A stretch of 64,000 bases of DNA from Thermoproteota archaeon (GCA_026986575.1 JALSOH010000009.1:62001-126000); one strand, 5' to 3'. Shown: positions 1-64,000, numbered from the stretch's first letter. Numbers and translations are program-made. The notes: generated from the letters alone by a model not told the origin.

Positions 1-1014
1 TATCGCGTTAGCGGCTAGGGCCCTCACCGCGCTGGGTTCGAGGTATCTCCTAGCGATGTAAAGATCGTCGAACGCAGCCACCTCAGCCTTTTCATACTGC
101 TGGTGAGGTAACTGGATGTAAGAGACACTCAAAGGAGAGGGCTGGCTCTTCATGTCCACCACTCTACCGTTCACGTAGAAGAGCATGTGAGTACCATTGG
201 AGACGAGGCAGTAATGGTTCCAGTTGGTGGCATTCGCGTAGTCCGTTCCTTGGACTAGGTCGGTTCCAGCGACCCTCAGGAAGACCCTAGGGTGATATTC
301 CCCCCCATCGAAGTTGGGATCCACCATAATCTGAATAGAGTCCATATCCAATACCGTCCACGGGCTCCCCCAGTTCTTGTGATCTATGATCTTAAGCCAG
401 AGACAGACGGTCCAATTCTCTCCAGACGAGAGCCCTGTGTCCACCCTTGGCCTTGTGACGGCAGACAGATTCCTATACAGCGCGTAACCATCAGCCCCGA
501 AGTCTAACCAGCTTGCGTTCAGGAACTGCTCGTCAGGGAAGTATTTGGAGGGATCCGTATCTGAGGGAATGGGGACCTGCAGCAAAGAGGAAGAACCACT
601 AGCTATCTGCTCCAGATTGTAGAGAATCCTCCAGTGCCCGAACTGCTCTAAGTTTAATCTCACCCTGACGTTAGGACCCAGTAGAAGGCCTTCTGAGTAG
701 TAGTGAGGTCTCAGGGTACCATTGACGATAGCTACCAGATCTTCTACTTTCAAGCGGAAGTTCGGCACCCTTGAGCCGTTGACGTAAATGTAGATGTACC
801 TTACGCTGGTATTGGTGCCGAGATTCCTCAATGTAACGTCATATCTCCCCATCCAATTTATCTCAGCGTTTTCCTTCGCCCTTTCCCTCTCAAGGGCTAG
901 GATCTTCTGCACATTATTTGAAAGAGAGAGGAAATCTGTCTGTATCTGGACGACCAAGCCGATCATGAGCAGTATTATGATGGCAAAGAATAGTAGAGCT
1001 ATGGCACTTTCCAC
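1..1014 (-). CDS. Pilin-like N-terminus fused to LamG-like domain (C-terminus cut by window edge)
   Basis: This reading frame is open from a GTG at 1014 to the left edge of the window (338 codons), so the C-terminus is missing. The first residues (VESAIALLFFAII, preceded in frame by RGLRK) resemble a class III archaeal pilin/flagellin signal: a basic site, then a Glu-containing hydrophobic helix. A Leu/Glu-rich helix follows, then about 100 residues of beta-type sequence. From about residue 190 there is a concanavalin/LamG-like section (NWTVCLWLK, NWNHYCLVSNG, YVNGR, FDDLYIARR). I infer a cell-surface or pilus-tip protein that binds polymer or glycan. A TGA lies eight codons upstream of the GTG in frame. 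No ATG is available, so the start is uncertain. Confidence 0.7.
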   Translation of the reverse strand, partial: MESAIALLFFAIIILLMIGLVVQIQTDFLSLSNNVQKILALERERAKENAEINWMGRYDVTLRNLGTNTSVRYIYIYVNGSRVPNFRLKVEDLVAIVNGTLRPHYYSEGLLLGPNVRVRLNLEQFGHWRILYNLEQIASGSSSLLQVPIPSDTDPSKYFPDEQFLNASWLDFGADGYALYRNLSAVTRPRVDTGLSSGENWTVCLWLKIIDHKNWGSPWTVLDMDSIQIMVDPNFDGGEYHPRVFLRVAGTDLVQGTDYANATNWNHYCLVSNGTHMLFYVNGRVVDMKSQPSPLSVSYIQLPHQQYEKAEVAAFDDLYIARRYLEPSAVRALAANAI

Positions 1015-1171
1015 TTTTCGCAGCCCCCTTTCCCGTCAGTATGGAACACCTCCAATATATCCCTAACTTACAATTCTTTCTGTTCCTGTCCAACGGTAAA
1101 AATTAGATGGGATTGGGTGGACCCTTTACTTCCGCGTTTTACCCTTTTAAGCATCATACATATCACAATGA

Positions 1172-1927
1172 GTGAAAATGAAAATTCCACCGTCGCACTT
1201 GAAGTTGGGCTTGGTGGTTCTATTAGTAATCCTATGCATCCCTCTAGTGAGGAGCTTTGCTACGGAGGGATGGATAACTGGTATAAGCACGGAGGAAACC
1301 CCCACCAACGAGACGGCTGTTAAAGTCACCGTCGAAATCGGAGTTAAGGTCCAGTTTGACTCTCCTGGCTATTACGTGGTACTTATAAGGGACGACTCGA
1401 CTGGCGAGTACCTCGCGGAATCCATCAGGTACTCGGTGGGGGCCATATCAGAGGAGAAGACGATAACTCTGCACTTCGAGAGACCAACAGACCCCGGAAC
1501 TTATTCATACACCGCCATTTTGAAGATGAAGGATTCATCCTCTGGATGGTTCGATGCTGACACGGAGCACTTCTCGATCGTGGTACCGGTCCCTCAGACC
1601 ATCACAAACGTTACCACAGTCACCCTGACGGAGACAGTGACTAAAGCCTTGGAATACCTTCAAACTGTAACCCAGACGGTTACTGCAACGGAGACGACAA
1701 CGTACACTCAGATTAACATAACTACCCTCACGATCCTCAGGACGGTGATCCAAAACCTCACAAAAACAGCCACCCTGACTAGGAACATCACCCTGACCAA
1801 GGTAATCACGGTAACGGTTACTCCCGTATCCCAAGAGAGTCCATCAATGGATGTTCGACTGATCGGTTTGGGGGTTATTGGCGTTCTAGTGGCTATTCTC
1901 TTGGTGATGGCCCTGAGGAGGAGGTGA
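1172..1927 (+). CDS. Secreted Thr-rich surface protein with C-terminal membrane anchor
   Basis: The 251-residue protein has an N-terminal signal peptide (LGLVVLLVILCIPLV), a beta-rich extracellular domain (about residues 30-130), a Thr-rich stalk (about 140-220) full of TVT/TLT/TIT units, and a C-terminal helix (LIGLGVIGVLVAILLVMAL) followed by RRR. This is the usual layout of archaeal surface proteins on a stiff, probably glycosylated stalk. GTG 1172 or ATG 1178 could be the start. The GTPase gene follows after 30 bases and may be co-transcribed. The specific function is unknown. Confidence 0.75.
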   Translation: MKMKIPPSHLKLGLVVLLVILCIPLVRSFATEGWITGISTEETPTNETAVKVTVEIGVKVQFDSPGYYVVLIRDDSTGEYLAESIRYSVGAISEEKTITLHFERPTDPGTYSYTAILKMKDSSSGWFDADTEHFSIVVPVPQTITNVTTVTLTETVTKALEYLQTVTQTVTATETTTYTQINITTLTILRTVIQNLTKTATLTRNITLTKVITVTVTPVSQESPSMDVRLIGLGVIGVLVAILLVMALRRR

Positions 1928-1957
1928 TAGAGATCTAGAGAGCTGGAGGGCCCCGCC

Positions 1958-2560
1958 ATGAAGAAGATGAAGATCGTGGTGATAGGACCCCATCAGGCCG
2001 GTAAATCGACGCTGATAAGGAGGCTCGATCCTTGGGCCGTCAGGATGGACTACTCCAAGGGCACCTTCTCAACCACCGTTGGCTTCGACTACGGCATAGT
2101 CCTCTGGGACGCTACTGAGGACAGGATATACAGGAGGGATCAGATAGATCTCGTGGACCCCTCGAACGAGATATGGAAGGTCACCATAACCGGAACTCCG
2201 GGACAGATAGCCTTTTCAGGAGCTAGGAAAGCCTTATTGAGGGGTAAGAACGCTGTCATACTTCTGATAGATGCCACTCAACCTGCTCATCTAGTTTATG
2301 CCATGGAGCAGTATCAAGAAGCTAAGGAAGTCTTGGGATCCGGATTTCCCATGGTTATTTTCTCTAATAAGCACGACCTCCCAATAGCCAGAGACCCCAA
2401 GCAGATGGTACCCCTGCTGGGAATAAGAGCAGATGTTTGGGAGATCTCGGCACTTAAAGGGAGTAACGTGGAACGAGCTTTTAAGAGTTTTCTCGGGAAG
2501 GTCCGGAGGTATCTCATACTTGAATCGGTCACCGAGATCGTAGGTAGACGCTGGTTATGA
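1958..2560 (+). CDS. Small Ras/MglA-like GTPase (COG2229-like)
   Basis: The 200-residue cytoplasmic P-loop GTPase has a G1 motif GPHQAGKST near the N-terminus, TT in the G2 region, TGTPGQ in place of a canonical DxxG switch II, NKHD as G4 and SALK as G5. Such small archaeal/bacterial GTPases (MglA/Gtr-like) usually act as switches in polarity, motility or trafficking; that role is family knowledge, not shown here. The start ATG is preceded by a good GGAGGG ribosome site. It lies 30 bases after the Thr-rich surface protein, so a link to envelope or pilus function is possible. The Asp of DxxG is replaced by Thr-Gly, which could alter hydrolysis. Confidence 0.8.
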   Translation: MKKMKIVVIGPHQAGKSTLIRRLDPWAVRMDYSKGTFSTTVGFDYGIVLWDATEDRIYRRDQIDLVDPSNEIWKVTITGTPGQIAFSGARKALLRGKNAVILLIDATQPAHLVYAMEQYQEAKEVLGSGFPMVIFSNKHDLPIARDPKQMVPLLGIRADVWEISALKGSNVERAFKSFLGKVRRYLILESVTEIVGRRWL

Positions 2561-2610
2561 TGAGCTAACCTCTGGCGAGTGAATGAAGGAGGAGACCATC
2601 CGATCATCAT

Positions 2611-2632
2611 GACAGCTCGCATAAGAGCTGTC
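2611..2632. repeat. Perfect 8-bp stem hairpin downstream of GTPase gene
   Basis: GACAGCTC and GAGCTGTC form a perfect inverted repeat around a 6-base loop, 50 bases after the GTPase stop. No T-run follows. It may be a terminator, an RNA processing element or part of a small RNA together with the next hairpin. Confidence 0.6.
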
Positions 2633-2665
2633 CTATGACTTCGAGGTACCAAGGTTGCGAGATTC

Positions 2666-2700
2666 GAGCATGTTGAGCGCCCAGTGGGCGCTCAATGCTC
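2666..2700. repeat. Long GC-rich hairpin in intergenic region
   Basis: The left arm 2666-2682 and right arm 2686-2700 are complementary over 15 base pairs, with one two-base bulge and a three-base loop (AGT). This is the strongest hairpin seen in the intergenic DNA here. GAGCGCC of the arm occurs again at 2704-2710. It may be a transcription end or a structured RNA; nothing in the sequence decides between these. Confidence 0.65.
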
Positions 2701-2759
2701 AAAGAGCGCCGTTAAATCGTGCTTACACCCAGCCATAGGAGGGGATTCCTCAAAATGAA

Positions 2760-3158
2760 ATGGAATGGATAGCTAAATCTAAATCAAAAACCTTAATAAT
2801 CTCACAGTCTGCGCTTTCCCTCGCTTTAGTGCTGCTCACTGGCACAATGTCAGTTTCTGCCGTGGATCAATATACTGCGACCTATCTCTTGGATTTATAC
2901 CAGAGGGCGAGAGCTGAGCTATTGAGTCTAGTCACTCTCTATGAAGGTGCGAATACGAACAACGCGCGCGCAAAAGAGCACCTTCTATCTCACCGGGTGC
3001 ACCTTATAAACCAAGAGGGTGGTGCGATTCTCTCCACATATCTGGCTGGAACGGGAGATAGGACATCGCGCGATTGTTGCGTCTTTGAGCTACATAAATC
3101 GAGCGCTGTATTACAGCGCAGGTCAAGATCACGCGGGGACGGCGGTTCACTCAGCTAA
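2760..3158 (+). CDS. Putative secreted protein, probably frameshifted in its second half
   Basis: The first about 75 residues look like a real protein: a hydrophobic signal segment (ALSLALVLLTGTMSVSA), then a helical acidic stretch (YLLDLYQRARAELLSL). After about residue 80 the composition becomes Arg/Ser/Cys-rich and unconvincing. A different frame (3019-3204) reads a plausible helix (IVASLSYINRALYYSAG). A frameshift near 3000-3060 is therefore likely. I do not recognise the family. Its 3' end overlaps the end of the convergent protease gene. Confidence 0.35.
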   Translation: MEWIAKSKSKTLIISQSALSLALVLLTGTMSVSAVDQYTATYLLDLYQRARAELLSLVTLYEGANTNNARAKEHLLSHRVHLINQEGGAILSTYLAGTGDRTSRDCCVFELHKSSAVLQRRSRSRGDGGSLS

Positions 3159-3180
3159 AAGGTCATCAGAAAGACCACTG

Positions 3181-3879
3181 TTACGGGATCGTCCCAGCGG
3201 ATAGTTTGTGCGCCATGTGCTCGATCCTCCTTAATCGGCTCTTTAGGGAGGGACTCCAAGAGAGCAAACCGAGAACTTCCCTTAGAGAGGGAGTGAATCC
3301 CACAACTAGGAAGGGACTTCCGGTCTTAGCGGCCGCCACCTTCAGGAGCGCTAATGCGAGATGGAAGGGCTTCCCAGTGGTCAACACGGAGAACTCATCG
3401 GCCCTGTACTCGAGCCTCCTCGACAGGGCGGCACCCATAATGGTCCCGACGGGAATATTCATCAGGCCGAGTGCTAGGGCTGCGATCCTCATCATCGAGT
3501 GGTGTTCCACCAGATGGCCCATCTCATGAGCCAGCACAGCCCTCAACTCCTCCTCGCTCAATAGATCCAGCATGCCGTCGGTCAATACGATGGCGCCGCT
3601 CCTGAATCCCACCTGACCAGCAAAGGCGTCTGGAGGACCGGGCCTTATCCCCAACCTCACCCTCCAACTTTGAGGGGCGATCCCCTCCAGAATTCGGTAA
3701 AGTTCGTGATCGTGGGGTAACCACTTTACCCTTAAGATGGAGAGCGCCATCCGACCCACTAGGATCTCCATCAGTGGGAGGGAAGCTATGGCTAGGGAGG
3801 AGAGCAGCAGGATCCAGGATCTGAGTTCAAGAGAGACCAAGAGCAGCACTCCTGACGTGACTAGGGCATAGAAGATCAT
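3181..3879 (-). CDS. Membrane-bound M48-type zinc metalloprotease
   Basis: The 232-residue protein has two hydrophobic N-terminal segments (about residues 2-45), the gluzincin zinc motif HEMGH (about residue 116, within EELRAVLAHEMGHLVEHH), and a downstream EYRADEF that supplies the third zinc ligand, as in HtpX/M48 peptidases. The start ATG overlaps the stop of the upstream BlaI-type repressor (ATGA), so the two are translationally coupled. In bacterial BlaR1/MecR1 systems a membrane metalloprotease inactivates BlaI/MecI; this protein lacks a penicillin-sensor domain but sits in the same genetic position. I infer that it removes the repressor in response to a membrane signal. Confidence 0.8.
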   Translation of the reverse strand: MIFYALVTSGVLLLVSLELRSWILLLSSLAIASLPLMEILVGRMALSILRVKWLPHDHELYRILEGIAPQSWRVRLGIRPGPPDAFAGQVGFRSGAIVLTDGMLDLLSEEELRAVLAHEMGHLVEHHSMMRIAALALGLMNIPVGTIMGAALSRRLEYRADEFSVLTTGKPFHLALALLKVAAAKTGSPFLVVGFTPSLREVLGLLSWSPSLKSRLRRIEHMAHKLSAGTIP

Positions 3880-4268
3880 TTCCCTACACTCTCCTCGATC
3901 CTCCTTAGCAGTTCCCTGAGCTCCTCCTCATCGAGCCGACTGGTACTCTCCTCGACGAACCTGAGGAGCGCCACCTTTCCCAAGATGCTAGAAATCTTGT
4001 CTACAGCCTCCCTCACCATCCTGCGCTCGTATTCCTCACGGGTCACCGCGGGCCTGTAGATATAGTAGGTACCGCCTCTCCCCCTCGCGCTCTCCCTCAG
4101 CAGGAGCCCCTTCCTGTACAACCTAGATACTACGGTACTGACGGTGGTGAACGAAAGTTTCCTCTCCCTGTCCCTATTTATCTCCTCGAATATCTCTCGT
4201 ACCGTCGCCTTTCCCTTTCGGAATAGGATCTCCATCACTTTAGGTTCTAGGGGCTCTCTGCCCATCAT
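3876..4268 (-). CDS. BlaI/MecI-family winged-helix repressor
   Basis: The 130-residue protein matches the penicillinase-repressor family. An N-terminal winged helix (about residues 8-75) has the typical order LEPKVMEILFRKGKATVREI, then LSFTTVSTVVSRLYRKGLL as the recognition region, then a wing (GRGGTYYIYRP) and a C-terminal dimerisation helix (about 78-130). ATG 4268 or ATG 4265 could be the start. A TACTAC-N5-GTAGTA palindrome touches the start codon, which implies autoregulation, and a near-identical palindrome lies in the promoter of the divergent ABC exporter. The protease gene follows with a 4-base overlap. Family assignment is strong; the signal sensed is unknown. Confidence 0.85.
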   Translation of the reverse strand: MMGREPLEPKVMEILFRKGKATVREIFEEINRDRERKLSFTTVSTVVSRLYRKGLLLRESARGRGGTYYIYRPAVTREEYERRMVREAVDKISSILGKVALLRFVEESTSRLDEEELRELLRRIEESVGK

Positions 4269-4284
4269 ACTACATGACGTAGTA
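4268..4284. promoter_or_regulatory. Operator 1: palindrome at the repressor gene start
   Basis: TACTAC and GTAGTA flank a 5-base centre (ATGAC). It overlaps the first base of the repressor gene and shares most positions with the palindrome at 4338-4358. A possible minus-strand TATA element (CTTAAATT read on that strand) lies at about 4286-4293. The TACA...TGTA-type core resembles known BlaI/MecI operators. Confidence 0.75.
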
Positions 4285-4327
4285 GCAATTTAAGTGATCG
4301 CATTCGGCTTTCACCTCCCATGAAACG

Positions 4328-4358
4328 ATATATATAACCTACTACATTATGTAGTAGG
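4328..4358 (+). promoter_or_regulatory. TATA box and Operator 2 of the ABC exporter
   Basis: TATATATAA (4329-4337) is a strong archaeal TATA box. It abuts a perfect inverted repeat with 10-base arms (CCTACTACAT and ATGTAGTAGG) around a single T at 4338-4358. The start codon GTG is at 4366, so transcription should begin within or just after the palindrome. A bound repressor would therefore block the polymerase or transcription start. Confidence 0.8.
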
Positions 4359-4365
4359 TGGCACC

Positions 4366-5301
4366 GTGATAGAGGTTCGGGGCCTCACCAAGGCCTATGG
4401 GGAGAATGTTGCGGTCCAAGACCTGAGCTTCTCCGTGCGGGAAGGAGAGACATTCGGGCTCCTAGGACCTAACGGTGCCGGTAAGACCACTACAATAAGG
4501 ATACTCGCGTGCATAATCCCGCCGGACTCCGGGAAAATAGTGGTGAACGGCTACAACGTGGTTGAGGATCCTCTCCTGGTGAAGGCCGGCGTCGGTCTCC
4601 TACCCGAGAGGATCTCCCTGTATGAGAGGCTAACGGTAATGGAGAACCTCCTCTTCTTCGCTCGCCTGTACGGGGTCGAGGAACCCGCGCTCAGGATAAA
4701 AGAGCTTCTCAACAAGCTGGAGATCCAGGATAGAGCTGATGAGCTCGTCTCCAAGCTCTCCAAGGGTTTGAAGCAGAGGGTTTCTATAGTCAGGGCCCTG
4801 CTGCACGATCCCCCGGTCCTCCTGTTGGACGAGCCCACATCTGGCTTGGATCCCATCAGTGCGGAGGTGATGAGGTCCCTAGTAAGGGATCTCTCCACCC
4901 AGGGCAGGACGATCCTGTTGAGTTCCCACAACCTCTGGGAGGTCCAGCAACTCTGTAACAGAGTTGCAGTGATAAACACTAGGCTCCTAGCACTGGGATC
5001 GGTGGATGAACTCTCAGAGAAGTTCTTGGGGCCTCCGAAGGTCAGGTTGCTGCTAGAGGAAGTGAGAAAAGAGGTGCTGGAAGCCATTCAATCGGTCAAC
5101 AGCGTCATTACCGTGGAAAGGAGGGATAAGGAGATTCTGATAGGGGTCAAGGATCCAGAGAAAGCGGTTCCCGTAATCAGTGAAGCTGCCATCAGGGCCG
5201 GAGGCCGCATCCTCGAGGTCAGCGTGGTGAGGCCCGGACTGGAGGAGCTCTTCGTGAGGGTGCTCAAAGATGAGATGGGACAGGATTCTAGCGGTGGCTA
5301 G
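4366..5301 (+). CDS. ABC transporter ATP-binding protein (ABC-2 exporter type)
   Basis: The 311-residue ATPase carries Walker A GPNGAGKTT (about residue 35), signature LSKGLKQR, Walker B VLLLDEPTSGLDP and an H-loop SSHN. A C-terminal extension of about 90 residues is typical of DrrA/CcmA-like exporter ATPases. It is first in a probable two-gene operon; its 3' end overlaps the permease start by 32 bases. The promoter has a BlaI-type operator, so expression is probably repressed by the divergent repressor. The substrate could be a lipid, peptide or toxic compound and cannot be read from sequence. Confidence 0.88.
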   Translation: MIEVRGLTKAYGENVAVQDLSFSVREGETFGLLGPNGAGKTTTIRILACIIPPDSGKIVVNGYNVVEDPLLVKAGVGLLPERISLYERLTVMENLLFFARLYGVEEPALRIKELLNKLEIQDRADELVSKLSKGLKQRVSIVRALLHDPPVLLLDEPTSGLDPISAEVMRSLVRDLSTQGRTILLSSHNLWEVQQLCNRVAVINTRLLALGSVDELSEKFLGPPKVRLLLEEVRKEVLEAIQSVNSVITVERRDKEILIGVKDPEKAVPVISEAAIRAGGRILEVSVVRPGLEELFVRVLKDEMGQDSSGG

Positions 5302-6053
5302 GAAGGACTGGAGGGAAGCGATGAGGGGGACATGGATAATCGCTCCCTCAGTCTTCCTCGTCGCTTACTTCGGTGTCGTGCTGCCAGCCATCCTGATATA
5401 CGCGGCCAAGGCGACCGGCGAGGTGTTCATCCCCGTCAACATACCCTTCCCGATAAGGGTGGAGGGGGACCTGGCCAGATCCCTATACTTCGCCTTCCAG
5501 GCCGTCATACCCCTCATCTTCCTAGTGATTCCTTTAGCGGTATCCACCATACTCGCCGCTGACGGATTCGCAGGGGAGAGGGAGAGGGGGACCTTGGAAC
5601 TGCTGCTTGCTGCCCCTCTAGACGAGAGGGAGCTCCTCCTCGGGAAGGTACTGGCAGCTCTCGTTCCCGGAGTGGTATCCTCATGGGCGACCTTCCTGCT
5701 GATGGTGCCGACGGTGAACCTCCTGTCCTCCGACATATTCAACGGTCCTTGGTTCCCCCTGGGGCCGGAGTGGATCATTGTCATATTCCTCATATCTCCC
5801 CTGTACTCCTTCTTGGCCGTCGCGATAACGTGTGCCCTTTCATCCAAGGTAAGGAATGTGAAGGAGGCCCAGCAAGGCGCTGGCATCCTCATAGTCCCCT
5901 TACTGATCGTGGTGCTGGCTCAAGTCTTCTGGGGGGGTGGCAGTGGACGCTAAGGCGCTGATCTTGGCATCGCTCCTGATAGGGGGCGTGGATGCGACCA
6001 TGGTGCTCGTACTGCCGAGACTGTTCCACGGCATCAGATACATGCTGGAGTGA
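5270..6053 (+). CDS. ABC-2 type permease, interrupted by a +1 frameshift at a G7 run
   Basis: The frame starting at ATG 5270 encodes five or so membrane segments (for example APSVFLVAYFGVVLPAILIY, AVIPLIFLVIPLAVSTIL) and the conserved GERERGTLELLLAAP loop of ABC-2 permeases. It stops at 5953 just after GGGSGR. Skipping one base in the seven-G run 5931-5937 restores a frame that reads another membrane helix (ALILASLLIGGVDATMVLVL) and ends naturally in HGIRYMLE at 6053. The full protein would be about 261 residues, normal for the family. A sequencing error, phase variation at the G-run, or true inactivation are all possible. Confidence 0.8.
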
Positions 6054-6155
6054 CGCCAGACCTCCAGTGGGATCGGGAGTAGAGGAAGGGAAAGGTGCTG
6101 TTACTGCACGCAGGGATTGGATACCAATCTCGCGCGTGAGACACCCCGATCCCCG

Positions 6156-6533
6156 CTACTTGGAGGTATCAGATCTATCTACACTCCTAGTCGCCACCAC
6201 TCTCGTCTCCAAGCCCAAAGGGCGATCCTCCAAGACCTGACCTATGGAGACTGGGGCCTCAACCTCCAAAGTGGCTAGGTAATTCATCAACTCACGGATC
6301 CTCTCCTTAGGTATGGGAGAATCGGTCTTCACGCTGACGACGGGCTCTTTCCCCCCTCTCACCCGTATCACGGTCATTACCACCCTTTTCGGGGATAGGA
6401 CTTCTTCCACGGCCCACTCCCTTCCCCGGGAGCAGTTGAATCCCCTCACATCCCTGACCTCGCTCCCCTCGACCTCCACCTCCACCGAGCAGCTGAGCGG
6501 GCAGATCACGCAGGTGAACCTGTAGACCGTCAT
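6156..6533 (-). CDS. DUF1667 Cys-rich protein of the glycerol-3-phosphate dehydrogenase cluster
   Basis: The 125-residue protein has CxxC (CVICPLSC) near the N-terminus and a further Cys (FNCSRG), typical of DUF1667. This family is usually encoded directly after a GlpA-like dehydrogenase and a pyridine-nucleotide-disulfide-type FAD protein, as recalled for Thermotoga, and is thought to hold a metal or Fe-S centre for electron transfer. Here the order is the same: it overlaps the upstream FAD oxidoreductase by four bases. It is probably an electron-carrying subunit of a membrane-associated or soluble G3P dehydrogenase complex. Confidence 0.8.
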   Translation of the reverse strand: MTVYRFTCVICPLSCSVEVEVEGSEVRDVRGFNCSRGREWAVEEVLSPKRVVMTVIRVRGGKEPVVSVKTDSPIPKERIRELMNYLATLEVEAPVSIGQVLEDRPLGLETRVVATRSVDRSDTSK

Positions 6534-7747
6534 CTGATCACCAGCGTGACCTTTCCTCCCCCTACTCCAGCTTTGATCCTGAGTCTGAGCATCTCAGACG
6601 GCTTGAGCACTGGCACCTTCCTCTTCAATCCGACCTCGGGCACTTCCACCAGCGCGTCCTCCACAGGCTTCGACACCCTCGCGTAGAGCCAGATTTCCCT
6701 GTCCCCTCCCAGCATGTGGGGGACGACGAACCTGACGTTTCCCTCCCTCCTGACCCTGATCCATCTCCTCGTGGGAATCCCACCACCTCTGATGAATTCC
6801 TCGGCGCCTCTCGCTGCGGTTCTGCCCTGCTCAACGGCGTAATCCACTAAGTCGTTTATGATCAGGGAGTTACCTGCAGCGAACACCCCGGGCAATGTGG
6901 TTTCGAGCCTGTCGTTGACCACTGGTCCACCAGTGGCGGGATCCATGACTGCTCCGGCTTTCCTGAGGACCTTAACCCTGGGAACCAGACCAGCAGATAT
7001 GAGGAGGGTGTCGCACTCCATCCAGAAACCCTCGCCAGCCCCCTCCAGCTCTTCATCTACCTTCACCACTTTAACCCGCTCGACCCTGCCCCTCCCCCTG
7101 ACCTCCGTCACCTTCTGGCTCAGATAAAGGGGTATGTCGAAGTCCCTGAGGATCATGAGGTTCCTCGCTAACCCGCCGGGGTAGGGCAGCATCTCCACGA
7201 CGGCAACCACCTCTGCCCCCTCGAGGGCGAACCTCCTCGCCATTATCAGGCCCACGTCCCCAGAGCCTACGATGACGACTTTCCTCCCAGGCATGACCCC
7301 GTAGAGGTCCATCATAGCTTGGGCCTCTCCTGCGGTGTAGATGCCGGCCACCCTATCGCCTGCTATTCCCACCTCAAACCTGTGCCTCTCCCTCGCCCCC
7401 GCAGCGTAAATCACCGCCTTGGCCTGCACAGTTTCGTTCCCTCGGGGTGATGCGTAGGTAACCTCCTTGACTAGGTCGGATCTCATCGCTATGGAGGTGA
7501 CATGGGCTTGGGTCCTAACCTCCACATCGCTCCTCCTCACCTCCTCAATCAGGCGGTGCGCGAACTCGGGTCCGGTCAGGTCCTCCCCGAGGCATTGGAG
7601 ACCGAATCCGGGATGGATGCACTGCGGTAGTATGCCGCCCAGTCTGGAGTTCTCGTCTAGGAGGAGGGTCCTTAATCCCAGCTTAGATGACTCAGAAGCT
7701 GCGGCCAGCCCAGCTGGGCCTCCACCCACGATCACCACGTCATACAT
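6530..7747 (-). CDS. FAD/NAD-dependent oxidoreductase subunit of the GlpA-like complex
   Basis: The 405-residue flavoprotein has an N-terminal FAD-binding Rossmann motif VGGGPAGLAAA, a second nucleotide-binding motif VVIVGSGDVGLIMARR (about residues 155-170) and a late FAD-binding stretch TTLPGVFAAGN. It belongs to the pyridine nucleotide-disulfide oxidoreductase group but shows no clear CxxxxC redox pair. It starts one base after the stop of the GlpA-like gene and overlaps the DUF1667 gene, so the three are one translational unit. It probably passes electrons from the dehydrogenase to NAD(P) or another carrier. Confidence 0.82.
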   Translation of the reverse strand: MYDVVIVGGGPAGLAAASESSKLGLRTLLLDENSRLGGILPQCIHPGFGLQCLGEDLTGPEFAHRLIEEVRRSDVEVRTQAHVTSIAMRSDLVKEVTYASPRGNETVQAKAVIYAAGARERHRFEVGIAGDRVAGIYTAGEAQAMMDLYGVMPGRKVVIVGSGDVGLIMARRFALEGAEVVAVVEMLPYPGGLARNLMILRDFDIPLYLSQKVTEVRGRGRVERVKVVKVDEELEGAGEGFWMECDTLLISAGLVPRVKVLRKAGAVMDPATGGPVVNDRLETTLPGVFAAGNSLIINDLVDYAVEQGRTAARGAEEFIRGGGIPTRRWIRVRREGNVRFVVPHMLGGDREIWLYARVSKPVEDALVEVPEVGLKRKVPVLKPSEMLRLRIKAGVGGGKVTLVIR

Positions 7748-7748
7748 G

Positions 7749-9170
7749 CTATCGCCTCAGGAGGACCTTCACATCACCCACTCCCAGCTCGCTCCCCCTT
7801 CCCTTCAAGGTGACCTCCCACAGTGGAACTCTAAACTCCTCGGCCAGTATCCTAGCTATTTCTATCCTGCAGAAGGATCCTTGGCACGTGCCCGTGGTTG
7901 CAGAGGTCCTGAACTTGACGGAGTCCACGCTCGGGATCTTCACCCCAATGCGCTTCATCCTCCTGATCGCCTCCCTTATCTCGGACTCCCTGACTAGGTT
8001 ACACCGGCAGATCACCCTTCCTCTAGCGGTTCCATCCCTGTGGATACCCCTCCTCTCGGCCTTCCACTTCGCCTTCTCCTTCAGATCGATGCCCATTCCC
8101 TCAAGTATCCTGACTACCTCCTTGGCGACAGCCGGGGCCGCCGTCAGTCCCGGAGACCTCATGCCAGCCACGTTCACGAATCCCCAAACATCCTCAGCCC
8201 TGATCACGAAGTCCCCTCCTGTTGGCTCCGGCCTCAGACCGGAGAATGTCCTTATCACTCTGCTAAGGGGAGGGAGGGGCCACATCTCTGATGCTCTCTC
8301 GTAGACCTCCCTCAGTCCCTTTGGAGTGGTGCTCCTATCATCCTTCTCCTCCTTCGGGAGGTCCTGAGCGTTCGGCCCCACCATGAGATGGCCCTGAACC
8401 TCTGTGGTGACCACGATCCCCTTACTCTTCTCGCTAGGGGTGGGGAAGAGCACCCTAGACGGCTTGGGACCGGCATCCTCGTCAAATATGAGGTATTCGC
8501 CCTTTCTAGGTCTTATCTCGAAGTAGTCGATCCCCGCCATCCTAGAAATCTCGTCGGCATGCAGTCCAGCGGCGTTTATCACGACATCGGCCTCCAAGAA
8601 TCCCGTATTGGTCCTTAACCCTTTCACCCTATCCCCGCTCACCTCCACCCCCCTGACCTCCGTATCAAGGTGCACCTTCACCCCGTTGTCGACCGCGTTC
8701 TCCACCAACGCAATCACCGCTTGAGGCGGCGAGATCTGACCGACGGTGGGAGCGTAGAGGGCGGCCTCCACCTTCATTAGGTTCGGTTCCATCGAGAGCG
8801 CTTCATCCCTCTCCAATATCCTCAGCTCCGGGACCCCGTTCCTCTCGCCCCTCCTCAAGAGCTCCTCTAACACCTTCACCTCCGACTCCTCCTTAGCTAT
8901 TACGAGGGCGCCGCTCCAGGCGTGAGGGATGTCCAGCTCCTCCACCCATCGATGCCAGATCCTGTTTCCTTCGACACAGAGCCTAGCCCTATTGGGAAAT
9001 CTGTCTGGGTCATCGTCGTATCCTGCGTGGATGAGGCCGGTATTCGCCTTACTCACTCCCCAACCGACGTCAGCTTTCCTCTCCACTAGATGGACTTCAA
9101 CCTCGTATCGACTCAGCTCCCTAGCTATGCTGGTCCCCACGATTCCAGCGCCTATGATAGCGACCCTCAT
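7749..9170 (-). CDS. glpA: Glycerol-3-phosphate dehydrogenase-like FAD protein with BFD [2Fe-2S] domain
   Basis: The 473-residue protein begins with a DAO-family FAD motif (IIGAGIVGTSIARELSR) and keeps the KANTGLIHAGYD and GLRPEPTGGDFVI segments of GlpA/L2HGDH-type dehydrogenases. From about residue 390 a BFD-like [2Fe-2S] domain follows, with CRC and CQGSFC cysteines. Such fusions occur in anaerobic G3P dehydrogenase GlpA. It probably oxidises sn-glycerol-3-phosphate to dihydroxyacetone phosphate. It lies 25 bases after the GDPD gene, which would supply G3P, supporting the assignment. A related 2-hydroxyacid oxidase role cannot be excluded. Confidence 0.8.
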   Translation of the reverse strand: MRVAIIGAGIVGTSIARELSRYEVEVHLVERKADVGWGVSKANTGLIHAGYDDDPDRFPNRARLCVEGNRIWHRWVEELDIPHAWSGALVIAKEESEVKVLEELLRRGERNGVPELRILERDEALSMEPNLMKVEAALYAPTVGQISPPQAVIALVENAVDNGVKVHLDTEVRGVEVSGDRVKGLRTNTGFLEADVVINAAGLHADEISRMAGIDYFEIRPRKGEYLIFDEDAGPKPSRVLFPTPSEKSKGIVVTTEVQGHLMVGPNAQDLPKEEKDDRSTTPKGLREVYERASEMWPLPPLSRVIRTFSGLRPEPTGGDFVIRAEDVWGFVNVAGMRSPGLTAAPAVAKEVVRILEGMGIDLKEKAKWKAERRGIHRDGTARGRVICRCNLVRESEIREAIRRMKRIGVKIPSVDSVKFRTSATTGTCQGSFCRIEIARILAEEFRVPLWEVTLKGRGSELGVGDVKVLLRR

Positions 9171-9195
9171 GGGATCTAACCCGACCTAACCTAAC

Positions 9196-9936
9196 CTACC
9201 TAAGGCCCATGCTCCTCAGTAGCTTCAGTGCTTTGGGCGGATCGTCGGTGATGACCGCGTCGAAAGTGCCAGCCAGCTCGGGCAGCAGCTGATGGAGGTG
9301 ATCATCGTTAGCGGCCCACAATATCAGCCTGAGCCCCATACTCCTGAGCATCTCCGATGCCGCGGCGAAGCCCTCAATGCCAAGGAGGTCAACTCCCTCC
9401 ACAGGTGCGTTCACGGAGAAAAGCCTCAATTCCCTAGTGAGGGAGGGGATCTTGGCGAGCATCTCCTCGCTATCTATCAGGAGACCTAGCCTCGCTTCAG
9501 GGTCGAGGGACCTCACCCTCCTCAAGGCATTAACGTCGAAGGATGAGTAGAGGACACGATCCGAGGAGCCAGTCTCCCTCACCACCTGGACACATCTCTC
9601 AGCAGCCCTCTCCTCCTTTATCTCCACGTTCACTAGCCTCTCAACTCTGGAGAGGACCTCCCTCAGGGTGGGAACGTGCTGACCCATCCCCAAGTCGGCC
9701 CTCCTTATCTCCGCCAGCGTGAGCTCACCTACCAGCCCGGACATGCTCGATGTCCTGTCCAAGGATTCATCGTGGATCACCACCACCTCTCCGTCGCCTG
9801 TTAGCCTCACGTCTAACTCTACCCCATCGGCTCCGGCCTTCACAGCCTCCTCGAAGGCCAATAACGAGTTCTCGGGATATAGAGCGCTGTATCCTCTATG
9901 GCCGAGCACAAGCACGCTACCAGCTTCCCAGCTCAT
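9196..9936 (-). CDS. Glycerophosphodiester phosphodiesterase
   Basis: The 246-residue TIM-barrel enzyme shows the GDPD hallmarks: [17 protein letters not shown] at the N-terminus with catalytic His-Arg and Glu, [29 protein letters not shown] with metal-binding Glu/Asp and the second catalytic His, and late VNIEIKE-type and WAAND segments. It hydrolyses glycerophosphodiesters to an alcohol and G3P. No signal peptide is present, so it acts in the cytoplasm on imported diesters. A TATA-like element (GTTTAAAAG on the minus strand) lies about 27 bases before the ATG, suggesting a leaderless operon that continues into the GlpA-like genes. Confidence 0.9.
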
Positions 9937-9957
9937 CGAGGTAGGGAGGTGAATGGA

Positions 9958-10018
9958 GCTTTTAAACTGGGTGTCAGTTGACGCCTTTTAAGGAACCGGT
10001 CCTTAGGGCCGCGGAGGT
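9958..10018. promoter_or_regulatory. Divergent promoters with a TAAGGA/TCCTTA inverted repeat
   Basis: Two TATA-like elements face away from each other: TTTAAA at about 9960-9966 for the leftward GDPD operon and CCTTTTAAGG at about 9984-9993 for the rightward transporter. TAAGGA-N5-TCCTTA (9989-10005) overlaps the second one and may be an operator coordinating both units. GGAGGT at 10013-10018 is the ribosome site for ATG 10023. Confidence 0.6.
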
Positions 10019-10022
10019 CAAC

Positions 10023-11299
10023 ATGCCCTCGGACCCGGACTTCAGCTATGGGCGTATATTTGTGCTGGGTTGGGTTTCTTCGGGATAAGCATAATATGGT
10101 CGCTCTACAATGCTTATGTTCCCATTTTCCTGAAGGACTTCGCCCTCTCTTCATTCATCATAGGGATCGTGATGGTCATAGACAACGTGTTCGCGATACT
10201 CCTTCTACCCTACCTCGGCGCCCTCAGCGACAGGACTAGGACCAGATGGGGGAGGAGAAAGCCCTACATAATGGTGGGCGCTCCCCTAGCCGCTCTCATG
10301 TTCGCGCTCATTCCCCTAGCTAGGGAGAGCGCTGACCTGGCGTTGATGATGGGGACCATAATCACGATGAACTTCTTCATGGCCCTCTTCCGTTCCCCTG
10401 TAATAGCTTTCATGCCCGACATCACTCCCTCCCAGTACAGAAGCCAAGCTAACGGGATAATCAACTTCATGGGCGGTGTGGGATCCCTCCTCGTGTACTT
10501 CGCCGGTAAGGTGCTCTACGACATCCATTACTCACTCCCCTTCCTCATCGGAGCTGCCCTCATGCTTCTAGCTAACCTCGTGGTAGTTCTCTTTGTCCCT
10601 GAACCCGAGGAATACAAGCATAAGGGGCAGAAACTCTATCTAAGGGAATTCTTTAGGAAGACGACGGAGGAGAGCTTCGGAGAGCTCAAGGAGAACCTCA
10701 AAGACGTGTTTTCCAGTGGTGAGAGGAGCCTGTTCTTCATGCTCCTCTCAATACTGCTGTGGTTCATAGCCTTCAACTCGCTGGAGACATTCTTCACCAG
10801 CTACGCCAAGTTCAGGCTTGGGATAGGCGAATCCACAGGAGCCCTCATACTGGGATTCGTGGCCCTCGGCTTTATACTCTTCTCACTACCAGCCGGGTTC
10901 ATAGGCGCGAGGTTCGGCAGGAGAAGGACTATTTCGCTGGGTCTCATACTGATCACGGTCATAATGCTGCTCGCCATCCAAGCGAGCGACTCCCCCAACG
11001 TCCTACCACTCTTCTCGGGCCTCTTCTTCTTGGGAGGATTGGGATGGGCTCTGGTGAACGTGAACTCCCTTCCCATGATCGTGGACATGACCGTGGATGA
11101 GAAACTGGGCGGGTATACGGGACTCTACTATTTCTTCTCCCAGGCGGCCAACATATTCGCTCCTCCCCTAGCTGGGCTCTTCATAGACGCTCTGGGATAC
11201 GATTCCCTCCTCCCATTCGCAATAGTTTTCTTCGCGGCCTCCCTACTGACCATGCAGTTCGTTAGGAGGGGTGAGATTAAGGTACTCGATCAACTGTAG
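10023..11299 (+). CDS. MFS transporter (SLC45/GPH-like), frameshift near the N-terminus
   Basis: The protein has about 12 membrane segments, the MFS loop DRTRTRWGRRKPYI between TM2 and TM3, and the layout of SLC45/GPH sugar-type carriers. ATG 10023 has a perfectly placed GGAGGT but its frame (MPSDPDFSYGRIFVLGW) stops after about 21 codons, while the long frame continues as GFFGISIIWSLYN from TTG 10070. Joined, they read as one continuous N-terminus. A single base seems to be missing in GGGTTGGGTTTC at about 10067-10077, or translation starts at TTG 10070. Being divergent from the GDPD/G3P operon, it may import glycerophosphodiesters, glycerol phosphate or a sugar. Confidence 0.82.
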
Positions 11300-11476
11300 G
11301 CTTCCTTCCACATCACGCCTTCCTCCTTTCAACCCAACTAACCAATTCAAACAAACAAATTTATATTCACTTTACCACAATTCAACTTATTTTTTACGAA
11401 CAAAGTCGCTTATATCTTATTGACTGAGTCGCTGGTAAACAAGATTGTTTGTATCTAAGTAGTTTACCTTAGACTC
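11300..11476. other. AT-rich intergenic region
   Basis: No coding signal is seen. It is AT-rich with TTTATATTC, CTTATATC and a short palindrome AAACAA-GA-TTGTTT (11437-11450). These are probably promoter elements of the decaying ATPase gene that follows. Confidence 0.4.
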
Positions 11477-12731
11477 GTGAGCGTCAGGGAGAGATTAAGG
11501 CTGGTGCTCAGGGAATGGGAGGTCCTAGGCCCTCCCCCCTCCAGCCAAGCCGAGGCGAGTCGATCACTGAGTCCTCAAGCTACCCCACATCGTGGATGTC
11601 GTCGGGGTCAGGAGGGCATGGAAGACGTACCTCCTCTATTACTGGGCTAAGCGACTCATGGACGAGGGAGAGAACGTCATCTACCTGAACTTTGAGGACA
11701 GGAGGCTTCACCCCTTGGACTGGGATTTAATCGAGGAGGTGGAGAGACAGGCCCTACTTAAGGGCAGGACGTATTTGATGCTCGATGAGGTGCAAGAGTT
11801 TCCTGAATGGGGAAGATGGGCTAGGAGCCTGTACGACAGGCGGAGGGAGGTGAAGCTCATCGTGAGATCTACCTCTAGGATCCTCCAGCCCGAGATCTCG
11901 TCCCTGCTGACGGGGAGGCATGTTACCCTCAAGTTGTTCCCACTAAACTTCCTTGAATTCATAACATCCAAGGATATACACCTGAAGGGGTTGCCCGAGG
12001 AAGAGAGCCTGTTAATGAACCTCTTCGACGAGTACTTGCGGTGGGGCGCCTTCCCTGAGGTGACCCTCCTCGAGGAGAAGGGCTTGCTGCTCAGGTCTTA
12101 CTACGAGGACATTCTCTACAGGGATCTAGTGGGCAGGTTCGGAATCAGGGAGGTCCAGACAATGGAAAGCTTCCTCAAGTACCTGCTGACCAAAGTTGGC
12201 AGGCCGTTCAGCATAAGGAGGGCCAAGAACTTCTTGGCTTCCTATGGTATAAGCGCCGGCACTAGGACTATATTTAGATCCACGGGAATGTTGGAGGAAA
12301 TATTCCTTTTCTTCTTCGTTCAAGCGTACGGCAAGGTGAAAGATGCTCTAAGGCATCCCAGAAAGGCCTACACGGTTGACTTGGGGCTGAAGAGGTTAGC
12401 TACCACCAAGGAGGACAGGGGGGCTGAACTCGAAAATCTGATTTTCCTGCACTTCAAGAGGAACGGCGAGGAGATCAGGTACTGGAAGGGAGATAAGGGA
12501 GAGGTAGATTTGCTCATCATGGGAAAGTACACGGTTCAGGTCGCTTGGGAGCTCACTTCGGATAACGAGAGGAGGGAGTTGGCTCCTCTGGTGGAGTGTG
12601 CTAAGAGGGATAGAGTGAAACCTTTACTGGTTACTTACGAACAAGAGGACGTGATAGAGAGGGAGGGCATGAAAATAAGGGTTATTCCAGCCTACAAGCT
12701 GTTATTAGAGAGTAGAGTAATGATTTCTTAA
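11477..12731 (+). pseudogene. AAA_14/DUF4143-type archaeal ATPase, apparently decayed
   Basis: The long open part (GTG 11592 to 12731, 379 codons) matches ATPases of the AAA_14 plus DUF4143 type: TYLMLDEVQEFPEWGRWARSLYD as Walker B region, a Ser/Thr-Arg sensor region, and a C-terminal EVDLLI nuclease-like fold. Three lesions are seen at the N-terminus. The usual start region reads VSVRERLRLVLREWEVLG from GTG 11477 but then shifts frame at a C-run near 11535. A TGA (11568-11570) follows in the main frame. The P-loop reads GVRRAWKT, with Trp in place of the essential second Gly. It is probably a dead or dying copy of a mobile or defence-linked ATPase family. Confidence 0.65.
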
Positions 12732-12920
12732 AAGGAGCGTAGCAGCTTAGACACATATCACAAAAATCTCACTAAAGATCTAACGAACCTAGGGACGGTC
12801 ATTAGGTGGATCCATGGCATAAAGGTGAGCTACCTCCTCAACTCGGTAAAGATGACTCATCGGCTTCTTACCGAGGGTTCTAGTGGGATTTCCCCTCCAC
12901 CGGGAAATACATTATCGTAA
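12732..12920 (+). pseudogene. Possible fragment of a second archaeal ATPase gene
   Basis: Directly after the ATPase stop, the same strand reads an open stretch without a start codon: SLDTYHKNLTKDLTNLGTVIR, then WIHGIKVSYLLNSVKM. The composition is protein-like and resembles the middle of archaeal AAA ATPases (a segment after the ATPase core), but this is from memory only. It ends at TAA 12918. It may be left over from another, mostly deleted, copy. Confidence 0.3.
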
Positions 12921-12943
12921 TCACAATCATGAAGAGCGACCGA

Positions 12944-13339
12944 TCACCTTATGGGCCTTACTCCTTCGGCCCACGCTACTTTCGCTTGGTCTGAATCTAA
13001 GGTCAGAAGAGGTGAAGCTTCCTCGATGGACAGGGCGACGTATATGGAGTCGTAGACCGTTATCCTATGTTTTAGTGCGATCTCGAAGGCTTTATCCAAA
13101 TACCGGGCCTGAGGCTTCAAAATCACGTTGTGCTCGATGAATTCCCTCAACAGAGAGAACGCCTCCTTAGCATTCTCCTCAGAGATCCTACCCGAAAGAG
13201 AAGCAGCCCAGATGGCATTGGCTGTCTCCTTCTGGAGCAGATCGACCGACAGGAACAGGTCCGAGACATCGAGTAGGCTCTCCCATCCCTCCTCCTTCAG
13301 GATTATGGCAGTCAGGGCCGATGCGTCAATGACTATCAC
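12944..13339 (-). CDS. vapC: VapC-type PIN-domain toxin
   Basis: The 131-residue PIN domain has the first catalytic Asp in MIVIDASALTAI, a Glu in LLQKETANAIW, and Asp residues in ITVYDSIYVALS and TLDSDQAK. These form the metal-binding nuclease site of VapC RNases. Length and layout are standard. The start overlaps the upstream antitoxin by 14 bases. It is most similar within this window to the VapC at 47152-47565 (same ALKHxITVYDxxYV block). Confidence 0.9.
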   Translation of the reverse strand: MIVIDASALTAIILKEEGWESLLDVSDLFLSVDLLQKETANAIWAASLSGRISEENAKEAFSLLREFIEHNVILKPQARYLDKAFEIALKHRITVYDSIYVALSIEEASPLLTLDSDQAKVAWAEGVRPIR

Positions 13340-13559
13340 GGTCCTCCCTCACTAGCTTAGCGGAAGACCCCTTCTGGAGGGACCAAGGGGCTTTTCTCAA
13401 CTTTTCCCTTATTCTTTCCTTGCTCTCTTTAGCCTCCATCTCCCTTATCTTCAGTTCAACGAACTTCCTCAGCTCCTCAGACCAATTCACCCTTTCCTTA
13501 AACGCCTCCATCTTTCTCTTCAAATCCCTTTTTACCTTGAATGACACTACCTCGGACAC
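13326..13559 (-). CDS. vapB: VapB-type antitoxin
   Basis: The 77-residue protein pairs with the overlapping VapC. The N-terminus (VVSFKVKRDLKRKMEAF) looks like a ribbon-helix-helix DNA-binding strand and helix; WSEELRKFV and a charged C-terminal tail follow, which would wrap the toxin. It is a paralogue of the antitoxin at 46928-47155. The start is GTG 13559. Direct repeats in the promoter suggest autoregulation. Confidence 0.85.
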   Translation of the reverse strand: MSEVVSFKVKRDLKRKMEAFKERVNWSEELRKFVELKIREMEAKESKERIREKLRKAPWSLQKGSSAKLVREDRDSH

Positions 13560-13561
13560 AT

Positions 13562-13587
13562 GCGTTATACCCTAGCGTTATATTTAG
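13562..13587 (-). promoter_or_regulatory. VapBC promoter with direct repeats
   Basis: Read on the minus strand, TATAACGC occurs twice (13575-13582 and 13562-13569), 13 bases apart, directly before the antitoxin start. TAAATATAAC at the outer copy is a likely TATA box. The pair is a good candidate operator for the VapB/VapC complex. Confidence 0.55.
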
Positions 13588-13828
13588 GGTTTACTATTAG
13601 TATTACACAGCTAAGGCCTTGGTGAAGCCGAGAACATCACTCGCCGTCGATGTCCGTAGAGGATTCTCCCATTCTCGAGCAACTTCCTTTCCCTGATGAA
13701 CCATACGAATATAGAGAAGAGCAACATTATCCATCTATTTTTGGCGCGCGATCTATTTTTCTCACATCAAGAATACGGGCAAGGGAGTCGTTCACGCTCA
13801 TACACGGGGGGCTCAGTTCAGTTAATTC

Positions 13829-14170
13829 TCACATCACCTCTATCCTCTTCTTAACGAATTTGAGGTACCAATCCTCCTCCTCAGGCCTCAACAGGTGTAT
13901 CTCGACGGGAGCGTCCACACCTACTGCCTCTAATATCTTTGCCACAAGCTTAGATCTCTCTCCGACCGATTTGGGGACTCTACGCGATACCACCATGATG
14001 TCCACATCGCTAGACGGCGTGTCCATGCCTTCAGCAACCGAGCCGAACAGGTAGACTCTAACTTCCCCAAATATCTCCTCTGCAATCTCCTTGACGACCT
14101 TAGCTATCCTGACAGGATCTCTCCTGTACCTCTCCTCCTCCCTCACGAGGTCTATCAGGTGCTCAAACAT
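13829..14170 (-). CDS. MNT-type minimal nucleotidyltransferase (antitoxin)
   Basis: The 113-residue protein has the Pol-beta nucleotidyltransferase motif GSVAEGMDTPSSDVDIMVV (GS...DxD), so the catalytic site is intact. Minimal nucleotidyltransferases paired with HEPN proteins act as antitoxins, some by AMPylating the HEPN toxin. It overlaps the upstream HEPN gene by 8 bases. This is the only apparently intact HEPN/MNT pair of three in this window. Confidence 0.88.
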   Translation of the reverse strand: MFEHLIDLVREEERYRRDPVRIAKVVKEIAEEIFGEVRVYLFGSVAEGMDTPSSDVDIMVVSRRVPKSVGERSKLVAKILEAVGVDAPVEIHLLRPEEEDWYLKFVKKRIEVM

Positions 14171-14549
14171 ACCTCCTCACCAGCTCGAATATGGAGAGAG
14201 CGACCTCCATCATACTCACCACTTCTTCCTCGTAAAACTCGGCTGGTAGATATCTGGAGGTCATGTAAGCGTTTTCCAAGTTCGACAAGCTGTTTATATT
14301 CTCTCTCAGGAATTCCATTATCTCCTCATCGCCTAAGGACTTGGAGAGGAGCTTGAGCAGCCTCCTTATCGAGTGAGTCCTCGGGTAGTCACCGGTCCTC
14401 CGGAAGAGTGCATACTTGAGGATCAGCTCGGAGGCTTGGTGGAAGTGGAAAGCTGCTAGGTCAAGAACTCCCTCTTCTAAGAGCCTCTTGCCTACCTCGA
14501 GGAACTTTTCAGCCCTCTCCCTTAGGAACTCCCCCTCCTCTCTCCTCAT
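14163..14549 (-). CDS. HEPN-domain protein (toxin partner of MNT)
   Basis: The 128-residue all-helical protein has the HEPN features AAFHFHQASELILKYALF and a YPRTHSIRRLL segment containing R-x-H near the expected RNase motif. HEPN proteins of this type are usually RNases or their inactive relatives. It is first in a two-gene operon with the MNT gene. A TATA-like ATATTTAGG lies upstream on the minus strand. Confidence 0.85.
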   Translation of the reverse strand: MRREEGEFLRERAEKFLEVGKRLLEEGVLDLAAFHFHQASELILKYALFRRTGDYPRTHSIRRLLKLLSKSLGDEEIMEFLRENINSLSNLENAYMTSRYLPAEFYEEEVVSMMEVALSIFELVRRYV

Positions 14550-14736
14550 TCAATGTACCTGAGATGTCTTCCTAAATATCCTTTCCTACTGAGAATGTCA
14601 CGAACATGCTTTCAGGGATGAGACTTGCGGAGGCGGGAGCGACCTTCCCTCTAGGTCCATGAGAATACGCTCCGGAAATCAAGGACTATTACCCCCGAGG
14701 ATTCGGCTAGTTCAACCGCACCAGACCCGCCACAGG

Positions 14737-15603
14737 TCATGATGCTCCTAGATGAGCCCTCAGGAAGGTGAGCACCTTCTTCCCGTACTCATCGGGCTCC
14801 GCCTCCATCACCCTAACGTGAGCCCCCTCACCGATCCACAGCTCCACGTGGGGATTGACCCTTCTATTCAGGGCGACGAATTCCTCCGCCTCCTCTACCT
14901 TGACCAGGGGATCCTGCCTTCCCACGATTATGAGGAGGGGCCTCACCACCCTCCCAGCGTATCCCATGACGTTGACATTCTCCACTCCTGTCAGCGTCTT
15001 GGCGAAGACCCTGACGAGGGGATAGAGGAAGGAGGGCAGATTAGCGAAGTACTTCAGCCCCCTAGCTGCGCTCCTGTCCGCGTAAAATGGAGGACTGTCA
15101 GCCACCCCCACATCGGCCATATCATCAGCTAACGCCCCTATGGTCACGATCCCTCCCATGGAGTAGCCGATCAGCGCAACTTTCACATTCTCTCCCCTTC
15201 TGGAGCGGATCCATTCTAGGGCTGCCTTGAGATCGAGCAGTTCCATGTTGCCGAATGTGGTGTATCTCCCACCGCTCCTCCCGTGGGCCCTGAAGTCGAA
15301 GGTCAATATGTTGTAATCCTCATCAGCCAAGTACTCCATCATCCTCCTTATGTAAAAAGCCCACCTGCTCACCGTGTAACCGTGGAGGAGCACCACCGTC
15401 TTATCGCTCCCCCTGTCTATCCACCACCCCTCAAGCCTGAGGCCGTTATCTGTGGTCAAAGTTACCTCCTCGTAATCGAGGTCCAGGTCGGAGGGAGTCC
15501 ACTCTCCAACGTACCTGGGAGGCCTCACCAGCCTATAGCTCACGTAAAAAACGAAGAGGAGGAAAGCGCCTAGGGCAGCGAGGATGGCTACTAGGTAGAT
15601 CAT
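14737..15603 (-). CDS. Membrane-anchored alpha/beta hydrolase
   Basis: An N-terminal helix (MIYLVAILAALGAFLLFVFYV) is followed by an alpha/beta-hydrolase fold: VVLLHGYTVSRW oxyanion region, nucleophile elbow GYSMGG, acid GRQDPLV and His in EGAHVRV. It probably hydrolyses an ester or peptide near the membrane. ATG 15603 is preferred over 15627 because GGAGG precedes it and it overlaps the stop of the upstream transporter gene (ATGA). The coupling suggests that it processes a compound carried by that transporter. Confidence 0.82.
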   Translation of the reverse strand: MIYLVAILAALGAFLLFVFYVSYRLVRPPRYVGEWTPSDLDLDYEEVTLTTDNGLRLEGWWIDRGSDKTVVLLHGYTVSRWAFYIRRMMEYLADEDYNILTFDFRAHGRSGGRYTTFGNMELLDLKAALEWIRSRRGENVKVALIGYSMGGIVTIGALADDMADVGVADSPPFYADRSAARGLKYFANLPSFLYPLVRVFAKTLTGVENVNVMGYAGRVVRPLLIIVGRQDPLVKVEEAEEFVALNRRVNPHVELWIGEGAHVRVMEAEPDEYGKKVLTFLRAHLGAS

Positions 15604-16883
15604 CTCTCCAGCCTCCTCATACTCCATATCAGTGGTATAGAAGCCAAGACCAGTATTGCCCCTATCGGGAAGAGGATCCTGTAGTTCCCTCCAGCTAGGT
15701 CGACGATCGCTCCTCCTATCACGCCAGCGAGGAGTATTGGTAGAGACCTAGTAGCCTCGAAGAACCCGTAATAGCGGCCGGTCAGCTCCTCCCTCTCATA
15801 GCTGGTCAGCAGATCCCCTATGACCGGGAAGGAGGAGGCCATGAGCATCCCCCAGCCTATCCCGGCTACGGCCAGCGCTGCCGCTACCTCCATCTTAGTG
15901 CTTATGGTCCAGGCCCACAGCTGGGGTAGGGCGAACACCACGCTCCCCGCAACGATGCTTATCCTCCTCCCGATCCTGTCGTAGATGATCCCTCCGGGAA
16001 TGGAACCGACTAGGACCGTGATGTTGAACAGTGCCATGAGGAGGAGTCCCAGCGAGGTGACAGCCTTCACATCCAGCTCACTGGCAGCTCCTCTGAGGAT
16101 GTAAGCCAGTATGCCGAAGAGAAAGATGGCTACGAACTCGAAGCTCAGCCACCACATGACCTGGGCCGTGTAGAACCTGAGGAAGTCCCGGTTGGAGAAT
16201 ATGCTCCTCACGTACTCCCAGATACCCTCCTCCCTATCTGCATGGATTTCAGGCTCCTTCACCACGAAGTAGACCACGAGAGCGCTCACCAGCAGGAAAG
16301 CTGCCGTTATGAGGAAGGGGATCTGCAAGTAGGGCGTGCTCGCGAGGGCCTTGATTCCCGATCCGCCGGTCGACTCGACGGCCATGGCCATGAGCACCCC
16401 GGCGAGTCCGAAGAGGAAGAGGTTACCCGCCCACTCGAAGAGGGTGATGATGCCGCTGGCTTTTCCTCTCTGACCGCTCTCCACGGTGTCGGGCATCAAG
16501 GCCCTGTATTGAGCGGTGTACACGTGCAGGGAAAGGTACAGGAAGGCGAGCGTGAGCGAAAAGCCCAGCAAACCCACACCGGAAAAGTAAGCGAGATAAA
16601 TGGAGATGGATGCTAGGGCGGCTAGGATCCCCCCAACCGCGACGAACGGCTTCCTTCGACCGTGCTTCGACCTCATGATATCGCTGTAATAGCCGAGGAT
16701 GGGAGGGATGACCATCCCTATCAGCCCCTCTAAGGCTAGGACGCTCCCCTTAATGAAGGCGGATTCCGTGTAACTGGATAGAAGGGGGAAGGATAAGCCC
16801 TTGTTAAGTGCCCATCCAGTGCTCCTAGCGAATCCGAGGAAGGCCAGGCTCAGGACAGTGATCCACTTGAACCTCGTCCTCAT
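15600..16883 (-). CDS. MFS transporter (SLC45/GPH-like)
   Basis: The roughly 427-residue protein has 12 predicted membrane segments and the TM2-TM3 loop SDIMRSKHGRRKPFVAVG. It is a distant relative of the carrier at 10023-11299. ATG 16883 is favoured over TTG 16907, since a TATA-like AGTTTTAATT on the minus strand lies about 28 bases before it (leaderless start). It is translationally coupled to the hydrolase. The substrate may be a sugar, glycoside or organic acid. Confidence 0.82.
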   Translation of the reverse strand: MRTRFKWITVLSLAFLGFARSTGWALNKGLSFPLLSSYTESAFIKGSVLALEGLIGMVIPPILGYYSDIMRSKHGRRKPFVAVGGILAALASISIYLAYFSGVGLLGFSLTLAFLYLSLHVYTAQYRALMPDTVESGQRGKASGIITLFEWAGNLFLFGLAGVLMAMAVESTGGSGIKALASTPYLQIPFLITAAFLLVSALVVYFVVKEPEIHADREEGIWEYVRSIFSNRDFLRFYTAQVMWWLSFEFVAIFLFGILAYILRGAASELDVKAVTSLGLLLMALFNITVLVGSIPGGIIYDRIGRRISIVAGSVVFALPQLWAWTISTKMEVAAALAVAGIGWGMLMASSFPVIGDLLTSYEREELTGRYYGFFEATRSLPILLAGVIGGAIVDLAGGNYRILFPIGAILVLASIPLIWSMRRLER

Positions 16884-17022
16884 CGCGTCATGCAACAGCC
16901 AAATCAATTAAAACTGAAGTTCTAAACACAATCAGTTCTAAGGGATCGCGCGGAGGAGGTGATCCCCTACCAACACCACCTCTAACGGTTAAACTATTTA
17001 GTGCCTCCTTCTATACAATACG

Positions 17023-17353
17023 ATGATCGCACTGAAACTCGATGAGGTGCTTCGCCGGCTCAGGGAGGAGTTATCCAGCATTCCGGGGGCTAGGCTAATC
17101 TTGATATTCGGCTCCGTGGCTAGGGGGAGCTACAGACCTGACAGTGATGTTGACGTGATGTTAGTGGCCGAAAATGTAAGTGAAGCTAGGACGATGGCTA
17201 GGGAAATTTCCTCAAATATCTTCGCCGATACGGGAGTTCCGGTAACGGTGATAGTCGTATCACCAGAGGATTATTCGAAGAGGGAGCATCTCCCTGATAA
17301 GAAGGGCGAGAGAGGAGGGGTTCCTACTTTGGAAGGCCGAGGAGAGTCTATAG
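17023..17353 (+). pseudogene. MNT nucleotidyltransferase with frameshift
   Basis: The N-terminal part carries an intact catalytic motif GSVARGSYRPDSDVDVML. The frame then shifts near 17291-17294: in the frame offset by one base it continues LIRRAREEGFLLWKAEES and stops at TAG 17351, as normal MNT proteins do. Left uncorrected, the gene reads straight through into the downstream HEPN gene as an apparent 192-residue fusion. I think the fusion is an artefact of the shift. Confidence 0.6.
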
Positions 17354-17358
17354 CTCTG

Positions 17359-17736
17359 ATGAAAAAGGCTGAATCTAAATCGAGGTCAGCTAAATTACTT
17401 CTCATTGAGGGGGAGCTGGAAGATGCAGTAAGCAGGGCCTACTACGCTGCCTACAATGCGGCTAGGGCAATCTTACTCCTTCTCGGGGAGGAAGCATCCA
17501 CCCACAGAGGGGTAGCTTTCAAACTCTGGACCAGACCCGTGGAACTTGGTCTCCTTGATAGGAAGTACGCCAGAATACTCAGCAAGCTGAGGGAGGCCTG
17601 AGAAGAGGGGGATTGCACACTTGTTTTCGCTCTCTCTACCGAGGAGGTTCAGGTTCTGGTGAAGGACGCCGCGAGGCTCGTCGCGAGGATGAAGGAGTTA
17701 ATGGATGAGATGGAAAAAGGTATGGAAAAAAGGTAA
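17359..17736 (+). pseudogene. HEPN-domain gene with premature TGA
   Basis: From ATG 17359 the protein reads MKKAESKSRSAKLLL and AVSRAYYAAYNAARAILLLLG, a typical HEPN domain, then STHRGVAFKLW. A TGA at 17599-17601 interrupts it, but the same frame stays open and protein-like afterwards (EEGDCTLVFALSTEEVQVLV, then ARMKELMDEMEK) to TAA 17734. A single CGA-to-TGA change explains this. With the frameshift in the MNT partner, the module looks inactivated. Confidence 0.65.
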
Positions 17737-17804
17737 TTGCCCCCGGCGCCTAATCCCATTCTACGATTCACCTGATATAACTCCCTTGTCCCCTTTGTAG
17801 CTCA

Positions 17805-18092
17805 TCAACGGTTGTTATTCGTGCCACGCTCCCTCGGCTTGTAGACAACACAGGCATCGTATCCTCCTTCCTTGCCCAGATGCTCGAAGCCCAGCCCCAT
17901 CTTCCTGACCAGCGCCTCAACCGCTCTGTAGGGGAACCTGCTGTCCGTCAATACTTTGATACCCTCGCCCTCTCGGAGTTCCCTCAGGAACCTCAACAGC
18001 TTTGCTACCGGCGACTCCATGCATCCTCTCCGTCTGGGGTGCATCTCGAGCTCTGCCACTAAGGTGTACTCACTCCCCTCCAATCCTACCAC
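17805..18092 (-). CDS. Small TusA-like or unknown protein of the Fe-S/sulfur cluster
   Basis: The 95-residue protein starts inside the 3' end of the NifU-like gene (23-base overlap), so it belongs to the nifS-nifU unit. It contains HPRRRGCMESPVAKLL, a single Cys followed by a helix, then a helical region and a beta-type GGYDACVVYK end. This resembles the TusA/SirA size and Cys-P-x-P position only loosely (C-M-E-S-P). A sulfur-handling role is inferred from context. Confidence 0.55.
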   Translation of the reverse strand: MVGLEGSEYTLVAELEMHPRRRGCMESPVAKLLRFLRELREGEGIKVLTDSRFPYRAVEALVRKMGLGFEHLGKEGGYDACVVYKPRERGTNNNR

Positions 18093-18576
18093 CGTAAAAC
18101 CTATCTATCATCTCTTCCTCCTCTAGCGCCTGTTTCTCGACCGCTGTGAGGTCCTCAGGGAGCCATTCAGGTCTACTTCCCTCATAGTAGTGGCGGATCG
18201 CTCTCCTCAGGCCACCGACCGCTAGGATGCTGCAATGCCTCTTTACTGGAGGCAGACCGCCCAACCTCTCCGCGACATCCTCCCAGCCTATTTCCCATGC
18301 ATCTCTTAGGCTCCTCCCCTTGACCATCTCGGTCAGTATGCTCGCAGCCGCAATGTTCGCCGCGCAACCGTAACTCTCGAATTTAGCCTCCTCTATCACG
18401 TCCTCATCTCCCTCCCTAGCTATACGCAGGTATATGCTGATCACGTCACCGCAAGCCGGACTGCCAGCTTGGGCTGAGGCGTCAGGATTCTCCATCTTCC
18501 CCATGTTCTTGGGATTCCTGAAGAGCTCAAGAACCGTGGGGGTGTACGGGAGGGGCACTCTGGTACTCATATGCAC
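18070..18576 (-). CDS. IscU/NifU-type Fe-S cluster scaffold
   Basis: The 168-residue protein has the three scaffold cysteines of the family: SPACGDVI, ESYGCAAN and KRHCSILA, with an Asp after the first Cys. It receives sulfur from cysteine desulfurase and builds [2Fe-2S]/[4Fe-4S] clusters. It lies about 30 bases downstream of the NifS-like gene on the same strand. The C-terminal about 30 residues extend past the normal core. Confidence 0.9.
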   Translation of the reverse strand: MHMSTRVPLPYTPTVLELFRNPKNMGKMENPDASAQAGSPACGDVISIYLRIAREGDEDVIEEAKFESYGCAANIAAASILTEMVKGRSLRDAWEIGWEDVAERLGGLPPVKRHCSILAVGGLRRAIRHYYEGSRPEWLPEDLTAVEKQALEEEEMIDRFYGGRIGGE

Positions 18577-18607
18577 ACCTTCTCATATAACCATAGTCAT
18601 GGACATA

Positions 18608-19816
18608 TTAACCTTTCCCCAACGGGCTTATCTCCCTCAACCTGCCGACGGACTCTATCACCTGATCCACGACGTAATCGACATCTCCCTCACTGTGATA
18701 CCTCGTGAGCTTGAAAAGCAGACTTCCATGGGCTGCCTCGTAATCCTTGCCGATCGCAAGCATCACGTGACTGGGTTCCAGCACCCTAGAGGTGCAGGCG
18801 CTTCCACTAGAGACGTAAACACCCCTAAGACTGAGCTCGACGGTCAGGGCTTCTCCTTCAACATGTAGGAAGCTTATGTTGACGTTGTCTGGCGCTCTCA
18901 TCTCACCAGACGGCCCGTTGAGCTGGGTGTCAGGTACCCCATCTAAGATTCCATTAATGAGCCTGTCTCTGAGCGAAGACACCCTCGATAACCCGTCCTG
19001 AAAGGCTAGCTCTACTGCCTTCCTGAACCCTGCCAATGCCGGGACGTTCTCCACCCCCGGCCAGAGGGACTGGGAGCTCAACGCTCCCTTCAAGATGGGC
19101 TCAACCCTAACCCCCTCTGATACCCAGAGAACTCCAACACCCTTGGGTCCGAGGATCTTGTGGGAGCTGAGGGTCATCAGATCCACTCCAATCTCCTCCG
19201 CTTTCAGGGGGACCTTCCCGTAGGCATCGCAGGCATCTGTATGGAAGATGACATCAGGATTCCTGTCCTTCACGACCTCGACTATCTCCTTCAACCTCTG
19301 TACAGTACCTATCTCGTGATTCACGGCCTGAACACTCACCAAAACCGTCTCACTATCGACAAGTTCCCTGATGACGTCGATGTCAACGAACCCCTCCTCA
19401 TCCACGGGTGCCCTCACGACCCTGAACCCCGCATCTTCCAAGGATAGAGCTGGAAGCAGTACGCTGTAATGCTCTATATCCGAGACAATGATCTTCCCCT
19501 TCCTCTTAAGGGCCATCATGGATCCGAGGATCGCCAAGTTATTGGCCTCCGTGCCACTGTGGACGAAGTGGATCTGGGAAGGATCGACGCTGAGGGTAGC
19601 AGCCACCGTCTCTGCCGTCGACTCGACGACCTCTAGGGCTTCCCAGCCCGGCTTATTAGTTATTGAAGGATGTCCGTACCCCCTCTCATTGAAGTAGGGT
19701 AGCATGGCCTCAACCACTTCGGGCGGGACCCATCCCGAGTTCTCGTGATCGAGATAGACCTCCTTGGGTGGCGTCCCGTGGGCCTTCAGGAGGGCCGAAA
19801 CACTCGGCATGAACAT
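18608..19816 (-). CDS. Cysteine desulfurase (NifS/IscS family)
   Basis: The 402-residue class V PLP enzyme shows EYGH-like HPSITNKPG, HSGTEANNLAI, the PLP-binding Asp region HTDACDAYGKVP, the Schiff-base lysine in SSHKILGPKG, and the catalytic Cys in SSGSACTS. It moves sulfur from cysteine to the scaffold encoded next. The start ATG is preceded on the minus strand by a TATA-like GTTTTTATT. The HTDACDAYG stretch differs from the usual H-D-A-A-Q-S-x-G. Confidence 0.9.
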   Translation of the reverse strand: MFMPSVSALLKAHGTPPKEVYLDHENSGWVPPEVVEAMLPYFNERGYGHPSITNKPGWEALEVVESTAETVAATLSVDPSQIHFVHSGTEANNLAILGSMMALKRKGKIIVSDIEHYSVLLPALSLEDAGFRVVRAPVDEEGFVDIDVIRELVDSETVLVSVQAVNHEIGTVQRLKEIVEVVKDRNPDVIFHTDACDAYGKVPLKAEEIGVDLMTLSSHKILGPKGVGVLWVSEGVRVEPILKGALSSQSLWPGVENVPALAGFRKAVELAFQDGLSRVSSLRDRLINGILDGVPDTQLNGPSGEMRAPDNVNISFLHVEGEALTVELSLRGVYVSSGSACTSRVLEPSHVMLAIGKDYEAAHGSLLFKLTRYHSEGDVDYVVDQVIESVGRLREISPLGKG

Positions 19817-19921
19817 ACTAGAGGATGTTAGAATAAAAACTTTGAGATATTCTCGGAAAGAAGATTAATAAATAAAATTAACAATAGTTTTAAATTTAAT
19901 GAAAATTCATAAAGGGAGAGG

Positions 19922-20290
19922 TCAATGTCGGTGCCACTTTTCCCTCGGTTCGTAAGGTAGTGATTCCAGTTCCCCAGAGAGGTAGGCCTCGAGGACGTCT
20001 CTCACCTTCCCCTGAGCTCCCGTGATGACTTCTATCCCCAACTGCTGAAAGAACAGGCGAGCCCTACCGCCCATCCCCCTGCATATCAGTACGTCCACGT
20101 CCAATTTAGCAAGAAAGGAGGGAACTACGCCAGGTCCATGCTCTGCGGAATGGGGGTTCTCTACTGTTTCGTAGGATCTTACAGTTCCATCTTCAACCTC
20201 CACCAGCAGGAAGGCAGGAGCATGCCCAAAATGTTCGAAAATCTCCTCATCCAGCCCTTTGTGATCGTAGACAGGGAAGGCGACTCTCAT
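19922..20290 (-). CDS. NifX/NifB-type dinitrogenase iron-molybdenum cofactor-binding domain protein
   Basis: The 122-residue protein matches the Nitro_FeMo-Co fold: MRVAFPVYDHKGLDEEIFEHFGHAP at the start and VDVLICRGMGGRARLFFQQLGIEV at the core. In archaea without nitrogenase, stand-alone members bind Fe-S or Mo/Fe clusters or act in metal handling. It has its own promoter-like TATA (CTTATATTTTC on the minus strand) and a GGGAGGG site. Its neighbours are Fe-S assembly genes. Confidence 0.85.
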   Translation of the reverse strand: MRVAFPVYDHKGLDEEIFEHFGHAPAFLLVEVEDGTVRSYETVENPHSAEHGPGVVPSFLAKLDVDVLICRGMGGRARLFFQQLGIEVITGAQGKVRDVLEAYLSGELESLPYEPREKWHRH

Positions 20291-20349
20291 TTTCCCTCCC
20301 GGAGGATCACTAAGATCAGAAAATATAAGAGATAGGGTGCGGTCGCTGG

Positions 20350-21102
20350 TCAGCCCTTCCTCCCATATCCCGGCCCTCTACCCATTCCTGTCTCCATCTC
20401 GCCGCCGACTATGGACTCGTATTCCTCCAAGCTGAGGATCTGCGGCTGATATGTCACTCCGTACTGTCTCAATATGGAAGTGAAGGCTCTCAGGTGGTTC
20501 CTACTCCCGCTCATCAGGTTCTCGTAGACCTGAGTTATGTCGGTGTTGTCCACCTTGCTCAACCACTCCTTCAGGTCCTCGATGTCAACCTCCTCTATAA
20601 GAGCACCAACCTTCAGAGCCTCCTCGGGGGACTGGCTTCCTTTCTGGATCAGTTCATTGTATAGCGACTGTAGGTCTGGATTCGTGAAGACTCCCCTGTC
20701 CTTAGCTGGATCCTCCAGCCCATACCTGTCAATGAGGGCCTTTACCATGCCTATATGCTGCTGCTCGCTCCTTGCTATGTTCTGGAATATCTGGAGTCCC
20801 CACTTCTCGTACAGGTATAGGTATACATCCCTGGCTAGCTTCTCCTTCTCTCTCATGTAAAGGATGCTCTTCTCCTCGTCCCCACTGAGTTCTCCAAGGG
20901 GAATATTGGACAGCGGCTGCTTACCGACCTCAGATGGCCCCTCTCCTCCCCTATACCCGTAACCCCTCCCAGCGTCAGTGGTGAGGGGCTGCCCTATAGT
21001 GGGTGTGCCCGTTGGGTTGTAAGCGGTATTCAGAATAGTATATCCGGCCAGTCCCAACACTATAATGGCTAGGACTCCTGAGACTATTTTGACAGAGGAC
21101 AT
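20350..21102 (-). CDS. Membrane-anchored DUF2202 ferritin-like protein
   Basis: The 250-residue protein starts with one membrane helix (GVLAIIVLGLAGYTIL), then a Gly/Thr/Pro linker. A helical domain follows (about residues 78-235) with EEKSILYMREKEKLARDVYLYLYEKW, RSEQQHIGMVKALIDRYG and EEVDIEDLKEWL, the Glu/His pattern of DUF2202. The fold is ferritin-like, so metal binding outside the cell is probable. A TATA-like CTTATAAAC lies upstream on the minus strand. It is separated from the NifX-type gene by about 60 bases. Confidence 0.8.
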   Translation of the reverse strand: MSSVKIVSGVLAIIVLGLAGYTILNTAYNPTGTPTIGQPLTTDAGRGYGYRGGEGPSEVGKQPLSNIPLGELSGDEEKSILYMREKEKLARDVYLYLYEKWGLQIFQNIARSEQQHIGMVKALIDRYGLEDPAKDRGVFTNPDLQSLYNELIQKGSQSPEEALKVGALIEEVDIEDLKEWLSKVDNTDITQVYENLMSGSRNHLRAFTSILRQYGVTYQPQILSLEEYESIVGGEMETGMGRGPGYGRKG

Positions 21103-21318
21103 GCGCTCACCGAGGCCAAGTCCAATATGAGTTTATAAGAGATACAGACAAATTGTCCATGAGTAAATTAAAAATATTGTGAGAAGAGATTTCTACACAG
21201 TAACATTAGGGTTGACCCCTAAAAATACAGCTTATTAACCAATGAAACTATCGTCAGCTGACCCATCAATAACTGGGTTACCCCTCAGTTTATTAACAGT
21301 CCAGCTAGATGGGACATC

Positions 21319-22113
21319 ATGCTACCCGGACTACCTACAGTAGCAAGGCCAACGTTGAGCGAGATGATCTCACTTGCGGGGAAAACTGCTATGATCACTG
21401 GAGCTGCGTCAGGAATAGGTAAGGCAACTGCGTTAAGGTTTGCAGAGGCGGGAGCTGATATAATAGCTGTAGATGTGGATGGGGAGGGATTGCAGAAGCT
21501 GGCTAGGGAGATCTCGGAGGTCAGGATTCAAGCCAAGCTGGTGGATCTCTCCAATAAGAGCGAGATAGACAGGCTCTGGGACGAGATAGAGGAGGCCCCG
21601 GATATCCTCGTGAATAACGCTGGGATCTACCCTTTCAAGGGATTCACGGAGGTGGATGAGGGTTTCCTAGATTGGGTGATGAGGGTGAATGCCCTCTCAG
21701 TGTTCTGGATGAGCCAGCACATGATAAGGAGGAGAGAAAAGCGCGGCGGAGTGATCGTGAATGTGGGCTCAATAGAGGCGATACTCCCGTTTAAGGAGGA
21801 TCTCGCCCATTACACCATGAGCAAGGCCGCGGTGATAGCACTAACTAGGTCGCTCGCGAGGGACTACGGCAAGAAGTTCAGGGTGAATGTCGTCATCCCC
21901 GGTGGGATATACACGGAAGGAGTCAAGAAGATCGCTAAGAAGCTCGGGATAAAGGCGGTTGGGGAGGCTAAGGAGTTCATGAAACGCCTTCCTATGGGGA
22001 GGATGGGGGATCCCGATGAGGTGGCTAGGGTGATACTGTTCTTGGCCAGCGACATGGCTAGCTACGTCAACGGGGCTGTGATACCGGTGGATGGGGGATT
22101 CCTATCCACCTAA
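21319..22113 (+). CDS. Short-chain dehydrogenase/reductase (SDR)
   Basis: The classical SDR has TGAASGIGKA for cofactor binding, NNAGIYPF, catalytic Ser in NVGSIEA, YTMSKAA (Tyr-x3-Lys) and a PVDGGFLST end. An Asp after beta-2 (VDVDG) favours NAD. It probably reduces or oxidises an alcohol, sugar or acyl group. ATG 21319 fits the TATA-like GTTTATTAAC at about 21288; internal ATG 21364 is where homology to SDRs begins and could be the real start. Confidence 0.88.
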   Translation: MLPGLPTVARPTLSEMISLAGKTAMITGAASGIGKATALRFAEAGADIIAVDVDGEGLQKLAREISEVRIQAKLVDLSNKSEIDRLWDEIEEAPDILVNNAGIYPFKGFTEVDEGFLDWVMRVNALSVFWMSQHMIRRREKRGGVIVNVGSIEAILPFKEDLAHYTMSKAAVIALTRSLARDYGKKFRVNVVIPGGIYTEGVKKIAKKLGIKAVGEAKEFMKRLPMGRMGDPDEVARVILFLASDMASYVNGAVIPVDGGFLST

Positions 22114-22351
22114 CCCCCGATCTACTGCCATCCAGCCTCAGTATCGGTGGGCCCATCAGTGATTCAAGACTAGAAGATCGGTCCTTTTCTTTGGATTTTT
22201 CTAAAAATTCCCATAGCCCTAGACCGAAGAAGGCTATTGTCGGAAGAAGCCAAAATATCCTGTATCTCGCGCGGCCCTTTCCCCTACTCCCTGTAATAGG
22301 CCAGAGACTACTCTGCCGGAACAAGTTTCCTTTCTAAACCCCTAGCCGTTC
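22114..22351. other. Intergenic stretch without a supported gene
   Basis: No convincing gene, promoter or repeat is seen. A minus-strand open frame (22067-22324) has one hydrophobic stretch but overlaps the SDR end and has no good start context. Confidence 0.3.
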
Positions 22352-22543
22352 TCAGAGATCTTTTCCCATGTACAGCAGCTCATAATACAACACAAGACCC
22401 CTTTTCAGCCCCTTCTGCTTGATGTACTCCGTGGTCATCCCAATACCCTTGGGGCAGGAAACAAAGTTCCTCAACCTGTTCTTCCTGAAGAACGTGTGAA
22501 GCAGACCAGCTGGTACATCCAATAGGATGGCTTTATCTTGCAT
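22352..22543 (-). CDS. Small ORF of unknown function
   Basis: The 63-residue frame (MQDKAILLDVPAGLLHTFF, then PKGIGMTTEYIKQKGLKRG) has a natural amino-acid composition and an ATG. I do not recognise a family. It lies just downstream of a decayed gene on the same strand, so it may be part of the same remnant. Confidence 0.35.
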   Translation of the reverse strand: MQDKAILLDVPAGLLHTFFRKNRLRNFVSCPKGIGMTTEYIKQKGLKRGLVLYYELLYMGKDL

Positions 22544-22566
22544 TCCTCAGACCCCACTGTGTAGCC

Positions 22567-22932
22567 TTATCCTGCCGCATCTCCACTTGAGCAAAGGATC
22601 TTTGTTCCCGGCATCTCCCTCATAATCTCGAGGATCTCATACCCCATTTCTTCCTCGACATATCTCTCACCCACATGTATTTTGCTCAGCTGGATGTTGA
22701 AACAGGCCTCTTCGCCCACCACCTTTCCCTTAGGAGATTGAATCCCCACAACTTTGACTTCTTTATCTCAAACTCTTCGGACCTCTCCAGCTGTCTATGA
22801 ATCCGACCACGAGGGTGTTCAGACCATGTACTTCCTCAACTCCTCCACCGACGAGGGTTACGTGATCATGTAGAAGGGGAGAATGTTCGAGATCCGGAGT
22901 CGCGTTAAACTCATCAAAGTTGCACCCCCCAT
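22567..22932 (-). pseudogene. Decayed gene of unknown family
   Basis: Three overlapping frames on the minus strand read as one protein in pieces: NFDEFNATPDLEHSPLLHDH and VTLVGGGVEEVHGLNTLVVG, then QLERSEEFEIKKSK, then SPKGKVVGEEACFNIQLSK and VGERYVEEEMGYEILEIMRE. At least two frameshifts separate them, and a G6 run near 22927 would need one more G to provide an ATG start. The family is not recognised. Confidence 0.45.
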
Positions 22933-22938
22933 TATCTT

Positions 22939-23508
22939 ATGAGGAGGATTTCAATCAACGCGTTCTTCAGGGTAGCGGGTCCTAGACTGGTAGCCCTGAT
23001 ATCTTCCGGTCCGCTGTACGACGCCAACGCGATGGCCGCCACCTGGCACTCACCGATTTCCTTCGAACCCCCACTATACGGAGTATCTGTGTCACCAAAG
23101 AGGACAACACACTCCATCATAAGGGAGATGAAATCTTTCGGGGTGAATCTCATGCCCTACGAGATGGTAGATTCGGTTCACACTTGCGGTCGGATCTCGA
23201 GATCGGAGTTAAGGGATAAGCTGGAAATCGCTGGTATAAAGGTATTCGAGGGTCCGGAACTAGGCGTCCCCCTAGTAGAAGGGGCTTACGCGGCCATGGA
23301 GTGCCTCTTGGTGGACCGGATGGAACTAGGGGACCACACCTGGTTCGTAGGTGAGGTAAGATCGGTACTCGCTGGGGCCACTGGGGGAGGGGTAGTGGAT
23401 GTCTCCTCGATAAGGCCCTTGCTATACTTGGGGAACGACCTGTACCTGACTGTGGATCCGGAGACCGTGAGGAGGGGTAGGGTGAAGGGGAGACCCCAAC
23501 GATCATAA
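22939..23508 (+). CDS. Flavin reductase-like domain protein
   Basis: The 189-residue protein matches the flavin-reductase/flavoredoxin split-barrel family: NAMAATWHSPISFEPPLYGVSVSPKRTTHSII near the N-terminus is the FMN-binding strand set, and GVNLMPYEM and HTWFVGEV follow. It probably binds FMN and transfers electrons. It starts near the decayed gene on the opposite strand and is followed after about 10 bases by the epimerase gene. Confidence 0.85.
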   Translation: MRRISINAFFRVAGPRLVALISSGPLYDANAMAATWHSPISFEPPLYGVSVSPKRTTHSIIREMKSFGVNLMPYEMVDSVHTCGRISRSELRDKLEIAGIKVFEGPELGVPLVEGAYAAMECLLVDRMELGDHTWFVGEVRSVLAGATGGGVVDVSSIRPLLYLGNDLYLTVDPETVRRGRVKGRPQRS

Positions 23509-23519
23509 GGGATGTCACG

Positions 23520-24428
23520 ATGGATGGTGCGATGAAGGTACTGGTGACCGGAGCCTCTGGAATGCTGGGATGCAATCTGATCCCCTTGCTCAGGGAGAGG
23601 GGTTACGATATCGTGGCCATGATAAACAGAGGGAGTCTCAAGAAGAGGCCTTGGGCTAGGGAGATTCTTGACGGATTGAAGTTGGTAGAGAGCAGGGTGG
23701 AGGAGTTCAAAGGGCACCTCGAGGTGGATGCGGTCATCCACTTGGCAGCCGTCCTGAGAGGACCTACCATGAGAGTGAACTACAGGGGAACCGTGAATCT
23801 CCTTGAACGAGTGAAAGCGGATTTCTTCGTCCTGATCAGCAGTATACTTGCACTGGGGGATGGTTTGAGGGAGAGAGCGGATGAGGAAGCTCCATGCATA
23901 CCGGTAACTGGTTACGAGAGATCTAAATGCGAGGCAGAGAGGGCGGTCAAGAAATCGGGGATTAAGCACCTTATCCTCAGACCCGGATGGATATACGGTC
24001 CCTACTCAATAAATCCGGACATACTCAGCATCGCTAGGTGGATAAAAAGGGGAATCAGGCCCGTTCTAGTGAGCGAGGATCTGCCCTTGGCCCTCGTTCA
24101 CGCGAGAGACGTGGCTGAATCGATCATTCATTTACTGGAAGCCGGAGAAGAGGGCATCTATAATGTGAGAGGACCGAGGATGTACATGATGGCGGAACTC
24201 CTTGATGCGATCTCCTCCTTCCTCAATAGGGAGGGGATCAGGGTGACTGTGCTTAGGTGGATTCTGAGGCTGGCAAGCAGGTGGTTCGATGTGGTGAGGT
24301 ACTTGGATCTAGCTCCTGATGACATGCCAATCGACAAGCTCTTAAACAGCGGGTTCCGCCCCACTATAGATTTGGACGGGGGTATGAGGGAGAGCCTGAC
24401 TTGGATGAGATCCAGAGGCCTGATCTGA
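23520..24428 (+). CDS. NAD-dependent epimerase/dehydratase
   Basis: The 302-residue extended SDR has VTGASGMLGCNLIP for NAD binding, HLAAVLRGPTMRVNYRGT, and Tyr-x3-Lys in YERSKCEAERA. The C-terminal part (VHARDVAESIIHLLEAG, YNVRGP) is typical of sugar-nucleotide or steroid-type epimerases. ATG 23532 (MKVLVTG) may be the true start. The substrate is unknown. Confidence 0.85.
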   Translation: MDGAMKVLVTGASGMLGCNLIPLLRERGYDIVAMINRGSLKKRPWAREILDGLKLVESRVEEFKGHLEVDAVIHLAAVLRGPTMRVNYRGTVNLLERVKADFFVLISSILALGDGLRERADEEAPCIPVTGYERSKCEAERAVKKSGIKHLILRPGWIYGPYSINPDILSIARWIKRGIRPVLVSEDLPLALVHARDVAESIIHLLEAGEEGIYNVRGPRMYMMAELLDAISSFLNREGIRVTVLRWILRLASRWFDVVRYLDLAPDDMPIDKLLNSGFRPTIDLDGGMRESLTWMRSRGLI

Positions 24429-24465
24429 TCCGATGAGGCAGCGGAATCAAAGGAGGTAGCGCCAA

Positions 24466-24480
24466 GCCCCTAGAAGGGGG
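24466..24480. terminator. Short hairpin between convergent genes
   Basis: CCCCT (24467-24471) and AGGGG (24475-24479) pair around a three-base loop between the stops of the epimerase gene and the convergent membrane winged-helix gene. It may end transcription from either side, though no T-run is obvious. Confidence 0.4.
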
Positions 24481-24500
24481 AGATAAATCGAGACTGGAGA

Positions 24501-24914
24501 TCATTCGAGCATCAAGCCGCTGATGCGGAGCTTGCCCTCTTTCTCCAGCTCGTGAATCCTCTCAACGACCTTGTAGATAGAGAGGTTTGCCTGCTTGGCC
24601 AGCTCGTATGGAGATACGTGCCCTCTTTCCTTGGCCATATTTATTATCATCCTACCCAGATCATCGTCGACGCGCTCATCTAACACATCAATGATCAGCT
24701 TGTATCGGGCCCTCTTAAACCTGGGCTCGGAGATGTATATGGCCAACGAGATCAGCGTCGATGATATGACCGCCGCTGCGATCGCTGAGTAGAATGTAAA
24801 CGTGGACATTATCGACCTGTACATGAGTATCAGGAAGATCTCCGTTGAGAGGACTGTCAAGCCCCAGGCGGCAGCGACCAAGGCCTTCCTCCTAGTCCAT
24901 ACCCATGGGACCAT
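24501..24914 (-). CDS. Membrane-anchored winged-helix protein
   Basis: From ATG 24914 (MVPWVWTRRKALV) the 137-residue protein has two membrane helices (LVAAAWGLTVLSTEIFLILMY and FYSAIAAAVISSTLISLAIYI) and a cytoplasmic winged-helix domain (GRMIINMAKERGHVSPYELAKQANLSIYKVVERIHELEKEGKLRI). It starts six bases after the stop of the giant surface protein gene and is last in that operon. It may sense the envelope and regulate transcription. Confidence 0.72.
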   Translation of the reverse strand: MVPWVWTRRKALVAAAWGLTVLSTEIFLILMYRSIMSTFTFYSAIAAAVISSTLISLAIYISEPRFKRARYKLIIDVLDERVDDDLGRMIINMAKERGHVSPYELAKQANLSIYKVVERIHELEKEGKLRISGLMLE

Positions 24915-24919
24915 TGCGA

Positions 24920-27900
24920 TCACCTCCTCTCTTGAGAGGCTCCAGCCCCGCCACTCAGCAGGAGGAGCTCGGCAGCCTCCCAAAGGTCGAGTCCCGAGTT
25001 CCGGGCTACCTCCAAGGATTTCATAACGAGATCCTCATCCAGCACCCGCACATGCAGACTACCCCTAGAGATCAGCTTCTCAACCATAGGGGCGACTGCT
25101 GGATCGCTTAGAGCCTTAGATGCGGTGGCTTCCGAGATGGCCAGCCCGAAAGAGGGCAAGTCACCCCGACCTATCAGGTCCCTGAGTGCCGAGTAGTCTA
25201 TCAGCATTGCCTTCCTCCTCCTGAAGATTATAAAAAGTAATATCAGGAGGGACATTGGCATACTGATCATACCCAGCATGGACTCTCTCATGAGCCCCCT
25301 CAACTCTAGGGTCGCGCTGGACTCCGGACCGCCTAGAACTCTCGCTCTGTTGGTCAGGTTTCCTCCGAAGATCCACCTCGGATAGCGGGCCACTATGAAA
25401 ACGACAGCGGTACCATTCCGCGCGGATATGCGGAGCTCCCTTCCCTCTATTGAGATGTCCACCCCCTTGTGTGAGAGAACCTCCTCTACCTCCATTCCCT
25501 CGGGTAGCTCGTCGACTGCCGTGGTCCCCTCAGGACCCCTTATCCTGAGGATATACTCCATCGACCCCCTCCCGAAGTAGATGCCCACCTTTTGCAGGTG
25601 CGTCTCCTCCTCAGGGGGCTTCACCACGATCGTGAATGAAGCGGTCAGGTTCCCCAAGAAGGCCCTGTTAGCCCAAGCGCCTACGCGAGACGCCTTGAAT
25701 ACGAAGCTGAAGCTGCGGGATTCGCCCGGACTAAGCTTGTCTATCCTCCATGAAATCTGCCTGCCCCTGGCTCCCCTAACTAGCAGCGGCAAGAGCCCCT
25801 CTGTCGGCTCATCGACTATGAACAGCTCCCTAGCCGTCACATTCCCAGTATTGGTCACCGTTATCCAGCAAACTACCGGATCGCCGACTTCGACCTCGGT
25901 GGGCGAGCAGGTCTTGCTCAGAGAGAGGTTGGCCACGAGTTCACTGCTGACGTTCAATAAGGGGGCAGTAGCCTTGGTCTCAGTTCCTTGAATTCGCTCC
26001 CCACCTTTTCTCTCTCCGGATTTCACAGGAGCACCCAGCGGAGTCTCCGTCGTGACGTTCAGTGGAGGTATCGCGCGGGTCACCGTCACATTGACTGGCC
26101 TCCTCCCGGTCGAAACGGAGCCCTCGCAACGGATGACCGGTTCCCTGAGGATTGCCGCAGACTCGAATCCCTCTCCGACCTTGGTCATGAATGATAGATT
26201 ACCTCCAACTCCGGAGAGACCCGTGAAATTCGCCACCACGTAGTAAGAGGGGAATTCGCTTGCCGGACTATCAAGGTGAGCTGGGGAGCTCCAAGAGCTA
26301 CCTGGGCCGATCGTCTCTCCGGGATTCTCACAGAAGACGAGTCTACCCGATTCAGGCTCTCCCTCGTACACGCAGATGCTGGTCAAATTGTAAGAGAGAT
26401 CTCCTGCCCTGTTAGAAAAGCTGACAAATATAGAGTAGCCCCCGTCTACCCTCTCCTTCACTATGTTGATCGAGGCGGGCCCAACGTATCTAATCTCACC
26501 TAAGAGGTCTAGGAGGGGTGGGTGGGAACTCCTCATTCTAACCCTTGCGTCGGGGATATGCAGATCTTCCACTGCCTCGACCGCGAGAGTCAGGCTGAGG
26601 GTGGCCACATCACCCGAATGGAGCGGTCCGAGGCGCCATCTAACCGAGCCACCATCCAAGCCGACGGTACCGGCGGTAGCAGCAGCCCCGATAACAGAGG
26701 TTGCCCAGCTCACGGGCTTCATAACCTCGACCTCATCCACATCTTGGGTTGACTTCAGCCTGATATTCAGCTCCACCTCTCTGACCTCACCACAATCCAT
26801 CGATCCCGGTGTCAGCTCCTCCTCCAGTGTGATGGGAGGTGCGACATCCTTTGGAGCGGTGAAGCGCCACCTAACGTACTCCCCGGGTCCCACCCTCTCC
26901 GCCCTCAGGGGAGGTTCTTCCGCTATCATCGATGGGACTGGGTAATCAGGGTAGAACTCGTAACCAGGGGCGTGAATTGGGATGCGAACATCGGAGATCT
27001 CGTCTCTCGTAGGATTGGTGACGGTCAGAAAGCCCCAATGCTCTCTCACGACGTAGCTTCCGTTATAGTGGAATAGAACGTCTAGGAACTCGTCGACTCT
27101 GACTTCCGGCATGCTCGGTGGATCCACACCAACTATAAGTGCCTTCGAGAGCTGAAAGTCGGTGGATCCGCAGTCGAGTGATGTTAGCGTGTAACTAACG
27201 GACTTGGTACCCTCAGGAGAGCCTGACGGTCCCAGCGTGAGGAGCCACCAGTAAACATCCCCTGAACTCCCTTGAGGCGTTTCGCTCGGAGATGTCAGGA
27301 CCATGCCGTCCGGGATCACGTCATATACCTTGGTGGTGGTTGGCCATGGGTTGAGATTGCTCGCGGTCAGGGTCACTGACAGACTGCAGTCGGACGAAGG
27401 CTCAATGTCCTTCCTTACGAACACGCTCACAGGCTTCTTCTTCACCACAGGACCGAACTCGCTGCTTCCAATACCGTCTATGTGGGTCACGGCCGTGAGG
27501 GAGCTAGATGTGTCAGGCCTAGCCCAGTCCGGCAGGGATGAGAGGTCCAGCGTGCCCGAGAACTCACCCCCAGAGTCCGTCTGTAGGCTCCCAAGGTAGA
27601 TCCATCCCTCCCCGTAGTAATTGGAGACTTGGGAATCTCCTGAGTAGTTGTTCCCCGCGAGGTCGTCACCGCCGTTTGTATTATTGACTAGGAAGATGAG
27701 CACATCAGCGTTTGAGAAGGTCGGGCTCCCCTCATACTCATCCTCCCTGTTCACGTATCCCGTGACGTGGAGGGTCATGCTGACAGGATCGTAGTCGAAA
27801 TCCAAGATCACTGGGTAATCCAATCCTTCGTTCGGTTGCCCCGGATCTAGAAGTCCGTCATTGACCGTCACATTATCGCCCACCGGTTCAGACAGGTGCG

Positions 27901-30900
27901 TGGTATCGAGATCGATCCCCACCTCCCCGTTAGAGAAGATGGAGTTGATCAGGATTGAGTTGTTCAGGCTTACCCTCGTTCCATCGGACCAGTTGCCAAC
28001 AACCACACCGGGCCCGTAGTTCCCGGTGATCACGCTGGCATTCACCAGGGTTCCGTTTCCGAATATCCTCACACCTCCATCTTCACCCGATTCGCCAGCC
28101 CAGCCGTTTCCACTCAGATTCGCCTCCTCTATTACGTTTCCTCCCAATCCATTCCAGCTGTCGAATCCATACGCTGCATTGTCGTGTAGGTAGGAGCACC
28201 TCAGGACTAGCCCGCCTGCACCCTCCTCCACCGAGATACCATCCTCGACTCCATTGACTAATCCGTTTGAAAATACCTCCACGCCATCTATGAAGCCCTC
28301 AAATACCCCACCTTCTATATGTATACCCGTGTACCCATTGAAGGCCACTAAACTCGAAGTCACGTTGAAGCTCGGTCCACCGGATGAGATCACCTCTATT
28401 CCCTCAGCCCCGTTCCTCTGCAGGCCGTGCGAGTCAGGGTCATCTCCTATGGATGTGAGACCCACGAGGAGGTGGGTCAGGGACACGTTAGAGATGGCAT
28501 CCGTCCCGTTGATCAGTATGCCTCCGTCAGGGTAATCGATCCCGAAGCCGAACACGGACAGATCGCTCACCCAAGTATTGCTCGCGTTGATCACTATTCC
28601 GTAGCCGTCCAGTCCTTCACCGTATATCTCAAGCTCCGGCTTCTCCACCCCCGCTAGAGCGCACTCATCCCCGGTCCCAATAATGCCGTCAGGCCCCGTC
28701 CCCACCACACCAACGGATCCCGTCGTGCCCGCGTTAGAGTTCCTGATGGTCATGTCTGGGTTGAGAACGGTCCCATTGAGTACAGTTCCCGAAGGATCAC
28801 TGAGGGCGGGAAGCTGGCCGAGGCTGTGATTGACCTCAACCCTCCAAGCCTCGGCATACTCCACATTGCTGTCCACCGTCATCACAAAGTAACTTCTCTG
28901 GTAACCCTTCAATGCGTTCGCGTTCACGAGGAATTGCCTAAGGCTTCCTTGGGCGTATCTAGAGCTGTCTACTCTTGCATAGATCGGCCCCTCAGCCTCG
29001 AATACCCAATACGCGACCTGCTCGCTGGTGTGCCACCTTTCCGAATCTGACAGGGTGTCCTCATCGATCGAGAGCTTCAGTTCGCTTGTTATAGGGTTAC
29101 TTCCGTAAAAAACGGCCCATCCACCATTGGGTCCATCCATCGCGGCTTGGGTGGCCACCCCCACGGAGTAAGTTCCCCCCAAACTGTAAACGTAAGGCGG
29201 AGAGGAGCCTCCCGGCCCTCCACTCACACCTCCCACGGAATCACTACCCACCTGAGCCTCGTAGCCGATCCCTCCTGTGGAACCGGAGCCCGCCTCCACG
29301 ATCACCACTCCCAGCAGCTCGCTCCTTCTGTATGTGATGGGGTCCTCTCCAACGTGCTTGCCCACATAGAGCAAACTAGAATCAGGAGGATCTCGTCTAT
29401 TCCCGTTGCAATCCCAGAAGACGGACCACCTACTGTCGTTGTAACTCATCACCTGACCCAAGACAACCGGCGACGTGTACGACCAGTAGTAAGAGATGTA
29501 TTCCATTAAGGAGGAGTCCCAGTTATTGTTGTCGTTCGTCCCATCGGAAACCACCCTGTGGGCTTCTACCTTCCTCCCATCATCTAACTCCCAGCCCCCC
29601 TCTTCCATGACCAAGCAGTAGACATCGCCGGGAGTCACGGATTTTTCAGATGGGTTCTGGATCCGGACCTTGAAAGAGTAGTGTCCAACATTCTTCAACC
29701 TGACGACGGCCTCGTTGTCGGCGCTGCTCGGGAGGTTGTAGGTGCAGGCGACCACCGGACTCTCGTAATAGTAGTGAGTGAAGACGGGAGTCCAGGAACT
29801 CCCGACTCCCGGAATCATGAATACCTCTCCTACCGGCCGCTTCCCCTTGGCTGGTCTGTCCAGCGTGTTGACCACTACCTCGTAGCTGAAGCCGAAATCA
29901 AGGCTCCCTCCACCGTAGTTAGAGGGCTCGACCTGAATGTAATGCTCCGGCTGACCGTTCTCGAAGTCCCCTACCTCAGGGTCCTTCCCGCCGAACTTCG
30001 GCACTATCTTCCAAGAGCTCCCGTCCCATTCTGTCTGGAAGGTCTGCTCGGCCCAGACCTCACTCCATGTATGACCTAGATTGAGCCCCCTGACCGATAT
30101 GAGGGTGCTCGAGTCCACGACAACGAAAACCCGCCCATCATATATGGAGTGTAATGTGTACCTGCCGGATGAATCGGTCACCTCAGCATCTATTATTTTA
30201 TCTCCAAAATCTAGGACGCCGTCCCCATCATCCCTGTAGAGGAGGACCCGGACATTAGGAATTCCAACATCTGACGAATCGAGGGAGCCAAGCAATCCGA
30301 AGTCCTCGTATACCTTCCCGTGAATGGGCCAGCTGACATACACAGTGATGTTGTGAGTGGAGACCACACCATTACTCTCAATCGCTTCAACTTCCACCGT
30401 GTAGATACCGTAATTAGCGAGGCTGAACTGGTACCGATAAAGCCTCCAGCCCGGCGGAGAGCTCGGATCCTCCGAAATAAGGCTCATGCTGTCCGTCAGG
30501 ACGACTGCGTCGCTCTGGTCGAACACCGTGATCCTCACATCCGATATGTCGTATGCCCCAATGGGATCGCTGACGTTCGCGGTGACCGTGATCGTATCCC
30601 CTGGTGAGTAATCCGGCTGATCAGTTTCCACATCACCCACCTTTATGTAAGTGTAGGTGCTTACCTCTACGCGGGACGGGTGCGACGCGTCGTGAGCGAT
30701 GTAGAGAGGATACGGAGCCTGATTCTTCACCCTCAGGACCAGATAGTTATCCTCAGGAATGCTAACTTGGGAGGAAAGTGGTATCACGAAGCTGTACTCT
30801 TCGGACGTGGTTGAGAGGGTGAGAGATTGCTCAACAGAGCCTATGGCAACGGCCGTGCTCCCATCCGTGTAGAAGAGGTCAACAACCACGTCGTGAGAGG

Positions 30901-33900
30901 CCGCGTAGTCGTCCCTCAAGTAGAGGGTGACAGACACATCCCCTGATATTACGAACTCATCTGAGAAAGCCGGTATTTGGACCCACGAATCTAGGGAGTT
31001 GGATGAGATGGTGGTCTCGCTACTCGTCACCGTTGGAGTGGTGGTGTTAAGGGTGTGCGAGCTGTCTCCATGGAGATAGAACTGCTTATCCACGTTTCCC
31101 GGATGTATCGTGTCCGTGTAGAGGGACACCGTGTCGTAAATGTTGGTGTCGCTGATCTTGGTGAAGTTCAGCTCAGTGAGATCGACCTCGCCCATAGGTG
31201 CCGTGGACGGCACCACCTTTCTAACTGTCAAATTGGTCTCGCCAACCGGTAGTAAGAGGTCTGGAAGCCCATTTACGTTCGAATCGTATCCCACAGCGAT
31301 GAAATCCCATGCGCCATCACCATCAGAGTCCTCAGCAACTAGAGTATCGCCTTCGTAAAGTTCGGTCGCCCATCCCTTCGTGGATCGAGCTATGCTCACA
31401 TCGAACCTCGCCTCCTCGTCGTAGTTGTATGCGGTCACATTGTACTCCGCCTCACTCCCCGGATACACCTTCTTTTCCTGATCCGGCTCCACGGAAAATG
31501 TGGTGATGTAGATGACTACGCTCTTGGCATCGTTTGAGGTATTCTGATCACCCGAGAGCTCGGAACTGACCGTAATGTTGTATGTACCTAGTGGCAGAGA
31601 GGACAGATCTAGTAAGAAGCTGACCCGAACCGTCTCGTTGTGGGGGACGTAAAGGCTCACATACTTCGTTTGGGTCGATGAGTAACCTCCTCCAATCTTC
31701 TCCACTGTCATCTTTATGGGAACGTTCTCTTCATCGACTATCCCGTAAAGGGCAGCGGTAGCGTTGACCCATATGGTAGCGTTGACATTGGGATTCACCC
31801 GACTTCCATTCTCCGGCGTGTCTATGCTCTTTATCCCCACATCATGCAGCTGTGAAAGTCCATCGTTGATCTGATCTAGCATGTCGTTCATATCATATCC
31901 TAGGCCCCAGATCACCGGTATCGCCCAGACTTCCCCGGGGGCTAGAGAATCTCTATCCCAAGCCAAGGCTGTACCAGCGTCCCCGTAGTAGCTGGACGAA
32001 TTGGTGAGCCTGTCATATAGGATGTCCGTCCACACCGTTCCGTACCGATCCACTTCGTGCAGTGAACTGGGCTGTTCCGCCCTGAAACCACCATACTCGA
32101 TCTCTCCGGGGGGAGCATTACCGTCGTATCCATACACCACATCGTTGGTCGAGTCGTAGAAGGAATCATCATCATAGTAGTCCCCGTTGAAGTTCCAGTC
32201 CATGCCTTGGAAGAACCTGAGATTCGTGTAGGTACCGGAAGTAGGGTTCCTCAGATAGTAGACCGTGGCAAACCACCTCTTATTGTCCCTTATTATCGTC
32301 TTCTGGGTTATGTTCAGCTCGTATCCACTCCACTGTGCCTGCATCTCCGTGATTATGACGCTCTCCAGCATACCGTTAGGGACCGTGTTGGCTGAGACAT
32401 TCTCCCTTCTTACCTCGGTGAGAAAATAGTTGGCTGTCCTATAGAAATCTCCATCATTCCCATACTGTCTGGTTCCACCGTCTGTAGTGTATCTGATAGC
32501 TATTTTCGAGCCAGCGTCCGCATCTATGTCATTAGCCCAGTTGTCCTCCGTTCTCCCGGCGTGATCGTGGCTGGCAATAGTAGAGGAGCTATCCCCCTGC
32601 GAGTAGGGGAATACGATGGCAGAGAGCTGACCTGCCTCCACCTCCTCTATGGCCACGGAATTGTTCGGGCTTGGAGGTATGAGCGTGATGTCGTAACCGG
32701 TAATGGGATCATCGAAGAAGTAAAGGACTCCCCCGTCTACGTACCACCTGATCTCCCCTTCCACCTCCCCCGTTGACCTGTTCACCTTGATGTCATTCAC
32801 TATGACCCTCCCATCGTCTCCAACTATCTTACCCACCCTGTATCCTTGAGGGATCTTCACGGAGAACCTGTAATTTACCTCAAGTTTGCCCCTGACCTCC
32901 AGCCTTATTGCAGTCTCGTTCACCCGCCATGACGTGACAGCAGTATTAAGAACCTCCTCAGGGAGACCTAACCTCTTTAGCAGTTCTGATGTGGCCGGAA
33001 GCTCATATTCCGAGATATTTAACCTCCCTATTCGCCTTACTACTTTTTTCAGGGCTTTAATTCCCATGGAAAGCATTTTCACAGTCAGCCTATCTGGTGA
33101 AGCGGATCTGACGATTATCCTCTTAGATGTGGGATCGTAGGCCACGGAGAAGCCTTCACCTCTGGCTTGGGGGCCTGCCGATGGCCAACTCGGTGACCTC
33201 TTTACCATCAGAATGAGGGGAAAGGGCCTGCCCCAAGCAATTAGCAGTACCCTGTGCGTCCCCTCCGAGAGGATCACGGGTATGGTGAAGGTCCCATTTT
33301 CCACACTCGTATTTCCCTTCACCCCCTCAACCTCGTAAGACAGGAAGGGGGGAGGGATTATCTGGTATTCTAAACGCCCTACTATGCCTTTATCCTCCTC
33401 ATAGGTGAGCTCGAACTCGTAGTGATCCACGATGAAGTGATCCTCCATGCCGTCTACCTCAACACTGTAGTTGCCAAGCAGCACGCTGGAATTGAGCGGG
33501 TAAGTCGATTCCCAATGATCCCCAGATTTCTCGAATACCAGAGGTATGATCCTACCCTCTGGATCCACGAGGTTGGCGGAGCTGGGCTCGAATCGAACCC
33601 TCACGATCACTACATCTCCCGGGAAGTATACCTTCCTCTCCAGCTCCACTCCTTCATCCACGAGCGGCAACGAGAGATGGGCATTGCCGCATCTCAACTC
33701 GACTTCACGCTCACTGGGAGGCACAGGTATGGTGAATGTCCCATTAATCACCTCTGCGTCTCCCTCCAAGCCGCTGGAGAATCTATATCTGACCTCCTTA
33801 GGTGGGACGAAGTAGTAAGAGACCGTTCCTCTGACGAGCCCATCTCGGTAGCTAGCGTTCAGCTCGTAGTAGTCCACGTAGAAATCTACCGTCGAGTTCC

Positions 33901-34675
33901 CGAGGGAGACCCTGTAAAGTCCCAGCATTACCGAGGAGTTCAGAGGTAACCTAGCTGTCCATGCATGATCTGAACGATTCAGTGGGAGGGCAATGGTCCT
34001 ATTGTCAGGAAAGATGACCGTGAGCTCCTCTTGGGTTGGGGGGATCGAGGTCACCCTGAAGACGACCACATCTCCCGGGAAGTACACCTTCCTCTCCAGC
34101 CCTAATGTCCCTCTTTGGGTTTCTGGGTTCATCTCACTCTTCCCATGTACTGACACCTCTTCAACGAGTTCTCCGGTCAGGTTCCCGCTGGTAGCCACTA
34201 TTTTAAGGGTGTAATTGCCCGCAGGGAGGCTGAATGGTTCTGTACTCCCGACCGAGGTCAGATGCATGGTACCTCCCGGGGTATTGACCGTTACGTTTGC
34301 TGAGAGCGGGGAACCCGTGAGCTCTGAGAAAGTCCTGACTACGAAGCCCTCATCTTCCTCCCTGAGCTCAACATCTATCCTGTCGAGAATGAAAGAATAG
34401 CTTCCATTGGTCCAAGCGATCTTGTATGCACCCAAGGGTAGGGAGCTGGTGTTCAGGACCAAGACATCACCAGCCCAAGAAGCGAATCCAGGTGGGGAAG
34501 AGGTATTGATGGTATATATCGTGCCGTTGGGGAAGACCAAGTTGACAGCAGTCTCAGGAACGTTCACCTCTAATAGAAGCCCGGGAGACATGATCACCGG
34601 AGCGCCTGAAACTGTGAGGTGAGGGAAGGCGACCTGGATCACAAGCAGAACAAGAAGGAAGGCTGCCCCCCTCAT
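24920..34675 (-). CDS. Giant (3251-residue) multi-domain surface protein with PIN-like cytoplasmic tail
   Basis: A signal peptide (residues 1-25) leads a beta-rich ectodomain. Two repeats marked by LERKVYFPGDVV begin near residues 193 and 345, each an MG/Ig-like unit. CARDB-like and CNA-B-like modules follow (GKVYEDFGLLGSLDSSD near 1450). A right-handed beta-helix with NosD/PbH1-like turns spans about 1975-2260. DUF11-type repeats come near 2450 and 2910 (TCSPTEVEVGDPVVCWITV). A membrane helix (SMPMSLLILLFIIF, about 3137-3150) and RRRK follow. The last 95 residues are cytoplasmic and resemble a PIN fold (MLIDYSALRDLI, ISEATASKAL, SGLDLWEAAELLLL). N-glycosylation sequons are abundant. A GGAGGT site precedes the ATG. 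It is probably an adhesin or S-layer-associated stalk. Confidence 0.85.
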   Translation of the reverse strand: MRGAAFLLVLLVIQVAFPHLTVSGAPVIMSPGLLLEVNVPETAVNLVFPNGTIYTINTSSPPGFASWAGDVLVLNTSSLPLGAYKIAWTNGSYSFILDRIDVELREEDEGFVVRTFSELTGSPLSANVTVNTPGGTMHLTSVGSTEPFSLPAGNYTLKIVATSGNLTGELVEEVSVHGKSEMNPETQRGTLGLERKVYFPGDVVVFRVTSIPPTQEELTVIFPDNRTIALPLNRSDHAWTARLPLNSSVMLGLYRVSLGNSTVDFYVDYYELNASYRDGLVRGTVSYYFVPPKEVRYRFSSGLEGDAEVINGTFTIPVPPSEREVELRCGNAHLSLPLVDEGVELERKVYFPGDVVIVRVRFEPSSANLVDPEGRIIPLVFEKSGDHWESTYPLNSSVLLGNYSVEVDGMEDHFIVDHYEFELTYEEDKGIVGRLEYQIIPPPFLSYEVEGVKGNTSVENGTFTIPVILSEGTHRVLLIAWGRPFPLILMVKRSPSWPSAGPQARGEGFSVAYDPTSKRIIVRSASPDRLTVKMLSMGIKALKKVVRRIGRLNISEYELPATSELLKRLGLPEEVLNTAVTSWRVNETAIRLEVRGKLEVNYRFSVKIPQGYRVGKIVGDDGRVIVNDIKVNRSTGEVEGEIRWYVDGGVLYFFDDPITGYDITLIPPSPNNSVAIEEVEAGQLSAIVFPYSQGDSSSTIASHDHAGRTEDNWANDIDADAGSKIAIRYTTDGGTRQYGNDGDFYRTANYFLTEVRRENVSANTVPNGMLESVIITEMQAQWSGYELNITQKTIIRDNKRWFATVYYLRNPTSGTYTNLRFFQGMDWNFNGDYYDDDSFYDSTNDVVYGYDGNAPPGEIEYGGFRAEQPSSLHEVDRYGTVWTDILYDRLTNSSSYYGDAGTALAWDRDSLAPGEVWAIPVIWGLGYDMNDMLDQINDGLSQLHDVGIKSIDTPENGSRVNPNVNATIWVNATAALYGIVDEENVPIKMTVEKIGGGYSSTQTKYVSLYVPHNETVRVSFLLDLSSLPLGTYNITVSSELSGDQNTSNDAKSVVIYITTFSVEPDQEKKVYPGSEAEYNVTAYNYDEEARFDVSIARSTKGWATELYEGDTLVAEDSDGDGAWDFIAVGYDSNVNGLPDLLLPVGETNLTVRKVVPSTAPMGEVDLTELNFTKISDTNIYDTVSLYTDTIHPGNVDKQFYLHGDSSHTLNTTTPTVTSSETTISSNSLDSWVQIPAFSDEFVISGDVSVTLYLRDDYAASHDVVVDLFYTDGSTAVAIGSVEQSLTLSTTSEEYSFVIPLSSQVSIPEDNYLVLRVKNQAPYPLYIAHDASHPSRVEVSTYTYIKVGDVETDQPDYSPGDTITVTANVSDPIGAYDISDVRITVFDQSDAVVLTDSMSLISEDPSSPPGWRLYRYQFSLANYGIYTVEVEAIESNGVVSTHNITVYVSWPIHGKVYEDFGLLGSLDSSDVGIPNVRVLLYRDDGDGVLDFGDKIIDAEVTDSSGRYTLHSIYDGRVFVVVDSSTLISVRGLNLGHTWSEVWAEQTFQTEWDGSSWKIVPKFGGKDPEVGDFENGQPEHYIQVEPSNYGGGSLDFGFSYEVVVNTLDRPAKGKRPVGEVFMIPGVGSSWTPVFTHYYYESPVVACTYNLPSSADNEAVVRLKNVGHYSFKVRIQNPSEKSVTPGDVYCLVMEEGGWELDDGRKVEAHRVVSDGTNDNNNWDSSLMEYISYYWSYTSPVVLGQVMSYNDSRWSVFWDCNGNRRDPPDSSLLYVGKHVGEDPITYRRSELLGVVIVEAGSGSTGGIGYEAQVGSDSVGGVSGGPGGSSPPYVYSLGGTYSVGVATQAAMDGPNGGWAVFYGSNPITSELKLSIDEDTLSDSERWHTSEQVAYWVFEAEGPIYARVDSSRYAQGSLRQFLVNANALKGYQRSYFVMTVDSNVEYAEAWRVEVNHSLGQLPALSDPSGTVLNGTVLNPDMTIRNSNAGTTGSVGVVGTGPDGIIGTGDECALAGVEKPELEIYGEGLDGYGIVINASNTWVSDLSVFGFGIDYPDGGILINGTDAISNVSLTHLLVGLTSIGDDPDSHGLQRNGAEGIEVISSGGPSFNVTSSLVAFNGYTGIHIEGGVFEGFIDGVEVFSNGLVNGVEDGISVEEGAGGLVLRCSYLHDNAAYGFDSWNGLGGNVIEEANLSGNGWAGESGEDGGVRIFGNGTLVNASVITGNYGPGVVVGNWSDGTRVSLNNSILINSIFSNGEVGIDLDTTHLSEPVGDNVTVNDGLLDPGQPNEGLDYPVILDFDYDPVSMTLHVTGYVNREDEYEGSPTFSNADVLIFLVNNTNGGDDLAGNNYSGDSQVSNYYGEGWIYLGSLQTDSGGEFSGTLDLSSLPDWARPDTSSSLTAVTHIDGIGSSEFGPVVKKKPVSVFVRKDIEPSSDCSLSVTLTASNLNPWPTTTKVYDVIPDGMVLTSPSETPQGSSGDVYWWLLTLGPSGSPEGTKSVSYTLTSLDCGSTDFQLSKALIVGVDPPSMPEVRVDEFLDVLFHYNGSYVVREHWGFLTVTNPTRDEISDVRIPIHAPGYEFYPDYPVPSMIAEEPPLRAERVGPGEYVRWRFTAPKDVAPPITLEEELTPGSMDCGEVREVELNIRLKSTQDVDEVEVMKPVSWATSVIGAAATAGTVGLDGGSVRWRLGPLHSGDVATLSLTLAVEAVEDLHIPDARVRMRSSHPPLLDLLGEIRYVGPASINIVKERVDGGYSIFVSFSNRAGDLSYNLTSICVYEGEPESGRLVFCENPGETIGPGSSWSSPAHLDSPASEFPSYYVVANFTGLSGVGGNLSFMTKVGEGFESAAILREPVIRCEGSVSTGRRPVNVTVTRAIPPLNVTTETPLGAPVKSGERKGGERIQGTETKATAPLLNVSSELVANLSLSKTCSPTEVEVGDPVVCWITVTNTGNVTARELFIVDEPTEGLLPLLVRGARGRQISWRIDKLSPGESRSFSFVFKASRVGAWANRAFLGNLTASFTIVVKPPEEETHLQKVGIYFGRGSMEYILRIRGPEGTTAVDELPEGMEVEEVLSHKGVDISIEGRELRISARNGTAVVFIVARYPRWIFGGNLTNRARVLGGPESSATLELRGLMRESMLGMISMPMSLLILLFIIFRRRKAMLIDYSALRDLIGRGDLPSFGLAISEATASKALSDPAVAPMVEKLISRGSLHVRVLDEDLVMKSLEVARNSGLDLWEAAELLLLSGGAGASQERR

Positions 34676-34679
34676 ACTA

Positions 34680-35426
34680 CTACCTCCTGAGCCTGACCAG
34701 GATGAGCACGAGAATCAGGAGTATTACCCCACCCCAGATGACGAAGTAACCATGGAAAGGCATAAGAGGGAGCGGGATCTGGCTGAACTCCACCGATATC
34801 TTGAAGGAACCTCTTGGTCCCGTTCCCGATATATCCCACGATCCACCCTCTGAAGGGGGATCAGAGAAGGTGATCCTTTGACCCAAGGGAGGTATCACCC
34901 TGAGTGTGCCCTCCTTCACCGTGTTGGACAGGGGTCCTAGGGAGAGATCCATCTCGTTGAAGAGAACCCCCTGAGCAATTGCCCCATCGACCCTGAAGAC
35001 CAACCTGATCCTCTCAACATCTCCCGGCTTTAGAGGTTGCCAAAGCGAGTACCTGATCGCGCGTGTCCCATTCCTATTGATGACTAGTGCCTCTATCTTC
35101 CTCCCTGTGTCTAAATTCTTGGCTCCCAATATGTTAATGCTCCCGTTCGAAGTCCTTTCAGAGGGGAGGGGCAATCCCAGGAAGGTTTCCCGCTGAGAGA
35201 CTGTGAGGGGAATCATTCCATACCCGGGTACTACCACGACCTTGCCCTCGTTCTTCAGGGCCGCCGTGAACTCTACCAAGGCTGAGCCGTTAGGAAGCGC
35301 CCTCACAACGACGTCCAATCTCTCGTACACCAAGGGATTGTATTCGGGAGGGAGCATCTGCTGGGCTCTGGCCATCATGGAGGAAGCAGCCAGTATAAGG
35401 AGGCACAGGATGACGAAGGGGCGCAT
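34680..35426 (-). CDS. Secreted, C-terminally anchored protein of the envelope operon
   Basis: The protein (about 248 residues from ATG 35426; ATG 35438 also possible) has a signal peptide (MRPFVILCLLILAASSMMARA), a beta-rich domain with LVEFTAALKNEGKVVVV and conserved YSLWQPLKPGDVERIRLVF, and a C-terminal helix (GYFVIWGGVILLILVLILV) with RLRR. It is encoded between the 722-aa surface protein and the giant protein with short gaps. It may help to assemble or anchor the surface layer. The family is not recognised. Confidence 0.75.
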   Translation of the reverse strand: MRPFVILCLLILAASSMMARAQQMLPPEYNPLVYERLDVVVRALPNGSALVEFTAALKNEGKVVVVPGYGMIPLTVSQRETFLGLPLPSERTSNGSINILGAKNLDTGRKIEALVINRNGTRAIRYSLWQPLKPGDVERIRLVFRVDGAIAQGVLFNEMDLSLGPLSNTVKEGTLRVIPPLGQRITFSDPPSEGGSWDISGTGPRGSFKISVEFSQIPLPLMPFHGYFVIWGGVILLILVLILVRLRR

Positions 35427-35472
35427 CGGGGGACCCACCCTGATTCAATAAAAATGTGGATGGGGATGAGAA

Positions 35473-37641
35473 TCAGGAGTCCATGAACATGCTGTGATCT
35501 CTCGCTCCTCTCCTCGATCGCCTTCTGATTTCCATCACAGCCTCGGCAGATATGAGCACTACGGCTAGGAGGAACATCCACGGCTCTAGGTTGAATGAGG
35601 CAACTTCCATTCCTGTGAAGGGTGTGAACACAGAGTTGACATCTAAGGTGTTTCTCGGATCCACACCAACCACGAAGATGTCCGTCACATTGTAGTCACC
35701 GCTTCCCAGAACGCAATAGTGCACGAAAACTGGGTTATAGACATCTATGTCTAAGTTGTCGTAATGTCCCTTGGCGGTCACGACAACGTACCCGCCACCG
35801 GTGGCAACTGAATCCTGTACGAGCTCCACCTTGAAGTAGGTGTCGGCAGCATCATCAGACGAATCGGCAAGGAACTCCTCTCCCTCGGTGTAGCTGGTGG
35901 AGTTTATGCTCACTGTGCTGGTGTCTATCACCTGCACATCCCAGCTCCTAGTGCTGCCGTCCTTCATGGTGACCGTGATAGTCTTAGTTGTGCTGGTGTC
36001 CGGGAACCACTCGGCGAACCCGCGCTGGACCGGCAGCGGATAGACCTTCCAGACGTAACCCTTGGTGTATCCTGACGGGCTGGTTATCAGAGAGTAGTCC
36101 GGTGGACTACTGGGGTTGGCGTCCTGAGCTAGCATGCTCAGCGGATAGAACTTCATGTTACCCTCGGTCGCTGATGGGTTGGGCTGGAATCCTTGGGGAA
36201 CTAGGTCGTAAAACTCTACGTATGGAGTCATCCATTCTCCGATGTTCTCAAGTCTTATTCCAATGCAGTACTCACCACTTGTCGCCCCCGGCCTTATCTC
36301 CTTCCTGGCCTTCACCAAGTAACCCTTAACAACCCACACCTTCTCGACGACCGTGTAGTTCGTCTCATCCCCCACCTCGAAAACAGTGGCATTGGTGTAG
36401 TTCATCCATCCGTAGGTCTCGTCCCTCTGTATTCTGGCCTTGAAGAGAGCCCATACCTTCGGAACGAGGTTGTAGGTGAAAGAGTGAGGTCCGTAGGAAT
36501 ACGAGGTGGAGGTCTCTCCAGGTCCTATGGTCGTGATGGGACTTCCCTGCTGAGTGTTGCGGCTCCCATCGACGGTGGTGCTGCTAGGAGTGTTTCCTTG
36601 GGTTGCCCAGATTGTTGTGTTCAGCACCTCGTAGTCGAAGACTCCACTGGTGTCGTAAACGACCATGGTCTCGTACCACGTCGTTGGATTCGTCGTATCC
36701 TGCTCCTTCTTCACCTCTAAGCTGGACTTGCCTATCGCGTAGACATAACCCACCCTAGTATCCGTAATAGGCTCATCCGTGGTGAAGTATACGTAGATTC
36801 TTCCCAGCTCCACTTTCTGAGTGGATCCACCGACCTCGCTCAGGTCTGGTGTGCCCTGAACTTGGAACGGTGATGTGAAAGTTATTGAATCACCAGCAGC
36901 CACCGTTATGTACGTGCCCGGCCAGTTACCATCGCCGGTCCAGTAAAGGGTCTTACCATCCCCAGAGAGAGATGTGGCTCCGGCGCTGGGGGTTCCCGCA
37001 CTGGAGAACACGGGATTGCCGGAAGCATCGGCCCAACCATCTCCGGCGGTGTTATCAGGGGAGAGGACCTTCTTCACCTTGACATTGACGTCGCTGCTGA
37101 ATCCATTCGTGAGGGTAACCTCTATGGAGATGGTGGATGTCTGTCCGTCCACTATCTTCGCCGGAGAGTAGGTCTCGCTTATTCCTATGGGAGGGCAACC
37201 AGTGAATGTGGTCACCTCGTACTTGAAGAGGACGCTGTCTCCGGGATGCAGCTCAGTTATGTGCCACCATTCGTAATCCGAAGCGGTTCCGAAGCCGGAA
37301 GAGGGATAGGTATTTATCACCCAAGAGGGCGGGGCCTCCTTCACGACCGTTGCATAGGCTGGGGAGCTGCTGAGAGATACCCTATCGGCGGGCTTCACGG
37401 GGAACCAGATATCGTAAACGGACTCACCTGCGTTATTCTTAACCGTTATAAAACCAGTGACATTCCAAGGACCGCACCTCACACCCACGCCATCCGCCTC
37501 CAAGCTGGCATTTACGTACTCCTTAACGTAAACACTGAGGGGCGCATCAGGCGAAGCGGAGACAGGTAATGTAACAATGGACGGTGAAAGCATTATTATT
37601 ATGGCCATGACTGCCGTCAATATAGACCATCTTTTCCGCAT
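35473..37641 (-). CDS. Major surface-layer-type glycoprotein candidate (722 aa)
   Basis: The protein has a signal peptide (ILTAVMAIIIMLSPSIVTLPVSA), about 650 residues of Ser/Thr/Asn-rich beta-type ectodomain with DUF11-like segments (VVCW-like VKNNAGESVYDIWF, LENIGEWMTPYVEFYDLVPQG) and a C-terminal helix (EPWMFLLAVVLISAEAVMEI) followed by RRRSRRGAR. Many N-x-S/T sequons are present. GGAGGG precedes the ATG by about 7 bases and a long AT-rich region lies upstream, consistent with strong expression. It is first in a four-gene envelope operon. An S-layer role is inferred. Confidence 0.75.
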   Translation of the reverse strand: MRKRWSILTAVMAIIIMLSPSIVTLPVSASPDAPLSVYVKEYVNASLEADGVGVRCGPWNVTGFITVKNNAGESVYDIWFPVKPADRVSLSSSPAYATVVKEAPPSWVINTYPSSGFGTASDYEWWHITELHPGDSVLFKYEVTTFTGCPPIGISETYSPAKIVDGQTSTISIEVTLTNGFSSDVNVKVKKVLSPDNTAGDGWADASGNPVFSSAGTPSAGATSLSGDGKTLYWTGDGNWPGTYITVAAGDSITFTSPFQVQGTPDLSEVGGSTQKVELGRIYVYFTTDEPITDTRVGYVYAIGKSSLEVKKEQDTTNPTTWYETMVVYDTSGVFDYEVLNTTIWATQGNTPSSTTVDGSRNTQQGSPITTIGPGETSTSYSYGPHSFTYNLVPKVWALFKARIQRDETYGWMNYTNATVFEVGDETNYTVVEKVWVVKGYLVKARKEIRPGATSGEYCIGIRLENIGEWMTPYVEFYDLVPQGFQPNPSATEGNMKFYPLSMLAQDANPSSPPDYSLITSPSGYTKGYVWKVYPLPVQRGFAEWFPDTSTTKTITVTMKDGSTRSWDVQVIDTSTVSINSTSYTEGEEFLADSSDDAADTYFKVELVQDSVATGGGYVVVTAKGHYDNLDIDVYNPVFVHYCVLGSGDYNVTDIFVVGVDPRNTLDVNSVFTPFTGMEVASFNLEPWMFLLAVVLISAEAVMEIRRRSRRGARDHSMFMDS

Positions 37642-38079
37642 ATCATATCCCTCCTACATTTTGCGGATACGAGATTTTTGCAAGATCACCCGGAAATATT
37701 GAAGAGGATGTCGGCAAGCTATACTATAAGCGTTTTCGTTCCAATTCCCCCTAGGAATTTTCAGTTCGAAGAATTAATGCATTTCGTAGATTTTCTCACG
37801 AAATTAGAGTAAATTAAAGTCTTAATAAATCGACTTTGAAGTATAGCCTAAAATGATATATCGATAAAATGTTCATTTTTTCACCAAAGAATGTTTTAGA
37901 AAACATTGTAGTTTTGGCAAGTTGCCTATATCGATTAATGGATTAGAAACGCGTTTTAATCCTGAAAAGACCCTCTTAATAGGGCCGGGAAGCTAGACCC
38001 GTATTAACTTGGAGAGCTCACAATTATAAGCCCTACTGATGCCCACGAGTGGGTTTACTCCCTAAAATTTTTAGGATAC
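37642..38079. promoter_or_regulatory. AT-rich divergent promoter region with palindrome
   Basis: The 438-base gap separates the envelope operon from the PEPCK gene. It is much more AT-rich than its surroundings. It contains AATGTTTT-AG-AAAACATT (37890-37907), a perfect palindrome, and CAATTATAAG (38021-38030), a good TATA box for the PEPCK gene. No open frame with gene-like composition is seen. Confidence 0.55.
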
Positions 38080-39897
38080 ATGGAGGCTGGGCCATTCGAG
38101 GTAATCTGGATGAGAAAGGTAATTCCTCCATTGGAGGAGATCACTCCGGAAGTCTTCAAGGAGACCTTCCTCAAAATTCTGGATGTGAAGAGATCGGCTG
38201 GCCTACAGCCTATCTTGGACAATCCTCCGGATCTTTTCGAAAGGGCGAAGATGTACGGGACTCGGTATAAGAACGGTTCATGGAATTGGGCTTCGAACAT
38301 TTGGAGCCGCTCCGCCAAGAACACTGTCGTCATAGAGGACGATGAAGAGCTTAAGGAGGAGCACAAGCTGCTAATGATGAGGGTCTTGGAACACATCCTT
38401 GCCCAAGGGCCCCTGATTAAGGTCGATGGTTACGTGGGCAAGCCGGGCACAAAGGCACAGATGCATGCTCGCGTCTACGTTGATCCCCAATTCCCCGACC
38501 TAGCCTACCGATGGAAACAGCTGGTTTTCGACGCACCACCTGAAGAGGACCCGGATGTGGAAGTGTTTGCCGTGCCTCACTACCTAGGAAACCCCAACAT
38601 ACCCGGGACGGATCGCATGCTCATGGTGATGAGGTTCCCCCATCACAACTTCACCATAATAACGGTCTCATCCTATCAAGGCGAGATCAAGAAGGCCGTT
38701 CTCACCCACTGGATCTACCATGTGTATAAGAGGGGTGGGACTGGAGAGCATGCTGCTCTGAGGGAATTTTCGGTAAAGACAGTTGATGGAGGGTGGAAGC
38801 GCATTGTAATGGCCGTATGGGGCCTCACAGGGACTGGAAAGTCAACTCACGGCCTCTACGTCTGGACCCCGAACAACTCCAAGGTGTACGAGAGGGAGTT
38901 CGGCCTGAATCCTCTCGACTACGTCAAGGATCAGGTGATCAAGAACGATGACATAGTGGCGATATTCGAGGACAGGGTGATAGGCTCAGAGAGGGGATCT
39001 TGGACCAAGACCGAGGACCTAACGCCGGAGCAGGAGGCCATGTGGAGGGCCGCTACGAGCCCGCATGCTTTACACGAGAACACGGAGTTCGACGAGAACG
39101 GCTATCCCTCATTCAAGGGAGAGCTCTTCCAGTATTTCGGGAGGCCCAACAGGAACTCTCGCTCCGTCCTGAGGCTCGAGGACACTGGCTACTTCGACGG
39201 CGACGTGGAGTCTTCAGGTCCGCTCAACTTCGCCGTATTCCTCAGCCCAGGCTACTTCACCGAGTGGGCTTGGATGAAGGTGGAGGATCCGGCCTTGGCT
39301 GCGAAGATCTTGGCTGATGGGCGAACTATAGGGCACCCGGCCCAGTCCAAGGAGGTTGTGGGGAAGCTCAGGTACGTAGCTAGATTTGCCCAGCCGTTCA
39401 CGATGGGAGTGCCCAACACCGCCCATGTGGTCAGGTTCTACGAGTACCTCAAGAGGAGGATCGAGCAGGGCGATCCCATCCAGGTGTACGTGTTCAACAA
39501 TACCGGTCGCATAATAGCGAAGTACAGGTGGGTGAGGATGAAGCTGGGGGACAGAGAGATAGAGGCTCCTGAACCCATACTGGTGGAGAAGAACGGGATA
39601 CCGAAGGCAGTGGGCGGTGAGAGGCCCACGATAGAGGAGACAGAGCTCTTCATACTGCAGGCGGCCAGGGGAGCGGTGAAGTACAGGCTCCATCCGGTTT
39701 GGGGCGAGAAGGTGTTAGTGCCGGAGGAGGTGCCTGGCCTCACCCAAGAGAGGTTGAAGCAGCTGGACCCGACCACCTACCTCGACATGGACGAGTTTAA
39801 GAGGCTGCTGAGGGCCCAGATAGAGGTGAGCAAGTACTATCTGGACAGGAACTGCCCCAGCCTTCCCAAGGAGATATACGAGGCCATGGACTTCTAG
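38080..39897 (+). CDS. Phosphoenolpyruvate carboxykinase-like protein (divergent, ATP-type P-loop)
   Basis: The 605-residue protein carries the kinase-1a loop of ATP-type PEPCK (GLTGTGKST, about residue 250), not the CGKTN of the GTP type. FPHHNFTIITVSSYQGEIKKAVLTHWIYHVY, NDDIVAIFEDRV and FLSPGYFTEWAW match the rest of the PckA fold only loosely, so this is a distant member. It would interconvert oxaloacetate and PEP in gluconeogenesis. In-frame sequence upstream of ATG 38080 (DAHEWVYSLKFLGY) looks coding but has no start codon and lies after the TATA box, so I keep ATG 38080. Confidence 0.62.
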   Translation: MEAGPFEVIWMRKVIPPLEEITPEVFKETFLKILDVKRSAGLQPILDNPPDLFERAKMYGTRYKNGSWNWASNIWSRSAKNTVVIEDDEELKEEHKLLMMRVLEHILAQGPLIKVDGYVGKPGTKAQMHARVYVDPQFPDLAYRWKQLVFDAPPEEDPDVEVFAVPHYLGNPNIPGTDRMLMVMRFPHHNFTIITVSSYQGEIKKAVLTHWIYHVYKRGGTGEHAALREFSVKTVDGGWKRIVMAVWGLTGTGKSTHGLYVWTPNNSKVYEREFGLNPLDYVKDQVIKNDDIVAIFEDRVIGSERGSWTKTEDLTPEQEAMWRAATSPHALHENTEFDENGYPSFKGELFQYFGRPNRNSRSVLRLEDTGYFDGDVESSGPLNFAVFLSPGYFTEWAWMKVEDPALAAKILADGRTIGHPAQSKEVVGKLRYVARFAQPFTMGVPNTAHVVRFYEYLKRRIEQGDPIQVYVFNNTGRIIAKYRWVRMKLGDREIEAPEPILVEKNGIPKAVGGERPTIEETELFILQAARGAVKYRLHPVWGEKVLVPEEVPGLTQERLKQLDPTTYLDMDEFKRLLRAQIEVSKYYLDRNCPSLPKEIYEAMDF

Positions 39898-40189
39898 CTT
39901 CCTCCCTTTCGTGGTCTCTTCAACTGCACTGGAGAGAACACGCTCTCGGGAAGGAATTTCCAAAACAGGTTGAATACCTCCCTTAAGGGCAAGGAAGCTG
40001 AAATGGAGCTAGCCGATCTTAGCTAGTGAGATTCTCGGATCTCTGAAGTCCGATGGATCAGTCACCTGAGGAGGGCGCGTTAATTCATAGAGGCAAGATC
40101 CAACTCCATGCGGGTGAAATTACTACCAAATATCGTGGAAACATGGTAATTCTAAAATAAGCTACCATGATAATATCTGTGATGGAACT
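39898..40189. promoter_or_regulatory. Intergenic region with CATGGTA/TACCATG operator candidate
   Basis: CATGGTA (40142-40148) and TACCATG (40163-40169) form an inverted repeat 14 bases apart, 20-50 bases before the VapB start. This would suit an AbrB-type dimeric antitoxin. The rest of the gap shows no gene. Confidence 0.5.
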
Positions 40190-40429
40190 ATGAAGAAGTA
40201 TGTGGTAGTGAAGAGAGTGGATGACCAAGGAAGAATAGTCCTCCCAGCGGATTGGAGGAAGGAAGTACTGGAGGGAGGGGAGGTCTTCGTAGTGAGGGAG
40301 GGGAACATCCTCAAGATCATACCCAAGAGGAAGCCGGATCTCACCAAATACTTCGACAGTGTGGATCTGGGGGTGGAACAGATACTAGACTGGGATGAAT
40401 TCGAGAGGGAGTGGTATGAGATTTCTTGA
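40190..40429 (+). CDS. vapB: AbrB/SpoVT-type VapB antitoxin
   Basis: The 79-residue protein has a swapped-hairpin AbrB domain (VKRVDDQGRIVLPADWRKEVLEGGEVFVVREGNILKI) and an acidic C-terminal tail (ILDWDEFEREWYEIS) that would bind the toxin. It overlaps the following PIN gene by 14 bases. It is a different antitoxin family from the other VapB copies here. Confidence 0.88.
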   Translation: MKKYVVVKRVDDQGRIVLPADWRKEVLEGGEVFVVREGNILKIIPKRKPDLTKYFDSVDLGVEQILDWDEFEREWYEIS

Positions 40430-40844
40430 CGCCAACATCTTCATCTACGCCTTCTACAAGCCGAGAGGAAGGATCGATCCGAAGGCCAGGTCGATGAAAG
40501 AGGCGGCCAAGGACATCGTGAGGAAGATTAGTGAAGGCGAAGAAGAGGTAGTCACGACCGTAGTGCACATAAGTGAAGTGAACAATATTCTGAAGAGATC
40601 TCTCAACCCTGAAAGACTTCAAAATCTTCTCTTAGATCTCCTCTCCCTAGATAACCTCCGTGTAGTGGAAGTGAGCTTGGAGGACTATATAGCCTCGATA
40701 TCAATGATCTCCGAGACCGGGCTGGACGCTAACGACTGCCTAGCCCTAAGAGTCATGGAGGGGATGGGGATAAGGGAGATATATTCCTTCGACAAGGGGT
40801 TTGAGAGATTCGCTGTGAGGCTCCCTGAGGTACCTGAGATGTGA
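40416..40844 (+). CDS. vapC: VapC-type PIN-domain toxin
   Basis: From ATG 40416 (MRFLDANIFIYAF) the 142-residue PIN domain has Asp in FLDANI, Glu in HISEVNNIL, Asp in GLDANDCLALRV and Asp in YSFDKGFERF, the full acidic set. It pairs with the overlapping AbrB antitoxin. The alternative upstream start at 40395 would lie well inside the antitoxin gene. Confidence 0.9.
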   Translation: MRFLDANIFIYAFYKPRGRIDPKARSMKEAAKDIVRKISEGEEEVVTTVVHISEVNNILKRSLNPERLQNLLLDLLSLDNLRVVEVSLEDYIASISMISETGLDANDCLALRVMEGMGIREIYSFDKGFERFAVRLPEVPEM

Positions 40845-40878
40845 GGCTACTCGACGGTTTCGTGTGCAATAATCCACC

Positions 40879-40913
40879 GGTGAAGCGCCCTCGGGTCAGC
40901 CCCCTGCTTCACC
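40879..40913. terminator. Hairpin downstream of vapC
   Basis: GGTGAAGC (40879-40886) and GCTTCACC (40906-40913) form a perfect 8-bp stem with a 19-base loop about 35 bases after the toxin stop. It may end transcription or be a processing site. Confidence 0.45.
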
Positions 40914-40979
40914 TAATTACATTCACGCCTCCACTGCGTCCGGACCGGAAACCTTTTTCAGCTCCGTTATCTCCCCTAG

Positions 40980-41693
40980 ATGATGCCAGCCCAATTCTAC
41001 CCTCTACCGCTCAAGAATCTCTACAGGTTAGCGGTCTCGCTGGAGAATCCATCTCCAGAAGAGGTGAAGTCAAAGCTCCGGTTGAAGAGCAAGAGGACGG
41101 CCTCCCAGTACATCAAGACCCTCTCATGGATCAGAGAGAGGGTCAAGAACTTCAGCTCACTCGAGGACTTCTCGAACGAGCTGATCTCAGTTCTGGCGGA
41201 AGAGTACAACTTGATGAGGGCGATAGAATCACTCTCCAAGGGAATGATCCCCTTAACCCCTGCCAGCCTCTCATCGGCCCTCAGGAAGGAGGGAAAGAGG
41301 GTATCGAGCACAGAGGCGAGGGCCATAATCTCGTGGCTCAAGCAGGCCGACGCCCTCAAGGAGAGGAAGGTGCCCGTCCTCACCCTGACTAGAGAGGACA
41401 AAGTGCTTGAGGAGGTGAGAAGCAAGGGGTCCGTCACTTACGGGACGCTCAGGAAGGCTTTTGGGGATGAGGTCAGGGACGTGATAGTCTCCCTGTGGAG
41501 GAAGGGCCTGATATCCGTTCCAGTGCTGGAGAAGCACAGGGACGTGTTGGAGGAGGCTGAGGACCTTGATAGACTTCCCGGGAACCTCAAGGGCAGGATC
41601 TTCGCAACTTGGCAGGATAGGATAACTGGAGAGACTTTCAGCGAGCTAGTGATCCCCTCTAGGGCCAAAGTAGAGGCCAGGTGGTCCTTTTGA
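40980..41693 (+). CDS. Multi-winged-helix protein of an unknown two-gene AAA+ module
   Basis: The 237-residue protein is helical and charged. It seems to contain several winged-helix units: LRLKSKRTASQYIKTLSWI near residues 34-55, ALRKEGKRVSSTEARAIISWLKQADALK near 100-125, and a unit with KVLEEVRSKGSVTYGTLRKAFG then EVRDVIVSLWRKGLI near 140-180. It may bind DNA. It overlaps the ATPase gene start by a few bases, so they probably work together. I do not recognise a named family. Confidence 0.65.
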   Translation: MMPAQFYPLPLKNLYRLAVSLENPSPEEVKSKLRLKSKRTASQYIKTLSWIRERVKNFSSLEDFSNELISVLAEEYNLMRAIESLSKGMIPLTPASLSSALRKEGKRVSSTEARAIISWLKQADALKERKVPVLTLTREDKVLEEVRSKGSVTYGTLRKAFGDEVRDVIVSLWRKGLISVPVLEKHRDVLEEAEDLDRLPGNLKGRIFATWQDRITGETFSELVIPSRAKVEARWSF

Positions 41694-43489
41694 GTGAGCT
41701 CTACTCGGAGCACTGGCCCACCCTGAAGGAGGTGAGGGAGCTAGCGGAGAGGTTCAGGAGGTACAGACCCACCACTATTAGGGAGATATTGAGCTGCTGG
41801 GCCGATAGGAGGCCCATCGAAGTCCCTCTCTCCATGATTGAGAATCTCTTCGTGGGCACGAGGTCCCTCAGGGAGACCATGGACCTCGTCCTCTCGCACC
41901 TGAGGGACAGGGACTGGAGGGGCTTCATCGCCAGGATAGTGGGGGAGTACGGCTCGGGCAAGACCCAGCTCGGGAGGCTCCTCCTCCGGGCGATAAGGGA
42001 GGAGGGTGAGGCTGAGCCCAGGTTCGTGACCCTGGATCCGTTAACGGACGTGAGGGACCTCCTGGTGGAGAAACTGGATGCCGAAGGACCCGTAGTTCTG
42101 ATAATAGATGAAGTGGACCAGCTCCTCCGCGACCTCGAGAGGGGGAGGAGGGAGAAGCTGGAGGACCTTGCCGACGTGGTCAGGTGGGTGACCGAGGGTC
42201 ACGGCTCCCCTCCCAGGGGTTCGGTGATCCTCCTCCTGTCCAAGAGGGCCCAGGAGGCCCTGATGAGCGACAGGGCCTTGGCGAACAGGCTCCTAGAGAG
42301 GTCGAGGGTGTTCAAGCTCTCCATGTCCGACGAAGAGAGGGAGAGGGCGGGGATTGAGGCTGCCAAGAAGATCCTCGCCCTCTGGATGGCCTACAGTCCC
42401 GAATACGCCTCCCTAATAGAGAGGATATTCCCGGCCCTCTATCCCCTCATGGAGAAGGTGGCTAGGGACTTGGCCCTGACTAGAGAGATCGGTGGGATAG
42501 TGAAGAACCTAGTGGACCTCTCAGAGGAGGTACTGAGGAGCGTGAGGAGAGAAGCTACCCTCCTCTCGAGGGTCGAGGAAGGAAGTGTAGTGGAGGGCAT
42601 AATCAGGGAGTTCCTTACTAGGGAGATGAGGAGCTTTCCCTTCAAGGTGAGGCTGGGCGACGAGGTCAAGGATTACATAGCGGTGTTCTCCCCAGAAAGA
42701 CTGTCCGCTCAGGGAGCCGTGTCGGACGGCCAATTCTTGGTGTGGACATACGACGCTAACGCGGGAAGAAAGGGAGATGTCTTGGTGAGCAGGGTGGCGG
42801 TGGAGATCAAATTCGGCGATTACTGGGTCAGGGAGAGGGATCAAATAATCAGACTGCTGGAGAAACCCCTTCTCGTGATATCTGTGACCGACGCGGATCC
42901 CGAGGAGATGGCCGAGGTGGAGGCGGAGATGAGGAGGGGTGGCAGGCCCTTCGCGCTCCTCACGGCGGACCCCGACCTGTTCAGGGTGGCCTACCTACTG
43001 GAGGGGGAGAGGGCCCTGAACTTCCTTAGGGAGAGAGGTAACTTCGAGAGGGACATGCCGGAGGTATTGAGCCAGCTGATGGTTCCCACAGCGGTCAGGC
43101 AGGTTACGAGCGAAGGGTTGAGCGAGGACAAGCTCCTGAGGCAGGCGGCCTCCTCCATCCTGAGCTCCCTCATAAGGGAGCTGAAGAGGGCGAAGACCTC
43201 CAAGAGGACGACCACCCTCATAAACGCGATCGTGGCTAGCGTGGACTCGGTATATGCGGGGGCTGGAACCAGACCCCCCGCCGTGGGGAGCGGCACGATC
43301 AACATGATAATAAGGGTGCTGATCAGGGAGGGCCTTGGAAGGCTTTCGGAGAGCGGAAAGAGTCTAATGCTTAACAGGGAGGCCAGACTCATATTAGAAG
43401 AGATAGAGAGGGATGACAAGAGGAGGAGGGATGTGGAACTTGTGATATACGATATCCTCTCTAGATCGAAGGAGGTCCCAACCATCTAG
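41681..43489 (+). CDS. AAA+ ATPase with PD-(D/E)xK-like segment
   Basis: The 602-residue protein has Walker A GEYGSGKT (residues 88-95), Walker B VVLIIDEVD (about 138-146), a sensor-like VILLLSKRA and Arg-rich NRLLERSR. Its middle part (about 360-380) reads GDVLVSRVAVEIKFGDYW, an Asp...ExK pattern like restriction-type nucleases. The C-terminus (about 470-600) is helical, with a winged-helix-like end (INMIIRVLIREGLGRLSESGKSLMLN). GTG 41681 or TTG 41690 could be the start. It could load DNA like Orc/Cdc6 or act in defence; neither is shown. Confidence 0.7.
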   Translation: MVLLSELYSEHWPTLKEVRELAERFRRYRPTTIREILSCWADRRPIEVPLSMIENLFVGTRSLRETMDLVLSHLRDRDWRGFIARIVGEYGSGKTQLGRLLLRAIREEGEAEPRFVTLDPLTDVRDLLVEKLDAEGPVVLIIDEVDQLLRDLERGRREKLEDLADVVRWVTEGHGSPPRGSVILLLSKRAQEALMSDRALANRLLERSRVFKLSMSDEERERAGIEAAKKILALWMAYSPEYASLIERIFPALYPLMEKVARDLALTREIGGIVKNLVDLSEEVLRSVRREATLLSRVEEGSVVEGIIREFLTREMRSFPFKVRLGDEVKDYIAVFSPERLSAQGAVSDGQFLVWTYDANAGRKGDVLVSRVAVEIKFGDYWVRERDQIIRLLEKPLLVISVTDADPEEMAEVEAEMRRGGRPFALLTADPDLFRVAYLLEGERALNFLRERGNFERDMPEVLSQLMVPTAVRQVTSEGLSEDKLLRQAASSILSSLIRELKRAKTSKRTTTLINAIVASVDSVYAGAGTRPPAVGSGTINMIIRVLIREGLGRLSESGKSLMLNREARLILEEIERDDKRRRDVELVIYDILSRSKEVPTI

Positions 43490-43821
43490 TCTTGGGACCT
43501 CCCCTCGCCCTCCTTAATGAGCTCTGAGATCCTTCCAGCTAGGTCGAGCACTTTCCCCAACTTTTCTACTCCGGTCTCAGTCATCTCGTAGCAGGTGACG
43601 TATCTGAGCCCCCTAAGGCACCTAGTCTTTCTCACAAGTTCTTTCTCCTCTAAAACCTTCATGTGAGATCCCAGATTCCCGGGAGACAATCCTAGGGTGT
43701 CTCTCAACTCCTTGAACGATCTCCTACCCTCCAAGGCTAGGAGAATAAGGATGCTCAACCTCCTGGGCTGTACAACCGCGTCTTCCTCCTGCAGCCTCCT
43801 TAGCAGGCTCGACAGATCCAT
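43486..43821 (-). CDS. Winged-helix transcriptional regulator (HTH_34-like)
   Basis: The 111-residue protein has one winged helix: RRLSILILLALEGRRSFKELRDTLGLSPGNLGSHMKVLEEKELVRKTR, then a wing (GLRYVTCYEMTETG) and a C-terminal helix. It starts directly after the membrane protein gene with no gap, so they are one operon. Being near the divergent ABC exporter, it probably controls both units. Confidence 0.82.
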   Translation of the reverse strand: MDLSSLLRRLQEEDAVVQPRRLSILILLALEGRRSFKELRDTLGLSPGNLGSHMKVLEEKELVRKTRCLRGLRYVTCYEMTETGVEKLGKVLDLAGRISELIKEGEGRSQD

Positions 43822-44436
43822 TCAGGTCCACCTAAGGTAGATGCTTATCCCGGCCAGCGCGTAGACGAGTGAGATGAGCAGGCAGCCCAAAAGGTTCGCA
43901 ACGCCTGGAGACAGGGTTGCCATAACTGGGACGGCAAGGAGCAAGCAGATTCCTACTAGGAGACTCTCCAAGGGCTTCCTCTGCAGGATCCACATCAGAG
44001 TGTTCCCAGAGCCCACGAACGTGAGGACGGAAAGGATGATGGCCTGCTCGAATCCCATGGAGTCTGCAAGCCAGTAGGAGAGGATACTGATGAATCCAGC
44101 CAATACCCAAGCGGAAACGGATTTCCACCTCTCCTTCCAGAACCTCTTTACCTCTTCCTCCCTTCCGGTCAGCTTCAGGAGCACCTTGACCTTGGAGAAG
44201 TTCCTCGCTGTGTCCAGCCATATGATGGAGAACACGGTGAACCAGAGGAGCCCTATGGCCGGACCGACCTCCTCCTGTGGGAGGGTGTTCAGCAGGACCT
44301 CTTGGGCTAAACAGGCTAGGAACCCTCCGACGGCCCAGCTCAGGTAGATCTTTGAAATGGTGAGCCTGAGCTGGTTGTTGATGTACCTCCTTATTCCCTC
44401 AAGGGTCTCAACGAGTTCTCTCTCCCTGTCTTCCAT
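43822..44436 (-). CDS. Polytopic membrane protein of unknown function
   Basis: The 204-residue protein has five or so membrane segments (for example WAVGGFLACLAQEVLL, AIGLLWFTVFSIIW, VLAGFISILSYWLA, LVGICLLLAVPVMATL, LLGCLLISLVYALAGISIYL). The N-terminal 30 residues are charged and cytoplasmic. It is coupled to a winged-helix regulator and divergent from an ABC exporter, so it may be a sensor or immunity partner. The family is not recognised. Confidence 0.65.
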   Translation of the reverse strand: MEDRERELVETLEGIRRYINNQLRLTISKIYLSWAVGGFLACLAQEVLLNTLPQEEVGPAIGLLWFTVFSIIWLDTARNFSKVKVLLKLTGREEEVKRFWKERWKSVSAWVLAGFISILSYWLADSMGFEQAIILSVLTFVGSGNTLMWILQRKPLESLLVGICLLLAVPVMATLSPGVANLLGCLLISLVYALAGISIYLRWT

Positions 44437-44478
44437 CGATTCATCCCCTCGAGGGACATTAAAAAAGTGAACCTACTG

Positions 44479-44510
44479 TCTGAAATTCAGAGGGATGATC
44501 AGGTTTTAAA
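44479..44510. promoter_or_regulatory. Palindromic operator and TATA box between regulator operon and ABC exporter
   Basis: TCTGAA-A-TTCAGA (44479-44491) is a perfect palindrome. GGTTTTAAAC (about 44501-44510) is a likely TATA box for the rightward exporter, whose ATG is at 44535. A TTTTTTAATG element on the minus strand serves the leftward pair. The palindrome is well placed to control both. Confidence 0.6.
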
Positions 44511-44534
44511 CTCTGTATTTAGGCATTTTAATCG

Positions 44535-45476
44535 ATGATAGCTCTTGAGGTGGAAGGACTCACGAAGATGTACGGCGAGGTAAGGGCTCTCGACTCCATC
44601 TCCTTCCATGTGAACGAGAGAGAGATTTTCGGCTTGCTGGGGCCCAACGGATCCGGTAAGACCACCCTGATGGAGATAGTCGCTGGCGTGAGGGCCCCAA
44701 CCTCCGGGTCAGTCAAGGTCTTCGGACTCGATGCTCTGAGGGAGAGGGAGAAGGTCAGTAGGCTCATAGGCTTCAATCCCCAGGAGACGATGCTTTACGG
44801 GGATCTAAGTGGCTGGGAGAACCTGAGGTTCGTCGCCTCCCTCTATGGGATGGACATGAGGGAGTTCAGGGAGAGGGTGGAGGAGCTGTCGGGGATCTTG
44901 GGAACTGGGGGGTTCTTGGATAAGAGGGTGGACAAGCTATCTGGGGGTCAGAGGCGCAGGATAAGCCTCATGGCCTCCATTCTTCACTCTCCGCACCTCC
45001 TCATCTTGGATGAGCCCACCGTTGGCTTGGACCCCGAGGCCAGAAGGGACTTCTGGGAGGTTATATGGAGGTTGAGGGACGAGGGAAGCACCATCCTTCT
45101 CAGTACCCACTACATGGAAGAGGCAGACGAACTCTGCGACCGGGTGGCCATAATGGACAGAGGGAGGATCGTGGGACTCGGAGAGCCGGATGAGCTGAAG
45201 AGGAGGTACGGGGGAACGGCCAAGGTGATAGTCTATCCGAAGCTGAGGTCGATCGGAGAGGTGGAGGGGACCCTCAGGGAAATGGGCCTCAAAGTGACCA
45301 GAATAGGGGACGGATTGGCGGTAGAGACGGAGGAGCCGGAGGAACTCATCCCGGATCTGATAACCTCCCTGTCCTCGAAGGGGCTTGAACCGGAGAGGAT
45401 AGAGATAAGAAGCCCGACGCTAGAGGATGTCTTCCTGAACCTCACCGGCAGGCCCCTCGCGGAGGTGGTGGAATGA
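44535..45476 (+). CDS. ABC exporter ATP-binding protein (DrrA-like)
   Basis: The 313-residue ATPase has Walker A GPNGSGKTT, signature LSGGQRRR, Walker B LLILDEPTVGLDPEARR, an H-loop STHYMEEADELCDR and a C-terminal extension of about 90 residues, all typical of DrrA-type drug/lipid exporters. Its stop overlaps the permease start (ATGA), so it forms a complex with it. The regulator and membrane protein genes are divergent. Confidence 0.9.
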   Translation: MIALEVEGLTKMYGEVRALDSISFHVNEREIFGLLGPNGSGKTTLMEIVAGVRAPTSGSVKVFGLDALREREKVSRLIGFNPQETMLYGDLSGWENLRFVASLYGMDMREFRERVEELSGILGTGGFLDKRVDKLSGGQRRRISLMASILHSPHLLILDEPTVGLDPEARRDFWEVIWRLRDEGSTILLSTHYMEEADELCDRVAIMDRGRIVGLGEPDELKRRYGGTAKVIVYPKLRSIGEVEGTLREMGLKVTRIGDGLAVETEEPEELIPDLITSLSSKGLEPERIEIRSPTLEDVFLNLTGRPLAEVVE

Positions 45477-46690
45477 AGCTGAATCCGGCTCTTGAGGTGG
45501 CGAGGAAGGACCTGCTCTCCTTTTTCAGGAGCAAGTCCACCCTGTTCTGGACCCTAGCCTTCCCCCTTCTCATGATGCTCCTCTTCTCCTCGATGTTCGG
45601 GGGCGGGGGCGCGATGTTCACGATAGCGGTGGTGGATCAGGACGGGGGTACCATCTCAAAGGCGTTCTTGGAAGCCCTCAACTCCACCAATGTCACCCGC
45701 CTGATCCCGTTCTCGAGTGAATTAGATGCCAAAGAGTACATCATGGATGGGAGGGCAGACGCCCTTCTAATCGTACCTAGGGGCTTCTCCGACAACCTGA
45801 CCTCGGGCCTCACCGCTGAATTCCGCTTCTACACATCCGAAGACCCTCAAGTGAGGACCGCCGTGACCAACATGCTCAACGGGTTCGTCGATGCCTTCTC
45901 CGAAGAGTACAGGGAGAGGGCACTGGCCATTCTAGAGGAGCACATGCCCCCAGAGATCCCCGCGGGGGGAAGGAACCTCTCAAGGGATATGGTGATCTCC
46001 TTCCTCAGGTCCTTCGCTAGGCCTGTGAGGATCAGGATCGCTTCCATAGCAAAGCCCGAGGTGACGAGCGAGACGGTAGCCTATTGGAAGGAAGAGGGGC
46101 ACTGGATAACCGTGATGCTCGCGTACACACTCATATTCTCGGGAATGGTCGGAGCAGCATCACTCCTCGCCTACGAGAAGCTGTTGGGGACAGTGAAGAG
46201 GTTGATCGCCTCCCCGGCATCGAGATGGTCGCTGCTGGCCGGGAAGCTCCTTGGAGGATTGGCTATTCTCACCCTGAGCCAGGTGATCTTGGTATTCTTG
46301 ACCATGCTATGGCTCAGGCCCGAGGTGGACTGGACACCCCTGATCATCCCAGTGATGATAGCTGGAGATCTAGCGAGCTTGGGGCTCGGCCTCTTGGTGG
46401 TGGAGCTCTCACCAAACCCCAAGGCGGCCAGCGAAGCTGTCACCACCGTAGGAATAATGATCCAGTTCGTATCGGGGCTCTATTTTCCATTGAGCTTCCT
46501 GCCCGATCCGCTCAGGGCGGTGGCAGAGGTCATACCCTTCACTTGGGCCGTGAAGGCCTTGGATGGGTTGCTTGTGATGGGCAAGGGGCTTGAATCGGTG
46601 GTGGCGCCGGTCACCTACTTGGCGTTGGCTGCGCTGATCTTCACCTCCATAGCATCGGCGCTCTTCCCGAGGTGGGCGAGGGTCGAGTGA
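45473..46690 (+). CDS. ABC-2 type permease (DrrB/YhgE-like)
   Basis: The 405-residue protein has an N-terminal helix (LFWTLAFPLLMMLLFSSMFGGG), a large outside domain of about 170 residues beginning TIAVVDQDGGTISKAFLEAL, then five or six membrane helices and the conserved YEKLLGTVKRLIASPASRW loop. It matches ABC2_membrane_3-type exporters of drugs or lipids. It overlaps the ATPase gene. Confidence 0.88.
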   Translation: MKLNPALEVARKDLLSFFRSKSTLFWTLAFPLLMMLLFSSMFGGGGAMFTIAVVDQDGGTISKAFLEALNSTNVTRLIPFSSELDAKEYIMDGRADALLIVPRGFSDNLTSGLTAEFRFYTSEDPQVRTAVTNMLNGFVDAFSEEYRERALAILEEHMPPEIPAGGRNLSRDMVISFLRSFARPVRIRIASIAKPEVTSETVAYWKEEGHWITVMLAYTLIFSGMVGAASLLAYEKLLGTVKRLIASPASRWSLLAGKLLGGLAILTLSQVILVFLTMLWLRPEVDWTPLIIPVMIAGDLASLGLGLLVVELSPNPKAASEAVTTVGIMIQFVSGLYFPLSFLPDPLRAVAEVIPFTWAVKALDGLLVMGKGLESVVAPVTYLALAALIFTSIASALFPRWARVE

Positions 46691-46878
46691 TATCGTGGGT
46701 GCTCGGATCACTTCCACATCTATTCCTCTGATGAAAAGGAAAGTTGGATTAATGCAGTCAACAAGGGTAGGTTCACCCATTAAGGGGAGATCGAGCCGTC
46801 TGTCTCCCTAGAAGCGGCCCGCACAATTACCATCGCATTCAGAGTGTCGTCGTGTAAAGGTCTACCTCCAAATCGTAA
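46691..46878. other. Intergenic region with a short element shared with 58036-58066
   Basis: No gene is seen. ACCATCGCATT then AGA, TCG and TGTAAAG (46829-46859) recur with small changes at 58036-58066 (about 27 of 32 positions). Its meaning is unknown; it may be a promoter motif or a remnant of a mobile unit. Confidence 0.3.
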
Positions 46879-46921
46879 GGTAATACAGAGAGGTATGCTT
46901 ATATTGGCTAAAGGGTAATAC
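46879..46921 (+). promoter_or_regulatory. VapBC promoter with direct repeats of GGTAATAC
   Basis: GGTAATAC occurs at 46879-46886 and 46914-46921. Between them lies CTTATATT (about 46898-46905), a TATA-like box. The second repeat abuts the antitoxin start at 46928. The layout resembles an autoregulated toxin-antitoxin promoter. Confidence 0.5.
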
Positions 46922-46927
46922 CAAATT

Positions 46928-47155
46928 ATGTCGGGAGTGGTCACCTTCAAGGTCCCCAAGGAGATCAAGGAGAAGATGAGGAAGTACTCGAAGGTCGTGA
47001 AGTGGAGCGAAGAGCTTCGAAATTACGTTATCGAGAGGATCAGAGATCTAGAGAGAGAAGAAAACCTTAGGAAGGTGATGGAGGTGATAAAAACCACAAA
47101 GGGAGTACCTGAAGGTTTCTCTTTGGAGAGCATTCGGGAGGACAGGGAACCTTGA
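46928..47155 (+). CDS. vapB: VapB-type antitoxin
   Basis: The 75-residue protein starts SGVVTFKVPKEIKEKMRKY, a ribbon-helix-helix-like strand and helix, followed by WSEELRNYVIERIRDLE and a flexible C-terminal tail. It is a paralogue of the antitoxin at 13326-13559. It overlaps the VapC gene by four bases. Confidence 0.87.
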   Translation: MSGVVTFKVPKEIKEKMRKYSKVVKWSEELRNYVIERIRDLEREENLRKVMEVIKTTKGVPEGFSLESIREDREP

Positions 47156-47565
47156 ACGTAATTGATGCATCTGCTCTTTCTAAGTTCATCCTGAAAGAAG
47201 CTGGATGGGAAGCTGTTGCAGGCTATTTAGTAAACTCCCTGTCAGTCGATCACGTGCTGAAGGAGGTTTCCAATGCCATATGGAAGGCATTCAGGAGGGG
47301 ATTCATCGACGTGGAGGATTCGACGAGGAAGTTCTCCGCCCTCATCACCCTACTCCGTGCAAATTTGGAGCTGGTGAACGAGGTGGAAATACTTCCCTCC
47401 GCCTTTGACCTGGCTCTGAAGCACGGTATAACGGTATATGATGCGCTTTATGTGGAGTTAGCTAGAGAGAAAGGCCTCCCGCTGGTCACCTGTGACGAGA
47501 CCCAAGCCAAGGTGGCCCGGGATGAAGGGGTTGAGATAGTGCTCTTAAAAGCGAAACCACCTTGA
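47152..47565 (+). CDS. vapC: VapC-type PIN-domain toxin
   Basis: The 137-residue PIN domain has Asp in NVIDASAL, Glu in VLKEVSNAIW, Asp in ITVYDALYVELA and Asp in TCDETQAK. It starts at a TTG/ATG-type codon overlapping the antitoxin end and pairs with it. Close to the VapC at 12944-13339. Confidence 0.9.
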   Translation: MNVIDASALSKFILKEAGWEAVAGYLVNSLSVDHVLKEVSNAIWKAFRRGFIDVEDSTRKFSALITLLRANLELVNEVEILPSAFDLALKHGITVYDALYVELAREKGLPLVTCDETQAKVARDEGVEIVLLKAKPP

Positions 47566-47964
47566 AGGTGTTGGCAGCGTTGATCGACCCGGGAGAGGTC
47601 TGTGACTAGTGAAAGAATCACGCTCCTCGTGAACTGGAGCTAGGAAACGCAGTGCAGCTAGTCGGTGAGGGGAGAGCATGTTGGATCCCCTCCTATTTTC
47701 GGAATTGATACCTTATTCACAGAATTAGGGCCCCTACATCAGAGGATCCAGTCGGTCCTTGGATTAGTATGACATTGGAGAGGCTCTAAATACCAATCTA
47801 TCAGCGGGGCTCGTACCCAGTGCTTTAGGACGCATCTTCCACCACTATGCAAGTTAGATAGGGAGATCCCTGGACATGGGAACCGCGATCAAGTAACCCT
47901 CACGCAAAAAGTCCGGCTCGAGTGTGCTTTTTAATGGTTGATCCAATTAACATAATGGGAGAGT
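47566..47964. other. About 400-base intergenic region
   Basis: No gene-like frame, long repeat or clear RNA structure is seen. TTTTTAATGG near 47928 could serve as TATA for the following coiled-coil gene (ATG 47965). Confidence 0.35.
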
Positions 47965-48651
47965 ATGCAATCCCTCAAAGAGGAGCTACTGGATCTTCTT
48001 GAAAAGGACAGGGAGTTTAGATACGCCGTGGCCGGGCTCATAGGGTACAAGGAGGTACTGGAGAGGATAGCATCCCTCGAAGAAAGAATTGTTTCGCTGG
48101 AAGAGGGGCAACAGAAGATACTGGAGCGCATAGTTTCGCTTGAAGAGAAGGCGACCTCCTTGGAGGAGGGCCAGCAGAGGCTCGAGGAGCGCATCATCTC
48201 ATTGGAGGAACGCGTAATTTCGCTGGAAGAGGGTCAACAGGAGCTGAGGAAGGAGCAGCAGGAGCTGAGGAGGGTGGTCAACGTCATAGCCCACAGGTTC
48301 GGCGTCATATCCGAGTCCTCCTTCAGGGAGGGAATGAGGGCCGTATTGGAGGAGGAGCTGGGGGTCGCGGAGGTGGGGAGGTTCATCTTGGAGGACGAGG
48401 AAGGTTCGGTATACGGTCACCCCTCCACGGTGGAGGTTGATGTGCTGGTGAAGGACGGGAAGCACATCCTCGTGGAGGTGAAGTCGAGGGTCTCGAAGGG
48501 AGATGTGGCCGAACTTCACAGGATAGGAGAGCTATACACTAGAAAGATAGGGATCAAGCCTTCCTTACTAATAGTGGGGGGACTGGTGGACGAGGGAGCG
48601 AAGGAACTGGCTGAGAAGCTTGGGGTGAAGATAAGACCCGTTATCGACTGA
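47965..48651 (+). CDS. Coiled-coil protein with PD-(D/E)xK-like C-terminal domain (DUF3782-like)
   Basis: Residues 1-30 are helical (LLEKDREFRYAVAGLIGY). Residues 35-110 form a coiled coil of 21-residue units with SLEEGQQ. The rest (from about 112, VIAHRFGVISESSFREGM) contains VEVDVLVKDGKHILVEVKSRVS, an Asp...ExK nuclease-like core. Such proteins are common, multi-copy and of unknown function in thermophilic archaea. The gene has a close paralogue at 57016-57672. Confidence 0.8.
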   Translation: MQSLKEELLDLLEKDREFRYAVAGLIGYKEVLERIASLEERIVSLEEGQQKILERIVSLEEKATSLEEGQQRLEERIISLEERVISLEEGQQELRKEQQELRRVVNVIAHRFGVISESSFREGMRAVLEEELGVAEVGRFILEDEEGSVYGHPSTVEVDVLVKDGKHILVEVKSRVSKGDVAELHRIGELYTRKIGIKPSLLIVGGLVDEGAKELAEKLGVKIRPVID

Positions 48652-48849
48652 ATTCCTTGGGGCACCTATGGCCTAGACCTCTCCTACTCCACCTCACCAG
48701 TAGCTGCGCGCTCAGTTGATTGTAAAAACATTTGAGTAAAAATCCCATTCTCGAGCGTATAACCACGTGATTCGACTCATGGGGATAATTGGGGAGGCAG
48801 ACTTAAAAGAAATCGGTAGATGAAAGCTCCAACTCAGGGAGGTGTCAAC

Positions 48850-50166
48850 TTGGTAACTAGGAGAGAGTTCCTGGGCATGCTGGGTGGGGGCATAGTTGGT
48901 CTCGCCGTCGGCGGTGCCTTAGGCTACACCCTCGCGCCCAAGGGGCCATCACCCGAGGAGATGGCTGGTAAGCTGCCAGGAGTCCCCTCAGAACCCCTTA
49001 AAATAGGAGGGATGTGGTTCCTCACTGGCAAGTTCGGCACTTACGGTGACATGGCTAAGAAGGCCCTCCAGCTGGCCGTTGATGAGATCAACGCCTCAGG
49101 CGGCATCCTGGGTAGGAAAGTCGAGATCACGCTCAAGGACGAGGCTGATAGGCAGAACGTCCTCCAGAATATAAGGAAGATGGTGGAGGAGGAGAAGGCT
49201 GAGTTTCTCATAGGCATCGATAGCAGCGGCGACGTGCTGAAGCTGGCTCCGGTCGTCGAAAACGACCTGCACGTGGTCACAGTGATAACCCATGCCGCTA
49301 CACCCAAGCTGACCGCATGCAACAAGCTCCACTATGTCTTCAGGATAAGCATGTACGAGGAACCCATAGATGTTGCCGCCGCCAAGCTTGTTGCCGAGAA
49401 GTTCCCTGATGTGAAGAAAGTAGCTAGCATCGGGCCAGATTATGCTTACGGATACGACTCCTGGGCCATATTCAGCACCAACTTGAAGAAGCTGCTGCCA
49501 GGCGTGGAGATGGCCGAACCAATGTACTCAAAGCTGGGCACCGAGGACTTCAGCAGCTATATAGACAAGATGCTGGCCTACGAGCCCGACTTGGTGTTCA
49601 GCAGCCTGTGGGGCGGTGATGCGGCCACCTTCGTCAAGCAGGCCGTCTCCAAGGGCCTCTTTGACAGGGTGAAGTACTACCTTAATCCCATGCTCGGGGC
49701 CACCGACACCCTGAAGGCCATAGGTGACGGGAACGTTCCAACAAAGGCTCAAGTCTGGGGAAGCGGGAGGTACTGGTTCCTCTACCCGCCACACGATGTG
49801 TGGCCCCTAAACAAGACCTTCGTGAGCAAGTTCAAGTCTAGGTACGGGGAGTACCCGCCCTACGTGTCAGCCACCAGTTACACTGCAGTTTACGCCCTGA
49901 AAGCTGCGATAGAGAGAGCATACGTCATGAAAGGCGCGTGGCCCGGGCAGGACGATGTGGTGGCTGCTATGGAGGGCTTGGCAGTGGCAGGACCCATGGG
50001 ACCCGTTGCAATGAGGGAGGACCATCAGGGGGTCTACTCCGTCTTCTGGGGCAGGCTGACCAAGGGAGCCCCGAACTATCCGCACCCAATTCTCACGGAC
50101 ATACAGGTGTTCGACTTCGGGGAGGTCTTCCCCGCCCCTGGCCAGACGGCCGTCAAGTGCCAGTAA
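48850..50166 (+). CDS. livJ: Branched-chain amino acid/amide ABC transporter substrate-binding protein
   Basis: TTG 48850 is preferred over ATG 48820, since GGGAGGTG precedes it by 6 bases and the product then begins MVTRREFLGMLGG, a Tat-type signal with twin Arg, followed by a hydrophobic core. The mature part is a type I periplasmic binding fold of the Liv family (KIGGMWFLTGKFGTYGDM, LAVDEINASGGILGRKVEI, FLIGIDSSGDVLKLAPV). It probably catches amino acids, short amides or urea for the downstream permease. It is first in a five-gene operon. Confidence 0.88.
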   Translation: MVTRREFLGMLGGGIVGLAVGGALGYTLAPKGPSPEEMAGKLPGVPSEPLKIGGMWFLTGKFGTYGDMAKKALQLAVDEINASGGILGRKVEITLKDEADRQNVLQNIRKMVEEEKAEFLIGIDSSGDVLKLAPVVENDLHVVTVITHAATPKLTACNKLHYVFRISMYEEPIDVAAAKLVAEKFPDVKKVASIGPDYAYGYDSWAIFSTNLKKLLPGVEMAEPMYSKLGTEDFSSYIDKMLAYEPDLVFSSLWGGDAATFVKQAVSKGLFDRVKYYLNPMLGATDTLKAIGDGNVPTKAQVWGSGRYWFLYPPHDVWPLNKTFVSKFKSRYGEYPPYVSATSYTAVYALKAAIERAYVMKGAWPGQDDVVAAMEGLAVAGPMGPVAMREDHQGVYSVFWGRLTKGAPNYPHPILTDIQVFDFGEVFPAPGQTAVKCQ

Positions 50167-50197
50167 ACCCTCCCTCTACTTTTTCCGGGGTGTCTCC

Positions 50198-51091
50198 ATG
50201 GATATGGGCTTGCTGGCCGCTCAGGTATTCAACGGGCTCGTCTACTCCTCCATCCTCTTCCTCGTTTCCTCTGGCCTGACTCTGATTTATGGAATAATGA
50301 ACGTGCTTAACTTGGCGCACGGAAGCCTCTACATGCTAGGAGCCTATCTTGGGATAACGATAGTGGTATATGCCCTAGGAGGAACTCCCTTGGCCTACCT
50401 TGTCGCCTTCCTGTTGGTGCCCCCCTCGGTGGGGGTGGTGGGCGCGCTGCTGGAGAGGACCTTGATAAGGAGGACCTATCCCATGGGGGAGGAGTACCAG
50501 CTCCTGCTGACCTTCGGCCTCATACTAGTGTTCGACGACCTCGTCAAGATGGTGTGGGGTGCGGCTTACATAAACTTCCCCGATCCCAACTCCTTCCTCG
50601 GTGGATTGAGATTCGGAGTTTACACCTTACCCCTGTATCATGTGATCCTCATAGCGCTGGGGTTCGCGGTCTTCCTCGGCCTCTGGACCTTTTTCAGCAG
50701 GACATTCACCGGCAAGGTGATGAGAGCAGCTGCGATGGACAGGGAGATAGTGGAGGCCATGGGCGTGGACGTCAACCGGGTCTTCGTCTCCTCATTCTTC
50801 TTGGGAAGCCTGCTAAGCGGTCTGGGTGGGATAAGTGCTGGACCTCTCTACACCGCCAGCCCCGGGATGGGGACGGACATCATAGTGTACAGCTTCGCGG
50901 TCATCGTGATAGGGGGCATGGGAAGCATTGGAGGGGCGATGGCGGGCAGCCTGATCGTGGGCGTGCTCCGTTCCCTAGCGATCTCTTTCTATCCACAGCT
51001 GGAGATAGTGATAGTATTTGTGATAATGGCCGCTGTCCTCCTAGTTAAGCCGACGGGACTCTTCGGGAGGCCTGAGTTCGAGAGGAGGTGA
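50198..51091 (+). CDS. livH: Branched-chain amino acid ABC permease LivH
   Basis: The 297-residue protein has about eight membrane segments with the LivH landmarks GLTLIYGIMNVLNLAHGSLYMLGAYLG, AMDREIVEAMGVDVNRV and FAVIVIGGMGSIGGAMAGSLIVG. It forms half of the channel. It follows the substrate-binding gene after about 30 bases. Confidence 0.92.
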   Translation: MDMGLLAAQVFNGLVYSSILFLVSSGLTLIYGIMNVLNLAHGSLYMLGAYLGITIVVYALGGTPLAYLVAFLLVPPSVGVVGALLERTLIRRTYPMGEEYQLLLTFGLILVFDDLVKMVWGAAYINFPDPNSFLGGLRFGVYTLPLYHVILIALGFAVFLGLWTFFSRTFTGKVMRAAAMDREIVEAMGVDVNRVFVSSFFLGSLLSGLGGISAGPLYTASPGMGTDIIVYSFAVIVIGGMGSIGGAMAGSLIVGVLRSLAISFYPQLEIVIVFVIMAAVLLVKPTGLFGRPEFERR

Positions 51092-51095
51092 CTTC

Positions 51096-52022
51096 ATGGG
51101 TGAGGAGGTTAAGGAGCAGGAGGTGAGCATGGAGACCGTGGCGATGATCCTAGGAGTCATACTACTGGCGCTCGTCCCTCTAGCGGGAAGGCACATGACG
51201 CACTTGGTGGCGTCGGCCCTCCTCCTTTCCCTGGCCGCTACCAGCTTTAACCTGCTCTTCGGCTACACCGGATTGCTGAGCTTCGGCCACGCCCTCTTCT
51301 GGGGAGTTGGAGGTTACACCGTCGCGGTAATGATGGCTAGGTTTGGCTTCGGCTACTTGGAGTCCGTAGCAGCCGCGCTTGCGATGTCGGCCATCATGGG
51401 GGCGGCCATAGGATTCCTTTGCGTCAGGCACACCCGCATATACTTCGCGATACTGACCCTGGCCTTCGGGCAGATGTTCTACGGGATAGCAGTGAAGTGG
51501 GACTTCCTAGGGGGGAGCGACGGGATATACGGCCTGCCCAGGCCCCTTAATTCCTTGGAGCTCTATTACTACGTGGTCCTCGCCTCCGTCTTGGTTAGCC
51601 TCTACATCCTGAGAGTGATCACTAGGTCTTCGCTGGGGCTCTCCTTCATGGCGGTGAGGGACAACGCCTTCAGGGCCGAGTTCTTGGGCATAGGGGTCAG
51701 GGCGACGAGGCTCAAGAGCTTCATCATAAGCGCAACCTTCACTGGTCTGGCTGGGGCACTGTGGGTCCTCCTCGAGACGGCTATAGGTCCAGAATCTATG
51801 TTCTGGACCCACTCAGCCGAGTTCGTCTTCGTCACCCTGCTTGGGGGGCCTAGAGTCTTTCTGGGGCCGGTGGTGGGCGGCTTCATCTACGCCTTCCTCG
51901 CTGACGTGGCAATGAGCGTCACGGAGTTTTGGCTGTTCGTGATCGGAGCCGTGCTCATAGGGATAGTGCTGTTCTTCCCGTACGGCGTCTTAGGCTACCT
52001 GCTCAAGAGGTTAAGGGGGTGA
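51096..52022 (+). CDS. livM: Branched-chain amino acid ABC permease LivM
   Basis: The 308-residue membrane protein has the LivM features LLFGYTGLLSFGHALFWGVGGYT, VRHTRIYFAILTLAFGQMFY, MAVRDNAFRAEFLGI and FVTLLGGPRVFLGPVVGG. A GGAGGTGA site precedes ATG 51096. It forms the other half of the channel. Confidence 0.92.
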   Translation: MGEEVKEQEVSMETVAMILGVILLALVPLAGRHMTHLVASALLLSLAATSFNLLFGYTGLLSFGHALFWGVGGYTVAVMMARFGFGYLESVAAALAMSAIMGAAIGFLCVRHTRIYFAILTLAFGQMFYGIAVKWDFLGGSDGIYGLPRPLNSLELYYYVVLASVLVSLYILRVITRSSLGLSFMAVRDNAFRAEFLGIGVRATRLKSFIISATFTGLAGALWVLLETAIGPESMFWTHSAEFVFVTLLGGPRVFLGPVVGGFIYAFLADVAMSVTEFWLFVIGAVLIGIVLFFPYGVLGYLLKRLRG

Positions 52023-52028
52023 TTTGTG

Positions 52029-52769
52029 ATGGGGGAGGAGATGTTGAGGACCGAGAACGTGAGGAAGCACTTCGGCAGCGTAAGAGCCGTTGACGGCGTC
52101 TCGATAGAGGTGATGAAGGGTGAGATCGTCAGCCTAGTTGGTCCTAACGGCGCAGGAAAGACGACCCTCCTGAACCTGATTTCAGGGCTGCTGAAGCCGG
52201 ACTCAGGCAAGGTGTACTTCCTAGGCGAGGATGTGACGGGAAAGAGGCCTAGTCAGCTGGTCAGAAAGGGAATGGCTAGGTGCTTCCAGATCAGCAACGT
52301 CTTTGAAAATCTGACTGTGTTAGAGAACCTTCTAGCTGCGGTACACTCTATAGAGGGTAGGATCTCTCCCGTGAGGAGGTACGATGAAGATGATGCTGTT
52401 GAGAGGGCAATGGCCGTTCTGAGGGAATTTAACCTGCATGAGAGGGCTCACCTAACCCCGAAGGAGCTGAGTCACGGGGACAGGAAGCTTCTGGATGTGG
52501 CCATAGCCTATGCCCTGAATCCCAAGATGATACTGCTGGACGAGCCCACTGCAGCGATGTCCGTGGGGGAGAAGAGGACCACCGTGGGGGTGATAAAGAA
52601 ATTAAGGGACCAGCTGGGGGTGACGGTTCTTCTAGTGGAGCACGACCTCGATGTGGTGTACGAGGTGAGCGACCGCATAATAGTGATGCATCAAGGCACG
52701 ATACTAGCTGAGGGTAGGCCCGATGAGGTTAGGGAGGATCCGAAGGTGAGGGAGGTGTATCTGGGATGA
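52029..52769 (+). CDS. livG: Branched-chain amino acid ABC ATPase LivG
   Basis: The ATPase has Walker A GPNGAGKTT, the LivG-type long Q-loop region (CFQISNVFENLTVLENLLAAV), signature LSHGDRKLLDVAIA (degenerate LSGGQ as in LivG), Walker B ILLDEPTAAMSVGE and H-loop VEHDLDVV. ATG 52029 follows a GGGGGTGAT site; GTG 52026 is also possible. It overlaps livF by four bases. Confidence 0.9.
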   Translation: MGEEMLRTENVRKHFGSVRAVDGVSIEVMKGEIVSLVGPNGAGKTTLLNLISGLLKPDSGKVYFLGEDVTGKRPSQLVRKGMARCFQISNVFENLTVLENLLAAVHSIEGRISPVRRYDEDDAVERAMAVLREFNLHERAHLTPKELSHGDRKLLDVAIAYALNPKMILLDEPTAAMSVGEKRTTVGVIKKLRDQLGVTVLLVEHDLDVVYEVSDRIIVMHQGTILAEGRPDEVREDPKVREVYLG

Positions 52770-53464
52770 TAGCGAGACTAGAGGAGGTTTACGTGGACAG
52801 GGGAGGGGTTACCGTTCTCAGAGGGGTCACTCTACAGGTGGGAGAGGGCGAGGCCGTGGCTTTAATAGGGAGGAACGGGGCCGGGAAGACCACCACGATA
52901 AGGGCCCTGATGGGACTGAACAGGCCTCGAAGTGGGAAGGTATACTTCATGGACAGGGACATCACGGATGTTCCGGCACATGAGAGGGCGAGGATGGGCA
53001 TCGGATACGTGCCCGAGGGTAGGAGGGTACTACCTGACCTCACCGCCTTGGAGAACTTGGAGATAGCTTATGGGGGGAAAGTGCCGAAGGACACGCTGGA
53101 GTGGCTGTTCCAGTTCGTCCCTGACCTTAAGAGGTTCTTGAACAGGAAAGGATTGTACCTGAGCGGTGGAGAGCAGCAGATGCTAGCGGTGGCTAGGGGG
53201 CTGGTGAGGAGGCCCAAGCTCCTACTCTTGGACGAGCCTCTGGAGGGACTGGCCCCGAAGATAGCGGACAGCATAACTAGAACGCTGAAGCAGATCAGGG
53301 ATGAGGGCTTCAGCATGCTCATTTCGGAGTCCGGGATAGTTAAGAGATTGGAGGGACTCGCCACCAAGGCCTACGGGATCGATAGGGGGGAGATAGTTTA
53401 CGAGGGTGCGCTGGAGGGCATACTAGAGGATGAGGTTGCTAGAGCTAGGATATGGGGGGTGTGA
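52766..53464 (+). CDS. livF: Branched-chain amino acid ABC ATPase LivF
   Basis: The 232-residue ATPase has Walker A GRNGAGKTT, MGIGYVPEGRRVLPDLT as typical for LivF, signature LSGGEQQMLAVARG and Walker B LLLLDEPLEGLAP. It completes the importer. A 58-base piece of this gene (53074-53131) is found again at 56817-56874. Confidence 0.92.
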   Translation: MIARLEEVYVDRGGVTVLRGVTLQVGEGEAVALIGRNGAGKTTTIRALMGLNRPRSGKVYFMDRDITDVPAHERARMGIGYVPEGRRVLPDLTALENLEIAYGGKVPKDTLEWLFQFVPDLKRFLNRKGLYLSGGEQQMLAVARGLVRRPKLLLLDEPLEGLAPKIADSITRTLKQIRDEGFSMLISESGIVKRLEGLATKAYGIDRGEIVYEGALEGILEDEVARARIWGV

Positions 53465-53886
53465 TTCAGAATAAGTGCCATCCGGAGAACCCTCCCACAC
53501 CGCTTCCTACTGGACTGCCCAACGCAGCGCGGTTCTCTCAAGTTGAATTTAACACTTGCGGAGGGAAACGAGGCCCCATTAGTTCGTTCTGAGGATGGTG
53601 ACTGACGAGACCCGCGATGGGCTTCGAGAGGACCTGTAGCGCTCATGCGCGCGCATCCGAACTAATGGTTTTATGGGCTCACCGACTAACGACAAGGTGT
53701 CCTCAGATCTGAAATCATCTCATCCAAACGTCACCAAACTAGTTCCCCTACCCTGCTGGACCGATTACCTCGCTTGGGGGCTCTGAACTGAATATCTAAG
53801 ATTCCCATGAGGCTTTCATAGGACCATGATCCAAAGACAGGCCTAGGCGATCTGATACTTTAAATTCTTGTCCTTATGGGTGAGAT
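53465..53886. other. About 420-base intergenic region
   Basis: No gene is supported. Near the right end ACTTTAAATTC (about 53855-53866) is a likely TATA box for the methyltransferase (ATG 53887). The rest has no clear repeat or RNA signature. Confidence 0.35.
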
Positions 53887-54582
53887 ATGGTTTCCCTCTC
53901 CGATGCTCTCCTCTGGATCGTAGTTATAATCCTAGTATGGCAGCTCCCCAACAGGTTGCTGTCCAAGTTCGTAAGGAGGAGGGTTCAGGTAATGGACCCT
54001 CCGATATTCGGTCGGATACTGAACAGTTCCTTCCGGAAGTCTTTGCAACCACCTGAGAAGGTCCTGAGGAGGAGTGGGGTAAGGAGAGGGGAGACGGTCA
54101 TTGACCTGGGTTGCGGCAGTGGAGCACTCACGCTACCGCTGGCCGAGGCCGTGGGCCCGACAGGCCTCGTCCTAGCAATAGATATAAATGAATCCCTCCT
54201 TAGACAGCTTCTAGATGAATTATCGGGTCGATCGGACCTCAGCACTCGAGTAGAGGTGATACAAGCCTCGGCTCACGATCTGCCCCTCAGGGACTCCTCA
54301 GCAGATCGCTGTATAATGGTCTCCTCGCTGCAGGAAATCCCTGATAGATCGAGGGCACTGAAGGAGGTGGCGAGGATCCTTAGGGAAGGAGGAACCTTGG
54401 CAGTCACCGAGTTCTTCGTTGATCCGGACTTTCCTTTACTCTCAACCACAGTCAGGTTAGTTGAAGGGGCAGGATTCCGGGTGGAGGCCAAGGAAGGCAG
54501 CCCTTGGAGTTATACGGTTAGGTGCATCAAAACCTCCGTTGACTCGCGGGGTATCAACACACGGGAGCTACCGGGGAAATGA
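53887..54582 (+). CDS. Membrane-anchored SAM-dependent methyltransferase
   Basis: One N-terminal helix (ALLWIVVIILVWQL) is followed by a class I methyltransferase fold: motif I VIDLGCGSGALTLPLA, Asp of motif II in LAIDINES, SAHDLPLRDSSADR as motif III region and ARILREGGTLAVTEFF as motif IV/post. A methylation target of lipid or quinone type is possible. The C-terminus may be slightly shortened compared with relatives. Confidence 0.85.
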   Translation: MVSLSDALLWIVVIILVWQLPNRLLSKFVRRRVQVMDPPIFGRILNSSFRKSLQPPEKVLRRSGVRRGETVIDLGCGSGALTLPLAEAVGPTGLVLAIDINESLLRQLLDELSGRSDLSTRVEVIQASAHDLPLRDSSADRCIMVSSLQEIPDRSRALKEVARILREGGTLAVTEFFVDPDFPLLSTTVRLVEGAGFRVEAKEGSPWSYTVRCIKTSVDSRGINTRELPGK

Positions 54583-54941
54583 TTGCCTGGCGACCTCGAT
54601 CCCCTTCGATGGGATGGGGGAATACTGGGAATGCGTGGGGGGATTCCAAGATACTACCCAAGCTCCTGAGGAAGTATCTCCCCAAGCCCTTGAACGATCT
54701 CCCGATACTCACTCCACCTTACTCAAGCATGTCAACCAGTTTACGTGTCGAAACCCAGCTGATCGTGCTTGCATCAGGAGGGGCGATCAATCGTGTCTCA
54801 AGAAAGTCCTTACGATTTAAGCTAAGGAACGATATCGATGAACCTTGAGTTCCTACTAACCAACCCGATGCCCCCGAGGAGGTAGGTGGTTCCCTCTCGC
54901 GATTTAACACCACATTAATACAGGGTATTAAGTTTAAAAAT

Positions 54942-54963
54942 GTATTACATTGCAGTATTACAT
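54942..54963 (+). promoter_or_regulatory. VapBC promoter with tandem GTATTACAT repeats
   Basis: GTATTACAT occurs at 54942-54950 and 54955-54963, 13 bases apart, right before ATG 54964. AAGTTTAAAAA (about 54930-54940) may be the TATA box. A related half site GGGTATTAAG lies at about 54923. It is a probable autoregulatory operator. Confidence 0.55.
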
Positions 54964-55191
54964 ATGGGAACTGCGGTCCTGACGGTCAGGGTTCCGGAGA
55001 TGCTCAAGGAGGAGGTTAAGAGGTACAAGATTAACGTGAGCGAGGTTATCAGGAGGGCCTTGGAGGAGGAAATCAGGAGGAAGAAGCTTGAGGAGTTGAG
55101 AAGGAAGCTTACAGAGGTATCGGAGTTCTTGAGGGCGATACCAAGGGAGGAGTGGGTGAGACTCATAAGAGAGGGCAGGGAGGAGCATTGA
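54964..55191 (+). CDS. vapB: VapB/CopG-type antitoxin
   Basis: The 75-residue protein reads TAVLTVRVPEMLKEEVKRYKINVSEVIRRALEEEIRRKK, a ribbon-helix-helix domain, then a charged toxin-binding tail. ATG 54964 is chosen because the direct-repeat operator ends there. It overlaps the toxin start by four bases. Confidence 0.87.
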   Translation: MGTAVLTVRVPEMLKEEVKRYKINVSEVIRRALEEEIRRKKLEELRRKLTEVSEFLRAIPREEWVRLIREGREEH

Positions 55192-55613
55192 GAGTACTGC
55201 TGGATGCCACGGCGATAGTCGCCATTCTGCTGAGTCCTCCTTCGAAACCTGAAGGCTTAAACGAGCTGTCCACCTTAGATCTGGCCTTTTATGAGGTGGG
55301 AAATGCCATATGGAAGGCCGTGAGACTTGGTAAATCCTTGGATGAGGGGAAGGAGATCAAGGCCATTGGGATATTGGAGGAGCTCATGGAGAATCTTAGG
55401 GTGATCCCTTTCAGGGAGATTCGTGCTAGCAGGATAGTGGAGGTGGGGATTAAGAGGGGCCTCACCTTCTACGACTCCTCCTACTTGGTGACGGCCCTCG
55501 ATAGGGGAATGACGCTGGTCACGGACGATAGGAAGCTTTCGGCGGCGTCTATGGAGGAGGGCGTTAAGGTAATCGGCTCTGATCGGCTGCTGGCCCTGCT
55601 CAACTCCTCGTAG
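55188..55613 (+). CDS. vapC: VapC-type PIN-domain toxin
   Basis: From TTG 55188 (MRVLLDATAIVAILLSPP) the 141-residue PIN domain has Asp in LLDATAI, Glu in FYEVGNAIWKAV, Asp in LTFYDSSYLVTA and Asp in VTDDRKLSAA. It overlaps the antitoxin (TTGA). It is the fourth VapBC pair in the window. Confidence 0.88.
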   Translation: MRVLLDATAIVAILLSPPSKPEGLNELSTLDLAFYEVGNAIWKAVRLGKSLDEGKEIKAIGILEELMENLRVIPFREIRASRIVEVGIKRGLTFYDSSYLVTALDRGMTLVTDDRKLSAASMEEGVKVIGSDRLLALLNSS

Positions 55614-55959
55614 CCCTTGTGGCATGATCTAGAAGGGAGTTAAGATACCTCTCGAAAGGTTTTCCCCACCGAGGGAGGCATCAATTGAATCGCTCATTGA
55701 GCTCGCAGATAAAGGCTCGAAACTTCTAATCGAGGAGGCTACCTGCCCAAACATGTCAATCTAGCTGGATTTCCCTATTTGAGACCTGAACCAATTAAGG
55801 CCTCGCTACGGGCCAATTCCCCCTCCAAACGACTTCGAAGGAGTGAGCGAATGCAGTTAGTTAGCACAAGTGCTAAGGTCAATCGAAATGATGAGCCGTA
55901 GACCAACTAACTAACCCGATCCCCCAGATTGGGAAGGCGGTTCCTTCGTGGGAATGAGA
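55614..55959. other. Intergenic region with possible remnants
   Basis: A short frame without a start codon at about 55639-55764 reads GVKIPLERFSPPREASIES then LIELADKGSKLLIEE. It looks like a protein fragment but cannot be assigned. Nothing else is seen. Confidence 0.3.
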
Positions 55960-56333
55960 CTATTGATCCGTTCGGCCGAGGTTGTCTATTATAAAATTCA
56001 TGAGCTCCTCGGCCGTCCTCACAATATCTCTGGCCTCTTCCTCTGTGAAGAGCACTCCCCTGTGATCCGCATACTTCCTCAGGTTGAACAGGTTGAGAAA
56101 CTCTAATCTCACCTGCTTGGCTCTCTCCTCCCCAACAACCTCTCTGAGGCTTCTATAGACGGCATTAGCGATCTTATCGTCCTTACTCGTCCTCAGGGAA
56201 AGGAAATGCTCAGCGGTGAGCCTCACGGAGAAGTAAGCAGCCGACACCGCCTTATTGTAGGATCCCGTGCCTGAGATCCTCCTTGGCCTCGGAGATGAGG
56301 ACTCCAGCCTTCTCTAACTTCGATATCCTCTCC
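55960..56333 (-). pseudogene. HEPN-domain gene with frameshift
   Basis: The main frame (55960-56247) reads VSAAYFSVRLTAEHFLSLR and LFNLRKYADHRGVLF, a HEPN-type helical protein. Its missing N-terminus, EERISKLEKAGVLISEAKE then DLRHG, is in another frame just upstream; removing one base near 56263 joins the two as LRHG-SYNKAVSAAYF. It is the third HEPN gene here and follows a broken nucleotidyltransferase. Confidence 0.6.
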
Positions 56334-56334
56334 T

Positions 56335-56620
56335 CCTTCCGAGATGAATGCCTCGACGGCATCCCTCTCCCACTTCCCCGCCACCAGCGGATTTATCCTC
56401 TCATCTACCTCCAGGGCGATCTCCAGCACCCTCCTCACGTCGTCCCTATCGAACCCATCCAGGACCACGAGCACGTTGGAATCGTAGACTGATAGATTAG
56501 GGGGGGTAAAGCTATTATCCTTATGAGCCTCCTTCCGAAGGCCTCCCTCAGCCTCCGGGCGAACTCCATCAGCGACTCCGACCAGCTGGGCAGCTCCATC
56601 TCTATGACTATCGGTAGCAC
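56335..56620 (-). pseudogene. Degraded nucleotidyltransferase (HEPN partner)
   Basis: Two frames together look like an NTase that has lost its active-site core: FARRLREAFGRRLIRIIAL in one frame, then SVYDSNVLVVLDGFDRDDVR and ALEVDERINPLVAGKWERD in another. The GSxxxG motif expected between them is absent, so the gene is probably inactive. Confidence 0.5.
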
Positions 56621-56702
56621 AATCGGGAATGCTCCCAGGGGGAGATAAACTTTTCGCCGAATATCGTACGCTAGGTCCCTGAGAGGCCTTTTGGCTCAAC
56701 AA

Positions 56703-57015
56703 CTATCTCTCCCGAGGCCCATGCGTGAGATGCGGGGACGTTCGAAAGGATCAGATGCATCGTCAACTAAGGGGTACATGCTCATTAGGGGAGCAGTGGA
56801 TAGCTATGGAGAGGTAGGGGAAAGTGCCGAAGGACACGCTGGAGTGGCTGTTCCAGTTCGTTCCTGACCTTAAGGGATCCCGGACATAAAAGGAGCCCTG
56901 AGCGCGTGGGGGAACCAATAAATCACCCTTTAGGTCGGCTTGGGTAATCGCTACCCCTCGGTTACTGCGACGCTGCAACTCTGTTAAGCCGTCAAGTCAA
57001 TCTGGCTTAAGTGAG
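56703..57015. other. Non-coding stretch holding a livF fragment
   Basis: 56817-56874 equals 53074-53131 of livF in 57 of 58 bases. Weaker similarity may extend left to about 56798. No start, stop or full frame of the gene remains. The rest of the stretch has no gene. Confidence 0.7.
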
Positions 57016-57672
57016 CTAGTCCTCGACTACGGGCCTTATCTCAACCCCCAGCCTGTTAGCGGTCTCCCAGGAGCTGCGATCCACGAAACCACCTATGATG
57101 AGTAGCTTGGGCTTCATCCCATACTTCCTCTCGTAGAGTAAGCCTATCCTGTACAACTCCGCCACATCCCCCCTCGACACCCTAGACTTGACCTCCACCA
57201 GGATGTGGGTGTCGTCCCTTATGACCACGTCCACCTCCACGTCCGAGGGGTGGCCGTAAACCAGGCCCTCATCGTCCCTCAGGACCAGCCTCGAGACCTC
57301 GGCGACTCCCAGCACTTCCTCCACCACGTACTTCATTCCCTCCCTGAAGGAGGACTCGGATATAACGCCGAACCTGTGGGCTATTACCGTCAGGACCCTC
57401 CTGGTATCCCTCATCTCCTCCTCCAGCCTGGTCTGCCTCTCCTCCAGCCTCGCAAATTTTTCCTCTAGCTTGACGAATCTCTCTTCTAGTGTAGCGAATC
57501 TCTCCTCCAGCCTGGTCTGCCTCTCCTCCAGCCTCGCAAATTTTTCCTCCAGCGACGTTATCCTATCCAGTATTTCCCTGTAACCAAGCAACCCAGCTAC
57601 AGCGTAGCGGAACTCTTGATCCTCCTCCAAAGCCTTGATTAACTTCCTCTTCTCCTCGGCCGAGAGCGACAT
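57016..57672 (-). CDS. Coiled-coil protein with PD-(D/E)xK-like domain (DUF3782-like), paralogue
   Basis: The 218-residue protein has the same order as the one at 47965-48651: a helical start (ALEEDQEFRYAVAGLLGY), a coiled coil (LEERQTRLEERF repeated) and a nuclease-like core (VEVDVVIRDDTHILVEVKSR). The C-terminal halves are closely similar. A 45-base block (57421-57465 and 57505-57549) is repeated exactly or nearly so inside the coil, adding 28 residues or four heptads. Confidence 0.8.
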   Translation of the reverse strand: MSLSAEEKRKLIKALEEDQEFRYAVAGLLGYREILDRITSLEEKFARLEERQTRLEERFATLEERFVKLEEKFARLEERQTRLEEEMRDTRRVLTVIAHRFGVISESSFREGMKYVVEEVLGVAEVSRLVLRDDEGLVYGHPSDVEVDVVIRDDTHILVEVKSRVSRGDVAELYRIGLLYERKYGMKPKLLIIGGFVDRSSWETANRLGVEIRPVVED

Positions 57673-58150
57673 CTCTAGTGATGACTCGCTTCCTCCTACT
57701 TAAAGTGTTCTGCTCGGGGGGCTGGAGGATGAGAGATTTCAAGACAATACTCCACGTAAAGTTGAGATCCGTACTCGTGCTGAGCGAGGAGGAAAAGTAA
57801 GCGGCGTTAGCCAAACCCCCACTTACCCTCTCGATTTCGGGGAGTATTAAAAAGAGAGTTACTCTTCACTTTTCACGCGTTTTTAAGCTTTGATCACAAC
57901 ACTCGTGTGCTCTACGCGAGAATGGCTGTTTGCATAGATCTTCTACAATCTCAACCCGGTTTCTAGCCTGTGGAATTCGAGGTAAAGGAATACGCCTCTC
58001 CTAGGATAAGTGCGATGAGATCATTCGAAGCATAAACCATCGCATTAGACTCTCGATCATGTAAAGTATCTGTATTTGTAGGAGAGACGCGAGGACTAAT
58101 TGACCCACGGCCTCGTAAAGTTTATTTGAACAAATATCCAGACGAGAAAG
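57673..58150. other. About 480-base intergenic region
   Basis: A short frame (MRDFKTILHVKLRSVLVLSE from about 57729) resembles the start of an ABC-2 permease but ends after 23 codons. The element shared with 46829 lies at 58036-58066. AAGTTTATTTG near 58118 may be the TATA box of the next gene (ATG 58151). Confidence 0.35.
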
Positions 58151-59035
58151 ATGCGAGGTCTACTTCTAATTGTGATTATACTAACCCTGCCCTTGACCTT
58201 GGTAGGTGCTTCTCCTACCGTGAACTTCCTGTCCTATCACGACGGCTTCATCGCAGCCGAGGTGGAGGAAAGAGGGCTCAGATGGGTCAACGTGTACACG
58301 GAGGACATGCATCTTGTGTGGTCCTCAGCGAAGGCGAGGTTTGTGGAGTTCAACTGGTCATCGTCGGGAGCCATAGCAGTCAGGCTGTGCGACGGTCCCT
58401 GCTACAATGTCAACTGGCAGCGCGTCCAAGTGTATGACCCCGCAACAGGCCGCTCTTGGAACTCCAGCGAGGCCAGATTTGTCAGGTTCCAGTGGTCTAG
58501 TAATGGAAAGCTCGCTGTAGTGCTCTGGCTGACCCCCTGCCCGGATTACAGCAAGCATTGGATGGAACTGTACGATCCCTCCTCGGGCCAGAGCTGGAGG
58601 ACCGAGTACAGGGGATTCATCTACGCTCAGTGGTCCCCTTCGGGGGAGATAGCCGCTGTGGTGAGGGACGAAAGGGGATACCACTTGGAGGTCCTCGACG
58701 ACCACCTTAAATTGAAGTGGTCCAGCCCGCCAGCTAGGGTCGTGGATTTCGAGTGGTCAAAGGATGGTAAGCTATTGGTGAGGCTGGAGTTCAATGGTAC
58801 CAAGGTCCTCCTTCTCAGGAACGGTGATTCAGTTGAGGAACTCGCGAGGGGAAGGGAGATACATTACGCTTGGTCTGATGACGGGAACCTCGTATACAGC
58901 GTGGGAGGGAAGATAAGGTCGGTGAGGTTCTCCCGACTACCCGGCTGGATAGTTATGCTCCTAGCGGGCGCCGCCCTGATGATCTTGGCCAAGGTGGTGA
59001 GGAGGTCATCGGAGGGAGCACAGGAAAACAAGTGA
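58151..59035 (+). CDS. Secreted propeller-like repeat protein with C-terminal anchor
   Basis: The 294-residue protein has a signal peptide (LLLIVIILTLPLTLVGA), then at least five repeats marked by a W-S-x-x-G motif (NWSSSGAIAV, QWSSNGKLAV, QWSPSGEIAA, EWSKDGKLLV, AWSDDGNLVY), about 45 residues apart, as in WD40-type beta-propellers. A C-terminal helix (IVMLLAGAALMILA) anchors it. Its end overlaps the end of the convergent CARF-like gene by 30 bases. Function is unknown. Confidence 0.72.
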   Translation: MRGLLLIVIILTLPLTLVGASPTVNFLSYHDGFIAAEVEERGLRWVNVYTEDMHLVWSSAKARFVEFNWSSSGAIAVRLCDGPCYNVNWQRVQVYDPATGRSWNSSEARFVRFQWSSNGKLAVVLWLTPCPDYSKHWMELYDPSSGQSWRTEYRGFIYAQWSPSGEIAAVVRDERGYHLEVLDDHLKLKWSSPPARVVDFEWSKDGKLLVRLEFNGTKVLLLRNGDSVEELARGREIHYAWSDDGNLVYSVGGKIRSVRFSRLPGWIVMLLAGAALMILAKVVRRSSEGAQENK

Positions 59036-60538
59036 AGAGGGCTCCCTCAACTTCCTGACGAGGTCCACCACGTAAAGGAACTCCACGCCCCTGTCAAGGG
59101 AGTGTACAAGGTACACAAGAGGAAGAGACAGTCCAGCCGAGGAAATAATCCTCTCTCTCATCCCCATAACCTTTGAGGGATCTCTCAGCACCTCCCTCAT
59201 CCCATCTATGAGGTCATCAGCCACCCCACTCCTCTCCAGCAGATCCGCAAGTAGCGAAATTCCTTCCTCCCTAGACAGCCTCCATAGCTCGTCGTACCTC
59301 ATTCCCGTGGAGTTGCGAAAGCCCAAGTTATCCTTGCAAATATCCAATAGTGGGCCTAGGTGGGCGCATATCGTAGTGAGCTGAGTAAGGGCCCCATTCT
59401 CCAAGAGGAAATCGCTTATCAGTTCCAGCCACTCCCAACTCATATCCACAAGCCGAAGCTTTTTACCCGTGAGCCTGTCCACGATCTCGAACTCCTCTAT
59501 TGAGGGGACGATCCCCATTTCCAGAACCCTCTCCTTAGCGTATGATGTAGCGGCGATCATCAGAGCGACCAGGGGATCCTCCAGCTCCGTCCCGAAGGAG
59601 CGGTAAACGTACCTCACCGTCCAGACCTCGTACCTAAGCAATTCAACGTTCATCTCCAAGTCCAATGGATCCCTGATGTGGGGGATCTCCATCCTCATCA
59701 GTTCCAGGAGCGAGAGATGTGCTAGGGGCAGTATCGGGAGCTTGAGACCGCAGACCACTCCTACCATGGAGAGTAACCCTTCTGCAGCCCTCTCCCCCAT
59801 TTCGGTCCTCCTCAACCTGTCCACAAGATCTGGCAGTGCGTGGATGGGTTCTCCCAGACATCCCTTCAAGAGAGCAGCGAGGAGATTCACCACGGTCAGG
59901 AGCTCCTCCGCTCCCCTGACCACCTTCCTTCCATTTGTCTCTGGCCTGCCTAGTGTAGGGGAACCCTCCCAGTAGACATACCTCTTGGATACCTCTGGAT
60001 AGAAGGCGCTAACTAGTTCGGAGGCAGCGTAAACCGGGGCGTGATAAATTCCACCACCACTTAGATCCACTAGGAGGAGCTTCTCGGATGGCATGTCCCT
60101 CAGTTCGTCCTCCAAGAACAGCATGATCCTGAGGGTCATCCAGAGCAGATCTCCTTGGAACTCCACGGCCTCACCGTCGATCTCCCACCTGCCAGTGCAC
60201 TCCAAGGGAACCACTCGAGTTTCGGCCATCAGCGACCGACCGTACTCCTCCTTGAATATCCTATCTATTGGTTCTCCGTTCAATCTGCTCATCCTCAGCA
60301 CGTTCCTGATCTCATCCCTGACCCTCTCCACCAAGCCATCGAGATCCCTGAGCTCCCTCAATCTTGCGGTGCAGTGGGGAACGAACACTAGGACCTTGAC
60401 CCTAGGAGAGCCGAGGAGGTCTACCACGTCAGCCACGAAGGGAATTGAGGTCTCAACTATCCCCCGGACCGTTTGGAACCTTGACCACTTTTGCCCTCCC
60501 CTGTACACGTATACTACTAAAGAGGAGTTTTCCATCAT
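59006..60538 (-). CDS. CARF/Csx1-like CRISPR-associated protein (tentative)
   Basis: The 510-residue protein begins with a Rossmann-like half (LVVYVYRGGQKWSRFQTVRGI, VKVLVFVPHCTARL) and has LLLVDLSGGGIYHAPVYAASE near residue 156. The latter resembles the D-x-T/S-H-G loop of Csx1/Csm6-type CARF proteins, with Gly in place of His. The rest is helical as in HEPN domains, and RMEIPH near residue 283 fits R-x4-H. Such proteins sense cyclic oligoadenylate and cut RNA. No CRISPR array or other cas gene is in the window, so this stays tentative. Confidence 0.5.
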   Translation of the reverse strand: MMENSSLVVYVYRGGQKWSRFQTVRGIVETSIPFVADVVDLLGSPRVKVLVFVPHCTARLRELRDLDGLVERVRDEIRNVLRMSRLNGEPIDRIFKEEYGRSLMAETRVVPLECTGRWEIDGEAVEFQGDLLWMTLRIMLFLEDELRDMPSEKLLLVDLSGGGIYHAPVYAASELVSAFYPEVSKRYVYWEGSPTLGRPETNGRKVVRGAEELLTVVNLLAALLKGCLGEPIHALPDLVDRLRRTEMGERAAEGLLSMVGVVCGLKLPILPLAHLSLLELMRMEIPHIRDPLDLEMNVELLRYEVWTVRYVYRSFGTELEDPLVALMIAATSYAKERVLEMGIVPSIEEFEIVDRLTGKKLRLVDMSWEWLELISDFLLENGALTQLTTICAHLGPLLDICKDNLGFRNSTGMRYDELWRLSREEGISLLADLLERSGVADDLIDGMREVLRDPSKVMGMRERIISSAGLSLPLVYLVHSLDRGVEFLYVVDLVRKLREPSSLVFLCSLR

Positions 60539-60912
60539 ACTTGGTCAGGGTGGATAACTAATAAACTTGGATGCCTTTCGCGCAAATAACAAAAATGACA
60601 GGTGCAGCTTCACTCAATCGGTTTTTCTTTTTACACATAAATTTTTTACGCGCATGCGCCTGAACCGAGGCGACTATTAAAATGCAATTCGTTTTCTATA
60701 TACAGCCAGAATACATAAGAAGGTATCTCTAAAGCGTTTAGTTCATGCAAATGTATTCCTAGGATCGGGCAGCTTAGAAAGATTGGATGAGCTCTAGGAC
60801 GTGCGTCTAGTACCTATCTGCGAAACGGCATGCACAACCAACGGGACCTTTGGGTAATGGTGCCTACGAGTCAACGATTTTAAGAAATGGTATCCGGAGG
60901 CAGGGAAGACCA
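60539..60912. promoter_or_regulatory. AT-rich intergenic region with promoter of the transporter gene
   Basis: No gene is seen. GCGCATGCGC (60650-60659) is a perfect short palindrome within AT-rich DNA. GATTTTAAG (about 60876-60884) is a probable TATA box about 30 bases before ATG 60913. Confidence 0.4.
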
Positions 60913-62121
60913 ATGGTAGATCCCGTACTGAGTTTCGCTATCTCGGTGGCTATACTCGTAGGACTTCTGATCAGGAAGCAGGAGGTTCACGTTGCGATAA
61001 TGGCTTCCACCTTGGTGTTCGGCCTGCTCACCTTAGGGGCGGGGATGATAGACTCCACCGTTAAGGGGATCCTCACCTACTCCACTCTGAAGCTGTTCAT
61101 AGCCTTCTTCTCGGCCCTGTTCCTCTCCTACATGATGAAGATCGCTGGAATCCTCGATAAGATGACTCGGCTGTTCGCCAGCCTGAGCTGCAACTTCGCC
61201 TCCATATTCGTCCCTTCTCTGGTGGGACTCATTCCCATGCCCGGCGGCGCCTTGGTTTCAGCCATGATGCTCAAGGAGCACTACTTGGAGAGGCAGGGGC
61301 TGGATAGCGACTTCGCCTCCTTTCTAAACTACTGGTTCAGGCACATATGGGTGCCCGTCTGGCCCCTGTTCCAGGCTCTCATACTGACTGCAGTCATACT
61401 AAACACACCTATAGTGAGGGTAATTGAATCAACCTTTCCCGCAGCGATCGCGACGATAGGGGCGGGCCTAATCATCTCCTACCCACTATTGAGGAGGAGA
61501 GCAAGGAGTTGTGAGGAGAGGGTTGGCAGCAGGTGGAAACTAGTGGTAGCGGGATGGCCCTTCCTCCTCGTCGTGATCCTAGTCTTCGTGGTGAGGCTCC
61601 CTGTAGAGTTCGCCCTCCTGATCACTGCCTTGGCGACCGCAGCATATGCGAGACCCTCCAAGGACAGGCTGGTGGAGGGTGTGAGGTTCGCCCTCTCCCC
61701 CAAGATCCTCTTGGTGATAGTGGCGGTTATGATGTACAGGCAGTACGTGTTCGACAGCCGTTCAGCCGATGCCCTCCTGAACTTCATGGTCTCCCATGGT
61801 ATTCCGATAATGCCCGTAGTTTTCACCCTCCCCTTCGTCATAGGCGCCACTACTGCTGGGGAGTTCGTGTTCGCCGGGACCGCTTTTCCCCTCCTGATCA
61901 ATGTGCTGGGGACCGGTAAGGCGATAAATGACCTGGCGCTTCTGGTGGGATATACAGGGGGCTACATAGGGGTCATGCTCTCCCCCGTGCACCTCTGCCT
62001 AATACTTACACTGGAACACTACGGTGGGAGGTATTCAGGCGTCTACAAGTACTTAGTGCCTGCCTCCATTCTATCCGTGATGATCTCCCTCGCTCTGGGG
62101 GTGGTCCTGTGGGGAAGGTGA
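60913..62121 (+). CDS. DUF401-family membrane transporter
   Basis: From ATG 60913 (MVDPVLSFAISVAILVGLL) the 402-residue protein has about ten membrane segments and matches DUF401 carriers, related to the ion-transporter superfamily: SLVGLIPMPGGALVSAMM, FLNYWFRHIWVPVWPLFQALIL, TTAGEFVFAGTAFPLL. An anion such as lactate or another hydroxyacid is a likely substrate, because the next gene encodes a LarA-type racemase and overlaps its 3' end by 13 bases. Confidence 0.82.
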   Translation: MVDPVLSFAISVAILVGLLIRKQEVHVAIMASTLVFGLLTLGAGMIDSTVKGILTYSTLKLFIAFFSALFLSYMMKIAGILDKMTRLFASLSCNFASIFVPSLVGLIPMPGGALVSAMMLKEHYLERQGLDSDFASFLNYWFRHIWVPVWPLFQALILTAVILNTPIVRVIESTFPAAIATIGAGLIISYPLLRRRARSCEERVGSRWKLVVAGWPFLLVVILVFVVRLPVEFALLITALATAAYARPSKDRLVEGVRFALSPKILLVIVAVMMYRQYVFDSRSADALLNFMVSHGIPIMPVVFTLPFVIGATTAGEFVFAGTAFPLLINVLGTGKAINDLALLVGYTGGYIGVMLSPVHLCLILTLEHYGGRYSGVYKYLVPASILSVMISLALGVVLWGR

Positions 62122-63350
62122 GGATCCTCTACGGGGACAGGCCCATACACCTCGATATCCCGGATGAGAATCTGCTGGGGGTCTACGGTATAAAGGTCCC
62201 TCCTCAAGTTGATGTGGACGAAATGCTGGAGAAGGCACTGGATTCTCCGGTTAACAGCGATCGGTTGGAGGAGATCAGGGCTTCCGAGGTGCTCATAGTG
62301 GTGAACGACTCCGCCAGGCTCACCCCCACTCCTAAGATGCTGGATCACGTCCTTCCTAGGTTGGAGGGGGATGTAAGGATCATAGTCGCCACAGGGACCC
62401 ACAGGCCACCTACCGAGGGGGAGTACAGGGGGTTGATACTGGGACACCACTACGACAGGCTGAGGAGGGTGACGACATATCATGACTCGAAGAGAAGCGA
62501 GTTCACCGATCTGGGAAGGACTGCGAGGGGAACCCCCATCCTGATAAACTCGGAGGTCTTCAGAAACGATCTCGTAATCACTTTGGGTTCGATAGAGCCC
62601 CACTACTTCGCTGGCTATACTGGAGGTAGGAAGAGCATCGCACCAGGCCTGTGTGCCTACGAATGCGTCGAGGCAAACCACAAGATGGCGCTCCTTCCCG
62701 AGGCGGCTCTGGGAAGGCTCAGGGGAAACCCGCTGCACGAGGATCTGGAGGAGATGGTCAGGAGGGTGGCGGGAAGGGTTAAGGTCTTCTCCCTGAATGT
62801 GGCCATCACCGGTGAGGGGAGGACGTGGGCCGCTAGGTCAGGCGACATATTCGACTCCTTCTATTCCCTCGTCGAGGAGGTTGAGAGCAGGTACTCGGTG
62901 GAGCTGCCCGAGCAGGCGGACATAGTTGTGGCCGTGGCCCCAGGAGAGATGGGAATAGACCTCTATCAGTCCCACAAGGCGCTGGAGGCTGCCAAGCCCT
63001 TGGTGAGGGAGGGCGGCGTGGTCATACTCGTCGCGCCCTGCTGGGACGGCATCGGACCCAGAAACTTCTACGACCTCCTGGCCGGAAGGAGCAGGGAGGA
63101 GATCAAGGAATATGTCTGGAAGAATTACAGGCTCGGCTATCACAAGTCCGCGAAGATAGTGGAGCTACTGGATAGGGCGGAGGTGTACGCGGTTACCTAC
63201 TTGAGCCCGGAGGTCCTCGAGAGGATAGGATTCAAGCCTTTCTCCAGTCCGCAGGAGGCGTTGAACGAGGCCCTGGCCAAGGTGGGCGGGAAGGTGGCCG
63301 TCCTGCCCGAGGCGAGTTTGGTCGTGCCCCGGCTGAGGACTAAACGTTAA
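62109..63350 (+). CDS. larA: LarA-type nickel-pincer racemase (lactate/hydroxyacid racemase)
   Basis: The 413-residue protein keeps all key residues of LarA: His in ATGTHRPPT, His and Lys in EPHYFAGYTGGRKSIAPG (the Lys that binds the nickel-pincer nucleotide), and His in ANHKMALL. SHKALEAAKP is also typical. It would interconvert D and L forms of a 2-hydroxyacid, using a nickel-pincer cofactor made by LarB/C/E, not seen in this window. GTG 62109 overlaps the transporter end. Confidence 0.85.
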   Translation: MGKVRILYGDRPIHLDIPDENLLGVYGIKVPPQVDVDEMLEKALDSPVNSDRLEEIRASEVLIVVNDSARLTPTPKMLDHVLPRLEGDVRIIVATGTHRPPTEGEYRGLILGHHYDRLRRVTTYHDSKRSEFTDLGRTARGTPILINSEVFRNDLVITLGSIEPHYFAGYTGGRKSIAPGLCAYECVEANHKMALLPEAALGRLRGNPLHEDLEEMVRRVAGRVKVFSLNVAITGEGRTWAARSGDIFDSFYSLVEEVESRYSVELPEQADIVVAVAPGEMGIDLYQSHKALEAAKPLVREGGVVILVAPCWDGIGPRNFYDLLAGRSREEIKEYVWKNYRLGYHKSAKIVELLDRAEVYAVTYLSPEVLERIGFKPFSSPQEALNEALAKVGGKVAVLPEASLVVPRLRTKR

Positions 63351-63382
63351 ATTTTTGGTTCATATGGGAGAGAAGACGAGGG

Positions 63383-64000
63383 ATGAAGAGAGCCCTGCTC
63401 CTAGCGTTAATAGCCATCACCCTGCTCCACGCCAGAGCGCAGATACCGGGCATCGAGGTGGCATTGGAACCTAGTACCATCGGTCCATCCGGCCTAGTCA
63501 ACGTCACGGTGGCCTTGACCGGTGGATTGCCCCAAGGCACGTACTACACCGTGAAGGTGGAGGTAATAGATGATGGAACGCTGATCCGGAAGGAGAGATC
63601 CTTTGTCTCCACAGGTACGTCTGAGGTGCATCACTTCTCACTCACGGCGCCCTCTAAACCCGGCGTTTATCCAGTGAGGGTGATCCTCTCCTACCCCAAC
63701 GCTAATGTGACCGAGAACGTGACCCTGACCGTGATCCCCACCTTGAGGGATGTCACGCAGCTGGCAACCTCCCTCGCCGATTTGGACGACAAATTGGACA
63801 AGCTGAAGGCGGTCAGGCTGAACGAGACCGAGCTCTCAGCCCTTCTCACTAAGAGAGCTGAGATGGCGGAGCAGTTCGGTGAGCTCGTTAGGCTCCTTGT
63901 GGAGGGGAGGGAACCTCTCAGGGCCGCGGAGCTCTACGGGAACATTTCCTCGACGATGGAGGAGATGAACGAACGAATAAGGAAGCTGTGGAGCATAGAG
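63383..64000 (+). CDS. Secreted protein, truncated at the window edge
   Basis: The frame opens at ATG 63383 and continues to the end of the window (206 codons). It has a signal peptide (MKRALLLALIAITLLHARA), a beta-sandwich domain (IEVALEPSTIGPSGLVNVTV, then TAPSKPGVYPVRVILSYP) and, from about residue 125, a helical segment (LADLDDKLDKLKAVRL) that looks like a coiled coil. It is probably a surface protein similar in style to the one at 1172-1927. Confidence 0.75.
   Translation, partial: MKRALLLALIAITLLHARAQIPGIEVALEPSTIGPSGLVNVTVALTGGLPQGTYYTVKVEVIDDGTLIRKERSFVSTGTSEVHHFSLTAPSKPGVYPVRVILSYPNANVTENVTLTVIPTLRDVTQLATSLADLDDKLDKLKAVRLNETELSALLTKRAEMAEQFGELVRLLVEGREPLRAAELYGNISSTMEEMNERIRKLWSIE

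Follow-up and report, generated by a model that had tools for sequence, protein, structure and literature searches.

A putative BlaI-type repressor and M48-type protease switch at an archaeal ABC exporter locus

Within a 64-kb stretch of DNA (the window) from a Thermoproteota archaeon of hydrothermal-vent origin, 97 bp part two divergent operons, the leftward one encoding a BlaI-type repressor and then a membrane protease, and the rightward one an ABC ATPase and then an ABC-2 permease. In our best reading, to which we assign a probability of roughly 0.6, an autoregulated BlaI repressor is relieved through proteolysis by its sensor-less partner, and export is thereby induced. Proteolytic relief of BlaI repressors is known from bacterial antibiotic resistance; if our reading is correct, the module would be a conserved archaeal counterpart, and the circuit would predate beta-lactam sensing or be independent of it. 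The identities of the genes, the coupling of repressor and protease, the putative operators and their position, and the co-inheritance of these parts are established here by comparison of sequences.

Divergent operons and candidate operators

The features of the locus, numbered from the first base of the window, are as follows.

3181..3879, minus strand: membrane zinc protease, M48/HtpX-like (PF01435, E=3.8e-20; 232 aa; gluzincin HEMGH ... EYRAD)
3876..4268, minus strand: BlaI/MecI-family winged-helix repressor (PF03965, E=7.4e-22; 130 aa)
4269..4283, no strand: candidate operator O1, ACTACATGACGTAGT, between repressor TATA and start (dyad, kept in relatives)
4288..4295, minus strand: TATA-like element of the repressor promoter, ACTTAAAT on the minus strand (sequence; conservation)
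4329..4336, plus strand: TATA box of the exporter promoter, TATATATA (sequence; small changes in relatives)
4337..4359, core 4341-4355 (ACTACATTATGTAGT), no strand: candidate operator O2, 23-bp palindrome ACCTACTACATTATGTAGTAGGT (dyad, conserved)
4366..5301, plus strand: ABC exporter ATPase, DrrA-like (PF00005, E=7.8e-32; DrrA C-terminal domain)
5270..5953, plus strand: ABC-2 family permease (PF12679, E=2.1e-16)

A sequence-only reading of this DNA had described a BlaI/MecI-like winged helix, a coupled HEMGH protease and a divergent ABC exporter, and Pfam matches and coordinates bear out all three; the repressor stop overlaps the protease start by 4 nt, and by this layout the two genes are translationally coupled. 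The repressor scores 78.3 bits against PF03965 (Penicillinase_R; curated cut-off 22.6) and matches MecI and BlaI in phmmer, while its top NCBIfam match, TIGR02698, reaches 46 bits and stays below the cut-off of 122. MecI and BlaI are also the top PDB matches of its structural model (pLDDT 83), with a probability of 1.00; the TM is modest at about 0.5, and it is over the C-terminal helices that confidence in the monomer model is low. The protein has no obvious ligand domain and not a single cysteine, which excludes CopY-type metal sensing because no CxC metal site can be formed; the target, moreover, is an ABC exporter and not a copper ATPase.

The two near-identical palindromes reported earlier at 4268-4284 and 4338-4358 proved to be real, with boundaries at 4269-4283 (O1) and 4341-4355 (O2). 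Both are of the type ACTACA-N3-TGTAGT and agree at 13 of 15 bases, O2 widening to a perfect 23-bp palindrome, and when the 97-bp intergenic region was shuffled 20,000 times with dinucleotides preserved, no shuffle produced two dyads of such quality and mutual similarity. Within the 64-kb window the degenerate form ACTAYRNNNYRTAGT, with zero or one mismatch allowed, matches O1 and O2 and nothing else, and the 15-mer ACTACATNATGTAGT, exact or with one mismatch, is found across the genome at the module only. No wider regulon emerged in this genome, the other near-matches carrying at least two mismatches to the 15-mer. Two other best 13-mer matches, examined as further operators, both lie inside coding genes, and a one-mismatch dyad in genome G002, which has no BlaI and no module genes in that region, was taken as chance.

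Measured from centre to centre, O1 and O2 each follow the TATA element of their own promoter, in the downstream direction, at a distance of 15.5 bp. Each candidate operator occupies the interval between the TATA box and the start, a place at which a bound protein should, in archaea, obstruct RNA polymerase. Judged by typical TATA-to-start spacing, the repressor transcript is predicted to lack a leader and the exporter transcript to have almost none; the GAAACG that precedes the exporter TATA box is a possible BRE. Both promoters carry conserved TACA/TGTA dyads with a core spacing of N3, to which BlaI is predicted to bind, and we consider repression through the dyads likely. The published core of the CopY/BlaI/MecI operators is TACA-N2-TGTA (PMC7253601). 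Clostridium thermocellum BlaIs use GTCTAT/GACTAT half-sites that for one BlaI stand five bases apart (PMC8457756), so that operator spacing varies within the BlaI family.

For the exporter, TIGR01188 (drrA) is the best NCBIfam match of the ATPase and falls under its cut-off. The sequence-only reading had set the end of the region at 6053, and permease sequence does continue to that point, but only in another frame: the open frame ends at 5953, after a G7 run at about 5930-5936 (window 5926-5940) that breaks it relative to relatives. Permeases of the relatives have intact open frames of roughly 262-273 aa, read through the G7 position (L036, L037) and are longer at the C terminus by about 35 residues. 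Either a true frameshift or a fault of assembly could account for the break.

The surroundings of the module include a glycerol-metabolism-like cluster (window 6156-11299) encoding a DUF1667 protein, an FAD oxidoreductase, a glycerol-3-phosphate-dehydrogenase-like DAO protein with a BFD domain, a protein resembling glycerophosphodiesterases and an MFS-like transporter; its DUF1667/FAD/DAO part stays beside the module in relatives. On the other side, window 1172-2560 codes for a membrane-anchored protein rich in threonine, beside a Ras-like small GTPase. An Rfam search of the window returned no match.

The partner protease and proposed relief of repression

The HEMGH membrane protease is present and coupled to the repressor as the sequence-only reading had it, but it is not of the M56 type found in BlaR1/MecR1: the Pfam search gave no Peptidase_M56 match in this protein, whereas M48 matched, and the enzyme is M48/HtpX-like. 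It carries the M48 domain, the HExxH motif (HEMGH, residues 118-122) and the downstream E..AD that define M48 membership, and by the absence of M56 and sensor domains it is not a BlaR1 member. Among 22 archaeal partner proteases H118, E119, H122 and E157 are invariant and D161 is nearly so. The closest fold to its model (pLDDT 85) is that of Ste24p/ZMPSTE24, with BlaR1 matched more weakly (8exp, probability 0.99); Ste24p/ZMPSTE24 are likewise the closest membrane relatives of BlaR1 with known structure (PMC9834060). No extracytoplasmic or penicillin-binding sensor domain was found, since hydropathy and the model leave no room outside the membrane in 232 aa. The signal must arrive by way of the membrane, of a partner protein or of the exporter.

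We propose that a BlaI dimer would bind O1 and O2, each between TATA box and transcription start, and prevent RNA polymerase from assembling or being loaded at the exporter promoter and at that of its own gene. The M48-type membrane protease, translated together with BlaI, is expected to have its catalytic domain on the cytoplasmic side, like BlaR1. A membrane-associated signal would activate the protease, which would then cut BlaI within the C-terminal part that serves dimerisation, presumably close to an Arg-Phe pair that aligns with Asn101-Phe102. Loss of BlaI would induce the exporter and reset the repressor/protease operon. Of the minimal repressor-protease-exporter switch put forward in the sequence-only reading, the repressor, the coupled protease, the exporter and the matched operators are upheld by sequence, predicted folds, synteny across genera and operator position; cleavage and the membrane signal are steps that we infer.

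If BlaI does repress, its cleavage by the partner protease is plausible. Proteolytic relief is favored because BlaR1 cleaves BlaI, because the fold is Ste24p/BlaR1-like, because an Arg-Phe is found at the aligned place and because the catalytic residues are invariant. BlaR1 cuts BlaI directly, between Asn101 and Phe102, with its active site facing the cytosol (PMC9834060), and the aligned place reads LLR-FVEE in the window repressor and VLN-FVEK in MecI. The P1' Phe is kept in the window genus and in a third genus of the family and is Leu in a second. Conservation of the cleavage site seemed initially to set protease-linked BlaIs apart from unlinked ones, and was dropped as proof when the position turned out to be hydrophobic in both (L/F/I in linked, M/I in unlinked proteins); with P1' Phe not strict either, the argument from the cleavage site is weak. 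In family f10, many BlaIs stop shortly beyond the aligned position.

M48 enzymes also serve general membrane quality control, and MacB/ABC-2 exporters and HtpX have envelope-stress roles. BlaI could accordingly repress through O1/O2 and be relieved by a ligand or by a redox or temperature effect on BlaI itself, the protease being a co-regulated, HtpX-like quality-control effector that does not cut BlaI. The HtpX-like M48 rather than M56 character of the protease, the envelope-stress function common to such exporters and HtpX, and the lax conservation of the putative scissile residue are all in keeping with this account; the lack of a cysteine or an obvious ligand domain in BlaI speaks against it, as do two comparative observations given below, and we hold it to be rather unlikely. 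It is also conceivable that the operators serve only autoregulation and constant low export, with BlaI as a homeostatic brake and no inducing signal. A 232-aa protease without a sensor domain would suit such a brake, which would, however, leave a dedicated protease partner with no role, and we regard it as the least probable of the explanations considered.

Relation to known systems

Like BlaR1/BlaI and MecR1/MecI of S. aureus, the archaeal module pairs a repressor of this family and fold with a membrane gluzincin protease in what appears to be an autoregulated operon with TACA/TGTA operators (PMC9834060, PMC7253601). It differs from S. aureus BlaR1/BlaI in having no beta-lactam sensor, in an M48 instead of an M56 protease, in N3 instead of N2 spacing (sites of the window genus and the second genus), in its ABC exporter target, in its archaeal TATA-type promoters and in the order repressor-then-protease. 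CopY/CopR belong to the same superfamily, and CopY controls an exporter through TACA-N2-TGTA boxes (PMC7253601); the window system has no CxC site, an ABC exporter in place of a copper P-type ATPase, and a protease partner. The BlaIs of C. thermocellum, BlaI_0696/BlaI_1845, are comparable in lying in an operon with BlaR1 genes and in their small regulon, two dyads per target and GACTAT-like half-sites (PMC8457756), and differ in the five-base separation of the half-sites, in being bacterial and in their BlaR1-type proteases.

A sensor-less BlaI/protease pair is not new in kind. M. tuberculosis BlaI/BlaR (Rv1846c/Rv1845c) likewise couples BlaI with a protease partner that lacks an extracellular sensor domain, and blaC and the genes for cytochrome bd and ATP synthase are among the members of its regulon (PMC5473688). 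The mycobacterial system has a BlaR1 homologue and bacterial promoters, and no linked exporter is mentioned for it (PMC5473688). The earlier claim of a new setting for this type of regulation therefore needs narrowing, the more so as the gene pair is common in archaea (see below); what is new is the M48-type protease, the archaeal promoters with TATA-proximal operators, the N3 spacing against the bacterial N2, and exchangeable ABC exporters as the target.

The protease itself resembles HtpX and Ste24 in sequence family and predicted fold, and is shorter and co-translated with BlaI. We know of no HtpX or Ste24 enzyme that acts as partner of a dedicated repressor.

Conservation in the family and across archaea

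A search of 61 genomes for close BlaI relatives identified three further species of the window genus (G003, G007 and G015), two of a second genus (G016 and G020) and one of a third (G017), all of the same family. G003, G007 and G015 keep the divergent four-gene order and both dyads, so that conserved gene order and palindrome in related archaea, proposed as a check with the sequence-only reading, both recur. O2 is conserved in these three species; O1 is kept in L022 and L023 and has one base changed in L024, and the repressor TATA element CAATTTAA is conserved in four loci of the genus.

The two genomes of the second genus retain the gene order; their operators have diverged, and a further ABC pair is present. 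Here the cluster has grown to hold two ABC systems, and the exporter operon opens with the gene for a small membrane protein resembling PLDc_N (L025 about 5437-5642 in G016), whose Pfam match lies exactly at the cut-off; of the dyads, one is good (TCTACATTGTGTAGT) and one degenerate. In the third genus (G017; L027 1947-5972), a MacB/FtsX-type exporter lies divergent to BlaI and protease. On either side of the TATA box in its promoter is a perfect 6-3-6 dyad (ACTATGACTCATAGT and ACTATAATCTATAGT), and a degenerate dyad occupies the usual place in the repressor promoter. In all six promoters measured, drawn from three genera, the distance from the TATA centre downstream to the dyad centre falls within 14.5-21.5 bp, for TATA elements chosen by eye. 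The repressor-side sites of the second and third genera have 3 mismatches to the consensus, and taken alone the sites of these genera reach only moderate significance in shuffles (146/5000 and 101/5000, respectively).

The G017 protease, of 420 aa, passes both the M48 and the M56 thresholds (M56 51.7 bits, cut-off 31) and possesses one more TM helix, followed towards the C terminus by an outside segment of some 70 residues, at the place where BlaR1 has its sensor. Archaeal partners thus span the M48/M56 border. A partner above the M56/BlaR1 cut-off argues against a mere quality-control role, and a segment placed like the BlaR1 sensor argues against a brake that receives no signal.

Of the 24 family genomes, 6 carry an orthologue of the ABC-2 exporter, and BlaI is present in every one of these (hypergeometric 5e-5, a value that ignores shared ancestry and physical linkage). 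Within the genus the module is patchy, being present in 4 of 16 genomes. This patchiness would agree with a mobile cassette kept by co-transfer and not by regulation, the dyads being targets of another regulator, and physical linkage alone would produce the co-occurrence. Against such a cassette, glycerol-locus genes flank the module in G000, G003, G007 and G015 as well as a remnant in G008, which fits vertical inheritance with losses, and the dyads occur with BlaI at the same promoter position beside different exporters; we judge the cassette improbable, and regulation by BlaI through the dyads the better explanation. In G008, a member of the window genus whose glycerol-locus genes are about 88% identical to the window's, the repressor, exporter and operators are all absent, indicating loss as a unit, and a C-terminal protease pseudogene is the sole remnant. 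An unrelated coiled-coil-like ORF lies between the glycerol-locus genes and that pseudogene (L144 about 3188-4334).

Among 394 archaeal genomes surveyed with PF03965 at E below 1e-12, 48 encode BlaI, and in 39 of these a protease gene of the same family follows blaI on the same strand (38 with HExxH and one fragment), frequently with a 4-nt ATGA-type overlap. An ABC ATPase gene near the pair was found in only seven of the 48, all of the window family, with one further ABC gene about 3 kb from the pair in L130. The pair thus forms the conserved core, with the exporter as an output particular to this lineage. That repressor-protease adjacency, and not the exporter, is the most conserved part of the locus also weighs against a protease that is simply co-regulated with an exporter for envelope stress. 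Dyads like O1/O2 were not recognisable within 170 bp upstream of blaI in other archaea, and the operator type therefore looks specific to the window family.

More speculatively, and on balance we doubt it, archaea may own a widespread class of BlaI-M48 proteolytic switches, in which M48 enzymes were recruited as repressor-cleaving transducers independently of M56 or represent the state before sensor domains were acquired, wired here to exchangeable ABC exporters that may feed a signal back to the protease. A literature search, outside of which lay most subscription journals, found nothing on archaeal BlaI-protease pairs. Our main reading, if true, would provide a first function for a gene pair found across archaea, and the short, sensor-less systems would be well suited to finding the signal that reaches the protease.

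The fragment counted above is a protease ORF without HExxH beside blaI in G055 (L028 4469-5376), possibly a pseudogene or a frameshift. All nine BlaI genomes without an adjacent protease belong to one family, f34 (L109, L110, L113, L123, L127, L129, L132, L134 and L135), and most blaI genes of this family have a conserved TTTTGGTGGTGA-like stretch just upstream.
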